Shown here piece by piece: positions 1 to 64,000 of a DNA stretch of 64,000 bases. Made by a program: the position numbers and the translations under genes. The stretch is from the NCBI GenBank assembly GCA_903813345.2, contig CAIIXF020000003.1, positions 32,797,151 to 32,861,150 on the forward strand, written 5' to 3'. This stretch comes from Owenia fusiformis. Taxonomy: Eukaryota; Annelida; Polychaeta; Sabellida; Oweniidae. Position 1 is the first letter of the stretch. Each line of letters begins with the position of its first letter. A model generated the notes under the pieces. That model did not search any database. It saw only the letters and a list, made by a program, of their open reading frames with translations, and had not been told where the DNA came from.

Positions 1-49
1 AATTTATTTATTGAAAAGTCTATTTGCTAAATTACTCATTCTAGACTGC

Positions 50-229
50 CAGGCCCGTAGCCAGGGGGATTCGCAGGCCAAAAATTCTTTCAAAATCATG
101 CAGTTTTTCACCATTTTGAGCACTTCTCAAGTGATTTTAGCCATATTTGAGTTAAAATTGTCAAATGTGTACCCCCCTGGAAATTTTTGAAAACTGAACC
201 CCCCCTTGGCATATCCTGGCTACGGGCTT
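50..229. mobile_element. Short MITE-like element with GCCCGTAGCCAGG ends
   Basis: The two ends are inverted copies of GCCCGTAGCCAGG (left near 53-65, right near 215-228). A 6-bp direct repeat GACTGC flanks the element at 44-49 and 230-235. The interior has no coding frame. This is a non-autonomous DNA element of about 180 bp lying 3' of the FA2H gene. The family assignment is open. Confidence 0.6.
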
Positions 230-514
230 GACTGCTGAACATTTGGATGCAATAAAAAGCAGAGAGTGTATTGTAAAATGTGATGTACAAAGCAAGCTAA
301 ATACCATTTGATAACATTGATAATAGCAGATAATATTAGTTAACAATCTGTGACTCTAAAAAACAAACAAATTATCAGCTTTTATAAACAGATAGGGATG
401 CGGTGTTAATTCTCCCCAGGATTTTTTCAAGTGATTGCAAAAATTCTCATTTATCTCAAAATATTCAATTTTTCATTTCACAATTTTGACCAAAAATGGT
501 CAATCAAAAAATGG

Positions 515-645
515 TACAGTAAAGTGATGTACAGTACAGTAAAGTACTGTAAAGTACAGTTGAGTGTTGTACAGTACAGTAAAGTGCTGTACAGTACCGT
601 GCAGTACAGTAAAGTGCTGTACAGTTCAGCACAGTGTAGTAGATT
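515..645. repeat. Degenerate GTACAGTA microsatellite
   Basis: This is a run of imperfect GTACAGTACAGTAAAGT-type units. The open frame across it (431-697) is only a by-product of the repeat and is not a gene. Confidence 0.75.
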
Positions 646-840
646 TTACTACAAAAGCGAAGCTAAAAGCTGTCTCACACTCGTTCCTAAGTATTAGACC
701 TAAATTCTATATCAATGTGATAATTAAAATTAAATGAGGTAGATGGATAGAAATATATAATCTTTTAAATATAGAAAGACAATTAGTTCAATTAAATCAC
801 AGTAGTCCTAATCTCATGTGAAATGATAATCTTATAACAA

Positions 841-1240
841 AGAAAAGACTTAGGTTGATCCTTATATGTGAAGCAATAATTTAAAATGAAAAGACTTGAG
901 TCAATCCTTATATTTGAAGCAATAATTTAACATAGAAAAGACTTAAGTCAATCCTTATATGTGAAGCAATAATTTAACATTGAAAAGACTTCAGTTGATC
1001 CTTATATGTTAAGCAATAAATTTAACATTGAAAAGACTTAAGCCAATCCTTATATGTGAAGCAATAATTCAAATTGAAAAGACTTAAGTCAATCCTTATA
1101 TGTGAAGCAATAATTTAAAATGAAAAGATTTAAGTCAATCCTTATATGTGAAGCAATAATTTAACATTGAAAAGACTTAATTCAATCCTTATATGTGAAG
1201 CTATAATTTAACATTGAAAAGACTTCGGTTGATCCTTATA
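841..1240. repeat. 46-47 bp tandem repeat, about 8.5 copies
   Basis: The unit begins GAAAAGACTTAAGTCAATCC, continues with CTTATATGTGAAGCAATAAT and ends in a T/A-rich spacer. Copies differ by point changes (AAGTCA, GAGTCA, AGTTGA) and by one or two bases in length. It lies downstream of the FA2H stop codon, in its 3' UTR or in intergenic DNA. The neighbouring 1241-1914 shows nothing recognisable. Confidence 0.85.
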
Positions 1241-1914
1241 AAGAAAACTGACCAATAAATGTTAGACAAATGATAGATTTTGTTTGATTGGGGGAGTCAA
1301 ATAGCACTTCATCATGTGACCTCACTGAATTTGTGCAATATAGAACTCAAACTTTTTTCGTCAACATTTCAACTACTCTAATACTAAAGAAAATTATGGG
1401 TAATTATGGTCCAACCCTTAATGAAACCCATTCTATATACCATGGACTATATGATATAAAAACTTTATGAGTTTCTAGATTTTCATCTGGAGATAAAATT
1501 GAGAATTTTTGGTTTAATAACATGAAACAAAGGAGTTAAAATTTCAATTTCAATTCAAATAAATAGTGAACCCAAAAAGAAACATTTGCAATAAAGAATA
1601 AAATCAGAAAGAATTTGTGAATTTAACATTTTAGTTAAACCATAACCATCCTTCTTAGCATACATCTTCCATATATGGAATCATGTACCTTATATAACAT
1701 CCGTTGCAGTCTGCTTTGCACACAAATATATAACATGAAGCATACAATTACACTAACCAGCCTGTAAAAGAGTCCCACTTCTCAAATGTAAACTGCATTA
1801 CCATTCACCATAAATCACATTAAAATAAGCTCTTCATATACATCCAGGAATAATATAATCTGGTTTTAAAATGTTGCGTAACCAGATTTTTCATCGTCAT
1901 CATCATCAATATTC

Positions 1915-4900
1915 TTATTGCTGCTTCTCTGGAATTAGTGTTCCAAATGGATAGTCCCAAAGTTTACTTGATATGCCAAATCCTGGAAAGAAATATGTAC
2001 TTGTTTATTTTGCACTAGTTGGCATGACAATAATAAGGTCTGATATATGAAAGTTTCATGAATAATGTAGCAGTTGAACAAAAAGTTCACAAGAGAAAAA
2101 CAACAATTCAAGTGAGTAGCAAATCCCACTGAAGAAAACATAATTCATCAAATCAGTCCTCATTTTTAACTTTTCATGACAGAAAAACAAAGCAGAAGTG
2201 TCTCTTTTTGGCAGAATCATATACATGTGGGCATCTTTTATTTAAGGGAGAACCTTATAACAGAAGAATTTGGGGTATCTTGACTTGAACAGTTAGTTTT
2301 AATAAATACAGTATTTAAATGACAAAGAAGTATACAGTTATACTATATTTCATATTACTTAAATGGAAATTTATGTGGATGAGATATACACTTATGTAAA
2401 CATACCTAGTCGTTGATGTTCGAAATGATGTCTTACATGGTAGTTCTTCAAGCGCTTGAAATAGTCAAACTTAATGGAACCATGGTGTAAATAGTAATGT
2501 GTCAAGTCATAAGACACATAACCTGAAAAATATTACAATGCATAATGTATAATACATGGTAGTTCTACAAGCGCTTGAAATAGTCAAACTTAATGGAACC
2601 ATGGTGTAAATAGTAATGTGTCAAGTCATAAGACACATAACCTGAAAACATTGCAATACATAATATATAATATATACCTATATTGTATATAATTGCAGTA
2701 CAAGTAGCTCAGGCAAAATACCAGGCTTGCTTTATATGTGCATTGGACAAACAAAACAATTAAAGACCTTTCAATTCTGTTAAAACAGTTCCATCCTTAT
2801 GCTGTGCCATTATATAATTAACATATTATTCAGCACTAAACAGTGCTAGGCCTATTTCTTATTGGCAGTTTAAGAGATGCTTTTGAACTACAAATTTTGA
2901 AATATTCAGAATTCAATTTAATTATTCAGTTTTCCAATATACTGATATGATTTACTTGAGTGATTAATGTTTATGCTTAACATTATTTCAGAGTTTTTCT
3001 CTTATATCTTAACTTAAATCAAGTAAATTACAATAAAACTCATCACTAAATAAATAAATAACACATTTATATGTAATATGCCAGAATATGTCAAAATAAT
3101 TGAGTGTCTACCAAGCAGCATATCTATTATATTATATAGCCTAAAGCAGGGTAATCTGCTTTCATAAATATACAGATCAAGAACGTCATCATTCAATAAT
3201 TAACAGTCACTTTAGTCTTATAACAAACTGTTAATCATTAATCTTGATATTGCATAAGGGCTACTAAGACGTCACAATCTTGTTCAGCGCTTAGATTCAA
3301 ACATGGTTGTCATAATTTTTTAACATATTGGCATTTGGTCCATTGCTAAATTGGCAACACATTTTCCAAGTTCACCAAATGTTTTCTCAAATATTTTTTG
3401 AAATATATCATGCTAGAAATAAGAGAGTAGTAATGTCTATAAACAATACCGAAGATATGAACTTTTAACAAAAATGGCGGCCATTTTGAATTAATTGAGC
3501 GGCCTTGCTAACATTTCTTCATGAGTAGAAGCCATAATATATGTTTGTAAGGTCTCAGCATATAACATATTATCCAAATCAAAAAAAAAATTGTTAGATG
3601 GGGTAATACAGAGAGAGCAAGAATTTGAACAAAAAATAATTACCTCACACAGAACAATAATAATCATATTTGGCTTTTGAAATTAATCACACAAATCTTG
3701 GATTTGGGTTTTACTTACCTAGGATGGTTCCTGCTAAAACTGCCATTTTGATGGAATATGGAAATAGAAACGTGTAGATGACGTTGAAGAGGCAGGCGAA
3801 TATCACACCTGGCACAATCGGAAACACCAGTCTTTCACGATCAAATGGAGACTGGAATAGGAACACAATATTAATCATTATAGGTGTATACATGTACAGT
3901 ATTATGATTTTGTATGGAACGCTTTGTCAATTTATAATTGATAACTGTACAGTACACAAATTTTGGAGTAATGATGAATATTTCTTATATCATACTACAT
4001 GTAGTACGAAAATTAAGAAATTCAGAATTAATCATAATTTTTGTGCGGATGTTTTACACTTCTTTTTATAGCCTTAAATTATAGCTTTTTCTCTTTCAAA
4101 TTAGTTTTTACTATTCTACTGTTATTGCTCTTTCAAAAGGCGCTTTACTGCCATTGTCTTGTCCCTATAGGCATATATATACAGGAGTGTAGGCATGTGG
4201 GGGGCACCAGATATATCTTGTTTTTCTAGGTTTTCCCCCTATGTAAGTGTAATGTACCATACCTTGTGATGTTGACCATGTAGTATAAAATGGAGGGTGA
4301 TTAAGAAAGGCGATTTCTCATCGGGAATCATATGGAACAGCCACCTGTGGACAACATACTCCAGGAACGTCCAGAACAAAGCCCCAAATGCAAAGAAAAC
4401 TGGAATACTATAAGCATTGAAACTGAATCCTGGAAAAAAATATTAAAGTGTATGAGTTATTTGTAAAATCTGTTCATTGTCACATGTACAGTAGATTCAC
4501 ATATTGACACCAAGAAGTATTTTCAGTTTAGCAGCCTTGGGTATTTTAAGCAAGGGGGGGCTTCAAAATTTTATTGTTTAATACTGGCACAACCTTTATA
4601 CATGTCTAATAAAAAATGCCTGTTATTAACTCCTCCTTTACAAATAACAAATAATATTATTATCAGAAATATGATGTCAATATTCAATTTAATGTTAGTA
4701 TACATCATTTTGAGCATTAGTGTTTTTTTAACATTAAGCTAGTTTCAACTCAAATACTAAAACATAATTCAATCATAATGTCCAAACCTCCAAACAGCAC
4801 TATTGGCCACTGTTCGCTTCCCCCTTGGAATTCACTGTAAGATTTGTAAAGGAACATGCTCATAACCGGCAGCCAGAACATGGGAATCAAATACCACGCA

Positions 4901-7900
4901 GTCTTGGAGAAATATTCACAAAAATCAGATTTGAAGAGTCGAATGCATGTCTCTTGAGGGGTATGGACCCATTGTTCATAGTGACGGCCCAGTTTGTGAA
5001 CCTGCCAAAGAATGGGCTTGTCCCAGTCAATGAAGTCTTTCTGAAATCACACATATAAATATATTTATTCCATAGTTATTCTTGAAATCACACACATCAA
5101 TATATTTATCCCATTGGTATTCTTGAAATCATACACATCAATATATTTATCCAATAGTTTTTCTTGAAATCACACACATCAATATATTTATCCCATAGTT
5201 TTTCTTGAAATCACACACATCAATATATTTATCCAATAGTTTTTCTTGAAATCACACACATCAATATATTTATCCAATAGTTTTTCTTGAAATCACACAC
5301 ATCAATATATTTATCCCATAGTTATTTTTGAAATCACACACATCAATATATTTATCCCATAGTTATTCTTGAAATCACACACATTGATATATTTATCCCA
5401 GGGTTATTTTTGAAATCACACACATCAATATATTTATCCCATAGTTATTCTTGAAATCACACACATCAATATATTTATCCCATAGTTATTTTTGAAATCA
5501 CACACATCAATATATTTATCCCATAATTATTCTTTAAATCACAATCATCAATATATTTATGTCATAGTTATTCTTGAAATCACAAACATCAATATATTTA
5601 CCCCATAGTTATTCTTGAAATCACACACATCAATACATTTATCCCATAATTATTCCTGGAAAGGTATCACAGACATTCCCATGTGGGATATTATTTTGAG
5701 GTACAAAAGGCACTTTAACTGGTTTAATTATATGTCAAAAAAGCTGGAACAGAATATGGGTTCAATCATTGGGTACAAGCATTGAGACAGGGTGCCAGCC
5801 ACTGGGTCAATGTGGTCGGATGAATTAACATGTACATAAAAGCTGTTATAAATAAATGATCATAGGGGAAAATTACCCGACAACTGGTTTGTAATCGTAT
5901 TAGTTAACGAGTAACTGTAACTCTCGTTAATGCATCTGCTACCATAAATTCCTGTATAGTATATCAGAGTACAAAGACTGGGCTTCAAGCAATCATTTCT
6001 TATTCTATTACATCATATCACAAGTCAGAAATACCTTTAATATTTTCTTTATAGATTCAAGCAGTCAATATGTATCATAGGTTTTCTAGAGGCCTATTCA
6101 ACGGTATGATGATTGTATTGATCTATGATTATTAAACACAATTTATTTGACTCATGAATAAAAAGATCAAATCCTATCATATTAGCCTCTGAGAATTACA
6201 GATGATTGTAAATGATCTCAAACGAATATTCTATGGGGATTCAATTTAAACGTGAAATGAGTATTAGCAACTGACTGACAAAAAAAGTCATGATTTAGTT
6301 TTTTTAATCAATAGGACATACATGTACATTGAATAAACAGGGTTGGGGCAAATCGTCTTCAGTGTAATCATAATTTTCTGACAGAACAGGTATATTTTGA
6401 TCTCAATTGGCTTGAGTGTGGAAATACTTGTTACTTTATTAAAGAGAGTTACACTAAAGCTTTTAGAAAACTCACCTCTATGAAATCAAACTGATTTTCT
6501 TTGTTCTCATGGATACCATTATTTGTTGCCCCGTTACCATTAGCAGCCATTTTCTTGGGTTCATCTTTCGTAGAAATGCGTTTTTGAGCATTCTGAAAAT
6601 AAATTTCAATTCAATATAATTTTGTTTCTATGGTTACTGGAAAGCATTAAGTCTCGGATTATTAAACGTGGTGATGATATCCATAGCTTTAATTTTAAAA
6701 ATGTGAAATCAAATTATCACACCCTGTTGCAAATCTGTTCAATACCATGTCAAAAGATGAAATATTGAGATGTCTAACCTGATTAGGAAAAATTCATATC
6801 AATAAACAATGCCTTTTACAAACATTGAGGAGTAGAATTATATTCAGAATAACATACGGAACTACTTTGTGAGGAGAAAATTTTTCAGTCTTTTAACCCA
6901 ATGATTTAATTATAATAAAACATTTAAAGTTGAACACCTCCTATTGAAGTAGAACATTTTTAAGGAAAATCAATAGTGTTCTTCTAACAAAGGTCTTACT
7001 GTGTGTTTAATGAAATCAAGCTAAAAGGATCATCCATTAGTATCAGGTATATTATTAAGACTATCTAATATAATTACTAAATATTAAATTCACTCTTAAT
7101 GTCACAGGGATACTCGCATAGAAGTTTTCTTATTGCCGTGTATATTTTGTTTTGTTTATTTCTGCCAAAATTCATGAACAACCAATTATATGTTGGGACA
7201 TTTTGCTTTTGACACCACACATTTTTGCTTATACTCATTTTTCTTCCTAGTATTGTCTAGTATTGTCTATTAATATTTGACTCCCATACAATTTGAAGGG
7301 TCATTAATATTTATTTTGATATTTGAATATATAAAGCCATTGATTCCAAAAAAGTTTTCGACCCAATACCTCAAGGACAATTAATATTTTGAACTAATTC
7401 CTCTAATTTTTTGAAAAACATTTTGAGATAACCCCATAGAATAGTTGATATTAGTTTTCTTAGAACTGCAATATTTAGCTTAATGCCATAAGCTGTAAGA
7501 GACTGCAGAAATAGATATCACGTTTATAGGTGTTCAATGTCACATTGATTTATTTCATACGACTTTCCGATAATAAAATAAAACAAGATATCTCTGGGAG
7601 TGTAGCACTTAAAGGCCAGAATGAGGCTCAACCAAAGAGAAATGTAATTTATCTTAGACTCTTAAACAAATATCTAGCATTCTAGTAAACAAATAAAGAA
7701 TCAAAGTTTTTGTTTAATTTGTTCTGTGCATGCTCAATGAGGAGGTATATTTTAGATATGGAGGATTACTTATTTACTTCAACAAGTTCATAAGTTTACT
7801 TTAGTTAATAGAGCTTCCCACAAGCGACCATACTGGACAGTCGCTATGGCTACTTTTAACAACCAATACATGAGACATATATTCCAACAGAATCAATGAT

Positions 7901-10900
7901 TTAGTGCTTCTATGACTCTTAAGATCTATATCTTACACAGAAAACACTCAATATAATTGCCAGATTTACAAAGAATACACATTCTGATGCTTCGACATAT
8001 CAATAATTCACGAACAAAAAAATACAAAAATGTCAATGCCAGGTTTACACGGAATAAGATGTTTCACAACTTAGCGAAGATCTAATCAATATTTCATTAT
8101 CATGATCTGTGGCGCCTGGTACAAAAACCACCTGCTTTCTATTCTATTATGTACAGAAGTAATCCCTCGATTATTGCTGGAACATGAGCATTATTATAAA
8201 TAAACCATGAGGTAATTGGCAAAAATATAGGTATCTTTGAAAACATTTCCCCATCAAAAGTTATCAAAAAATCTTCTGAATAATTTCCGAATGCCCTTGG
8301 GAGCCCAAGACCCTGGATGTTTCCTGTTCCTGTCATTAACTCAGCAGGCGATACCCTGACATTTCTTTGACTTATTAATGTCAGATTTAATTACATATTC
8401 TATATGTGACTAGAAACCAAAGTTTCAAAATCCACACAGAAGTTCTTAATGTTACGAAACGTGGGCATGTCCGTCAGGGAGCTGTAGTGTACCGAGCCAG
8501 ATACTAGACTCGAAAGGTAGTGTGCTAAATTCAAATGCAACGTACGGGAATAGAACCCAGGACCTTCCGCTCTCGAGTCAGACGCTCTACCCCTGAGCCA
8601 TAAAGGCTAGCCACTACAGCTGAGACTGTAATAGAGACTTGCTATAAAATGTCATTACATTATGAACTCTCACGACTCACGGTATTACAAAAAGCAGCAG
8701 TTAATATTTTACATATGATTTCACAGTTGATTTAATGTTTATTATGCATGCTTTTTCCAGTTTTGCATCTCTGTTCCATATTCATGATAGCTTCTGACAG
8801 TGAAAGAGACCCTGACATAATTTTCATCATCGATAAAGATGTGAACAATCTCAAGAGAATCAATATGACATAAACCTCAAAATGAGTTAGAATTTGCGAG
8901 ATCTCATTGAGGTATTATTATGCAATGCGTGTGAAACGATGTATTGATAGCATTACTAATTAGTATAGGTGGTTGCATCAAATGTTTCTTATGATCAACG
9001 AACTATTCATTCTAGAATAAATGTCATTTTCAAATCAAATCACTCAAATACATACTATATTAAACTTTGATTTCTGAATTTAACTAAACAAATAAAAAAT
9101 GTCAGATGGCGTAAACATCATATCGGATGAGCAGATCACATGTGTGTCTAGGTTCACAAAAAAATTGATACCACCAAAGTGATCACGACCAATAATCATG
9201 ATAATTTTCTCTCAAAAATAGTTTTTAATGACCTTTCGTACACTTGTTAATTATGATTTGATGTGATGTATATTGAGATCAGAATCTCGCCACTTATGTC
9301 TATAAATATATGAATTATGACAATTATCTATGTTTATAAATAAATAATTAAGATATTTATATCAGAACACGTATTGCTTACGTCCCATGACATGTGCTGC
9401 ATTTATTCTTACAAAACGCCTCATTTTCAAATCATGAATCAGGATTTCATCCAGCAAAATGAAATTTTTCTTCCAGGTATTATTTTACAACAGCACATTT
9501 TCACTGAGATTTAGGAATATTATCTCAAAAAATTCTAGACTTCAAAAACTATCCCAGAACTTATCTTAGGAATTTTAAAATGATCTCAAATTTCTGATGA
9601 TATCTATGATAGCTGGACTACTTTTGCTGATTTAAAAGAGAGTTTCGTGAACCTAATGTACTAGGCTTTGACCCTCAGGGTATTACTAACCAGACCCCTT
9701 GATTAATATTTTACATGATAATCCATTGAAATCACAAATTGGGGTTTAACTCATGATAACTACTGAGGAATAATAAATACTTAATATTTATAAAATATTA
9801 AGTATTATATGTATTTACAAAATATCATGAAAAAATCTCAATAAATCAAGCAAACCAAGCTCTTTCATCTAGAAAGTTATATGAAAACTGATCAATAGAC
9901 CAATAAACACTAACAAAAATAAAAAAAGAAAGTACATGTAATTTCTTTTTGGGTCTACCCCTCATCTCCCTCAACTGGTAATCAAAGATATATTCAGTTG
10001 CACTTTCACTAAAATAATATGTTTTCATGTTATCTTATATTTTTATTATTAATCAATATACTGTTTATGCGATCCATAATGCAGCTGTAAAATATGGGTG
10101 ATTTTGTGGAAAAATACAGACTTTTATGTATTAGAAGGATGTCTGGTATGTTAACTTAGAGTGTATATTCACGTTAGATAACCTGCTTCATTGAATTCCA
10201 CATTTTTCATAATATCAGAAATCTGGAAGCCTGCCTGATAACTAATCTGTCTGTTTTACAGGTAGAAAATTACAACACAGGTTTTCTTAATATAGCCAGG
10301 TGATGGGATACTGAATGTTTCTAACTAAAATTACTAGCTTACTCAAATTATTAGATTTCAATCATATCTGAGGTGAATTCACAAATGACAGTAAAATCTA
10401 TTTTGGTGAACACAAAGAGCTCTCTAGTTCATTCATACAATAGCACCATTTTTTGGGACATTGACTTCTGTACATTGTATCTGTATGAAACACTTTCTGA
10501 AAATAAAACCTTTTTATGGCTTCAAAACTCTTCCCAGGATGATAGAAGTGTTTAGTACACAAACTTTTGAAAGACTGCTTGAAATTCACTTACACAAATT
10601 TTCCTATTCTAGTACAAATAAATTTTCTAATATGATACAAAGACGTTTACATGTAATTATAAGGAAGCTAAATTTTGTTAAATGTCTAAACAAATTCAAT
10701 AAAATATCAACCGTAAGCAGAAATGACTGAGTTTGCATTCAGTTGCTTCCTTGCCTCTTGAGGTAGAGGAATCCAATAAGAAGCAGGAGTCAAAAACCAG
10801 ACACTTATATCATCCTAGTATTTCTGAGAATTATGTAAGGCAGTGTGGTCTAACCTGAAGCTATTAGAGATCATCATAGTCTAGTCATATCATATGTCTA

Positions 10901-13900
10901 TCATACAGTAAAACATGTTTGATTGCAGTCAGGTGTTTTTTTTAATATTCGCTATAATCTGTTTCTTGAATTATACAATTCACAAATTGATAATTTCATA
11001 TATGTTATCAATAGAAAAAATCTATAATCGTGAAAGCTTACAAAAACTTAATGCACGGATATTCTAGTTTTATAAAACTATACCTTTGTGAATATAACAT
11101 GTTTTATGTATAATAAAAAGGATGAAGAGGCCCAGCTGCAAATGCCACAGGGGTCCTATTACATAACACAGAGTTCTATCTTCATATAACCAGATGTTTT
11201 ATTTTCAGATTCATGGATTACTTTATCTACAGCAGAGAGCCTATTGTCCTTGTAAGGAATCATGTTTTATAGTCTTCAATACTTTGATTTTGCAAGATGT
11301 TACACAGATATACATGAAATACATGTGCATTCTTTAATTTAGAGATAACCCTTCATCTTAGCCTTTCCTAATCAGGTCAGAATACTGCGAACAGCTAGTT
11401 CTATTTTCCAACCACCTAATCAGTATTTCAGTCACAAAATGTCCATTTTTCCTATAAGGCCCTTAGACAGCCATCAGAAATATATCTATTTAGCATTTCA
11501 TGTTTGAAAACCAATTAACGAGACAACAACTTTTTTGAGATAATTAGATCTTCTCAGCATCAAACTGTATACATTTCAATTTTTATCATACATTGTATTA
11601 CATTTTAATGTGCAGGGGTGGTAGAATTGTATAGACAATCAAATATCAATATTTTCACATGCCAACGCCATTTAGACCTCAAGAATTTATGATTTTTTCA
11701 GAAGCAAGCATTTTCTGAACAAGAGATTAGATTTGTATATAAACCAGAATTATCCCTTTCTTATAACATGAGGCCCATATCTAATATTTATCCCTTTCTT
11801 ATAGCATGAGGCCCATATCTAATAATTATCCCTTTCTTATAACATGCGGCCCATATCTAATAATTATCCCTTTCTTATAGCATGAGGCCCATATCTAATA
11901 ATTATCCCTTTCTTATAGCATGAGGCCCATATCTAATAATTATCCCTTTCTTATAGCATGAGGCCCATATCTAATAATTATCCTTTCTTATAGCATGCGG
12001 CCCATATCTAATAATTATCCCTTTCTTATAGCATGAGGCCCATATCTAATAATTATCCCTTTCTTATAGCATGAGGCCCATATCTAATAATTATCCCTTT
12101 CTTATAGCATGAGGCCCATATCTAATAATTATCCCTTTCTTATAGCATGAGACATATCTAATAATTATCCCTTTCTTATAGCATGAGGCCCATATCTAAT
12201 AATTATCCCTTTCTTATAGCATGAGACATATCTAATAATTATCCCTTTCTTATAGCATGAGGCCCATATCTAATAAGTATCCCTTTCTTATAGCATGAGG
12301 CCCATATCTAATAATTATCCCTTTCTTATAGCATGAGGCCCATATCTAATAATTATCCCTTTCTTATAACATGTGGCCCATATCTAATAATTATCCCTTT
12401 CTTATAGCATGAGGCCCATATCTAATAATTATCCCTTTCTTATAGCATGAGGCCCATATCTAATAATTATCCCTTTCTTATAACATGTGGCCCATATCTA
12501 ATAATTATCCCTTTCTTATAACATGTGGCCTATATCTAATAATTATCCCTTTCTTATAGCATGAGACATATCTAATAATTATCCCTTTCTTATAGCATGA
12601 GGCCCATATCTAATAATTATCCCTTTCTTATAGCATGAGACATATCTAATAATTATCCCTTTCTTATAGCATGAGGCCCATATCTAATAATTATCCCTTT
12701 CTTATAGCATGAGACATATCTAATAATTATCCCTTTCTTATAGCATGAGGCCCATATCTAATAATTATCCCTTTCTTATAGCATGAGACATATCTAATAA
12801 TTATCCCTTTCTTATAGCATGAGGCCCATATCTAATATTTATCCCTTTCTTATAGCATGAGACATATCTAATAATTATCCCTTTCTTATAGCATGAGGCC
12901 CATATCTAATAATTATCCCTTTCTGATAGCATGAGGCCCATATCTAATAATTATCCCTTTCTTATAGCATGCGGCCCATATCTAATAATTATCCCTTTCT
13001 TATAGCATGCGGCCCATATCTAATAATTATCCCTTTCTTATAGCATGAGGCCCATATCTAATAATTATCCTTTCTTATAGCATGTGGCCCATATCTAATA
13101 ATTATCCCTTTCTTATAGCATGAGACATATCTAATAATTATCCCTTTCTTATAGCATGAGGCCCATATCTAATAATTATCCCTTTCTTATAGCATGAGGC
13201 CCATATCTAATAAGTATCCCTTTCTTATAGCATGCGGCCCATATCTAATAATTATCCCTTTCTTATAGCATGAGACATATCTAATAATTATTTCTTTCTT
13301 ATAGCATGAGACATATCTAATAATTATCCCTTTCTTATAGCATGAGACATATCTAATAATTATCCCTTTCTTATAGCATGAGGCCCATATCTAATAATTA
13401 TCCCTTTCTTATAGCATGAGGCCCATATCTAATAATTATCCCTTTCTTATAGCATGAGGCCCATATCTAATAATTATCCCTTTCTTATAGCATGAGGCCC
13501 ATATCTAATAATTATCCTTTCTTATAGCATGTGGCCAATATCTAATAATTATCCCTTTCTTATAGCATGAGACATATCTAATAATTATCCCTTTCTTATA
13601 GCATGAGGCCCATATCTAATAATTATCCCTTTCTTATAGCATGAGACATATCTAATAATTATCCCTTTCTTATAGCATGAGGCCCATATCTAATAATTAT
13701 CCCTTTCTTATAGCATGAGACATATCTAATAATTATCCCTTTCTTATAGCATGAGGCCCATATCTAATAATTATCCCTTTCTTATAGCATGAGACATATC
13801 TAATAATTATCCCTTTCTTATAGCATGAGGCCCATATCTAATAATTATCCCTTTCTTATAGCATGAGGCCCATATCTAATAAGTATCCCTTTCTTATAGC

Positions 13901-16900
13901 ATGAGACATATCTAATAATTATCCTTTCTTATAGCATGAGACATATCTAATAATTATCCCTTTCTTATAGCATGAGGCCCATATCTAATAATTATCCCTT
14001 TCTTATAGCATGAGACATATCTAATAATTATCCCTTTCTTATAGCATGAGGCCCATATCTAATAATTATCCCTTTCTTATAGCATGAGGCCCATATCTAA
14101 TAATTATCCCTTTCTTATAGCATGAGACATATCTAATAATTATCCTTTCTTATAGCATGAGACATATCTAATAATTATCCCTTTCTTATAGCATGAGGCC
14201 CATATCTAATAATTATCCCTTTCTTATAGCATGAGACATATCTAATAATTATCCCTTTCTTATAGCATGAGGCCCATATCTAATAATTATCCCTTTCTGA
14301 TAGCATGAGGCCCATTAATAATTACCCTTTCTTATAGCATGAGGCCCATATCTAATAATTATCCCTTTCTTATAGCATGAGACATATCTAATAATTATCC
14401 CTTTCTTATAGCATGAGGCCCATATCTAATAATTATCCCTTTCTGATAGCATGAGGCCCATATCTAATAATTATCCCTTTCTTATAGCATGAGGCCCATA
14501 TCTAATAATTATCCCTTTCTGATAGCATGAGGCCCATATCTAATAATTATCCCTTTCTTATAGCATGAGGCCCATATCTAATAATTATCCCTTTCTTATA
14601 GCATGAGGCCCATATCTAATAATTATCCCTTTCTGATAGCATGAGGCCCATATCTAATAATTATCCTTTCTTATAGCATGAGGCCCATATCTAGTAATTA
14701 TCCTTTCTTATAGCATAAGGCCCATATCTAATAATTATCCCTTTCTTATAGCATGAGGCCCATATCTAATAATTATCCCTTTTTTATAGCATGAGACATA
14801 TCTAATAATTATCCCTTTCTTATAGCATGAGACATATCTAATAATTATCCCTTTCTTATAGCATGAGGCCCATATCTAATAATTATCCCTTTCTGATAGC
14901 ATGAGGCCCATATCTAATAATTATCCCTTTCTTATAACATGTGGCCCATATCTAATATTTATCCCTTTCTTATAGCATGAGACAAATCTAATAATTATCC
15001 CTTTCTTATAGCATGAGGCCCATATCTAATATTTATCCCTTTCTTATAGCATGAGACATATCTAATAATTATCCCTTTCTTATAGCATGAGGCCCATATC
15101 TAATAATTATCCCTTTCTGATAGCATGAGGCCCATATCTAATAATTATCCCTTTCTTATAGCATGAGGCCCATATCTAATAATTATCCCTTTCTTATAGC
15201 ATGAGGCCCATATCTAATAATTATCCCTTTCTTATAACATGTGGCCCATATCTAATAATTATCCCTTTCTTATAGCATGAGGCCCATATCTAATAATTAT
15301 CCCTTTCTTATAGCATGAGGCCCATATCTAATAATTATCCCTTTGTTATAGCATGAGGCCCATATCTAATAATTATCCCTTTCTTATAGCATGCGGCCCA
15401 TATCTAATAATTATCCCTTTCTTATAGCATGCGGCCCATATCTAATAAGTATCCCTTTCTTATAGCATGAGGCCCATATCTAATAAGTATCCCTTTCTTA
15501 TAGCATGCGGCCCATATCTAATAATTATCCCTTTCTTATAGCATGAGGCCCATATCTAATAATTATCCCTTTCTTATAGCATGAGGCCCATATCTAATAA
15601 TTATCCCTTTCTTATAGCATGAGGCCCATATCTAATATTTATCCCTTTCTTATAGCATGAGGCCCATATCTAATAATTATCCCTTTCTTATAGCATGCGG
15701 CCCATATCTAATAATGATACTTGCTTCAGGACACTTCTATTATCTTTGAATAATATAAACTTGTTATAATCTACCTCATTACAAAAATACAATATTCTTT
15801 AAATAATTATAAAATCACCCCAGTAACCATGGTAAGGACAAGTAGCTAGATGTGATATCATTGTATTGGAATGGTTCATTGATGAGATAACCCCATGCCA
15901 TTTAGTTGCACTAAAGTGATAATTCTTGAATAAAAGGGCAATTTATAGGCATATGTATTAAAACACTTCCCTTTTAATAATGTTGCTATAATTTCGCTTT
16001 TGTTGAGATCAAAATATGCATGAATATAGGTACTTCATTTACTGAAATATATTGTAAACCACAACTAGAATTGATTTTTCAACAGTAACTCTCTACACCT
16101 TTATTAAAATCATATTGCTATCAGTATAAAATTATATTTAGCCACTTTGTAAATGGGTACTGAGGGGGGGGGGGGCAGAATTACCAGGGAGAATTCTGTT
16201 TCCAAGCATACAGAGAAAGTATAGGGCTTTTTCAAATGTAAATCAAATTACAAATAAAAATGAAAGAAACCAGGTGAAATTGTGTTAGGCCCCATGCCCA
16301 AAGCCCATAAGTGCTATAACATATTTAAACATAACCTGAGTAAAGATCATCCTTATTTGAATATATAACCAAAATCAAATAACTCTTGTATTTGCAATTA
16401 GTACATTTGTTCATTTTCAGAAACATCTATCACATTAATTTGACAAGTACCGACTGTGTAGAATTCACTTGCTTAAGGTGAACCAAAATAATCTTTGTGA
16501 TTTGTGCTCGTAAATTAACTTCCTTGAGAAATATTTAGATGAGAAGGTCCATGTCTGCATCCTCCAAATGCAGGGTTCCAGACATCATCCACTAAATTCC
16601 TTCTTTCTTCTTATGGAAGAAGGAGATACAAGTTCTGGAGGCCTGTGTTCAGAGGATGCATGTCTATGGTTGAAAACATGCATGTCTATGGTTGAAAACA
16701 TGCATGTCTATGGTTGAAAACATGCATGTCTATGGTTGAAAACATGCATGTCTATGGTTGAAAACATGCATGTCTATGGTTGAAAACATGCATGTCTATG
16801 GTTGAAAACATGCATGTCTATGGTTGAAAACATGACTGGACTTAACAGATTGGCATTCAGCTCATTCCCTAATGGAAATTAGTTTTTCCAAGTTCAATGC

Positions 16901-19900
16901 CAAAAGAGAAAGATGATTGCCATTGTATTGGTAGTCAGCAGCTGTTGGTTTTGAATCCTATGCAGGCCATGCAGGCCGAGCTCAAGGAATTCTCAAGGGG
17001 GATGACTTTTGCATATGGATGGGTTGTGCCGTCTAAAATTTTCTAACATTTTTGTTTCTCCAACAAATTTCATTTTAAAAACTGAATAGATAATAGTAAT
17101 TTAGGATTTCTTCATTTCAGAATAAAAATCTAATGACGGTTGAAAACAGGATATCAAATGATACTTTAAGTGGTTTTCTTATCAAACTACATGTTGAAGT
17201 ACTTCAATAATTTCATAAATACAAACATATACCATAAGTCGTTATCAATAAACACTCAATATATGATCATATAATGATTCCACAAACAAAACATGATCTA
17301 TGCAAATGGTACAATACTTATAAGACATGAGTTCTTGATAAGATAACATAATTATGATTCATAAAGTAAAGTTAAGATGCCATTTCAGAAACTACCCTCT
17401 CAGACTGACAATTACAGAGGTTTTAACCGGAGGGGGGGATTAATGCTGATATCATAGAAAGACCTGTAGTTTCATGGCCTTTTATCACAGTTAGAATATT
17501 AGTTAATGTAAGCTACTTATAAAGCAGGAAATCTAACAGGAGTTTCAGTATCAAGGTGCAATGAGAGATTTTGCTCTGGTTGTTTTATACCAAATTATCT
17601 GTTGTTTAATGAGGTTTTGCAACTTTCACTGTTAAAATTATAAGTTCACCTGTTATTTTCATTTGTTTATGAAACAAACCTGTATAATTCATACCCTTTG
17701 CATTTGTTTGACTTCACTCCTTAAAAAGAGCTTCGTCTTCACTCTTTCAAACTAAAATGAACCTGTGAACTCACCGCCCCAATCAGTGTTTGTCGGCCAA
17801 ATTTGACCGACGTTTTATATATGGTCATTCTTTCTGACATCATTGTTGAGACCGGAATTGACCAATGACATACGCATATTTAATTAGAACGCATTTGGCG
17901 TATGTTTCTTAAAGCTCGCTGATTGGTGGAAGAAGGGTCAGCGCGTAGGTCAAAAGTGATTTATTACCCAAACTGTCACCGGTACCCGTCGTGGGGGCGG
18001 GGCTACTAAACTGTAATATGGTCTCTAATAGGCAGAGTGTAGTTTAACTAGACTCTGCACGCAGGGTATATAATTCAGTGATTTTCTATGTAAATATTCT
18101 GATTAAATACTAGATGAAAGAATTATCTTTAATTGTAGAGTGTTGATAAGGCCAGGCTCTTGAACAGGGTAACATCATAGACTAGATGAAAGAATCATTT
18201 TTAATTATAGAGTGTAGATACGGCAAGGCTCTTGAACAGGGTGACATGAACAGTATGACCTGTGATAATATAAACTAAAGAGAATCATAGACTTTCCAAT
18301 ATCCAATGTCATTGGTAATTTAAAATCTCATACAGTTGATACATATTGATTTTCTATTATCTATGCAATTATAAAACTAATTCATTTCATTATTTTGATC
18401 ATAGATACCCTCAATTTTCTCAGGGAATCAAAAATGTACATCAGATTTATCAGTTTCTTTTCATCTTAAGCTTCGAAGTACATATATTGCAATTTGTACA
18501 AAGCTGCTAAATTGTATGTGTACTGTTTTGATAATATGAAATAAAGATCGAATTATAAATAATAGGCTTTCATCTTATAAATAAGAGAGATTGCTGATTG
18601 TTGTTGCTCAATATTAAAATTAGCCTTGCCCAAGTCGGTCTCTTTTACTTATCTTGATTTCTATTATGACCGCCTTGTACCAAAGAGAAAGCCACATGCT
18701 TTACCGACAGTTTGTTGATGTCGGTATTTGACGAATCAATGACGGCCCTGTAGCATTAGCTCATTATTATGCACGGTCAAAAACAAGTACACTTTTTACC
18801 GGGACTTTTCACGAACAAATCTTGGACGAACTCATAATGAAAATACAAATATTTTATCAGATAAATATCAATGAGAGTTTAGTGGATGCCGGGGCATCGA
18901 TCGGATAACCAAAGGTGAGAAGATTTAACAAGCCTCTAGGAAGACCAGTTTTTGTACTGATAGAGCTACCCAGAATAAATATAGTTTTCAAATCAAATCA
19001 AATCAAATCAAACAATAAACGTTGAAACGATCGCTGAACATGTAAGATTCAATCACCGATCGACGACAACATGACCCGCTACATTGGACATAAGTCTTCG
19101 TGCATTTTCATCAACATTGAATCGCATGATTTAATTTATAATGACTCTTACCTTCCAATGTACATTTAATTACATAATATATTGTAACTCAAAAGAAAAA
19201 CTCGATCAGATCATTGAATTTCAATTATGCAGTTCAACCTGATAACGTTTTGATTGGTCATTCAGCCTGAAGTCACACGTCGTGTCCACGCGATATCTGT
19301 CAATCAATAAGGTTTCGCGATACCCCTGATAGCGTAGGTATCTCGAAACCGTTGAATATTTCAGCATAATAACAGTGGAGATGTATTGGATTGTACAAGG
19401 CGGTAATAATTCAAGATCAGATAAGTAAAAAAATACCGACTTGGGCAAGGCTATATTAAAATAAATTGATGCGATCTAGATCAGCAGAGTGAACTAAAGG
19501 TCAAGAAATAGAACTCTAGATGTCAGGAAATAGAACTTGACTTTGAATGGCAAAGCTGATATAAATCCTGTTATATATAATATTCTTTAGATCTGAGATA
19601 TAATCATATTAAGAGTGTTTATGATTGTCAGACTCTTGTAAAAGTAGTGGGTGGCTCTCTATGTCAAGAAACAGAACTCTAGATCAGCAAATGGAATTCT
19701 AGGTCAATAAATAGAACTCTAGATGTCAGGAAATAGAACTCTAGATCAGCAGGCTGAACTCTAAATCAAAAATCCTGACAGCAATGTAGTATGTTATGTT
19801 ATTCATAGAGTACATAGTGACACAGCTTGGAATATATGAAGGTGTTACCTGTATATTATTGACTTTGAATGGCAAAGCTGATATGAAATCCTATAAAATA

Positions 19901-22507
19901 TTCCGAGATCACGTGAATACCAAATAACAAGTAATAAATGTACTAACAACAAAGCCCAGACTCTATATAAATCTTTTTTTATCACGGCTGGTAGGTTTTA
20001 TAATGCCAGCAATTTAGGTTGTTTGCTGGTTTGTAGACTAAAGACTATTGAGTTTTGAATATACATGCAGTAAAACTTGTATATTCGCACACCTCTTGAA
20101 TTTGAACACCAGTCATCATGAACTCTTTTTCTCTCCCAATTTTGTATCCCCCTACTAATACAAAAACTTGCATGGACACCTGCTAATTCAATCACTTTTG
20201 ATCATTCCCAGTTGCATTTGAATTAGGTTTTACTGTTCTGACCATATATATTGTATATATTCAAGAGTCCCATGATACATTTGCTAATTAGCAGATACAT
20301 GTCTTATCAATCTAATTAGCCAATATACAATAGACATGATATGATCACCCAGACTATACATCTGTGTGAATCCCAGGCGGTGACCCCATTATTACAGGTA
20401 ACAATATCATGATGTATAAATCAATGGAAAATGGGTAATAACATAAATTAAAAAGATTAAGATGTGAAATAATAGGTAAAATTAATTGAAAATGCATAAT
20501 AACATGTTTTTAAAAGCAAGAATGAGATTTTCAATGTAAAAAATAAGGTATTATTGAGATCAATCTAGAATTGATGCAAATTTCCTCATATTTGGTGTCA
20601 AACATAGAATCTATCAGATATGCTTAAATATTGAATATCTTGTGTATCTGGGACTCTGCATTTCTGCATTTCTTTGTAAATTGATGTCTATCAGTGTTTC
20701 TCATTTTGCCCTTTATATTTTATTCATCTACTTTGGTTTGTGAGACAAATTCATAAAAAATTTAGTTGGTAAATTGAATTTTTTATAGAGGTTTGATTTT
20801 GTGATGGAATACTAATTGAAATGTTTGTTTATGTTGTTATCACTATACTTTTATAACATACGCATATAATTACCCAAACGTGCTACGCCAAGCCTTAAAA
20901 GGCTTTAATGAACATTATTTGAATTGGACATAAATGTTGATCAGGATTAAAGTTGCCGTAATATGGGATTATTATTTTATAGAAACAGTCAGTAAAACAG
21001 TGACTTGCAAAATTCATGGTTAAAAGTTAATCCTCTTAGTCTTCTTTACCTGAATACAGTATTTTGGATTTCTGTTTCAAATACCACATACTTTGTATGA
21101 TCTAATTTAAATTTGAACTTGATCGTATCCTACTCCACAGCATGTAAGTCAATCATACCTATGAATGAAAATGTACCCACACAATTAACAGGATCAGTTT
21201 TGCTAAACATCAAAATGTAAGCAAATTATCTAAGAGTAAATAAATACCAAAACTCTTTTTTCTTGGAAAGTTCTGGAAGTTTTTACTTTTGTTCAGTGCA
21301 ATTGTACCCCCTTCTTATCTAACTACACTTATTTTAGTCCTTCTGGTTTTCATGATTTAAGAGATAGAGAAAATTGAATAAGTTATAATTTTGCATTTTC
21401 CCCTTCTGTTTTCAATAATCTTAGCATTAGGCATCAAGATACAATATGTCAACAACTGCCATTTGTTACAGATGTCGAAACATCATCCAAAAAGTTATTG
21501 GTGAAATAATAATTAAGTTTGAAAGATCGTATTTCTATAGAACATCATTTTAGATCAAATGGATACAAGAACTCATCTAATTCAAGTAAAACATAATTTA
21601 AAAGGGAGAAGGTACATTCATATTGAAAAAAACTAAGACTTCCGGAAAATTTACTCTTGTTTCGGATTGTGTTAAAATCAAATAGTCACAGATATTCATG
21701 ATGTTTTTGTACATTACTAAACCGTACCCTGTGTCTAATTCAAATGCGACTGGGGCAGGCTAGAGATGTTTGGATTTTTGGTTGCTCATATTTCATTGTT
21801 TCTAAACATGTGAATAAATGGGAGATACAATGAAATTGGGATTAAGAAAAAAGTCAACATTGAGATATAGGCCTAGTCCTCAGAATTACTTCATTGAATA
21901 TAGATTGACACACATTTAGCTGAAAAGAATAGTAAGTAATGAATTTGACTAATTCTGATCAAAACCAATGGGCTTTTTGGCACATTTAAACATTTGGGAT
22001 ATTTTTGTAGATTGGAATTGCCCATAAGAAGAATCGTAAACGAGAAACAAAATTCTAGTATCAGTCATTCTATTCTCTAAAAGTACACTCTATTTATAAG
22101 TCTAATTTTTCTGGTTTTTAATGGGATTATCAGTCAGCATTTTGCATATCAACCTAGAATCTACGATAACTTTGGGATGGAAGGACATCTCAATGATAAT
22201 GAATGCCACACATAATAACCTTGTATGAATTATTAATTGTATGTATTACCTTGCCATTGGTCTGGATGGTTTTAATGTCCCCTATGTAATACTTCTTCAG
22301 TATGGTGTATGCTGCATCTGAATGTTTATGGGGGGTTGTCTCCATGATCGTGGTCACGTCAACTCCTGAATTTTCCAACACAATATCCTTTCCACCCGGG
22401 TGTCTTTCGACAAATTCCGACACATCATATACTTTATCTTGGTGCACCACCCATAGATCATTGTCTTTGCAATGTTTTTTCACCTCATGCAAGCTAAAAA
22501 CAGGCAT
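1915..22507 (-). CDS. FA2H: Fatty acid 2-hydroxylase (FA2H homologue), 7 coding exons
   Basis: The exons in transcript order are 22507-22250, 6592-6476, 5040-4788, 4429-4263, 3851-3719, 2522-2406 and 1982-1915. All have AG/GT borders and compatible phases, and they total 1113 nt (370 aa; the human protein has 372). Exon 1 is a cytochrome b5 domain with the HPGG haem motif (His36) and a second ligand region PHKHS (residues 59-63). Exon 2 is a polar linker. Exons 3-7 form the membrane-bound di-iron hydroxylase domain with histidine clusters HRWLFH, HGQHH, HYYLHH and HVRHHFEH. The C-terminus has the family signature [19 protein letters not shown]. The family inserts a 2-hydroxyl group into fatty acids and sphingolipid N-acyl chains at the ER, with electrons passing through the b5 domain. 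The start codon is that of the b5 exon. Intron 1 is very large (6593-22249). The exon at 2406-2522 has a defective partial duplicate upstream. Confidence 0.93.
2434..2671 (-). repeat. 119-bp tandem duplication carrying part of FA2H exon 6 and its acceptor
   Basis: Bases from 2434 and from 2553 align at a fixed offset of 119. The upstream copy (in gene orientation) has its own acceptor at 2642-2643 and 88 nt of exon sequence (2554-2641). The single exonic difference is T2448 versus A2567, which turns an AAG codon into an in-frame TAG at 2565-2567. The copy has no donor site, so it can act only as an alternative acceptor for the real exon. Confidence 0.88.
5040..5660. repeat. 41-bp minisatellite, about 15 copies, touching the FA2H exon 3 acceptor
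   Basis: The period is a regular 41 bp; each unit contains TTGAAATCACACACATCAAT followed by ATATTTATCCCATAG. The array starts at the 3' splice site of the exon ending at 5040. The real acceptor, read on the minus strand, is GTGTGATTTCAG, and every unit carries the near copy GTGTGATTTCAAG. The array therefore seems to have grown from the splice site itself. Confidence 0.9.
5661..6475. other. Rest of FA2H intron 2, no feature
   Basis: This is unique-looking AT-rich intronic sequence. No coding frame, RNA gene or repeat could be recognised between the minisatellite and the linker exon. Confidence 0.5.
6593..8445. other. FA2H intron 1, distal part, no feature
   Basis: This is AT-rich intronic DNA with short, non-conserved open frames only. 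No repeat ends or RNA genes were recognised. Confidence 0.5.
8446..8612 (-). mobile_element. tRNA-derived SINE
   Basis: On the minus strand there is a Pol III A-box-like TGGCTCAGGGG at 8600-8590 and a B-box-like GGTTCTATTCC at 8557-8547, spaced as in a tRNA. The D arm (GCTC/GAGC) and the T arm (CTGGG/CCCG) can pair, but the anticodon arm does not fold properly. A non-tRNA body of about 95 bp follows the B box. This makes a SINE more likely than a tRNA gene. No clear target-site duplication or tail was found, so the borders are approximate. Confidence 0.7.
8613..11747. other. FA2H intron 1, middle part, no gene
   Basis: This is AT-rich intronic DNA. The only structure seen is a palindrome at 9776-9806. 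Open frames of about 60-90 codons here have no family resemblance and no splice context. Confidence 0.5.
9776..9806. repeat. 31-nt AT palindrome
   Basis: AATACTTAATATTT is followed by a three-base spacer and its inverted copy AAATATTAAGTATT. It could form a cruciform or hairpin. No function is evident. Confidence 0.7.
11748..15715. repeat. About 4 kb minisatellite of 38/36-bp units in FA2H intron 1
   Basis: Roughly 106 units are present. The main unit is 38 bp (core CCCTTTCTTATAGCATGAGG, then CCCATATCTAATAATTAT). A 36-bp variant reads GAGACATATC in place of GAGGCCCATATC, and a 37-bp variant lacks one C in the CCC run. Diagnostic single-base variants (GCGG, GTGG, CTGATAG, AAGTATCC) recur in blocks. 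Near 12541-12900 and 13560-13810 the 38- and 36-bp forms alternate, giving a 74-bp higher-order period. Confidence 0.97.
15716..16657. other. FA2H intron 1 between two arrays, no gene
   Basis: This is AT-rich intron with a poly-G run near 16164-16176. No coding or RNA feature was recognised. Confidence 0.5.
16658..16834. repeat. 22-bp minisatellite, 8 near-identical copies
   Basis: The unit is GCATGTCTATGGTTGAAAAC plus AT, repeated with essentially no divergence. This implies recent expansion. Confidence 0.93.
17692..18068. mobile_element. 377-bp non-autonomous TIR element with 9-bp TSD (family A, intact copy)
   Basis: The ends are TACCCTTTGC and GCAGGGTA, a short imperfect inverted repeat. 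Flanks at 17683-17691 and 18069-18077 are both TATAATTCA, a perfect 9-bp duplication. The same family recurs at 26941-28069. Nine-bp duplications are usual for Mutator-like elements, but the short ends leave the superfamily open. Confidence 0.75.
18110..18250. repeat. 72-bp tandem duplication
   Basis: Two copies at an offset of 72 start TAGATGAAAGAAT and end CTTGAACAGGGT-ACAT. They lie just after the family A element, still in FA2H intron 1. Confidence 0.8.
18621..19453. mobile_element. 833-bp non-autonomous TIR element with 9-bp TSD
   Basis: The left end TAGCCTTGCCCAAGTCGGT is matched by its inverted copy at the right end. The inverted similarity continues for about 60 bp, to GACCGCCTTGTAC. 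Perfect 9-bp direct repeats TATTAAAAT flank it at 18612-18620 and 19454-19462. No transposase frame is present. The duplication length and long TIR suggest a Mutator-like derivative. Confidence 0.82.
19463..22249. other. Proximal part of FA2H intron 1
   Basis: The stretch 19490-19760 repeats the phrase AGAACTCTAGAT several times. A phrase ACTTTGAATGGCAAAGCTGA occurs at about 19534 and 19861. A short MITE sits at 20068-20235. No other feature was found. Confidence 0.5.
20068..20235. mobile_element. 168-bp MITE with CAGTAAAAC ends
   Basis: The element begins CAGTAAAACTTG and ends TAGGTTTTACTG. The interior alternates short motifs of the type GAACACC. A related but one-ended copy lies near 53745-53870. 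The ends resemble pogo/Tigger-type MITEs. No TA duplication is clearly preserved, so the call is tentative. Confidence 0.55.
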
Positions 22508-23421
22508 TTCGGCACGATATTCGATCTACTCCTTTTTTTCATTGACAAAATTCCAAAGCGGAAGTTTAACTTTTCATAGTAAGGACTGAATATACCTGAA
22601 ATTACGTAAATTTCATAAGCAATGAAAAATTTCAAGATCAAATATTTACTTATATCTATATAAAACTAACTTCACTAAGGTTCTAGAAATAAATTTTAAC
22701 AAAAGAACAAATTATAAAACCCAAATAAAAATCGTTGGTCCAATCAAATGTCAGGATTTATTCACCTCATTTAAAAAATGTCAGCCCCCATAAAATTTAG
22801 AAAAATATTTGTTGATTTTGAGACTAAACTGCAAACATTCGAAGACCCCTTTTAGATGGTGAGTATGTGATTCATATATAGATTTGTTTGAGTCTGTTGC
22901 GTAAGCTATGTTTGGATGCATTGTCAAGAATTCCAGGTATGCTAGCGTAAAAATATTAGGACGACTTCAGCTCTTCGTCTTTCAGTCTCAGTTTGTTTCA
23001 AGAATGAAATATTGATCTGATGGAACAGTCTTTACACGCCACTTTTTACCTGTTGAAACTGAAATATTGAATTCAGCTGCTTATTTTATATCGCCAAATG
23101 TTTTCTACATCTCCATTCTCTGATTGCGAAAGTCTTGCCCTACAGTATAAGTTATCAGCTGCTTCTGTGCCGCTCAGGACTTTATTCTGGAGTAGGGAGC
23201 TACAGGATGTTCAGCAAATTGTCAATGTCATTCAGAAATCTTGGGAGATTTTGAATGCTATTCGTGAATTTCTGTCAAAACCATCATTTTGGTTTCTCGT
23301 CATAAAATATCTACTCAATGATAAAGAGAAGTCCTTACAGACTTTTGCAGATGGAGAATGGAGATGAAGAGAACATTTGGAGAGTAAGTAGCTGCAGTAA
23401 AATTTTAAATGTTTGGTACTA
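22508..23421. promoter_or_regulatory. Head-to-head region upstream of FA2H, possibly shared with the C18orf21-like gene
   Basis: FA2H transcription leaves leftwards from near 22507. A possible first exon of the rightward gene ends with a GTAAGT donor at 23384. The start codon at 23351 would be in frame with the exon at 28515. No TATA box or CpG island could be assigned with confidence. The promoter call is inferred from the divergent layout. Confidence 0.3.
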
Positions 23422-24466
23422 GAGTCCATTTCACTGTTTAATTGCGTCAGTAAAACCTCAAAAATAAGAAATCAAAAGATCATTATGCAATACCCTTAAG
23501 AAAAAAGCCATGGTAACCATGGTATTCCATGGTGCGCCCATGGTAATCCATGGTTTTCCATGGAAATTCATGGTTTTCCATGTCATTTTCCATGGAAATT
23601 CATGGACGCCCATGGTAATCTTCCATGGATATTTACCATGATTTTCCGTGGTAATTGTTGGTTTGGTAATTGGTTTTTAATGGATGTGTCATGGAGATGT
23701 AAAATCAACAATTTTGGTAGGATTCATTTTGAAGGTATAGCAAGAACATTCATCGAATGTTAGACTCAGCTTACAAATGAGAAAATATGTGAAACAGCAG
23801 AGCAGAGAGTAGGCCACAAGATTTCAAAAACAATTGTGCAAAGGTGTTTTGTGTAGATCAAGACTAGATAGAGATTGCTTATTTTTTAGGCCAAGTTGAG
23901 AAAACTGCAATCAAAAGCCATGGAAGACGGTTGATTGCAATCGAAAGCCATGCTTTTCCATGGTTATTTCTTTGATGTTTTGGAAAGTGCAATCAAAAGC
24001 CATGGTTTTCCATGATTATTCTTTTGATCTTTTGAAAGTCCATGGTTTTCCATGGGCTATTTGTTTGGTCTTTTGGAAGGAGAAAAATGAATAATACATT
24101 ATGTTTCTAAATGAACTTCTCCAAATTAAGTCCCATTCAACTTTTATAAGCATATTATCTGAAAAAATCCACAGAAAAGTATATACTTTTACAGAATTTT
24201 GACTTGAAATTGAGATGGGGGATTAAACACAAGCCTATGACTGCAAACTGAAATGTTATACCTAAGTGATAAAAATTCAATTTGTCTATGTAAGAAAATT
24301 ATATTTAAAAAGAAGTTGCCTGAATGAAGGGGAGGGGGTTAACAACACCATTTGGCTTAAAACATGAAACATAGTATAAGTAATTAAAATAGATTTGTCT
24401 TTGAATAGGAATAAATAATCATTTGCATAATTTTTAAATATTTGGTTGCCATTATTCTATGTTAAT

Positions 24467-25422
24467 TAGGGGTCAAACGGTTAACCGCGGTACGCGGTTA
24501 CCGCGGTTAATGATGCTAGGACGGTATTTTCGGTTCATAAATATGAGATTCGGTTCATCCACGGTTCGAGGAAAAATTGAAAAATAAAATTTTTTAGTCT
24601 TAGTCTTCAATATTCTCTCTTTCGTTCGACATGAACTTATTCTTCATGAATATATTCCTTAAAAACAAATTTATAGCAATAGAAAACATTCAATTCCTAC
24701 CTTAGATGTGAAACAGATCGCTCACAAATCGATAGACAAGTAATTGTTTACATTTTTGTGACATTTAAATAGACCGGAAGTTGGTCTCGCCAGATTACGC
24801 TATTCATAGTATAATTAATTTTGCTTCGTGGAGGTGTTGTGTCTGTTATAATAAGTTTGTTTTTAATCAATATTATTTAAAAAATACTACAATTACAGAA
24901 ATTATAACATTACTAATGTCTGTGTTTAAATCTCCCGCACAATCGCAGCGCCATCTGTGCTGATTCAGCATGACTGCTTTGACGCGAGATTAAATCTCAA
25001 TTATTGAAATACAAAAGCAACGTTTGGAATGGGTAATCAGAGGACAATGTATCAATATGCAGAATCTGTAGGGAGATCATAAAGTATCTTCACGGTGAGA
25101 AAAATATTTTCTTAATACTCTTAATACAATCAAGGCAAAAAAATCTAAAGTTTAAAATTTAAAGTTGGCCACTAGGCCAATAAACTTTGCTTTGTCAAGT
25201 CAATTTAATAAAAAAAGGATAGTGGGACCAGGATAGAAAGTGGCCAACATGGGCAAGGCTAGATAGAAAGCTAAAACCTGTTTCTTTATGAGCGGTCTTT
25301 ACTATTTTATAAGGAAATATTACCATTTTACGAGACCCGCGAGAACCGTGAAAGAACCGAACCGTGAACCTAAAAACCGTGACCGAACCGAACCGTTGGA
25401 ATTTTGAACCGTTTGACCCCTA
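24467..25422. mobile_element. 956-bp hAT-like non-autonomous element
   Basis: The ends are TAGGGGTCAAACGGTT and its inverted copy. Perfect 8-bp direct repeats ATGTTAAT flank it (24459-24466 and 25423-25430), the duplication length of hAT transposons. The subterminal regions are built of repeated GGTTCGGT/ACCGAACC motifs. There is no transposase frame. It is inserted inside the 23422-26678 element. Confidence 0.88.
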
Positions 25423-26316
25423 ATGTTAATTAGGTGTCTTAACTCTCAAATTAATGTCAAAAGATTAATCTCTTTACAACAGATTATAAGAGTTCATTTG
25501 CATAATTCTTAAATATTCTGATCTTAATTGTTATTATATATGATAATCTTACTCTTTCTAATGCTCCCTCTTCAGTAATTATTATTGTCTGTGAGTGTAG
25601 ACAGTGCAAGTCAAAAACTCATTGTTGATCAAATAAAACCAAATAGGATTTACTCCAAGTAAAAATGTTTATTCAGTCTGCAATAAGGGAATCCAGTGAG
25701 CTGATTTTATCACTTATTTTGTCTTTTTTTACATAAGTGCCAAAGTTAAATGATAGCAAATCCCAGCAAACAAATTATTACTTTTAATTGCGGGGTCAAA
25801 TCATCAATTAAAAAAATATTAAGTAAACAGTTCTTTGTCATATGACACTATGTACAGAATGTACTAAACATATATTCAGATTGTAAAAACATGGTTGTAT
25901 TTCAGGCCTGAAACCAGCTTTTGTCAAGAAGGTTGACTTTCTCAAAGATTTTGGGGTGGGGGGGTGTCATATTATTTTATCTATGATTAATGAGACTAAT
26001 TCTCAATCCAGCTTGGATTCATTCGTTAAAATATTGATTCAATTTTGAAGATTTTGGTAAAAACAAAACCTGCCAAAATTGTTGATTTTACAACTCAAGT
26101 GTCATGGTAAATACATGGCATGTTCATGAAAAAACAATTACCAAACCACCAATTACCACGGAAAATCATGGTAAATATCCATGGAAGATTACCATGAGTA
26201 TCCATGAATTTCCATGGAAAATACCATGAAAAACCATGAATTTCCATGGAAAACCATGGATTACCATGGACGCACCATGGAATACCATGGTTACCATGGC
26301 TTTTTTCTTAAGGGTA

Positions 26317-26564
26317 GTATATGGAAAAATATATTCCTATTGTACATGTATGACATTTGTATATCTTGGATTGATTCTAGTTTTGCTTATATAGTGTGTG
26401 GGCTCTTATATTTGGATGCTTCTCTGCCATGTTATTTTCAATAAGATTAACGTGGCTGAAATTCTTCAAATTACAAGAGGGCACAGGCTTATTGCACAAA
26501 AACTAAAAAATCTGAAATAAACAAATGTCATTCATGTACAATATGAATATATTTTTCCATATAC
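26317..26564. mobile_element. 248-bp MITE inserted at TA in the right arm of the larger element
   Basis: The ends are GTATATGGAAAAATATATTC and its inverted copy, flanked by TA at 26315-26316 and 26565-26566. Removing it and one TA restores the right arm to match the left arm at 23488-23496. It is therefore a later, mariner-type (TA-targeting) insertion. Confidence 0.85.
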
Positions 26565-26611
26565 TATTGCATAATGATCTTTTGATTTCTTATTTTTGGG
26601 GTTCTACTGAC

Positions 26612-26647
26612 CATGGGCTTTCAACTAGATCTAATTGAAAGCCCATG
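26612..26647. repeat. 36-bp palindrome flanked by 7-bp direct repeats
   Basis: CATGGGCTTTCAA and its inverted copy are separated by ten bases. TACTGAC stands on both sides (26605-26611 and 26648-26654). The matching left arm of the host element has TACTGAC only once (as GTCAGTA). This shows an insertion with target duplication, or a templated-repair event. Confidence 0.8.
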
Positions 26648-26940
26648 TACTGACACAATAAAACAGTGAAATGGACTCTACTTTGAATTAAAAAAAATAA
26701 ACACTTAAATGACTACTGTAGATACACTTATTTTGATGCTACTTAAATTGACAGATTTGCGCTCTGGGGATTTTACAATATTGTGTATATCTTTTTAGCA
26801 ATCTTTACCGAAACTCCCAGTTCACTTCTAAAATGACCTCTAGGGAAATTTTGGGGAATTTTAACTGGGGATTCGTAAGAACCCCTAGAACCCCCGGTCG
26901 CTGCAGGGTTGACACTGAAATATAGCATATACCTCAATAC

Positions 26941-28069
26941 TACCCTTTGCATTTGTTCAACTTCACTTCTTAAAAGAGAGCTTCGTCTTCACTCGTTCAG
27001 TTTACAATAAATCTCTGATCTCACCAAGCCAATCAGAGTTCGTTGTCGAAATACTAACGACTTTCTATATGGTCATTATCCCAACGAACGAAGTTCGTTA
27101 GGGATATAGTGAAGCCCTCCGTCCGTCCGTCTGTCTGTCAGTCCGTCAGTCAGTCCATCCGTCTGTCCGGAAGATAACTCAAATACTAGTTGACAGATTT
27201 TCTTCATATTTAGTGGAAAGTTGTATATTGGTGAATAGTTTTACGCAAAAAAAAAATTTTTCAAGATGGCTGCCGCTTTAAAAATGACGGGACTTTTTCG
27301 CAAAAATCATAAATTTTTCATTATAAACCAAAGTAATTAATATTATTGTTTGAAATTTTGGTAGTGTATTCACAACATTTATCTATTTCACATATATTCC
27401 GTGTTTTTCATCCTGACCCCCAGGGGCCATGTATGGGGGGACAGGAAAACAGAAATTTTCGCTTATTTTTAGATCTTTCTGAAGTATAGCTTTATTATAC
27501 TCAAATGAAAGGCAATTAAGAGTAGATTGCAAATATTGTATCTTTTTTCTGATTCGAGCCTCGTAAAATTCAAAATGTCCGTCTAATGTACGATTTCGCA
27601 GTAATTTTTCGATCCCTTCAAAGTATGGCTATATTATACTCAAATTGAAGGAATTTTGGAGTAGATCACAATTATGGTATAATTTTTCAGATTTGTACCT
27701 CGGAAAATTCAAAATGGCTGCTTTGCAGGAATTCGCAATTCTAAAATCTAATTTTTTCATTTTCAACCAAAGTAATGAGTATAATTGATTGGAATTCGGT
27801 AATTGATATTTTGTTCGTTGGGATTTGCTACTCCGCGGAGTTGCCGTTATCTAGTTTCCTCTGACACCACGCAATAATTAATGAGCATGTGTTTATCACG
27901 TATTCCTTCCACTTTGCTGATAGGTTGAGAAAGGGTCAGCGTGGTAGATTTGAAATGATTTATTACCCAGGCTGTCACATGCACCAATCTTTCGGGCGGG
28001 GCTGCTAAACTGTCATATAGCCTATACTAGGCAGAGGGTAGTTTATAACTAGACTCTGTGTGCAGGGTA
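26941..28069. mobile_element. Family A TIR element, second copy, split by a Helitron
   Basis: This copy has the same ends as 17692-18068 (TACCCTTTGC and GCAGGGTA) and a recognisable interior. Flanking 9-mers CCTCAATAC and CCTCAATAT differ at one base, consistent with an old 9-bp duplication. The body is interrupted at 27079-27854 by a Helitron-like insertion. Confidence 0.75.
27079..27854 (+). mobile_element. Non-autonomous Helitron, copy 1
   Basis: The 5' end is TC (TCCCAACGAACGAAGTTCG). The 3' end is CTAG, preceded 10 nt upstream by the perfect hairpin CTCCGCGGAG at 27831-27840. It sits between A and T with no target duplication. These are the Helitron hallmarks (5' TC, 3' CTRR, 3' hairpin, A|T insertion). 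The interior has a CCGT-rich run and repeated 'AAATGGCGGC'-like blocks, with no Rep/helicase coding. Confidence 0.82.
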
Positions 28070-28517
28070 CCTCAATATATTTTTGTTTTGATTTGGTTCA
28101 AACCCCAATTGTCTGGGTTAAAGTATTGGCAGAATGAGATCTTTTAGGTTTTTTAATGTGGATTTCTAGGTTGGTCAAGTCAAGATAGCTGATAGATCAG
28201 AATTAACTGAATTAGTCTTCTGTAATCTTAAAATGTGTCATGTCATTTTGGCAGTTCAGGGAGTTTGATAAAGTCCTGGTGGCTGGAATGTATACAAATA
28301 AAAGATCCTCGGTCTTCCCCTTTTGCAGACTTGTCAACCATCTCTCTATACTTGTAAGTTTGATTGTCCCACGAATTTGACAAAAATTTTGCCTATTCAC
28401 AGGATCAAACAAAATCCCATGAATGTCCTGTGGAATCCAGCAAAATATAGATCTATCATTGAGAAAATCCGCTTTTTTGTGCTTGTTCTATTATATTTAC
28501 GTATTTCTTTTTAGGTC

Positions 28518-31500
28518 ATGGAGGGCCAAAGTGAGAAAGTGAAAGCCAAAGGTGAAGAGTTTTTGAAACACCTATCTGAACTCTATCAAGACAACCCAGG
28601 ATATTCCGCTTACTTCAGGTAACGAATACTGGAATTTGATTTATATTACTTTCTAAGATGAAATTCTGTGAAATACATGTATTTAAATCCTTTTATTTGT
28701 TGCTCAGTTGAAATATGTGATTGTGATCGGACTAAGAACAGTCAATACACTTCGCAATGCATTGCTGGTTAATGGTACTTGTATTTAGAGACAATGTAAT
28801 GATGTGAAAAATAATTAATAAAGATGTTACATAATGATGAATCAGAGGGACAGGTTGAGAATCTGATAATTATGAGTGTCGAATTTAGTTGCATTTGATT
28901 TAAGCTAACATTGTGGTTTAAAGAGATCAGATCGTCCAAAAGCACAATTAGAGTAACCCCCTTGGTATTTTAGTTTTATATGATCTAAAACGAGTATTTC
29001 TATTGACTTACAAATGTTGGGTCTTAAAATAACCCGCTTCAATGTGCTCCAATCTGTGATTGGCTGCCTGGGCACAATATCCTGGCAACCAATTGTATTT
29101 GCCAAGACTGACGGTGGGAAGTTCGATACTCAATAAAACATTGTTCAGTTGTTATTTATAAATTCAAATTTAAACATTATCATTCGTAAAATATTTTTTT
29201 TGCTTTAATGTCAATAGCCTATTTTTATCAAAATGTGCAAGTACAGGTTCCATGCATACATATGTTCAGATTAGCCTATTTTTATCAAAATGTACAAGTA
29301 CAGATTCCATGCAAACATATGTTCTGATGTAATAATTGTTTGCTTCCAGTAAAACTGCCCAGGATTACAGATATCAGAATGATGCAGGTAAGCCAATGGC
29401 ATAGGGAAGAGACACTTCCAGGGATTTCACTGGAATTTCTCACAATAAGCTAAATAAATGAAAACAACAATCAAAAGTAATTGAAATCATAAATTTAACA
29501 TGGAAAAGTTGAAAAGTCCCTAAAAACAACAGGCGATTTTGTGAAAACAACTGGTAAAATCGCCTGTTGCCTGCTCATATTGAAACCCCTGCACTGTATT
29601 TTTTTATGCTTCTCTAACATTCATATTTTATTGTTTTTTGTTGAATAATGACTCTTTTAAGTGGATGTATTTAAAAGGATTTAAGAGCTGATTCAATTTT
29701 GAGGCTATTATCCCACCGAACGAAGTTCGAGGGGGATATAGAGAAGCCGTCCGTCTGTTTGTCCGTCCGTCCGTCTGTCCGTCCGTCCATCCGTGTGTCC
29801 GGGCGATAACTCCAATACCGGATGACGGATTTGGTTAAAAGTTTATAGGCTTATGCCTTATGAGTGTAGGACCTTTGTTTGAGAAGGAATTTTCAATATG
29901 GCCACTCAATTCAAAATGGCCGCCATTTTTCGTAAAAAATGTAATCGTTGATAACTCAAATACAAGTTGACGGATTTGGTTCAAATTTTATATGCTGATG
30001 CTTAGGGACAAAGGAGTTTCGCACAAAAAGAGATTTTCAAGATGGTAGCTTAATTTCAAAATGGCGGCCATTTTTCGTAAAAATATGTAATCTTTGATTA
30101 CTCAAATACCAGTGAACGGATTTGGTTCAAATTTTATATGATGATGCTAAGGGACACAGTAGCTATGTTCAACAAAAAATTTTCAAGATGGCTGCTTAAT
30201 TTCAAAATGGCGGCAATTTTTCGTAAAAAACATAATCTTTGATAAATCAAATACCAGTGAATAGATTTGGTTGAAATTTTATATGATTATGCCTAGGGAC
30301 ACAGTAGCTCTGTTCAAGAAATAATTTTCAAGATGGCGGCTGAATTTCAAGATGGTGGCCAATTTTCGTAAAAAACGTAATCTTTGATAACTCATATACC
30401 AGTGAACGGATTTGGTTCAAATTTTATATGATGATGCCTAGTTCACAATGGTATAAACTAACTTTGTGCCAAATTTTATGCTTTTATCACAAAGTGCACA
30501 AACATTTCAACATTTACACTAGCTATAATAAGCATAATATGTTTTGTTCGGTGGGATTTGCTACTCCGTGGAGTTGCTGTTTTTCTAGTTTAAATATTAC
30601 ATCACTTCTTGGCACCTTATACAATATATAAATGCAATAGATGATACACTAATTTCCATACTGGTGTAATTAAATATAGATTGGATATCCGACTAAATTA
30701 TAAAGGACTGAGAACAAATATGTACATTTGATATTTAAGCTGCTCAACTGGAATGTAAAAAGCTTCCCTCCCATTGCCAGTACTGTGGAGCTACATTGAT
30801 ACCAGGGTCATACAAGACCCGTATTAAACCTAAGATGTTGAAGACGCATACATTAATGAAGGAGCATGTGCGATACCAGGAAATGCAGGCAGCTCGTAAA
30901 TCTGGGGCTACGTTGAGGGGTCCAGGAATGTCAAAGTTCAGACAGAAAAGAATACAAGATTTTTACAAGTCCCATAGTACTGTGGTATGATTTATTTTAA
31001 CTGTTCTTATATATGCCATACCTTGCCATAAAGTCTGCTTCATGTGTAGATATAAATTTACTTACTGACTCATTTGTAGATAGGGAGATATGGTGCTGTA
31101 AGGCTTGCTGTAGCCAAAATAATGTGGGCAAATATTTCTTGGAGGGAGCATTGTCTTGTGATACACTGCTGTACTTACATTCTGTCAACATCAATACATC
31201 AGAAAACCATATCTGGTCATTTGTTCTTAGAAGAATGGGAAACTACTTTTAAAACACCAGTTGGCCAATTTTTATATTTCTAAGAAATGTCTAATTCCCT
31301 TTAATGTGTGGTTAATGTTTCAGAGGATTACATGTAATCTCTGTAAGAAAGTGACATCTATAAAGGGTGCTGGTCAATGGAAACAGAGGAAAACACCACA
31401 AGATACCAACAGTAAAGAAGGTAAAGAAGGTGACCATTCATCTGTTTTACAGTTGGCCTTGTTTAGATGCATTTACAGCTTTGAATGGACTCCATTATGA

Positions 31501-32693
31501 AAATAACTTGCTTGACGTTTTACAATGCTATTCACCTACATATTCTAAAATATTCCTACTCTCTGGTTGTCAAGTGGATTCCGATACCCAGACACCGCCT
31601 TCAGATAATTTTTAGAAATTCACTGCATGCTTCAGTCATTCCAATATTTGGCTATTGATTAACTCTTTTAAAATATTTATTTTGTGTGTTGCATATTTAT
31701 TTTTGATATTATTTTTAGGTGGTCAAACTAAGGCCCAACTTAAAAGGAAGAAAAAGAAACAGAGATACTTAGCTAATAAAAACAAAACACAGGATCATGG
31801 ATTGAACATTACATCATCAACCAATCAAAGCATTCTTTCATTATCATCAACCAATCAGACTGATTTATCAATTTCCTTGACCAATGAGATGGACTCACCT
31901 TCACCCAATCAGGATGTAGATTCATCATCAGTGGCCAATGAGAGTGATGTATTTGAATCAGCCAATAACAGTGCAGTAATAGATGACTTCAGAGGCCTTA
32001 CCCCTATAAGCAGCAGTACCCCAATGATAAAAAGGTAACATACATTACTCTCAAAAACAAACTTTTCAAAATTTTAATTTTTTTAAATTTTTTTAGCTTT
32101 TCTTCACCTCTTTCATCTTGCTTCATCAAGCTTCAGACCCATCCTCATAGAATGCAGTGATTTACAGATTGAGCATGGGAACCGACGATCTACCTCTTTG
32201 GGAAATCACACAATTGAACACTGCTATCTCAAAAAATTGTGATTCTGTTGATATTTTAATCATAAAAGCAATCCACAAGTTCAGCAATATCTAATACATA
32301 TTTTCAACTTTAGTACACACTACACATGTTAAAAAATACTTTAAATATTTGTGATTTTCTTTCAGGAAAAAGCAAATGGACCTTGACTCAAGTAGACCCC
32401 TTAGTCCAGCAAATATAACTAAGAAAGGACCATTTAGACAGAACAGTATAAGTTCTCAATCATCTGCATCGAGCTTGAACTCTAGTAAAAAATCTCAAGA
32501 CTTGAGTTCTAATTCCTCTAGTTTGAATATGTTATTACAAGGGATGAACAATCAGAGCCCCTCACCAGGTGGAAAGAAAAGTAAACGACAGAAAAAGAAA
32601 TTACAACATTCAAAATTGGCAGGAATTTTGAGAAATGATTCAGATAAAAGTAAGAATGCTAATTCTCTGGGTGAATTTTTGTCTTCTCTATGA
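28518..32693 (+). CDS. C18orf21/RMP24 homologue (RNase MRP-associated), 6 coding exons
   Basis: The exons are 28518-28618, 29350-29387, 30740-30984, 31324-31420 (or -31429), 31719-32034 and 32366-32693, with consistent phases. They total 1125 nt (374 aa; the human protein is about 220). Family marks are a CQYCG pair followed by a basic RIKPK segment, a basic helix, a second pair ITCNLC, and the C-terminus NSLGEFLSSL. The human protein has CPYC, RLKPK, ITCKTC and FRNFLSSL in the same order. The two CxxC pairs look like a zinc-binding fold. The human family member is reported as a subunit specific to RNase MRP, acting in pre-rRNA processing in the nucleolus. The middle exon carries a long Ser/Asn/Thr-rich insert with repeated TNQS-like phrases, which explains the extra length. 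The exon 4 donor is ambiguous between two GGT sites nine bases apart. An upstream exon may add residues. Confidence 0.82.
29711..30588 (+). mobile_element. Non-autonomous Helitron, copy 2
   Basis: It starts TCCCACCGAACGAAGTTCG and ends CTAG, with hairpin CTCCGTGGAG at 30564-30573. The flanking bases are A and T. The interior contains about four tandem blocks of roughly 120 bp with GATAACTCAAATACCAGTGA and 'AAGATGG' phrases. It is the same family as 27079-27854 and lies in intron 2 of the C18orf21-like gene. Confidence 0.82.
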
Positions 32694-33436
32694 TCATGAA
32701 TGCTGATCTTGAATTATGTATTTAACAATATACTTAAATATTAATGTCAAGCCAAATTACACAAATATGATAACTGAACTGTCCCTTATTTTCTCAAATT
32801 GAAGTTTAGACAGTTCTTTTCATTTTGTTGTTAATTTGTGTTTAAGAAACAAATGTAATCTGATTCTAGGAAGTCATGCAAAAGAAAAAATAAGAATGGA
32901 CCAATTATGCTTCTAGCTGGCCTCAGTCATCAATCCTCCCAATTAATGATTTCCAATTTTAATCTATTTAGAAAAGAAACATAGAAAACTGCTTCTATAA
33001 TGTCACAAAAAATGATCAATTTAACTCAACACAGGGCATAACTGGATGAACAAGCTGATAATTTTGAACATTACATTTTGACATTTGCTTCACAGATCCT
33101 GTATGGATGGCAAAACTTTGAGCAAACATTAAAACATTTTTGTCATGTTTATATTATAAATCTGTTTATTTCTTTGATATACAACAAGAATGTACAATAT
33201 GTATATTGTTAAAATATGTTACAATAATGCAATATAGGTGATTGAATAATTACATATAATACAAACAGTACATATAAATAAATTCAAACTGAACAACATT
33301 AAGAGTTCTATGTTATTGAGTATGCAAAGTGTCAAACTGGCATATGGGAAAATATCAAGTTTCTCTAAAATATAAACGAAAGAAACTATTTCTGTGGTAC
33401 ATTTTGGTAATAACTTAATTTTACTTTTAGTAAAAC
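32694..33436. other. 3' UTR and flank of the C18orf21-like gene
   Basis: No coding sequence is present. An AATAAA occurs at 33277-33282 and an ATTAAA near 33130; either could be the polyadenylation signal. The DIRS element begins at 33437. Confidence 0.4.
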
Positions 33437-33479
33437 TATAAACTGAAGATTTTTTTTATTAAATCAACCGTTTATGGAA

Positions 33480-33627
33480 CTTACTTACCTCTTAATTATA
33501 TGCCATTACCTTAATAAATTGACTAGTCGAAAGGTCTAACACCCCTATTGAATGAACGGATTAGTGAATGAACTCGTCCAATACACTGCCTATCCATGCT
33601 TCATGCTACGACCTACTTCATATTACC
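33480..33627. repeat. DIRS inverted terminal repeat, 3' side of element
   Basis: This sequence is the inverted copy of 38720-38870, ending at the common ...CTTCATATTACC. It lies inside the outer left tail (33446-33479), which is specific to this end. Confidence 0.88.
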
Positions 33628-33696
33628 GAGAGACCTCGAAGATACAAAAAAATAAAATGAAAAATTTCCCTCAAGCGGGGAAGGTGGGTGGGTCTC

Positions 33697-33790
33697 TGGT
33701 AATTAAGAGGTAAGTAAGTTCCATAAACGGTTGATTTAATAAAAAAAATCTTCAGTTTATATCACTTACTTCCCTCTTAATTATATGTCA
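33697..33790. repeat. DIRS internal complementary region (circle-junction copy)
   Basis: One half is the inverted copy of the left outer end and the other half is the inverted copy of the right outer end. They are fused at CAGTTTATA (33753-33761). Read on the minus strand it is right end, core, left end: exactly what a joined circle would contain. Confidence 0.88.
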
Positions 33791-33850
33791 TAGCATGTAA
33801 CATATTGGATAGGTGGGGTGAAAAAAGTTGTTGTGTACTTACTGCACCTG

Positions 33851-34993
33851 CTACAGGTCGCACACAGTTCCAGCCAGCATCACAGGTCCTAGCTTTCTAG
33901 CTTCATCTTGTAGGACTGTGACATCACGCAGATAAAAGTCGATAAAAGTGTTGTTGTGAGCCCAAGAGCAACTTTTCAATATTTCTGTTAGGCTAACATT
34001 CGACTGTACTGCATATGAGGCTGATAACGCTCTTATTTCATGTGCGTTAACTTTCCCAATTCTTCTACTCTCAGCTGTGGAATTATTGTAGGTTAGAAGA
34101 ATCAGATGTTTCATCCAGCTGGATAAAGTATTTAAGTGTAAATTGCTATTACACCCTTTCTTCCAAGGTATGAAGATCCTATTCCTGGTACCTCTGAAGA
34201 CTCTGGTAGCAGCAAGATAAAATCTGAGTGCTCTAAGTGGGCATAAGCATCGATCTGGATCATTTCCCACATGGCTTGCCAATGATTTCAGATGTATAGG
34301 TTGAAATCTGGCTTGTCCCTCTGCTGCTTCCAAGCTCTTTGGCAGAAAACCAATGAATGGATAGAGGAAAACTTCTGTATTGTTATTTTTCCATTGTATC
34401 CTTGTAACATCTAAGGCATGTATCTCACTACGTCTCTTGCCCGAGGCTAACAGTAGAAGAAATACAGTCTTTAAAGTCACCCATTTGATATCTGCCGAAT
34501 TCATAGGTTCAAATGGAGGCTTTAATAGTTCATGAAGTACAAAAACCAAGTCCCATTTGGGTAAGGTAGACTTTGGAATTGCATCTTCTAATTTAAAGGA
34601 TCTCAACATATCATGTATCACTTGTGATTCTGAGAGATCTTTAGATTGTGTAGATTTCCTGACATTGTTTATAGCTGTTCTGTAGCCCTCGATAGTAGAA
34701 AAAGACCTCTTTTTAGTGTTTCTGAGATAAATGAAGAAATCTGCAATCATTGGAATAGATGCCTCGATGGGATTGGTATCTCTTTCCAAACACCAAACAG
34801 AGAATAATTTCCACTTTGAATCGTAGATGGCATTGGTAGATTTTCTCCTAGACTTTTGTACTGCTTTGGACACTTCTTCAGAAAACCCCTCCTCTCGCAA
34901 GTTATTGTTGATAACAGACAAGCGTGTAGAGACATCTTTTCTGGATCTTGATGAAAAATCGAGGTCCTTGGCATAAGAAGGAGTTTCTTCCAT
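33851..34993 (-). CDS. DIRS tyrosine recombinase (ORF3)
   Basis: About 380 residues with the tyrosine recombinase fold. An N-terminal SAM-like part includes FSTIEGYRTAINN. The catalytic pieces are an Arg in ASGKRRSEIHAL, HEIRAL (the H-x-x-R box), and the nucleophile Tyr in FIDFYLRDV, 27 residues from the end. The family cuts and rejoins DNA to integrate the circular cDNA. The same frame stays open upstream to 36823, but that part overlaps the RT ORF and is low-complexity. The start is therefore uncertain and 34993 is the first Met before the recognisable region. The first 250 nt overlap the end of ORF2. Confidence 0.88.
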   Translation of the reverse strand: MEETPSYAKDLDFSSRSRKDVSTRLSVINNNLREEGFSEEVSKAVQKSRRKSTNAIYDSKWKLFSVWCLERDTNPIEASIPMIADFFIYLRNTKKRSFSTIEGYRTAINNVRKSTQSKDLSESQVIHDMLRSFKLEDAIPKSTLPKWDLVFVLHELLKPPFEPMNSADIKWVTLKTVFLLLLASGKRRSEIHALDVTRIQWKNNNTEVFLYPFIGFLPKSLEAAEGQARFQPIHLKSLASHVGNDPDRCLCPLRALRFYLAATRVFRGTRNRIFIPWKKGCNSNLHLNTLSSWMKHLILLTYNNSTAESRRIGKVNAHEIRALSASYAVQSNVSLTEILKSCSWAHNNTFIDFYLRDVTVLQDEARKLGPVMLAGTVCDL

Positions 34994-37014
34994 ATTGGAA
35001 TCAGTACAGGAAAATCTACTAGTAGACTGAGAAGGTCTGGGTACCATGGTTGATTGGGCCATTTTGGTACTATCATTACACATTTTGTGTTTTGGTGAGC
35101 CTGCAGTTTGTTCAGGACTGCTGCTATCATTGCTGTTGGGGGAAATATGTAGAAGTACATGTTGTCCCAATTCAGTGACATGGCGTCTGTTTTCCACGAC
35201 TGAAGATCTGGAACTGGAGCCACGTAAACTGGAAGTTTGTGATTGTGAGATGTGGCCATCATGTCCAGATTGGGAGTTGGCCATATTTTCCATAGATTCT
35301 TGGTTATGTCTGCATGAAGAGACCACTCTGTGTTGACAATCTGGTTTTTCCGGGATAACTGATCTGCCCTTCTGTTCAGTGATCCTGGAATATGATTCGC
35401 TCTGAGTACAATTTGCTGATTGTGACACCATAAGAGAATCTCCTGAGTTAACTGGAGTAGTTGAGGGGAATGTGTTCCGCCCTGGTTGTTGATATATGCT
35501 GCTACAGTCGTGCTGTCTGTGCAAATCAGAATATTCTGTCCAGTTATCTTTTCCTTGAAGAACATCAGAGCTTTCTTGACTGTTAGTAACTCCAGAAAGT
35601 TGATGTGATGACTTGATTCCAACTGGGACCAGACTCCAGAGCATTCCTGCGATTGTGTGTGGGCCCCCCATGCTTCCAACGATGCATCTGTGTAGATTGT
35701 CATTGTTGGGTGAAATCTGTTGAGAGGCTGACCAGCTTGTAAATTCCTGGGGTCTAGCCACCATAGGAGTGCCCCCTGAGCATCTGGTGAGAGGACAACT
35801 AGATGTGACTGGGGCTGAGATAGAGGAGACCACTGTTGGAACAGACAACACTGTAGAGGTCGTAGATGAAGACGACCCAATGGCACTTGTTTCTCCGCAG
35901 ATGACAACAGGCCTAGTAGAGACTGCCAAGTTTCTGCTGAGGCTATTCCCTTCTCTAGAAGATGTTGTCCAGCTTTCCATATCTTTTCTACTCGATCGTG
36001 AGGGGGACGGCAAATTCCCTTGCTGAGATCGTATTCTACTCCCACATAAGTGAACTTCTGAGTTGGTTGTAGTTCCGACTTCTTGAAGTTTATGAGGAAA
36101 CCCAGAGCCTGAGCCAGCTCCAGCACCATCTGAGTATGTTGTAGAACTACTGTAGGTGAATTGCCTCGAATCAGCCAATCGTCGAGGTAATAATGAAACA
36201 GTATGCCTCTGGAGTGAAGATGAGCTGCTAGAGGCCGTAACAGATGTGTCCAAATCATCGGGGCTGATGCCAGACCAAAGGGCAGGGCTTTGAATTGAAG
36301 TACTTGGTCCTGAACAACAAAGCGCAGGTATTTCCTGAATGACTGCTTGATTGGGAGATGAAAGTAAGCATCTACGCAGTCTATGGACGTTACCCACTGT
36401 TGAGGCTGTACTGCATCCATGATCTGTGCTACTGTTTCCATCTTGAACTTTGGAACTTCTAGATGAAGGTTCAGATGATGCAAGTTGATGACTGGTCTTA
36501 GAGAGCCGGATTTTTTTGGGACGAAGAAAAGATGACTGTAAAGGCCTGGACTGGATACGTTCTGGACAACTTCTATGGCCTGTTTCTCCAGAAGTTGAGT
36601 GACTGTAGCTGCATAAAGGTCTTTTCTGTCTCTTGTTGATGACTGGAAAGGCCAAGGATTGCATGTAAGGGTAGGTTTTGTGTGAAGTTTCGGCTGGTAA
36701 CCTTCCTTTATGATCTGTAGAAAACCTCCTAGATCTGTGATTTCTTTCCATTTGGCAAGAAAATGCTGTAGTCTGCCTCCCACTGGTAGCTGTTGAGGGC
36801 TTACAGGTAGCTGTGGGAGACAAAGACTTGGAGGACTGGATGATAGAGGTAGATAGTCACTGTGATTTTTTCTCTCCTCTTCCCTTGCCACGAAAAGAGT
36901 TAGAGCTGTTCTTTTTACCAGGGCCATTGTTGTTATTGAAACTGGACTTTCTGTTGTTGTTGTTGTTGTCTTTCTTATTTGGTTGAGAAGACTTCTTTGA
37001 TTCAGCTCTCGCAT
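34747..37014 (-). CDS. DIRS reverse transcriptase-RNase H-methyltransferase-like polyprotein (ORF2)
   Basis: The frame is 755 codons. The RT domain covers about residues 135-340 and holds VDAYFHLPI, LPFGLASAP and the catalytic YLDD (276-279). RNase H covers about 437-555, with acidic residues D443 in IYTDAS, E475 in FLELL, D500 in CTDST and D551 in RRADQLS. About 560-680 is the DIRS-specific region after RNase H (LDMMATSHNHKLP, then FPPTAMI), often described as a DNA adenine methyltransferase-like domain. The protein copies element RNA into DNA. The first 158 nt overlap ORF1, and the N-terminal 80 residues are low-complexity, so the true start may lie downstream or need recoding. Confidence 0.92.
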   Translation of the reverse strand: MRELNQRSLLNQIRKTTTTTTESPVSITTMALVKRTALTLFVAREEERKNHSDYLPLSSSPPSLCLPQLPVSPQQLPVGGRLQHFLAKWKEITDLGGFLQIIKEGYQPKLHTKPTLTCNPWPFQSSTRDRKDLYAATVTQLLEKQAIEVVQNVSSPGLYSHLFFVPKKSGSLRPVINLHHLNLHLEVPKFKMETVAQIMDAVQPQQWVTSIDCVDAYFHLPIKQSFRKYLRFVVQDQVLQFKALPFGLASAPMIWTHLLRPLAAHLHSRGILFHYYLDDWLIRGNSPTVVLQHTQMVLELAQALGFLINFKKSELQPTQKFTYVGVEYDLSKGICRPPHDRVEKIWKAGQHLLEKGIASAETWQSLLGLLSSAEKQVPLGRLHLRPLQCCLFQQWSPLSQPQSHLVVLSPDAQGALLWWLDPRNLQAGQPLNRFHPTMTIYTDASLEAWGAHTQSQECSGVWSQLESSHHINFLELLTVKKALMFFKEKITGQNILICTDSTTVAAYINNQGGTHSPQLLQLTQEILLWCHNQQIVLRANHIPGSLNRRADQLSRKNQIVNTEWSLHADITKNLWKIWPTPNLDMMATSHNHKLPVYVAPVPDLQSWKTDAMSLNWDNMYFYIFPPTAMIAAVLNKLQAHQNTKCVMIVPKWPNQPWYPDLLSLLVDFPVLIPIWKKLLLMPRTSIFHQDPEKMSLHACLLSTITCERRGFLKKCPKQYKSLGENLPMPSTIQSGNYSLFGVWKEIPIPSRHLFQ

Positions 37015-38779
37015 TCATCTTAGCCAAGGAAGTTAAAGCCTGGTTGGTGAGATCAGACTGGTTGGACTTCAAAATTTCAGTGACTGACTCCTGTGGGAAT
37101 AATTCCTGAGCCAAAGGGTTTATGGGTAGAGTTCTGAGCATTTCCTTTGCTGCAGAAGGGCAAGTCATGTTCTTCAAGAAGCCATCTCTCCTAAGTAGAA
37201 CTACGTTGGACAGCAGTCTCACATTTTGATCAGTCAGACAGCCAATGGCTTGTGCTGCAGGTTGTAGTAGATCAGACAACATCTTAGTATCAGTGGATGA
37301 AGAATCGTTGAGAATTTTGGCCACTGCACCTAACAGCCATTCTGCATATGCCAGAGGTTTCAGTTGGAATCTTAAGCCTTCCTCTAGAAGCCTATACTGG
37401 GTCTTGCTGATAGTCAAATCCTTGTCAGCTTTCTTGAAATTTTCTTCAGACATCACCGCTGACAGGCTGGAATTTGGCCTCATACTCGAAACAACAAGTC
37501 CTCCGGCTGGAGGAATTGGAAAGCGTGATGCCTTGTCGTTTCGGGAAAGTTGTCCTACTTTTTTGAAGGCGAAATCGTTCGCGATGATCGAGGATCTGTT
37601 AGAAAAACAAGTCATCACCGTGGGTGATAATGGTAAGAAAGATTTTTCATTACCTTCAGACTCGTTTTTGAAGAACTGCGATGCCAAGGGCTTGATAACC
37701 ACCGCTCTGTCTGGAACTTGGTGCGTCAGGTTAGCGTCTGGTAACAGGTTTTTGACTTGTGATATCGCCGCCGCGTTGTACGAAGCCAAAACTTTCTCTT
37801 CTTCCGAAATCCTGGAGCCGCCATCTTGAAAATTTTCACTGGGCGAGTCCATATCCTCGGGCCCCTCGTGACGTTCGAGACTGTGATTGGTTGAACTTTC
37901 TTTCGAAAGTGAAACTGGAGCAATCACTTCCGGGTTAGGTGACCTCGTTCGAACTGGACTTCTGCTTCTAGAGCGGGACTTTGGTCTCCTATGGGGACTT
38001 CTGTGCTTGTCTCTGCTGCTACGAAGTGACGGGTCACGTGGTCTAGGCGTGTAACTAGAAGAGACACTAGTTTCACGACTGTAAGACCTACTACGCCTGC
38101 GTGGACTGTGTTCACCATGACGGTCATGATGACCTCTTCTCTCCGGCGTATAACGTCTGGGTTCTGGTCTCCTAGGGCTCCAAACTCTGTCCCGACTGCT
38201 CGAATGTCTCCCATGTCTCCTGGGGCTGCCACGTCTCGAAGGACTTGCACGTCTCCTGGGACTTGCGTGGCTTCTGGGGTCCTGAAATCTCCATGGGCTA
38301 GGGCTCCTGCGGGGACTCCTGTAACTTTTGCGGGGACTTCTGACAAATTCACTCCTTGCCGCTGAGCTTGGTCTGTCCGACCTTGCCTCCTGTTGAAGCC
38401 TCCGAGGACTGCTGTGCCTGGTGTTCACACTGTTCCTTGGGCTTTCTTGTTGCTTGTTTTGAAGCATTTCGTTCATCAGAACAGAAATCTTCTCCTTGAG
38501 AAAGTTGTCAGTCAGACTCATGTTGAAGTTCTGGTCTGCACTCTCTTGAATCCCTGCTTGCTCTGTGTCTCCATCAGTGCATTCTCCTTCTTCTTGCTGG
38601 AGAATGATAGCAGGACATTTCTCTGAGGTGTTCATGTAAACGTCCTCGTTGTTCATCATCTTGACGAGTATAGTTGCTCCAAGTTCTGTTGAAGGCTTGT
38701 AGCGAGATGGTCGTCGAAAGGTAATATGAAGTAGGTCGTAGCATGAAGCATGGATAGGCAGTGTATTGGACGAGTTCAT
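36857..38779 (-). CDS. DIRS ORF1, Gag-like protein with an RS-rich domain
   Basis: The frame is 640 codons. Residues about 113-290 are dense in RS, SPRR and RSRS phrases, like the RS domains of splicing factors. Residues about 430-560 form a folded helical region with LKPLAYAEWLLGAV and LLSNVVLLRRDGFL. The tail is Asn-rich. No CCHC knuckle is seen. The position and helical core fit the nucleocapsid-like ORF1 of DIRS elements. The first Met lies inside the terminal repeat; Met41 (about 38659) lies just inside it and is an alternative start. Confidence 0.8.
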   Translation of the reverse strand: MNSSNTLPIHASCYDLLHITFRRPSRYKPSTELGATILVKMMNNEDVYMNTSEKCPAIILQQEEGECTDGDTEQAGIQESADQNFNMSLTDNFLKEKISVLMNEMLQNKQQESPRNSVNTRHSSPRRLQQEARSDRPSSAARSEFVRSPRKSYRSPRRSPSPWRFQDPRSHASPRRRASPSRRGSPRRHGRHSSSRDRVWSPRRPEPRRYTPERRGHHDRHGEHSPRRRSRSYSRETSVSSSYTPRPRDPSLRSSRDKHRSPHRRPKSRSRSRSPVRTRSPNPEVIAPVSLSKESSTNHSLERHEGPEDMDSPSENFQDGGSRISEEEKVLASYNAAAISQVKNLLPDANLTHQVPDRAVVIKPLASQFFKNESEGNEKSFLPLSPTVMTCFSNRSSIIANDFAFKKVGQLSRNDKASRFPIPPAGGLVVSSMRPNSSLSAVMSEENFKKADKDLTISKTQYRLLEEGLRFQLKPLAYAEWLLGAVAKILNDSSSTDTKMLSDLLQPAAQAIGCLTDQNVRLLSNVVLLRRDGFLKNMTCPSAAKEMLRTLPINPLAQELFPQESVTEILKSNQSDLTNQALTSLAKMNARAESKKSSQPNKKDNNNNNRKSSFNNNNGPGKKNSSNSFRGKGRGEKKSQ

Positions 38780-38870
38780 TCACTAATCCGTTCATTCAAT
38801 AGGGGTGTTAGACCTTTCGACTAGTCAATTTATTAAGGTAATGGCATATAATTAAGAGGGAAGTAAGTGA
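38720..38870. repeat. DIRS inverted terminal repeat, 5' side of element
   Basis: This is the inverted copy of 33480-33627. It includes the first codons of ORF1. It is followed by the end-specific tail and the TATAAACTG core at 38871-38879. Confidence 0.88.
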
Positions 38871-38883
38871 TATAAACTGTTGA

Positions 38884-39003
38884 AAACCTGTGCTTAGTGA
38901 ACACCTTTGAAGTCTTAAAAAGTTTACTGTTCTCAACAGATTTGTTTACTCTCAGAAGTCAATGGAGTCTGTTCTTCAAATGGTGTTCACTATGGACAGG
39001 TTT
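38884..39003. mobile_element. About 120-bp MITE abutting the DIRS end
   Basis: AAAACCTGTGCTTAGTGAAC and the inverted copy of AAAACCTGTCCATAGTGAAC bound it. Further copies of the ACAGGTGTTCACTAAGACAG phrase follow to about 39035. The DIRS element inserted 4 bp from its left end. Confidence 0.6.
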
Positions 39004-39039
39004 TCACAAAGACAGGTGTTCACTAAGACAGGTTTCATG

Positions 39040-40759
39040 TAGTATGAGTGAAATTTACTATTAACTTATTTCCTTGATAATCTTTACATTTTAAAGTGAA
39101 ACTATCATTAATAGTATACTGAATATGCTCGGAGTATTTTTAAAGTGAAAATATACCATATTTTACTTCTCTTTTTGGGAGATATATAGGAGAAAAATGA
39201 TGACATCAGATTAAAAAACAAATGATCTTCAATATCTGGGAATATGTATTAAATACAAATATAGTACATAAGAGGAATAAAGAATTGAATTTTCAAGATA
39301 AATTTTACATCTTATAACATAATTATAATTGCTAAAGTCTAAAAGTTAGTATATAATTAAAATAAATAAATTAAATATGTTAAAATTATTTACATTTATA
39401 CTGACTAAAATCAAATCAAATCATTGGCAGCTGAGAAAGTTTCAAGATAACCACTTGTACATTTGTTATGTTTCTTCAATCTTAAAATACCCTTTTGATA
39501 TTCTGAGCTATTAAAAATGGCCCCCCACAATGCATCAATATGTATTAAGTTCACTAAACTGAAATGGTGATACATGCCATATATAATTTTACTGAACTTA
39601 AATGGTGATAAATTAAGTTCACTAAAATGAAATAGTGATATCCTGAGTTGACTAAAATGATATGTTGACAGGCAGTTCTGATGGACTGAGACTTAATTGC
39701 TAGTATTATTACCTTATATGGTCGTTGAATCATTAAAATACAAGCGGACATGAAATCCTTCAATTCATTCTGTCCCTTGAGAAAAGATCAGACTGTCTAT
39801 GAAAATTACAAAAATCAATATGTTCCATTTAAATGTTGAGAAATATGAAAACCCAAACTTAAGGTAGGCTGCAGAGAATGAAACGCTGACTAAATACTTG
39901 CGCCTTTTACATCAAACACAAATTCATTCCACTCCAACCTCCTTAAAGTGGTACATATGTAAATATTTCCAACACAATAATGCATGGCCCAGTGAATATC
40001 TTTCACTAAATGTAAGTTTACAGGCATACTAAAATCAATCTCCAATTATGGCAAGAAAATATAATATGGGAACCATTTCAGTAAACATTCATAAGACTTA
40101 AGTCCACTGTCCCTTAACTATGACATCATAATATCCATGGTTACATTAATGTACTTAGTAATCCTTAGTACAGAATGCTTGCAGAAATGACCCTCGATGA
40201 TTAAACTATTTTAAATCTATTGTATTTTACTCATTAAGCTACTCTAATCTTTTGAGCTTTAGTCTCGCCTAATCTAGTACAAAAGTAGAAATATAGATCT
40301 TCTGATGAAATTTTACAAATTAAGTCACATGTTTAAGCTGCTGTTGATGCAGGATTCTGGTATAAGATTGTCAGTGTTATCATCACATTGAGCATTTGAG
40401 TTGAGTCCTTCACCAGTATTTAAGATCCTCATTTACAGAAGTCAGATGGTGATTCCTGTGTTAAACCAGCAAACACAGGGTCTGGTATATAATGTCTGCA
40501 TCAATCTGGGACAAACATCACCAGTATTCAAAGTCCTCCTTATTATGAACAATAATATATTTAGATATCCAACTCACTCTACTACGGTTCAAAGTTTACA
40601 GGTTCATATGTTGGTCTCTCTAACTGGACAGTGTAAGGAGTCCACTTAAGACAAATCAGTAATTAAAGTCCACTCTGTTGGCCAGTGTTCAAATCCCAAT
40701 AGATTGTCCAGCAATAAGGCCAACTTGGATGGCTAGTTTTAAGAGTCAACACAATTTGA
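39040..40759. other. Non-coding stretch downstream of the coiled-coil gene
   Basis: This is AT-rich sequence with no coding frame of note and no clear transposon ends. It probably covers intergenic DNA or the 3' UTR of the minus-strand coiled-coil gene. Confidence 0.4.
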
Positions 40760-41175
40760 TAGTGTTTAGGGTCCACATAGTTGGCCAGTATTTGGGCTCC
40801 ACTTAAGTAACCACCACATAGTTGGCCAATATTTAGGCTCCACTTAAGTAACCACCACATAGTTGGCCAGTATTTAGGCTCCACTTAAGTAACCACCACA
40901 TAGTTGGCCAGTATTTAGGCTCCACTTAAGCAACCACCACATAGTTGGCCAGTATTTAGGCTCCACTTAAGTAACCACCACATAGTTGGCCAGTATTTAG
41001 GCTCCACTTAAGTAAACCACCACATAGTTGGCCAGTATTTAGGCTCCACTTAAGTAACCACCACATAGTTGGCCAGTATTTAGGCTCCACTTAAGTAACC
41101 ACCTCATAGTTGGCCAGTATTTAGGCTCCACTTAATTAACCACCACATAGTTGGCCAGTATTTAGGCCCCATTTA
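40760..41175. repeat. 41-bp minisatellite, about 10 copies
   Basis: The unit reads AGTTGGCCAGTATTTAGGCT followed by CCACTTAAGTAACCACCACAT. More degenerate units extend on both sides (about 40640-41340). It lies just downstream of the coiled-coil stop codon, so it may be transcribed in that gene's 3' UTR. Confidence 0.92.
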
Positions 41176-41464
41176 AGTAACCAATAATTTAAGTCCCTTC
41201 AGTTGACCAATGTTTAGTATGTCATTAGTTTGCCAGTGTTGAGGGGCCACTTAATTGGTCAGTATTTCCGGTACATGTAGATCGCTATTTCTAGAGTCTA
41301 TCTATTTAGCCAGTGTTTGGGGTCCACTTTATCTGCTAGTGTTTAAGGTCCTCCATGGGTTCTAATACACACTTCATATAACACATAGCACCTGTAATTT
41401 TGTTCTACTTGAATAATCCAGCAGAAATATGATTCCCCCGTATTTTCTGTCCTCTAAGGGGACT

Positions 41465-44400
41465 TTAATGCCTAGGACCTGGAGAACCTGACCGACTGCG
41501 CTCTAACTGAGAGGAAAGTTCATTGACTTTATTGGACCAATGTTCATTGCTTTGTTGAAGCTGCAGGGATAACTGAAATTAAAGAATTAAATGTAAAGTC
41601 ATAATTTATCTCAATCGTCCAGCTATCAAGAATAGTATGGAAAATATTTATAGACAAGGCATTAACATGCAAAATGTCACCACCTGTCATTTGTTACAGA
41701 CACCAAACTCCAAACACAAATTGCCGACACAAAAAAGTTGGAGACTATGACAATATGTCACCACTTTAGGAGGTGACATAAAAATATCTGCAGACTTATC
41801 ATTAATACTCATCTAACATTGAAAATTAGAATCAACCATATTTTGTTTTGAGTTACAAACAATAGATTATCTTGCTTGAATTTTATGTAAGCCCAGTCTG
41901 TGAATGATGGGATTGAATTACCTCTCCTACACGCTGCATCCATATATTTGGATCATGGGGCTGTTGATCTGTGCCCCCACTGAGTTGGTCCATAGTTCTG
42001 TCTGAAGCTATTTTGCTCTGGGGCTGTAACAGACAAAAAGAGATAAGATTTTATTTTAAACAATGATTGGTCTGAGATGATGATTTGGTTTTGCCATCAT
42101 GTAATTCATCTGTTTTGCTTTTCAAATGCTACCCTTTAGTTTGTGCTTTATATTATGGATTAATTTTCTTTTTTGACATTTTTGGCTCACCCTGTACATG
42201 TTATATGGTCATGGAAACCAGCTTTGAACTACCACCTCAGTACCTAGTTCCAGTTTTACACCAACCATATTTATCAATTAATTTTAAACAAAGTAGTTTT
42301 GTACCTCTATAGTTACTGGTATTAAATATATTCAAAGTGATTTTTCATGAGATACAACCAAAGCCACAATTCATATACATAGAGATGATGATGTTACACC
42401 GTTTGCAATCTTAACAAATGTTAACTTACATGCAGTCTGGTATCTAGGTGGATATGGTGAACTTGTTAGAGTCTAGAACAAACATTGAATGTGTTAAATT
42501 AGATATTCTATACCATGTTATTTCACACATCAAAAGCGATTGAATTCAGTCGTGATATTAACTCAAGACAAGTTTGGGATAGTGTCGAAATACATGTGAA
42601 AACGAAATTTGTTCTATTTTTGCTTTTTAACCCTTTCTCTAATAGACTTCTACAGCCAGAAGGAGACTTCAATGTCTTGTGAAGTTTTATGTTCGCCAAA
42701 ATTTTGACACTATCTCTCAAACTATTCAAGTGAACATAAACATGTATTTCATGTTAAGCAGGCATTAAGGATATCTATTTTATACAATTTTACTTATTAG
42801 TCAAGTAAGATTTATGTTGAAATATGAATACAATATTCAAAGCATGATAATAATCAAAAATTGCAATGTGTGTTAATCAGACATGCAATGTGTATTAATC
42901 AGATATTCAGGTTAATCAGATATCAGATATTCAGGTTAATCAGAAATTCAGGTTAATAAGAAATCAGATATTCGGGTTAATCAGATATCCAATGCATGTT
43001 AATCAGATATCCAATGCATGTTAATTGGATATTCAATGGATGTTAATTGGATATTCAATGGATGTTAATCAGATATCCAATGGATGTTAATTGGATATCC
43101 AATGCATATTTCTAAAAGCGAAACAAGTGTGGGACAAGTAAGCAGTAGAGAATATTATAGTTGAAGAAGTCATGAACCAGAAGTCATTCAAATAAGAGAT
43201 TCAAAATGAAAGAACTACGTGTAGTGTGGAATGAGAGTGGGCAGCTGAGCGAGAGAATGCAGGAATGTGTGCTTCAGTATTCTATTAAAGATATGTACCT
43301 TTGTAGAATGTTGGCTAAGTTTGCCTCTATCTAAGCTTGATAGGTAGGCAGAGTCTGATGCATTAAAGGCAGAATCCTAAAAGGGAAAGCATTTAATTCT
43401 ATGAAGTCTAAATAAATACTAGAAGCCTGGAATAATCTGTTAGGTTATATACGTATCATATATTTATTATTTCAACATAGTTACAACTCTTAGTTTTTTT
43501 TCTTTTACACTAATTTTTGTCCATGGGTTTTTAATGGTACGCTTAAGAGAATATAAATTTTTAATTTCTTATCTGGTTTTACATTTTGGTAGTATGAGCA
43601 GTCAATAAGGAGGTTAAGCTACATGTTTGAAGAGAACTTGTATCTCTCGATTGGTTCTTCCTTGAACCTAATTATAACTACTTTCCCTTATACTCTATTG
43701 CAAATAAAATGAACGAAGAACAGAGGACCACAATTCTACACATTCACATAAAAGTTCTGTTTAAACATGTAGCCAATACCGCCCTATTATATTTTATATG
43801 TATCTAATTTGTATTCAATCAAACATGAAAAAATACGAACATGAACACTCTGTGCTGCCCCCTGGTGAGAAGATCTAGCCTCCATCTGAACTTTCAAATT
43901 CTGAATTGTTTGATCCTTACTCTCGACCTGGAGCTGAAGGGTCTGCCTTGAGGATATTTCCCGTTCTAAATCGGCTCGCACTTTGAGATTTTCACGCTGT
44001 AAGTTTGAGAGTTGAAGATTCAGCTGTTGAACGTTGTCAACGTTTTGACGCAGGCGCGTGTGAAGATCTTCGATCGTATTGATCTTTTGTTGGATCTCAG
44101 TATCTTGATCATTCCTGGATGGAGAGATTTCAATTTTAAGACACAATCAAATTAACGATTTAAATTATTAGATTGCTTCATATCAAAATAACAAAATGTC
44201 AACACTTTGGTATGTTACTGCAAATGGTTTCAAAAAACAGTAGATTTTATTGTCTCTTAGTCAAATAAAACCATATAACATTTGAAAAAATAATCCTGGT
44301 CGTCATTGTTGGAGGCAGTATGACTAATTAGTCCTAGACAACTAGCTTATATACATCCTGTACTACAACAAGTGCAGTGAATTAATTGATTGAAATAGTC

Positions 44401-47400
44401 AACTCACTCATGTTCTTCTAAACGTGCCCTCAGCTGTTGAAGCAATACTTGTTGATGACTAGAGTGGTCCTGTAAGGCCTGAAACACAATTGAACAATCA
44501 TTTATATTGCACAATGGAACAATATTTATAAAACACAATGGAACAATCATTTATATTACATGAGGGAACAATCATTTGTAAAACACAATGGAACAATCAT
44601 TTCTATTGCACAATGGAACAATCATTTATATCACACAATGGAACAATCATTTCTATTGCACAATGGAACAATCATTTATATTGCACAATGGAACAATCAT
44701 TTATATTGCACAATGGAACAATCATTTCTATTGCACAATGGAACAATCATTTATATTGCACAATGGAACAATCATTTATATTGCACAATGGAACAATCAT
44801 TTCTATTGCACAATGGAACAATCATTTCTATTGCACAATGGAACAATCATTTATATCACACAATGGAACAATCATTTCTATTGCACAATGGAACAATCAT
44901 TTATATTGCACAATGGAACAATCATTTATATTGCACAATGGAACAATCATTTCTATTGCACAATGGAACAATCACTTATATTGCACAATGGAACAATCAT
45001 TTATATCACACAATGGAACAATCATTTCTATTGCACAATGGAACAATCATTTATATTGCACAATGGAACAATCATTTATATTGCACAATGGAACAATCAT
45101 TTATATTGCACAATGGAACAATCATTTATATTGCACAATGGAACAATCATTTATATTGCACAATGGAACAATCATTTATATCGCACAATGGAACAATCAT
45201 TTATATTATATGAGGGAACATCATTACATCAGAAACACTATTTTTTATATAACACATTGGAACAATTATTAATATTAAACAATGGAACAATCATTTACAT
45301 AACACAAACACTTGTACAACCTAAAAATTACCACTGAACTCGAAATCTACAAAAGAACATTCAGAAGACCTTACCAAATTGCTTAAAGATGTACTAAAAC
45401 CACTTTACTTGATTTAGATTACACACATGCTACATTACCTTACTGAGGTCACTCTTTAAGATGGTGAACAACTAAAATCCCAAAATTTCATTTTATTCTG
45501 TTATTGGAGTTATAAAGTCAACACAGATCTGTTTTCTTGGCAAAACTGATTTCAACTTCAGAACAACCTTTTCATGTCACGTGACATAATTGTTGACGCA
45601 TCAAGAATTTGTCAATTTGCCGCTTAATGCGATTTTGTGAATGAAAATAAAACCCTGGCCTCAAAAAGTTGTTCACTCAGAGACGGAGCCTATTATTGCA
45701 TGATTTCAACTATCAATTTTGCAAAGGGTGACCAGTTCAGTGAGTGGATCAATCAATCTAGGGAATCTTTAAGTGTGTAATGCTGTGGCCACATTTGCTC
45801 AGCTTTTCAGTACCAGCACCCAGTCGATGAGTATTTTGTTCAAAATTGCATTCAGTTTTGATGAAATACTTATCGACCAGGCGCCATGTTGAAGATCGGA
45901 GCAAATGTGACAATGTGTTATTGTGATTTTTTGGAAATTTTGAACTTTTAACTTAAAGGACTAGATAAATGCCATAATAAGATCTCATACCATTTAAAAG
46001 TTTAGTCCAAAAGTGTGATTGACAAATTCAAAACATTAATAGGCCTGAAAAGGTATGGAAGTTACCCTAAAATGTAGTATAGGCAACAATAACAATATTT
46101 CAGAAGTTGACCGTTTAACAGTGTTTTGTGGGGTAATATCACTAGCTTTGTAGTAAAACTACTGAAATGCTGTTCTGTGGTGTAAGTAGGATATTTTCAG
46201 TTCCAAAGATGAGAGTTAAGAATTAATATTACCTTGAATCTATCTCCATCGTGTCTCTTCTCTTCAAGCTCTAGCTTGAGACGACCATTTTCTTGACCTA
46301 ACTCTGCAACCCTCTTAGACAAGTGACTGAAAACAACAAACGTATAACATATCTAAACCATAATATTTATCACAATGCTCAACATAGTTGTATCTAAGGG
46401 TGATTGGATGAGAAATAATTTTGATATCACAAAAGGTAAAACAAAATGAACAGTATTTGTGAATAAAGTGAATGAGTGAGAGATAAAGGTTCTAAACTGT
46501 AAAGAAAATTAAAGAAAATCTTGTATAAGTAACTATAAATAAAATATGAAAACAAAAGTTGCACACATTTTGATATTGAGGGTTAAAAGTAAACTATTTG
46601 TGTGAGAAATTATGGAAAATTATTTAATACTCACTCTTTCTCTGCTGTCACTGCATTCAAGGCTTTGCTTTGAGACCTGAATAAATTGAATATAATTTCA
46701 TATTATATTCTAAGAAATATGATTTTACAATATTTTGTTAACACATCTAAAAGCTAAAGCTACACAAAGAAAGAAAATAGAAAAAATTTTGAGGATGATC
46801 TAAAATTAAGTTGTTTATTGTACAGGCTATTAATGGTAAGGAAATGAGTGAAACATTGCGAGAAATTATTTTAAATAAACAAATTTTACCTAATTTTGTT
46901 TCCCAACTTCTCATTAGCGTGTCTGTAAGTGAGAAAATAATGATATAGAAGACGGTGCTTTCTCTAGGGAATCTATTTGTGTGTAATGCCATGGTCACAT
47001 TTGCTCAGATTTTCAGTACCAGCACCCAGGTGATGAGTATTTTGTTCAAAATTGCATTCAGTTTTGATGAAATACTAATCGACCAGGCGCCATGTTGAAG
47101 ATCGAAGCAAATGAGAGAATGTGTTATTGCAATTTTTTGGAAATTTTGAACTTTTAATTTAAAGGTCTAGATAAATGCCATAATAAGATATCTCATACCA
47201 TTTAAAAGTTTAGTCCAAAAGAGTGATTGCCAAATTCAAAACATTAATAGGCATATTGATATTTTAAAACAAAACATCAAAATACAAAGATAAAGCTAGA
47301 AAACAGTGAATAGGATCAACCACAAAAGCTGGTGACGTATAAAATGATGAAAAAACTAAATTAGTAAAAAACATGGCAAATAATAATAGCACTATTGCAA

Positions 47401-50400
47401 CAGTTAAGTGCAATTTATGAATTTAAACCACAATCTATTTGTTCTAAGATTGGATTTATCTTACAGAAATGCTCGTTTTTATGTTGAATAATTTCAAAGC
47501 CTTGTAACTTGAACTCTATCACTTTGATAATTTTATCATATACATGTACGAATAGTGAAACAGAAATGTGATTTAAACGTCTCTTACTTTTGCTCTGTGA
47601 CCCAAGTATTCACGTTCTGAACAACAACCTCACTTTCGTGCTGTAGTTTATCAGTATTTGTGCGGGATTCATCAAGGGATCGTCGCAACTTTGAGATTTC
47701 TTCATTTGCGTCACTGTATTTTCTCTTCATGTTTTCCATATCACTTTTAAGCCTTTCAACCTTGAAAATAATGTTATGGTCTAGAAACAGACACACAATG
47801 ATTTATCAAACATCGATGAATTTATTATAAAATTGTGTATTTTCCAATTGTTGAATCTGCAGACTAATTCAAAAATAATAATGCAGATAGACGAAACTTA
47901 AAACATTTCTTGTTAAACCCAATTTGTAATTTTAAAACATATTCAAAATATTGAATTCCAAACCTCATCGAGTTTATTCCTATATTTTTCTTGAAGTGAT
48001 GACAGCTCCACCTTTAGGACAACAATCTCCTCCTCTTTTAAAGAGTTCTCTTGCAGGCTCTGCTGACTTTTACTATGGCTGTGGTTCACCTCTCTGTTCA
48101 ACTCATCTAGTCTCCTTTCATAGTTGTTTAACTGAAAAGCACAAAAACAAATGCCAATCACCAAATGTTGGCTATAACAATATGCCAGAACATAATACCA
48201 AAGAATAAAGACAAGTCACTTTAGCTATTTTACACATCATTGATTTGTTGTTGTATTAAACAAGGAATATATTAACATGCAAAATGTCACCACCATTTGT
48301 TGCAGATGCCATCTGCCATCAGAAAAAAATAAAAAACAGAGAACATAAAAATATGTCACCACTCTTTGGTTGTGACATAAAAACAAGCAATAACATTGTC
48401 AAAATGTCACTACTCGGTTAAAAAAAGTCTATCAATTTGCTAAAGAGGCCAAACGCTGACACTGAACATCAACCAACGCTCAAATGGAAGCTACATAGAT
48501 ATATGTCACTATGTGGTGAGAGACATGAAAGTCAAAATCATAATATTCAATGCATGTGTGTATTACCTCATCTTCAGACTGTCTGTTAAGTTCTTGTACT
48601 TTCTTCAGCTCTTGTCTCAGTCGCTTCATCTTATCTTCATAGAGAGCCAGTTCTTCCGCAAGTCCCTCACTCTGTTGTTGACTGCGGGAGAGTTCCGTTT
48701 TCAGATTGGTGATGGTTTTTGATTGGTCGCTTAGTTGTTCCATAGCCTCTTTGTGGTTTCCTTGCACGGTGGTAAGCTGGACACGTAAATCTTGGACAGT
48801 TTGGTCAGATTCCATCATCTGAGAAACATGTTGATTTGAATCACTTTAGGTGAATTACATTCTTGTTGTTAAACATTGTATAGAACTGATGTATTATTTA
48901 GAAAAAGATGAAAATGAGTGAAACAGGGCAAGTATTTCGATCCAAAGCACCAAGGCCAAAAATCCACTGTTAAATTATTTATGGGGAAAAAGAAACACAC
49001 CTCTCTCTAGAAGATAAAATAATGTTTTTAAAGGCATAAAAAAGCTTTTTATTAAACTTATTCATATTATTTTCAGGACAATCCTATTGCTTACTTGACT
49101 TTGTGTTGTTCTGTACTGTTCTTTGGAAGACTCCAGCTCCATTGAAAGTTGAGCAAGAGTTTCTTCATAGCGAGCCACCTAAAATAAAAATTTTACGTTA
49201 AGATACAAAAGGTGTCCAGACTATTATTTAAAGACATTGAATATAGCGACCAAAATTAGTGTTGATAGCTATGGAAATGTTCTTAAGTAAAAAAAAAGGA
49301 CGGTATCACTTAAACTTACTGAATACGGAGGAACACAACTGAGTTTAATATGGATTTAAAATTTCAAAAGCAACAAGGGCGCTCTTTGTGTTTAATACGG
49401 TACTGTGTTTTTGAAGATCCTGAAGAGAATACTCATCTATTTCAAAAACCATTATCATGACCAAATATCAGTACCCAGAAAATCACGATAAAAGTTGATA
49501 CCCACTTTTTGGTGGTGAAATAAAAATATGAGTAGCAACATGCATACCTCCTGTGAGTGGTGCTGATTCTGCTTCTGTGACGTGGTAAGGTTCATACGAG
49601 CCACACGTAGCTGCCCATCTCTCTCAGCAAGTTCTTCACGCAGACCCCTTGCCTTGTCCTGCAGCGAATCTATCTCATCACGCAATTGGTCAATATGATT
49701 CTCACGGTCCTTCAACTGAAAAACATAATGATTCAATGCTTGAAATCGAAACTGTGAACTTGTGAATTCTTGACAATTATAAATTAGATTCAATTAAAAA
49801 ATAAATGGCATAGAAACTGAAAATAAAGTATAGTTAGCAATCTTTATATTAAGAAATTCATTGCAATAATTTTATTTTGCATCAAGTCTAATTTTATTTA
49901 CCACACTAATCCAGGGTTAAAAAAATGTTAATTATTCATCGCATCATGCTTTGTTAATGAATTCTGGGTAACCATCTCACTTGCAATATCACCATGCGTA
50001 TTAGCTATGCACTTCCACCCTTGCAAATAAGCGTATAATTATCATTTAACTTCTTGTTTGTACATTCTAAGAGAAAACATCAAGGCATTTTGTTTCAGGG
50101 TGACTTATATGGCAACGCTTTCCATGCTATTATCCTGTCAATAAAACATAGCCACACCCATAATATCCAAATAAGGAATTCATCCAGAACTAGGGCTGGC
50201 ACAGAACAAAATTGGAATGAAGTGAATTTCGAAACTTGCCCTCTGAATCCGTAACTTACAGAATTTTGGATTTAATTGGCTTTCTATATAAGCTCAAGTA
50301 CTCATTGCTTGTTTTCAAATACATAATATGGAAAAATAGAATCTGATGGTTTGAATAATGATTCCATTCCGTGCCAGCCATACCAAGAACACAGTTTAAT

Positions 50401-53400
50401 GTTATGTTAGTAGCAGTGTACCATTCTATATCATATGAAAATGAGTTTTGTAAACCTATATTTCCCAAATGAAATGAATAACTAATAATATCCATTTATT
50501 CTAATTATACATGCTATGGCTTATTTACATCTTAATCCATCAAATTAGATTTTATGCCCTAAATCCAAGCTCAATCTAATCATATTATAATAACATTGGT
50601 TGCCCAAATAAATGACAAAACATCTAAATAATAATGAAACAACCATCAAGGAACTCATCTAGAAAGACTTGACAACTTTTAAACCAAATACACATATTGA
50701 GCAATATACAGGGTGGTCAAAAAATGGAAACCCTGCATTTTCCTCATATCTTCGTCATTTTGTGTAATCATTCCCTGAAATTTGACACACATGTACATCA
50801 TTCAATGTCCTACCAGCTAACCATATTTCATGACCATCAGATTGATAGTCACAATGGTACAGCAATTTGAACAAGATGCCCCAGTGTGGCTACCATCGCG
50901 CTATTGGCAAATCTGAACAGGTTGTCAATGATCTACATTTTTCAGCAGGTATGGCCTGAATGACATGGATGATCTGCTTTTTGAGGTGTGCAGTTGTCCT
51001 GGGGTTATTCTCGTACACTCATTTTTGGTGTATCACCACAGGTTGAAGTTAGGTAGGGACATTTTGGATGATAGGTGCAGGTTTGCCGAAAGTGCAATAT
51101 TGGCCAATGGAGCATGTTGTTTAAAGTGCTGTAACATTGTGACTATCAATTTGATGGTCATGAAATAAAGTAGGCCGGTAGGAAATTGAATGATGTACAA
51201 ATGTGTACAAATATCAGGGAGTAATTCCCTAAAATGACAAAGATATGAGGAAAATGGCGACAGAGTTTCCATTTTTTGACCACCCTGTACAATAAACAGC
51301 CCAAAGCCATGCAGAGCCAAACTATGCTCTAGAGAGAATTCAATCATTTAAAATAGCCTGTCCAAAATCTCCACTTGAAACCCAACTCCCTTCATAGCAT
51401 CTACAAGAACAGTCCTTCAAAAGCTTTCACATTTTAAAACACCCCTTTCACATTTTAAATGCGCTTTCAGATTCTAAATCCCCTTCAAATTTTAAACACC
51501 CCTTTCACATATCTAAACACCCCTTTAACATTTTCAAACACCCATTTCAATTTTTTGAACACAAATGCATAACTTCTGGGACAATGTTGGTAGAATTTCA
51601 GGAAAGCCATTCAAAAAATTTAAACCATTTCTCATTAAGATATCTGATTTATTTCAAATACGTGCTTGTGTTATAGTTAAAAATTGAATTAAATGATGTT
51701 GCTATAATTCATCTGTGATATTTCATAATTGTGTTTGTTTTATTTTGGACTTTGTGAAAAAATAACTCAAGATCAGTTAGTGCATTTGCTGAAAATATGA
51801 AATAATTTTGAAGTGAAATTTTTTGGAAAGCAATATAATGAGTGGATGGATATCTTAGTGAAAATATAGCACTATAGCAACCAGCATAGCAACCATCACA
51901 TCAATACTTGTGAGTCAGAAACAATCGCCACCGATCAAATATACCTTTTTACTCCTCCACTATACATCAACTGGCCAGAAGACATCACAAAACTTATTGT
52001 CAAGAGTGTATAAATAGCATATGTGGAGACGAGGGTAGGGAAGGGGTTCTTGAGTATTTTTTTTAAAGTTGATTGGTATTTGAGAATGATAAATGGTTTG
52101 GGACTTTGAATTTGAGTTGTTTTTCTACAATTGGATATTTCCTTTTTAATTTTTGTCTGAGTTTCATGATTTTTGGATATATTTCCTTGATCTTATTTTT
52201 ATATGTGGTATAACACACAAGGAGGGCAAAATACCCAGTCAGCAAAAATTCCAAAACTAGTCATCCATGTAGAGAATATTTTCAGGTATTGTGAGAGTTT
52301 TGAGGCTAAATACCAGGAGTATAGATTGTAAAATGTCTATGAACTATTTTAGCGGATGATATTTTACAATGACTTTCCGATAATGTGCACTCGTACAATA
52401 AATAAATATACATTAAAACAAAACTACAAATAGCATAAATAACTTCATATTTACAACAATATAGGTAAATATTACATCTAAATACTATGTACATCAAATT
52501 GAATAAAAATAAGCATATTATGATTACTTATGAGGTATGACTAGAATCTAAACTTTTTCAAAAGAAACCAAAATTGATATATGAATTCCATATAACCATG
52601 AAGGGGGGGGGGTCGATGGGGAGAATAGGGGGGGGGGTAACTCTTGACAGGTTATTGCTCTGGCTCTGAACCAATTGAACTTTGAGAAATCAGCAGCTCT
52701 TCCTGGTAAAGCACACAATTAAGTTAAAGTATGTGAATCAATTTCAAGAAATTTATATTAAAACAAGCATTATTAGATAATTAGGGGCCGAGTCATTAAC
52801 TTTTAATTTGAAAGTAATTTGGTTGCAAAATAAAAGACCATTTTTGAAGCTAAACATCATTGAAATTGAAAGTTTATCTTTTATTTGCATTGAAGTCTTT
52901 CAAAATCCATATTAGGCTTTTTTTAAATTACTTTCATAAAAAGTTAGAATTTGACACGGCCCCTTACATATAAAAACTACATGACAAACAGTACATATAC
53001 ATCATTAAAGATGGACAGTTTAAAAGTCACATGCATTCATAGTTTTAATAACCTCATGTGCTTCACTACATCCCAAATTACCAGAATTAAAAAATAAATA
53101 AAATAATCTAAATCATAAAATGCAACTCTCAACAAAAAGTGCTTCACTCTACTAGATTCCCATGAAGATTCTTAGAAATGTAGTTTTAAGAAAAAATTGG
53201 AAATATTATTAAATATCTGAAATCAAAACATTGTTTTTATTGTTCTTATATATGCAAAGGGCACAGTCAGCACCATCTATCCTCTATACTGTTTAGAAAG
53301 GAATAGCCCCCATTCCAAAATATATTTTAAATTCAGTTAGCTTTGAAACTTTATTATGAATAAAAATATTTTAGGATTATTAAGATGAGAATCATAGACA

Positions 53401-56400
53401 CTGCCCGTTTAACTATTTAAATCAAAAATAATAGATGGCGCTGACCATGCCAAAGTCCTCCTTGGAGAATTCCCAAGTGATACAATGAGCTACATCACTG
53501 AAGTTGAAAATTTTGCATACCTTATTTCCATTCTCCCGGTGTTGCTTCTGGTATTTTTCAACCTCATCTTCAAGCTCTGATGTCATATTCTTGTATTGTT
53601 GGAGCTGCCGCGACGTGTCTTGTTGTCGCAATCTCTCTGCATTCAACTCAGCCTGGAGTTGTGTGAGCACGGATTCCTGCTGTTCAACCTATGCACATAA
53701 TGTATTCCAGTTTTAGAAATAAAGAATATTTATTTAGAAAGTACGGTAAAATTTGTATATCTGAACACATCTATGATGCAAACACCTCTCAATATGAACA
53801 CTTTCTCTCAGTCACATTTTTGTATTTTCCCATATTCTCTCTGTGAAAGAAACCTTACAGAAACCTTGAAATGTGAGCAACTACAACATTTTTGGATGGT
53901 CTGAGTGGCATTCAGATGACACAGGTTTTTCACATTTGAAAAATTCATATTAGGACTTATAAAATACAAATAAACCATATTCCATATTTGCGATAGATTA
54001 TGATTTAGAACATTTTAAGTTTAATGCATCGCATATTACTTTTCTAGCACTTAGAAAGTATTCCATATTAGTTATACTTTTTTTAATTAAAAGTATCCAT
54101 TGTTAAGATTTGATAAAAGCACATTTTGTTCTAAGGAAACACTAAGAAGATACACTTCTGAATCAAGTTTTTACAAACTCTTAGGAATTAGAGTTTTGCA
54201 TATGTTTTTTAATTTTTTAATAAATATGATCACTGAAATGTAAATACCTGTTCTGTCAGCATTTTCTCTTGATCTTTGAGACCTTCTAGCTCAACCTCTG
54301 CCGTATGAGCCTGATTTTTGTAGGTCATCCCTTCCTGTATTGCATTATGGGTCTCCTCTTTACAGACGAGGACGTCTTTACGTAATTTCTCGATAGAGTT
54401 ACGCTGATCTTCAATTTCCTCTTCGTAGCTCATACTGCGCTCTCGGAGAGTTTTTAATTCAGTTTGGTGTTTGCGTACAGTTTGTTCGAGGCGTACAACC
54501 TCCGTTACCCTTTGGCTCAGCTGGTCTTGTGTGGTTGCGAGACTCTGTTCCATTATCATCAATTTTTCTTCATGATGGGCCAACTGGAAATACAAAAATT
54601 GAAAACTGGGAAAATTTTTAAATTTAATTTGACAACATAAAATTTAAAGAAATCAATGCCAGTGCATTTAGTAATTAAAGAGTGGAGGGGGGGGTGTTGA
54701 TGGGCATGTCACTTTTGTTAGTGTTGTAGATAAGGACCAGCTGATTATGATACTGGTATTGTACTATTATATATGATTAACCGATAAAATTGTGTTAAAT
54801 ACTGCAAAAACATAAACTAAGATAACAAGCCGATTATAGGTACATATGTACAAATATTTGTTTTCTCTCTTGTTGACCTAATAAACTTAAGATAAGTACA
54901 TTTTATCACAATGTCTTTGAGATAAAAAAGTCTTCATTCAACATGTGCTAGTATATAGACTAATAAATCATACTGCAAAGTACATGTTATATAAGATATT
55001 GTATTTAGACAAACATTAAAAAATACACATAAAAAGCACCTATAGAACACCTAAATATCACCTATTAAACACCAAGATATCACCTATACAACACCTGGAA
55101 AAGATGGATACCATAAAATTAGCAAAACGAAAAGCATACAAGAACACATTAATTCTAGGAGTAGGATTTATTCTAAACTTCAGTGCATTCACTGCACTGG
55201 CTTCTCTTCAGACGTCAATCAATATTGAGGATGGTCTCGGCACAACTGGCCTTGCTGTCATATATAGTGTTCTGATACCTTCTACAATATTCTTGCCAAA
55301 ATTTTGTATCAAACACTTTGGATGTACAAAAACAATGGGAATCAGTTTTATCGGATATGCCGTATTTCCCGCAGCTAATTTATACGCCACCTGGTGGACA
55401 ATTATCCCAGGTGCAGTGATTTGTGGGATTTCAGCGGGTACTTTGTGGACGGCGCAGTCAACGTACACGACACAGTCAGCAAGGATGTATAGTGAGATCA
55501 GTGGGGAGTCGTGTGAAGAAATGATTGCGGAATTACTTAGTCTCTTTTACTTCATGTTTGCTTTTTGTAAGTACAGCACGAATGATGAACGACAAACTAG
55601 AAAAAATTGATATTTATAATGCACAGAGATATAGGGTATCAAAAGTTTAAAGACCAACAAGTCCAGTAAAATCATAATTTTCAGCCAGTTGCTACTATGT
55701 CTCAAGTTCCAGGATGCTTATTTAAAATCTTTGGTTTGTTAAGTTTAGTTTGATATGCAGCACCCAATATAGAAAAATGAGTATTGTTTTTACATTTTTA
55801 TTTGTCCTGCAATCTCAGATATTTGAAATTTTTGCAAATCAATGTTTTCAAATATGTCCATGTATTGTCATTTGTTCCCGTTTTACCTTATTTGCTTCTT
55901 CATAATGTATTAAAGATCAGATATCAAAATGTATGTATAATTACATGTACTTTATAATGTAATGACAAAATGTTTATTTCAGCCACTATAGCAGGGAACA
56001 TTGCCGGCTCTGTTCTTCTCAATAACAACGACAACACCACAGAAATACCTGAAGATGAGCTTGACAAATGTGGACCTGAGTTCTGCCCAGCTGTGTATAA
56101 TGCAACAAATGATAACCTCTCAAGGCCTCCAGAAGAACTGGTACTTATTATAACTTCAATGATTAATATCTCAATAATTAAAAATTGTGTTTAGTTTTAG
56201 GTGGTCTCATTCTTCATATGACAATAAATCAATTTTAGATCTTGTGATTTTATCATTGTGAAAATTGTGTTTAGTTTATTTGGGATATTGTAGGGTGATT
56301 TCCTTCTAACTTGTGTAATTTTAGATGTTTTCTCTTTCTGGCTGCGTTCTGTGACCATTTTTGGTATTTTCCCATTGACAACTATGCATCCATATTTATG

Positions 56401-59400
56401 AATGGATTAACTGAGTAATTGTATTTCCAGATCCAACTTCTGATGATAATCTTCATAGTACTCTGCCTGTCTGCTGCATTGCTAATGATATTTGCACTGG
56501 AGAAGCTGGACTATGAGAAAAAGGCAACCAAAGATGGGAAAGTCCCTAACGCACAAGAGGAGAAAACACCTCTAATTCATAGTGACCACACATCTGAGAT
56601 TTCAAACCCATCAAAAAACTATCAAACTATTTCTGGTCATTTCAAAGCAGCAAATGATGAAAATGAGGAAGAAGTGTCAGTTGCAATCAAATCATATGGA
56701 GAAAATACTTACACTGAAGGCCTTATAACTGATGAAACAAATGCAAAACATTGGGAAAATACTAACAACGTTGGCGATCACCCAAATGGATGGAAGGAGA
56801 GGGTACAACCAACGATGCTGATAGCAACATTACAGCTCTGTCTTGATGTAAAGATGTTGTTGATCATACCCTTATCAATGCTAAATGGAACAATCGTCAC
56901 TTTTATATTTGGAGAATTTACCCAGGTAAAGGCACTCCATGTGGATGCATTTAGGTAGTTTCACACTTTCAGCAAAATAGATATTGGGGAAATGTCATTT
57001 CAATATAGTGTGAACAAAATGTTTTGATTCTAGTAAGACTATGCATTCTACTTTAATATCTACTTTTTTCCTGTTTCTTTTTTATTGGTATTTGTGATCA
57101 TGAAAGTTCTCATTATGCTGATTTGCCTTAAATTGTCCATTCAATCATGAAATAGATAATACTTTTCCAGCATAGAAATTAGTTGTACTGAATGTGGTTT
57201 ATATTCTAGGCCTATGTTGCATGCAGCCAAGGCATCTGGATGGTGGGTTACTTTGTCGTGGCTTTTGGTGTTGCATTTGGCCTTATCTCCATGGTGATAG
57301 GCAGGGTCAAGGCCATTGGACGGCTAGCCGCTACTATGATAGGTAAGAACTCAACTTGCAACATTGAACTTTACCCAACTCAGATGGACCCTTATGCATA
57401 TACTAGAATTGCTTTTATTCATCATTCCTTTTCAGGCATTGTTTGTTGTGGGGCAGCAGTCGTGCTTTCTCTTCTATGGCAGTGGTTGGACAGGCAGCTC
57501 TATCTTCTCTTCATTATTATCATACTACAAGGGGCTGGAGGTGCAGCACTTCAGATTGGTATCACAAGTACGGAATTGAAATAGTCTCCCCATTATCAAT
57601 GTCCAAACTTTGATCCATTGTTTAATATCTTGTCGGCTTATGGTGTATAACCCATATTCAAACCCTCCCAGTAAACAACCTCTGTTCATCCAAAAGTTAT
57701 TGGTACACCTGATGTCACATCCACTTCTTATGACACCTATATCAATGTCATAGATAACCATTCATTATTCAGGATTTCAGTTTTAACCTTATTCTTCTAT
57801 TTTGCAGCTTCTGTAGGGATAATGTTCATGGGAAACAATGAGGCTGCATTTGCGAACTACAAAATGTGGCAAAGTGTTGGCTCAGCGGTCACCTTCATAT
57901 ACAGTACATTCCTTTGTATGTACATCAAGCTCTACATAATGTTGACTGTTATCGTAGTGGGCACTGTATGTGTGCTGGTGTTGGAGGTCATATATAAGAG
58001 ACAAAAGACAAGATAAATATATAATTTTGTATGATCTTACCTCTTGTGCGCAGTCTTTATATTGAGATCTTGCCTCAGTGAGATCTGTTCGAGAATGTTC
58101 AACCTCCAACTGAAGATCTTGAATCTAGAAACACATAAATACTCATACATTGTTTGTTATTCACTAAATGTTGCTATGTACTGATCCAAAGATATTGTCA
58201 ATATCTTATTGATATTATCTGAAATAAATAACTAAATAAAAAAATTATCATGAATGCTGATGATGCAATTTATAATCATCCTTTTATTTTGATGAATAAG
58301 GAAAGGTTTTACAGATCAATGTCAAAGGAAGGAATAATGAAGACAATTTCTACTGGAAACTGCTGAAAAATAATTTTTAAACCACTTTGCATATCATTTC
58401 AGTAAGCCAATCTACATGTAATTAGTTTTTAATTAGTTTACTATTGACTTCACTCTGCCTAATAGGCTGCAACTTAATTCTCATTTTACAATGTAGTTGC
58501 TATATCTCACCTGATTTTGTCCCTGTCTAGCAGCTCTCTGTTCATTGCTCACTGTATTCTTCAGCTCTCTCAAATGACTCTCAAGCTTCTCAATCTTAAC
58601 ACAAAGAATGCAAAATAGTATATCTGCCAGCAACATCATAATCGCAGTTCGCATATTGGTTCATTTTATGACATTTGCATAATAACTGTAGATGACAATG
58701 GAAAAAATGCAATCAGGATCTGTTTGATGGTTTATCGAGGGGAAGGAGCATCCTGTTAATAATCGGGACCTACAGCCCTCAGGCAGATATATTATACTGG
58801 CCTTGGGATAATCCCAATAACCTGAACCTCATATAGGATAATCTCTATATATACAACAGTATGATACATCAAATATTGCAACAAAAATGCTAATAAATTG
58901 TGATTAGTTTTTGTAAATTCTTAAGTGTGTATTCATCGAATGTAGCTCTTCCTAAATCCAATCCTAAATCATTTTAAGTAATTCACTTAGTTTCAATATT
59001 AAGACATATGAATATGAATAAAAAAGTCATCCTTAACTCAGAGGGCATAAGGTTTTTCCATGAAATAATAATAAAATTTAATTAAAAATTCAATTGGAAC
59101 ATTGAACTTGTGAAGATTGTGAAATAGTTCTTCCAATGATATTCTTTGACAAAATGGTCCTACAAAACGCTACAAAAACCTCATTTCAAATAAGAGTAAT
59201 TATGATAAAATTTCTCAAGTAAACTGGTATTAGACAGTAATTAATGATTTGAAAGGTGATATTTTCTATAAATATGTTTTAACTGAGAAAAATAAAGACC
59301 GGATCTTTCAATTTCAGTCAAAATTCAGTTTTTAAATTGTCTTAGAGAGTGACCAGATCAGCTTGACCTTGGAGTTTTAACACAGGCCATCAATTTCATG

Positions 59401-60893
59401 CCAAATATGGAAAGTGCAAAAATAGAGCTGTCAATCAAATATTGGAGTGTATGAAAGAGAAAGTTATATTTAGCTTGCTTGTTGTATTGTTCAAGGTTCT
59501 CAGAGTTCTTGATAATTTGAATATTTCAGAAATATTTATGTAAGTCAGTGTGCCATATTATTAATAAAACACAAAAATTAACATCTATTTTTAGCACAAT
59601 TGAAGAAATCACAACTTGGTACCCTTGTTCAATAAAAATGTTCATACACAAAGTGAACCTGTGTTTGAAATAAACTTCAACGAAAAATAAACTGTGACCA
59701 AATCATGCAATACCTCTTCCAGCCTCGATCTGGATTCATCTCGCGTCCTTCCAAGTTCCTGCTCAGATTGCGCTAAATGATCCCCCTGTTGTTGTAACTG
59801 TTGCTCCATATTCTGAAGGTGTTTTCTCGCATCTGTGAGATCAGTTTCAAGTGCGTGAACATGCTCCTCTAGTTTTGTTACCTCAGACTTATGCCGTTGG
59901 TGGGCGGAGGCTAAGTTGATTTGTAACTGCTGGAGGGTTGATTCGAGACGTGCGGCCTGGAGTGGGTGAAAGTTTTGTGAGTGATTCTGTAGTTTCTTGA
60001 AAATGGTACTTCTTATACAGCAGGGTTAAATTGCTTCTTTTGATAGTTTCATAACGAAGGATTTCTGACTGCGGAACACGTTTTGTCAAAATGCTTCTCA
60101 AGAAGCAATTAAACTTGCTGTAATCTTAACCAATATTGTGATTTTGGTGATTATAGGTCCTGGTCATATAGAAGAGCCATCATTTCAAATAATGTTACTC
60201 TTGACTTTCAAACTTCTGACCCAGTGAAAACAAATGAAATTCATCAATAGCAGTTAACACTACCTTCATATCCATGCTGATATTCAAATGTATGAGAGAA
60301 TGTAGTGAATTTTGAAATAAAATTTAAATCAAAGGTGATGAAATAGATACTGAATAAAACTGATTGCATAAGTATGACAAAACATATTCAGAATAAAAAA
60401 CATTTGATACCCACTACGCGCATGATGTGAAAAATCATGCACCCAATATCAATTCTGAACATTCAGAAAATAAAACACATGCACATGTACTATACAGTAA
60501 ATCCTTACCTCTTTTTCTACAATAGTTTTCTGTTCTTTGACTAGTGAGAGGTCGGCCTTAAGTTGGTTGGCATGGTCTGTCAGTTCTACTTGTTTCCGAG
60601 ATCTCTGTTCTACCTCATTGCGAGTTTCATCTAATTCATACTCAAGAGCACCTATTCTGTCTTCACGACTGATCAACTACAAAAATGGAAATAATCAAAT
60701 GTTAGATCCCATTATTTTTTGACTTTCAACAAGCTCGAGGTTTCTTCAAGTGTACATTTTTATTGTAATGGTTACCTGGTTACCAAGACAACTATGAACA
60801 TATACATACCTCTTGGTTGGAATATTGATGGGTGTCTTGGTAGGTCTGGTAGTCTGCCTGCAGTTTACGAGACCTCTCCTCATTTTGCTGACA
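41465..60893 (-). CDS. Long coiled-coil protein, 20 coding exons seen (5' end not found)
   Basis: The exons in transcript order are 60893-60810, 60676-60509, 59956-59714, 58594-58511, 58124-58041, 54583-54248, 53688-53521, 49715-49548, 49178-49095, 48818-48567, 48131-47964, 47760-47588, 46922-46890, 46677-46636, 46326-46233, 44478-44408, 44114-43847 (weak donor), 43376-43299, 42023-41922 and 41572-41465. The phases agree throughout, giving about 935 residues. Nearly all is heptad-rich coiled coil (for example LEYELDETRNEVEQRSRK). The C-terminus is Ser/Pro-rich and ends SRSGSPGPRH. Exons from the first to 47964 are multiples of 84 nt, one excepted. The architecture recalls centrosomal or ciliary coiled-coil proteins such as CCDC18 or PMFBP1, but coiled-coil similarity is not diagnostic and no name is assigned. 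An UNC93-like gene lies in the intron 54584-58040. Additional phase-0 exons may have been missed in the large introns. Confidence 0.8.
41660..41780. repeat. Dispersed repeat with ATGTCACCAC phrases (related copy at 48272-48375)
   Basis: Both copies contain AACATGCAAAATGTCACCAC, then a TTTGTT(A/G)CAGA phrase, then ATATGTCACCACT and a GGTGACATAAAA or GTGACATAAAA phrase. Weaker relatives occur near 21440 and 49495. The boundaries and class are unknown. Confidence 0.55.
42850..43110. repeat. Degenerate array of about 22-bp units
   Basis: The units are of the type TTAATCAGATATCCAATGCATG with variable length. It lies in an intron of the coiled-coil gene. Confidence 0.75.
44490..45240. repeat. 25-bp minisatellite, about 29 copies, next to a splice acceptor
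   Basis: The unit is CAATGGAACAATCATTTATA plus TTGCA. It begins about 10 nt upstream (in transcript sense) of the acceptor of exon 44478-44408. Because 25 is not a multiple of 3, each plus-strand frame reads a 25-residue repeat; all three are open for more than 200 codons without being genes. Confidence 0.95.
45756..46046. repeat. Dispersed repeat, copy 1 of a direct pair
   Basis: This about 290-bp segment matches 46966-47256 in the same orientation with few differences. Shared phrases include AGTACCAGCACCCAG and CGACCAGGCGCCATGTTGAA. The two copies lie in different introns of the coiled-coil gene and flank the exons at 46233-46922. Confidence 0.88.
46966..47256. repeat. Dispersed repeat, copy 2 of a direct pair
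   Basis: This is the partner of 45756-46046, 1210 bp away. Both start near TAGGGAATCT and stop near AACATTAATAGGC. No terminal inverted repeat or target duplication was seen, so the class is unknown. Confidence 0.88.
49716..50708. other. Intron of the coiled-coil gene, no feature
   Basis: This is AT-rich. Between 50170 and 50420 a loose inverted resemblance exists (TGGCACAGAACAAAATTGGA against TCCATTCCGTGCCAGCCATA), perhaps an old MITE. Nothing else was recognised. Confidence 0.4.
50709..51288. mobile_element. 580-bp mariner-derived element with transposase remnant
   Basis: The ends CAGGGTGGTCAAAAAATGGA and the inverted copy are flanked by TA (50707-50708 and 51289-51290). On the minus strand the interior reads a fragment, NNPRTTAHLKKQI followed by IPAEKC, resembling the C-terminal part of Tc1/mariner transposases. 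The frame is broken and most of the transposase is deleted. It is an internally deleted, non-autonomous copy in an intron of the coiled-coil gene. Confidence 0.85.
51410..51560. repeat. Degenerate array of TTTAAACACCCCTTTCACA-like units
   Basis: About six units of 20-25 bp share a TTTCA...AAACACCCC core. The array is intronic. Confidence 0.65.
51561..53520. other. Large intron of the coiled-coil gene, no feature
   Basis: This is AT-rich with poly-G runs near 52602-52640. No exon with compatible coiled-coil coding was recognised. The region ends at the donor of exon 53688-53521. Confidence 0.4.
55104..58016 (+). CDS. UNC93-like multi-pass membrane protein, 6 exons, nested in an intron
   Basis: The exons are 55104-55566, 55983-56140, 56431-56925, 57210-57342, 57436-57558 and 57808-58016. 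Phases agree and the total is 1581 nt (526 aa). Family marks are the N-terminal segment KNTLILGVGFILNFSAF, SLQTSINIEDGLG, LPKFCIKHFGCTKTM, a WTAQSTYTTQSA segment, then FGEFTQAYVACSQGIWMVGY and a NNEAAFANYKMWQSVG segment near the end. These match the UNC93A branch of the major facilitator superfamily in order. About 11-12 hydrophobic segments can be counted. A long hydrophilic loop, about residues 235-330 in exon 3, makes it longer than human UNC93A (457 aa). UNC93 relatives regulate channels or traffic receptors; no substrate is implied here. The stop codon is 25 nt from an exon of the opposite-strand coiled-coil gene, so the 3' UTR probably overlaps that exon. Confidence 0.9.
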
Positions 60894-60949
60894 CTGAAAT
60901 AAAGTATAAGACAATTACTATGCATCAAAGGAGTATATATTACATGTTG

Positions 60950-61085
60950 CAGCAGACTATTTACATATTGTAGCAGTCTAGTTACACATTGTAGCAGTCA
61001 TGTTACATGTTGTAGCAATCATGTTACAAAATGTAACAGACCTGTTACAAAAGGTATCAATCAAGTTACATATTGTAACAATATA
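60950..61085. repeat. Degenerate 24-bp array (TGTAGCAGTCATGTTACA-like)
   Basis: About six units are found just upstream, in transcript sense, of the acceptor at 60894-60895 of a coiled-coil exon. Confidence 0.7.
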
Positions 61086-62716
61086 TTCTAACATCAATAA
61101 GAATTCCATTCATTCTGAAATAAAACAATGGCCTTATATTAATGACATATATATTAACATGCAATAATATACAATTGAACAACATTTATAGTTTTTTATC
61201 TAAGGTACTAATCTGTTTCATGAACAAGTGAGACTATTCTACTAAATTTCAAGTTTTACTTTTGCAGAATTATCATACAAATATATGTTGGGCAACCCCC
61301 ATAGCTCTTCTCAAGAAGTCTTTATTAGTTACGCTTATATCAAATAATATTCCAATTAATTAATCAGTCTACAAAAGCCACCAATAGCCAATTGGGTTGA
61401 AAGCTATAAAAGCACCATTTATCTATAATTTCTATATATATGGGATAACTAATCAATCATGGTTTAATCAATCAAATTAAAATTTGAGATTTTTTAAAAC
61501 TTACATTTACCCTATCCATTTAATAGCATACCCTATCCATAGCCTCAAAATCAAACTCAAACACATATTTTTACCAATATTTTCTGTCCCATAGGATATA
61601 CTTGACATAAGAGCACAAATAGGACCACTTCACCTTGGATAAATTAAGAACATACCAAGGGGCCAAAGGCAATACCAGGATTTGACGATAGAAGGACTAT
61701 CCATATTTCTAGCCTATACCTAAACCAACCAGAACCATTTGTAAACTAATTGTAAAACCTCTTCTAATTATTGTTTTAACTTACCATGATAATTATTGCC
61801 TTTAATGTAGGTTCTTATCCAACTTCTGTTAGTATTGTCACTCATATGGTGTCAACTATAGAGTATTTATATTGAAACTACCAAAATGTTTAAAAACCTG
61901 AGTCTGAGTCTCAAGTGCATATAAAAATTTGAATACAACCTGTAGTTGACCCCTTGTGGTACCCAAAATAGGACAGAGTTGATTAAGATTATTAGGGAAT
62001 AATAATTTCGAAGTACAACAAATCAAATGGATTTTAAGAAAAGGCTGAAGTAAGCTCAACTCATCATATACATGTGTATTTGTAGAACTGAATGAAGAAT
62101 AATATCATAAGCACTGTGGATGAACTGCACACAGGAGTAACATACGCAGTTTCATGCTAATGTCATGAACAGTTGCACATATGCAGTCTTGCTTCTATAA
62201 GCCAAGCTGTACCTAGTTAATGTTGTCATCTCATGATTATTGGGGGCTAAGATTGCAAAAATTGCAAAACAATTCGCCTTTTCATGAATGACACCATACG
62301 TTGCACTGAATTTATAGTATTCATTTATAACAAAAGCAATGAAGTTCAACCTCAGATTTGGTATTCTGTGGATGGCTTAAAATTTGAAACAGTTTAATTT
62401 TTCACTAATAAATATCTCCCATTTTATTTTCTGCTATCACATTTTCCTTATTACTGTTAAATAAATATAGTCTACCACCACCAAAGTCTATATATATTTG
62501 CCAGCAGCAAATTCATTATCACGAAGGATCAATAACATCATCGAGTCTGTCTTCAGAATCAGAAATACATGTGTATTGTCCAAAATATAGAGAGGTTGTT
62601 TCCTGGGAAGGGTTGAATGTAGGTTGTAAAGTAATATATACAATATAAGTAAAATAATTCTGAAGGCTCAGATTGCCAGTGAGCTTTCATATTCAATATT
62701 CCTTGGTTCACACATG
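61086..62716. other. Region between the coiled-coil gene and the next minus-strand gene
   Basis: This is AT-rich. No initiator exon of the coiled-coil gene was recognised here. It must contain that exon, or the neighbouring gene must itself be nested. It also holds the 3' UTR of the 62717 gene. Confidence 0.4.
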
Positions 62717-63862
62717 TCATTTCCTTTGTAACCATGTTAACAAATCTGTATCTTCAGGGAACATGTAAAACATAGCAACAGATACTATAGCAACAGTTGC
62801 TGCAGCAGTCAAAGGATTACATAGTCTTTTGTACCAAGTTTTTTCAGTTGGATTAGGAACATTTTTGATATCCTCGTTATTAGAAAGTTTCTCGTTGTTG
62901 GTTTTAAATTGATCAGATGTTGTCTCCTGGATATTTTCTTGCATTTCAAGTGTTTGTCTAGGTTCTTTAATTTTTTCAACTTGGCTTTCATCATGTTTTA
63001 CATTTTGATCTGCAACTTTTAGATTATCACTGTCACTTTCATGTAGTGCAGCAGTGTTCTGAAGTTCATCTATTTGGTTTACACTTTCTGCATTTCCTTC
63101 AACAATAACTGCCATATCCCTGGCATGAACCCCAGTTTTCTTTTTCAATTTAGATCTTTGTTTTTGTGATAGAGTACTGCTGTTGACTTTTTGAGAGGAA
63201 TAACCTGTTGGATGCTTAGTGATACCAGTATCATCCTTCTCGCGGGGTTTGTTAATTTTGAGTGGAACTGATGTTGTCTGGATGTTTTCTGAAAATGGTT
63301 TAACTTCATTTGTGTCATGCTTTTTCCCACTGAATGCAACATGTTTGGAAAATTTTGAAACAATAGGACTGCTCACAATTGATGAGGTGTCAGCAGTGGC
63401 AGATATCACCTCAGATTTTTCTACTTCAGATCTCACCCACTCATTTGCATCAATGTCATCATCTCTTCTATGTTTGAATGCAATAATCTTATCAGAACCA
63501 TCATCAATAGCATTGTCTGTCACATCAATGATATTGCAGGTCTCAAAAGCTGATTCAAAAGCATTGTTATCAATTCTTTCACTTGATTGGGTATTGGTAC
63601 TTATTGTCTGGGCGTTAGCACCAACTTGTTTAGCATTGGCACCATTTGGTATATCATTGGTACCAATTGTCTGAGCGCCGGCACCACATGCCTTATCTAA
63701 CTCTACATTACCAGAAAGTCCTGGGTTAGCTTTAGATAGAGTTGGCTGAAAGGCAAGGAACATTTAGAAAAATAAAAAATAATTTCCAGGGAGGTTAATG
63801 GCTCTTTTGCTATTACGGCATCCAAATAAGCTTTACTTTTTTCTAATTTTGTGATTTTGAAT
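62717..63862 (-). CDS. Unrecognised protein with C-terminal membrane anchor (3' exons only)
   Basis: The last exon is 63745-62717 (343 codons with stop), starting after a good acceptor (CTTTCAG). A possible 46-nt exon at 63862-63817 precedes it with matching phase (reading FKITKLEKSKAYLDA). The body is polar and low in hydrophobics, rich in Asn, Asp, Glu, Lys and Ser, with a repeated GAxAxxIxTN phrase near its start and a basic run KQRSKLKKKTG. The last 35 residues hold one hydrophobic stretch (PLTAAATVAIVSVAMFYMF) followed by a short tail, as in tail-anchored proteins. I do not recognise the family. The 5' part lies outside the window or in exons I could not see. Confidence 0.65.
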
Positions 63863-64000
63863 CTACAATCAAAATCAAAAACAACTAAAACTAGTTTAGT
63901 TGACAGAGAATTATGACAACCCTGGAAATCAAGCAAAACATTAAGAGTATAACAATATAGAGTTAGCACATATGTCTGAGACGAGAATTGTTATATGTGA

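Follow-up and report, generated by a model that had tools for sequence, protein, structure and literature searches.

The stretch of DNA analysed here (the window, 64 kb in length) harbours a DIRS1-like retrotransposon in which the same nine bases, TATAAACTG, stand in direct orientation at both ends and once more, inverted, inside the element, at the place where its two internal complementary regions (ICRs) overlap. We consider it very probable that this is a recent and intact DIRS1-like insertion, which came about via an ICR-templated circle and recombination by a tyrosine recombinase (YR), and that the obligatory core is most likely GTT/AAC. In it the circle-junction template of DIRS elements is seen in clean form. 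How many of the nine bases belong to the core is a separate matter, on which several readings are weighed below.

Ends, repeats and the internal junction

A scan of the whole 64 kb finds three exact copies of the 9-mer and no fourth. Their count by itself is unremarkable (1.26 copies are expected, and at least three occur in 17 of 100 shuffles of the 64 kb), but their placement is not chance. Read on the minus strand across the internal copy, the right-end tail leads into the core and the core leads into the left-end tail. A preliminary description of this DNA had already reported the direct copies at both ends, the inverted copy inside and its position between the two tails; all three places and orientations as well as the internal arrangement were verified by reading the sequence. 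The identity between the ends comprises exactly nine bases. When each host flank is compared with the corresponding element tail, already the first base beyond the 9-mer differs, and no target-site duplication is present outside of it.

Table 1. Coordinates of the element, its parts and its flanks in the window (left and right refer to coding orientation).
Feature	Position	Strand	Remark
DIRS1-like retrotransposon	33437..38879	coding strand -	5437 bp counted GTT to GTT (33441-38877)
9-mer TATAAACTG, coding-left end	38871..38879	+	contains terminal trinucleotide GTT (coding) at 38875-38877
9-mer TATAAACTG, coding-right end	33437..33445	+	contains terminal GTT (coding) at 33441-33443
Internal single 9-mer copy, where the two ICRs overlap; circle-junction core	33753..33761	-	GTT on + at 33755-33757
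Left terminus / left inverted terminal repeat	38720..38879	-	starts CAGTTTATATCACTTAC
Right terminus	33437..33627	-	right inverted terminal repeat 33470-33627 and right extension 33441-33469 (29 nt)
Right-terminus inner site TCAACCGTTTATGG, counterpart of left end	33464..33477	+	resembles inferred target TCAACAGTTTATAG
Left ICR, complement of left terminus	33753..33791	+	pairs with 38841-38879; 38/39 (97%); 37 nt by GTT convention
Right ICR, complement of right terminus	33700..33761	+	pairs with 33437-33498; 62/62 (100%); 58 nt by GTT convention
gag-like ORF, 640 aa, stop TGA	36857..38779	-	named gag from position
RT-RNase H ORF, 755 aa	34747..37014	-	C-terminal part where DIRS methyltransferase would be
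YR frame (putative), 1001 open codons from gag stop	33851..36856	-	recombinase domain: last ~360 codons
Host flank outside coding-right end	33396..33436	.	sequence read
Host flank outside coding-left end	38880..38920	.	start of 28-nt imperfect inverted repeat, 38881-38908 with 38979-39006

From the left end on, the coding order is terminal repeat, gag-like frame, RT-RNase H frame, YR frame, ICR and right terminus. By the trinucleotide convention the element starts with GTT, ends with GTT and has AAC as its junction, and the sizes of the right extension and of both ICRs in Table 1 are given accordingly. The two ICRs overlap by 9 nt, which are exactly the internal 9-mer. The inverted terminal repeats agree in 159 of 164 aligned columns (97%), the outermost four of these columns being host flank on the side of the left repeat; the inner 140 columns are identical. 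The five mismatches are all confined to the outer 24 of the 164 columns, and this near-identity of the repeats suggests a recent insertion. A second copy of the element was looked for in the 64-kb window and none was found.

The element sits at the very edge of an imperfect inverted repeat (38881-39035; 28-nt arms, 89%, short tandem units). Elsewhere in the window there are tandem arrays at 11748-15715 (38 bp x 106), 44485-45297 (25 bp x 33, open in three plus-strand frames), 40773-41183 (41 bp x 10) and 5042-5655 (41 bp x 15). An exon-like ORF at 55104-55610 resembles an UNC-93 family protein (Pfam E 1.2e-6), which is consistent with an animal host.

Coding frames and a distant relative

The RT-RNase H frame matches the Pfam profiles RVT_1 (E 8.3e-21, above the cut-off) and RNase_H (E 0.00085, below it), and for a methyltransferase following RNase H the only Pfam match is a weak one to Dam (E 0.22). 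The gag-like ORF has no Pfam match at E 0.1. In the YR frame Phage_int_SAM_1 and Phage_integrase are found with E 0.0015 and 0.0093, both below the curated cut-offs, and the best match among solved structures is Cre (E 0.44). The recombinase domain shares 39% identity with its counterpart in a distant DIRS-like element (L003), and in this two-row alignment the R-R-S-E, H-E-I-R and Y columns are invariant. At E 0.01 Pfam recognises nothing in the L003 frame itself, and a structure predicted from the two sequences was uninformative (mean pLDDT 34). The assignment of the frame to the tyrosine recombinases is the sum of these weak, mutually agreeing matches, which together are weak evidence for it.

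L003 came out of a search with a conserved, back-translated RT motif. This motif gave no match in viral_contigs and three loci in genome_contigs (L001, L002 and L003), of which L003 is DIRS-like; L001, judged by eye, looked like a stretch with ordinary bacterial genes. An RT protein search found no relatives in viral_contigs and three pattern matches in genome_contigs, none of them confirmed, and tblastn against plasmids and phages found no relatives. The contig that carries L003 (L003:1-5301) bears the label of a Proteobacteria MAG (isolate Glo_12), in which it is probably a eukaryotic contaminant. The contig end truncates the element on its left side, and a search past the ICR turned up no right terminus; L003 therefore yields no junction overlap.

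Downstream of its YR frame L003 has an 88-nt hairpin that aligns with the ICR of the element described here at a local score of 48. This score was reached in none of 1000 mononucleotide shuffles (best 47) and in none of 258 host stretches (best 41). The hexamers ATAAAC and GTTTAT, which here are 26 nt apart and lie 7 and 7 nt from the arms, correspond to ATAAAT and ATTTAT in L003, 25 nt apart and 9 and 6 nt from the arms. In these two elements the comparison suggests that a terminal hexamer NTTTAT may be conserved, beyond NTT alone. In both elements the ICR junction lies between two coding-strand arms, AAGAGG[G/T]AAGT and ACTTACCTCTT (33705-33715 and 33768-33778 here; L003:410-497). The sequence AGGTAAGT resembles a consensus 5' splice site, which may be a coincidence.

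The two elements also share the arrangement of their frames. In each of them gag and YR lie in one frame and are split by a single TGA (TGA CTA at 36857-36859 of the minus strand here, TGA AGG in L003), and from this stop the YR frame is open through the overlap with RT for 1001 codons here and for 1002 codons in L003 (L003:904-3912). Shuffling synonymous codons of RT puts on average 31.5 and 18.0 stops into the YR frame, with 0 of 500 shuffles stop-free in either element. Translation that reads through the gag stop may produce YR, or YR may need the long frame in some other way. Between the two elements the YR frame is 22.4% identical inside the overlap (149 of 665) and 39.8% beyond it (121 of 304), the value for RT being 39.8%; the low identity inside the overlap would speak against a conserved protein there. 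A long pol/YR overlap is already known from half of 28 elements, according to the part of PMC3266345 drawn upon here, and a literature search on readthrough in such elements gave no title on the arrangement.

Insertion and the length of the shared core

In the published model (PMC3266345) the overlap of the ICRs is a 3-bp 'circular junction', and this recombines with the same sequence in the genome. The ICR-template model is likewise given in the part of PMC5633606 used here, together with circular copies found in one Dictyostelium deletion strain, whereas insertion of DIRS1 into targeted sites is described as still not experimentally demonstrated in a portion of a 2018 paper (PMC5941688). By analogy with this model, a transcript of the element would lack the outermost element ends, and the ICR, storing the joined ends in inverted form, would be the template for restoring them and for closing a circle. 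The element-encoded tyrosine recombinase would then recombine the junction with a matching host sequence, after which the shared core would stand once at either end and no target duplication would have arisen besides. With regard to the circle step, a 2020 paper reportedly has linear, single-stranded cDNA intermediates in its title, which may change this step. The obligatory shared core would most likely be the standard trinucleotide, here GTT/AAC, and the host target of this copy would have matched nine bases, by chance or by choice. For the empty site the model predicts that, in coding orientation, ...TTTTCAACAGTTTATAGTTTTAC... runs through without interruption and holds the core only once.

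The preliminary description had also proposed that the ends are joined via the core, which recombines with a matching host sequence, and that the crossover core can be read directly from the element. The anatomy fits the published DIRS model in this respect, and the proposal is not new but the accepted model rediscovered. The core in the published model is already identified with the 3 bp over which the ICRs overlap, so a readable crossover core is not a new inference either, and its length of nine bases is not established by one copy.

We are evenly divided on whether GTT (3 bp) alone suffices as the target match, with the remaining six bases (CA in front of it, TATA behind it) agreeing by chance in AT-rich DNA. 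Table 3 of PMC3266345 lists 28 elements with junctions of 2-3 bp, and several of these begin and end with unlike trinucleotides, e.g. CTT and CAT; 23 of the 28 DIRS1-like elements have NTT at both ends and a 3-bp overlap or junction. DIRS-1, in the accessible part of PMC5633606, targets its own copies 'without apparent sequence preference'. To gauge chance matches we took the GTT trinucleotides on either strand of the host sequence in the window, 1937 sites in all. A long match is rare among them but possible: six (~0.3%, ~0.003) match the junction over at least nine contiguous bases, and insertions with such a match are just those that a scanning reader would select. However, chance would then have to supply an event of about 0.3% per insertion, and a match with at least two bases to the left and at least four to the right of GTT, as here, is found at 0 of 1937 sites. 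If any of the seven trinucleotides within the 9-mer is taken as obligatory, the fractions range from 0.0018 to 0.0049. For one insertion picked out by a reader the nine-base match is at most suggestive, and a single copy does not allow a choice between chance and a longer core.

Such a longer core, acting in strand exchange or in site choice, is possible, and we put it forward tentatively. Probably this core would comprise six bases, GTTTAT (generalised to NTTTAT across the wider group), and some contacts with the arms would add to it. The collinear ICR of L003, with ATAAAT/ATTTAT in place of ATAAAC/GTTTAT, points in this direction, and PMC3212892 states that the spacers of YR sites measure 6-8 bp and that Cryptons have repeats of 4 or 6 bp. 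Moreover, when the inferred target TCAACAGTTTATAG is compared with the union of the junction and the inner site TCAACCGTTTATGG over GTT and the five bases to either side, all 13 positions fit, as they do at none of 1934 GTT sites. This resemblance was however noticed before it was tested, and it fades with the span considered (4, 9 and 60 of 1934 sites fit at 7, 8 and 10 bases); with the junction as the sole reference, 205 of 1934 sites do as well at 10 bases, and the target does not stand out. Against a longer core speak further an extra TTTTAT in the ICR here that has no counterpart in L003, the result that no inverted arms or dyad symmetry were found in the 57 nt surrounding the junction (equalled by 156 of 200 shuffles), the lack of sequence preference reported for DIRS-1, and the fact that only one insertion is at hand. 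The more specific proposal that DIRS recombinases choose their targets by the hexamer NTTTAT together with arm contacts, targets like TCAACAGTTTATAG mimicking both the circle junction and the inner right-terminus site, is rather doubtful. Should other copies, too, have targets that match the junction over a long stretch, the 'shared trinucleotide' rule would give way to a defined and testable site for a tyrosine recombinase of eukaryotes.

It is unlikely that all nine bases are owned by the element at both ends, as a terminal redundancy of the cDNA by which both ends would anneal on the ICR while the target shares little or nothing. An ICR overlap of exactly nine would be expected with the 9-mer on both termini, but the published junctions are shorter and a different mode of insertion would be needed. 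A 9-bp target-site duplication by a DDE-type integrase, which the directly repeated 9-mer resembles, was rejected as extremely improbable, as it is contradicted by the same 9-mer inside the element, joined to both tails, where a duplication made anew at each site would be absent; in addition, an integrase core sought with Pfam in the three frames was not found, and the third frame resembles YRs.

Comparison with known elements

Cryptons are DNA elements that are not known to carry RT and, unlike the element described here, they have no inverted repeats or ICR. They are alike in being YR elements, and the part of PMC3212892 referred to above describes short terminal direct repeats (4-6 bp) that are thought to be recombination substrates. 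PAT and Ngaro elements combine RT and YR as well, but according to the portions of PMC3266345 and PMC9210276 used they have split direct repeats. This A1-B1-A2-B2 order was not found here among the 20 direct-repeat families listed of 25. The long end-tied direct repeats among these families (69 nt at 75% and 35 nt at 86%) are due to the symmetry of terminal repeats and ICRs.

For DIRS-1, a paper by Cappello from 1985 is said to carry 'internal circle junction sequence' already in its title. The Dictyostelium element has this internal circle junction sequence, inverted repeats, an ICR and a YR in common with the element analysed here; insertion into its own copies, which is reported for DIRS-1, was not seen here (PMC5633606, in part). 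The termini of DIRS1-2 differ, having TTA ends instead of GTT (PMC3266345, in part).

The closest agreement is with the DIRS1-like elements. Like these, the element has inverted terminal repeats with a divergent outer and a conserved inner part, a right extension, two ICRs that overlap at the junction and an RT-RNase H frame. Within the accessible part of PMC3266345, its repeat sizes (rE 29; ICR 37 and 58) fall into the range of Table 3, and GaDIRS1, GaDIRS2 and SkoDIRS2 likewise have GTT/GTT ends and an AAC junction, with an rE of 26-27; a long pol/YR overlap as found here is present in GaDIRS1 and GaDIRS2 but not in SkoDIRS2. The trinucleotides of the ends (GTT) and of the junction (AAC) are thus those of some other DIRS1-like elements, yet the overlap in this single copy comprises 9 bp, unlike the 2-3 bp of the elements in that source. 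The element is a new case of the known DIRS1-like kind, and its sole unusual point is a shared stretch of nine bases in place of the usual three.
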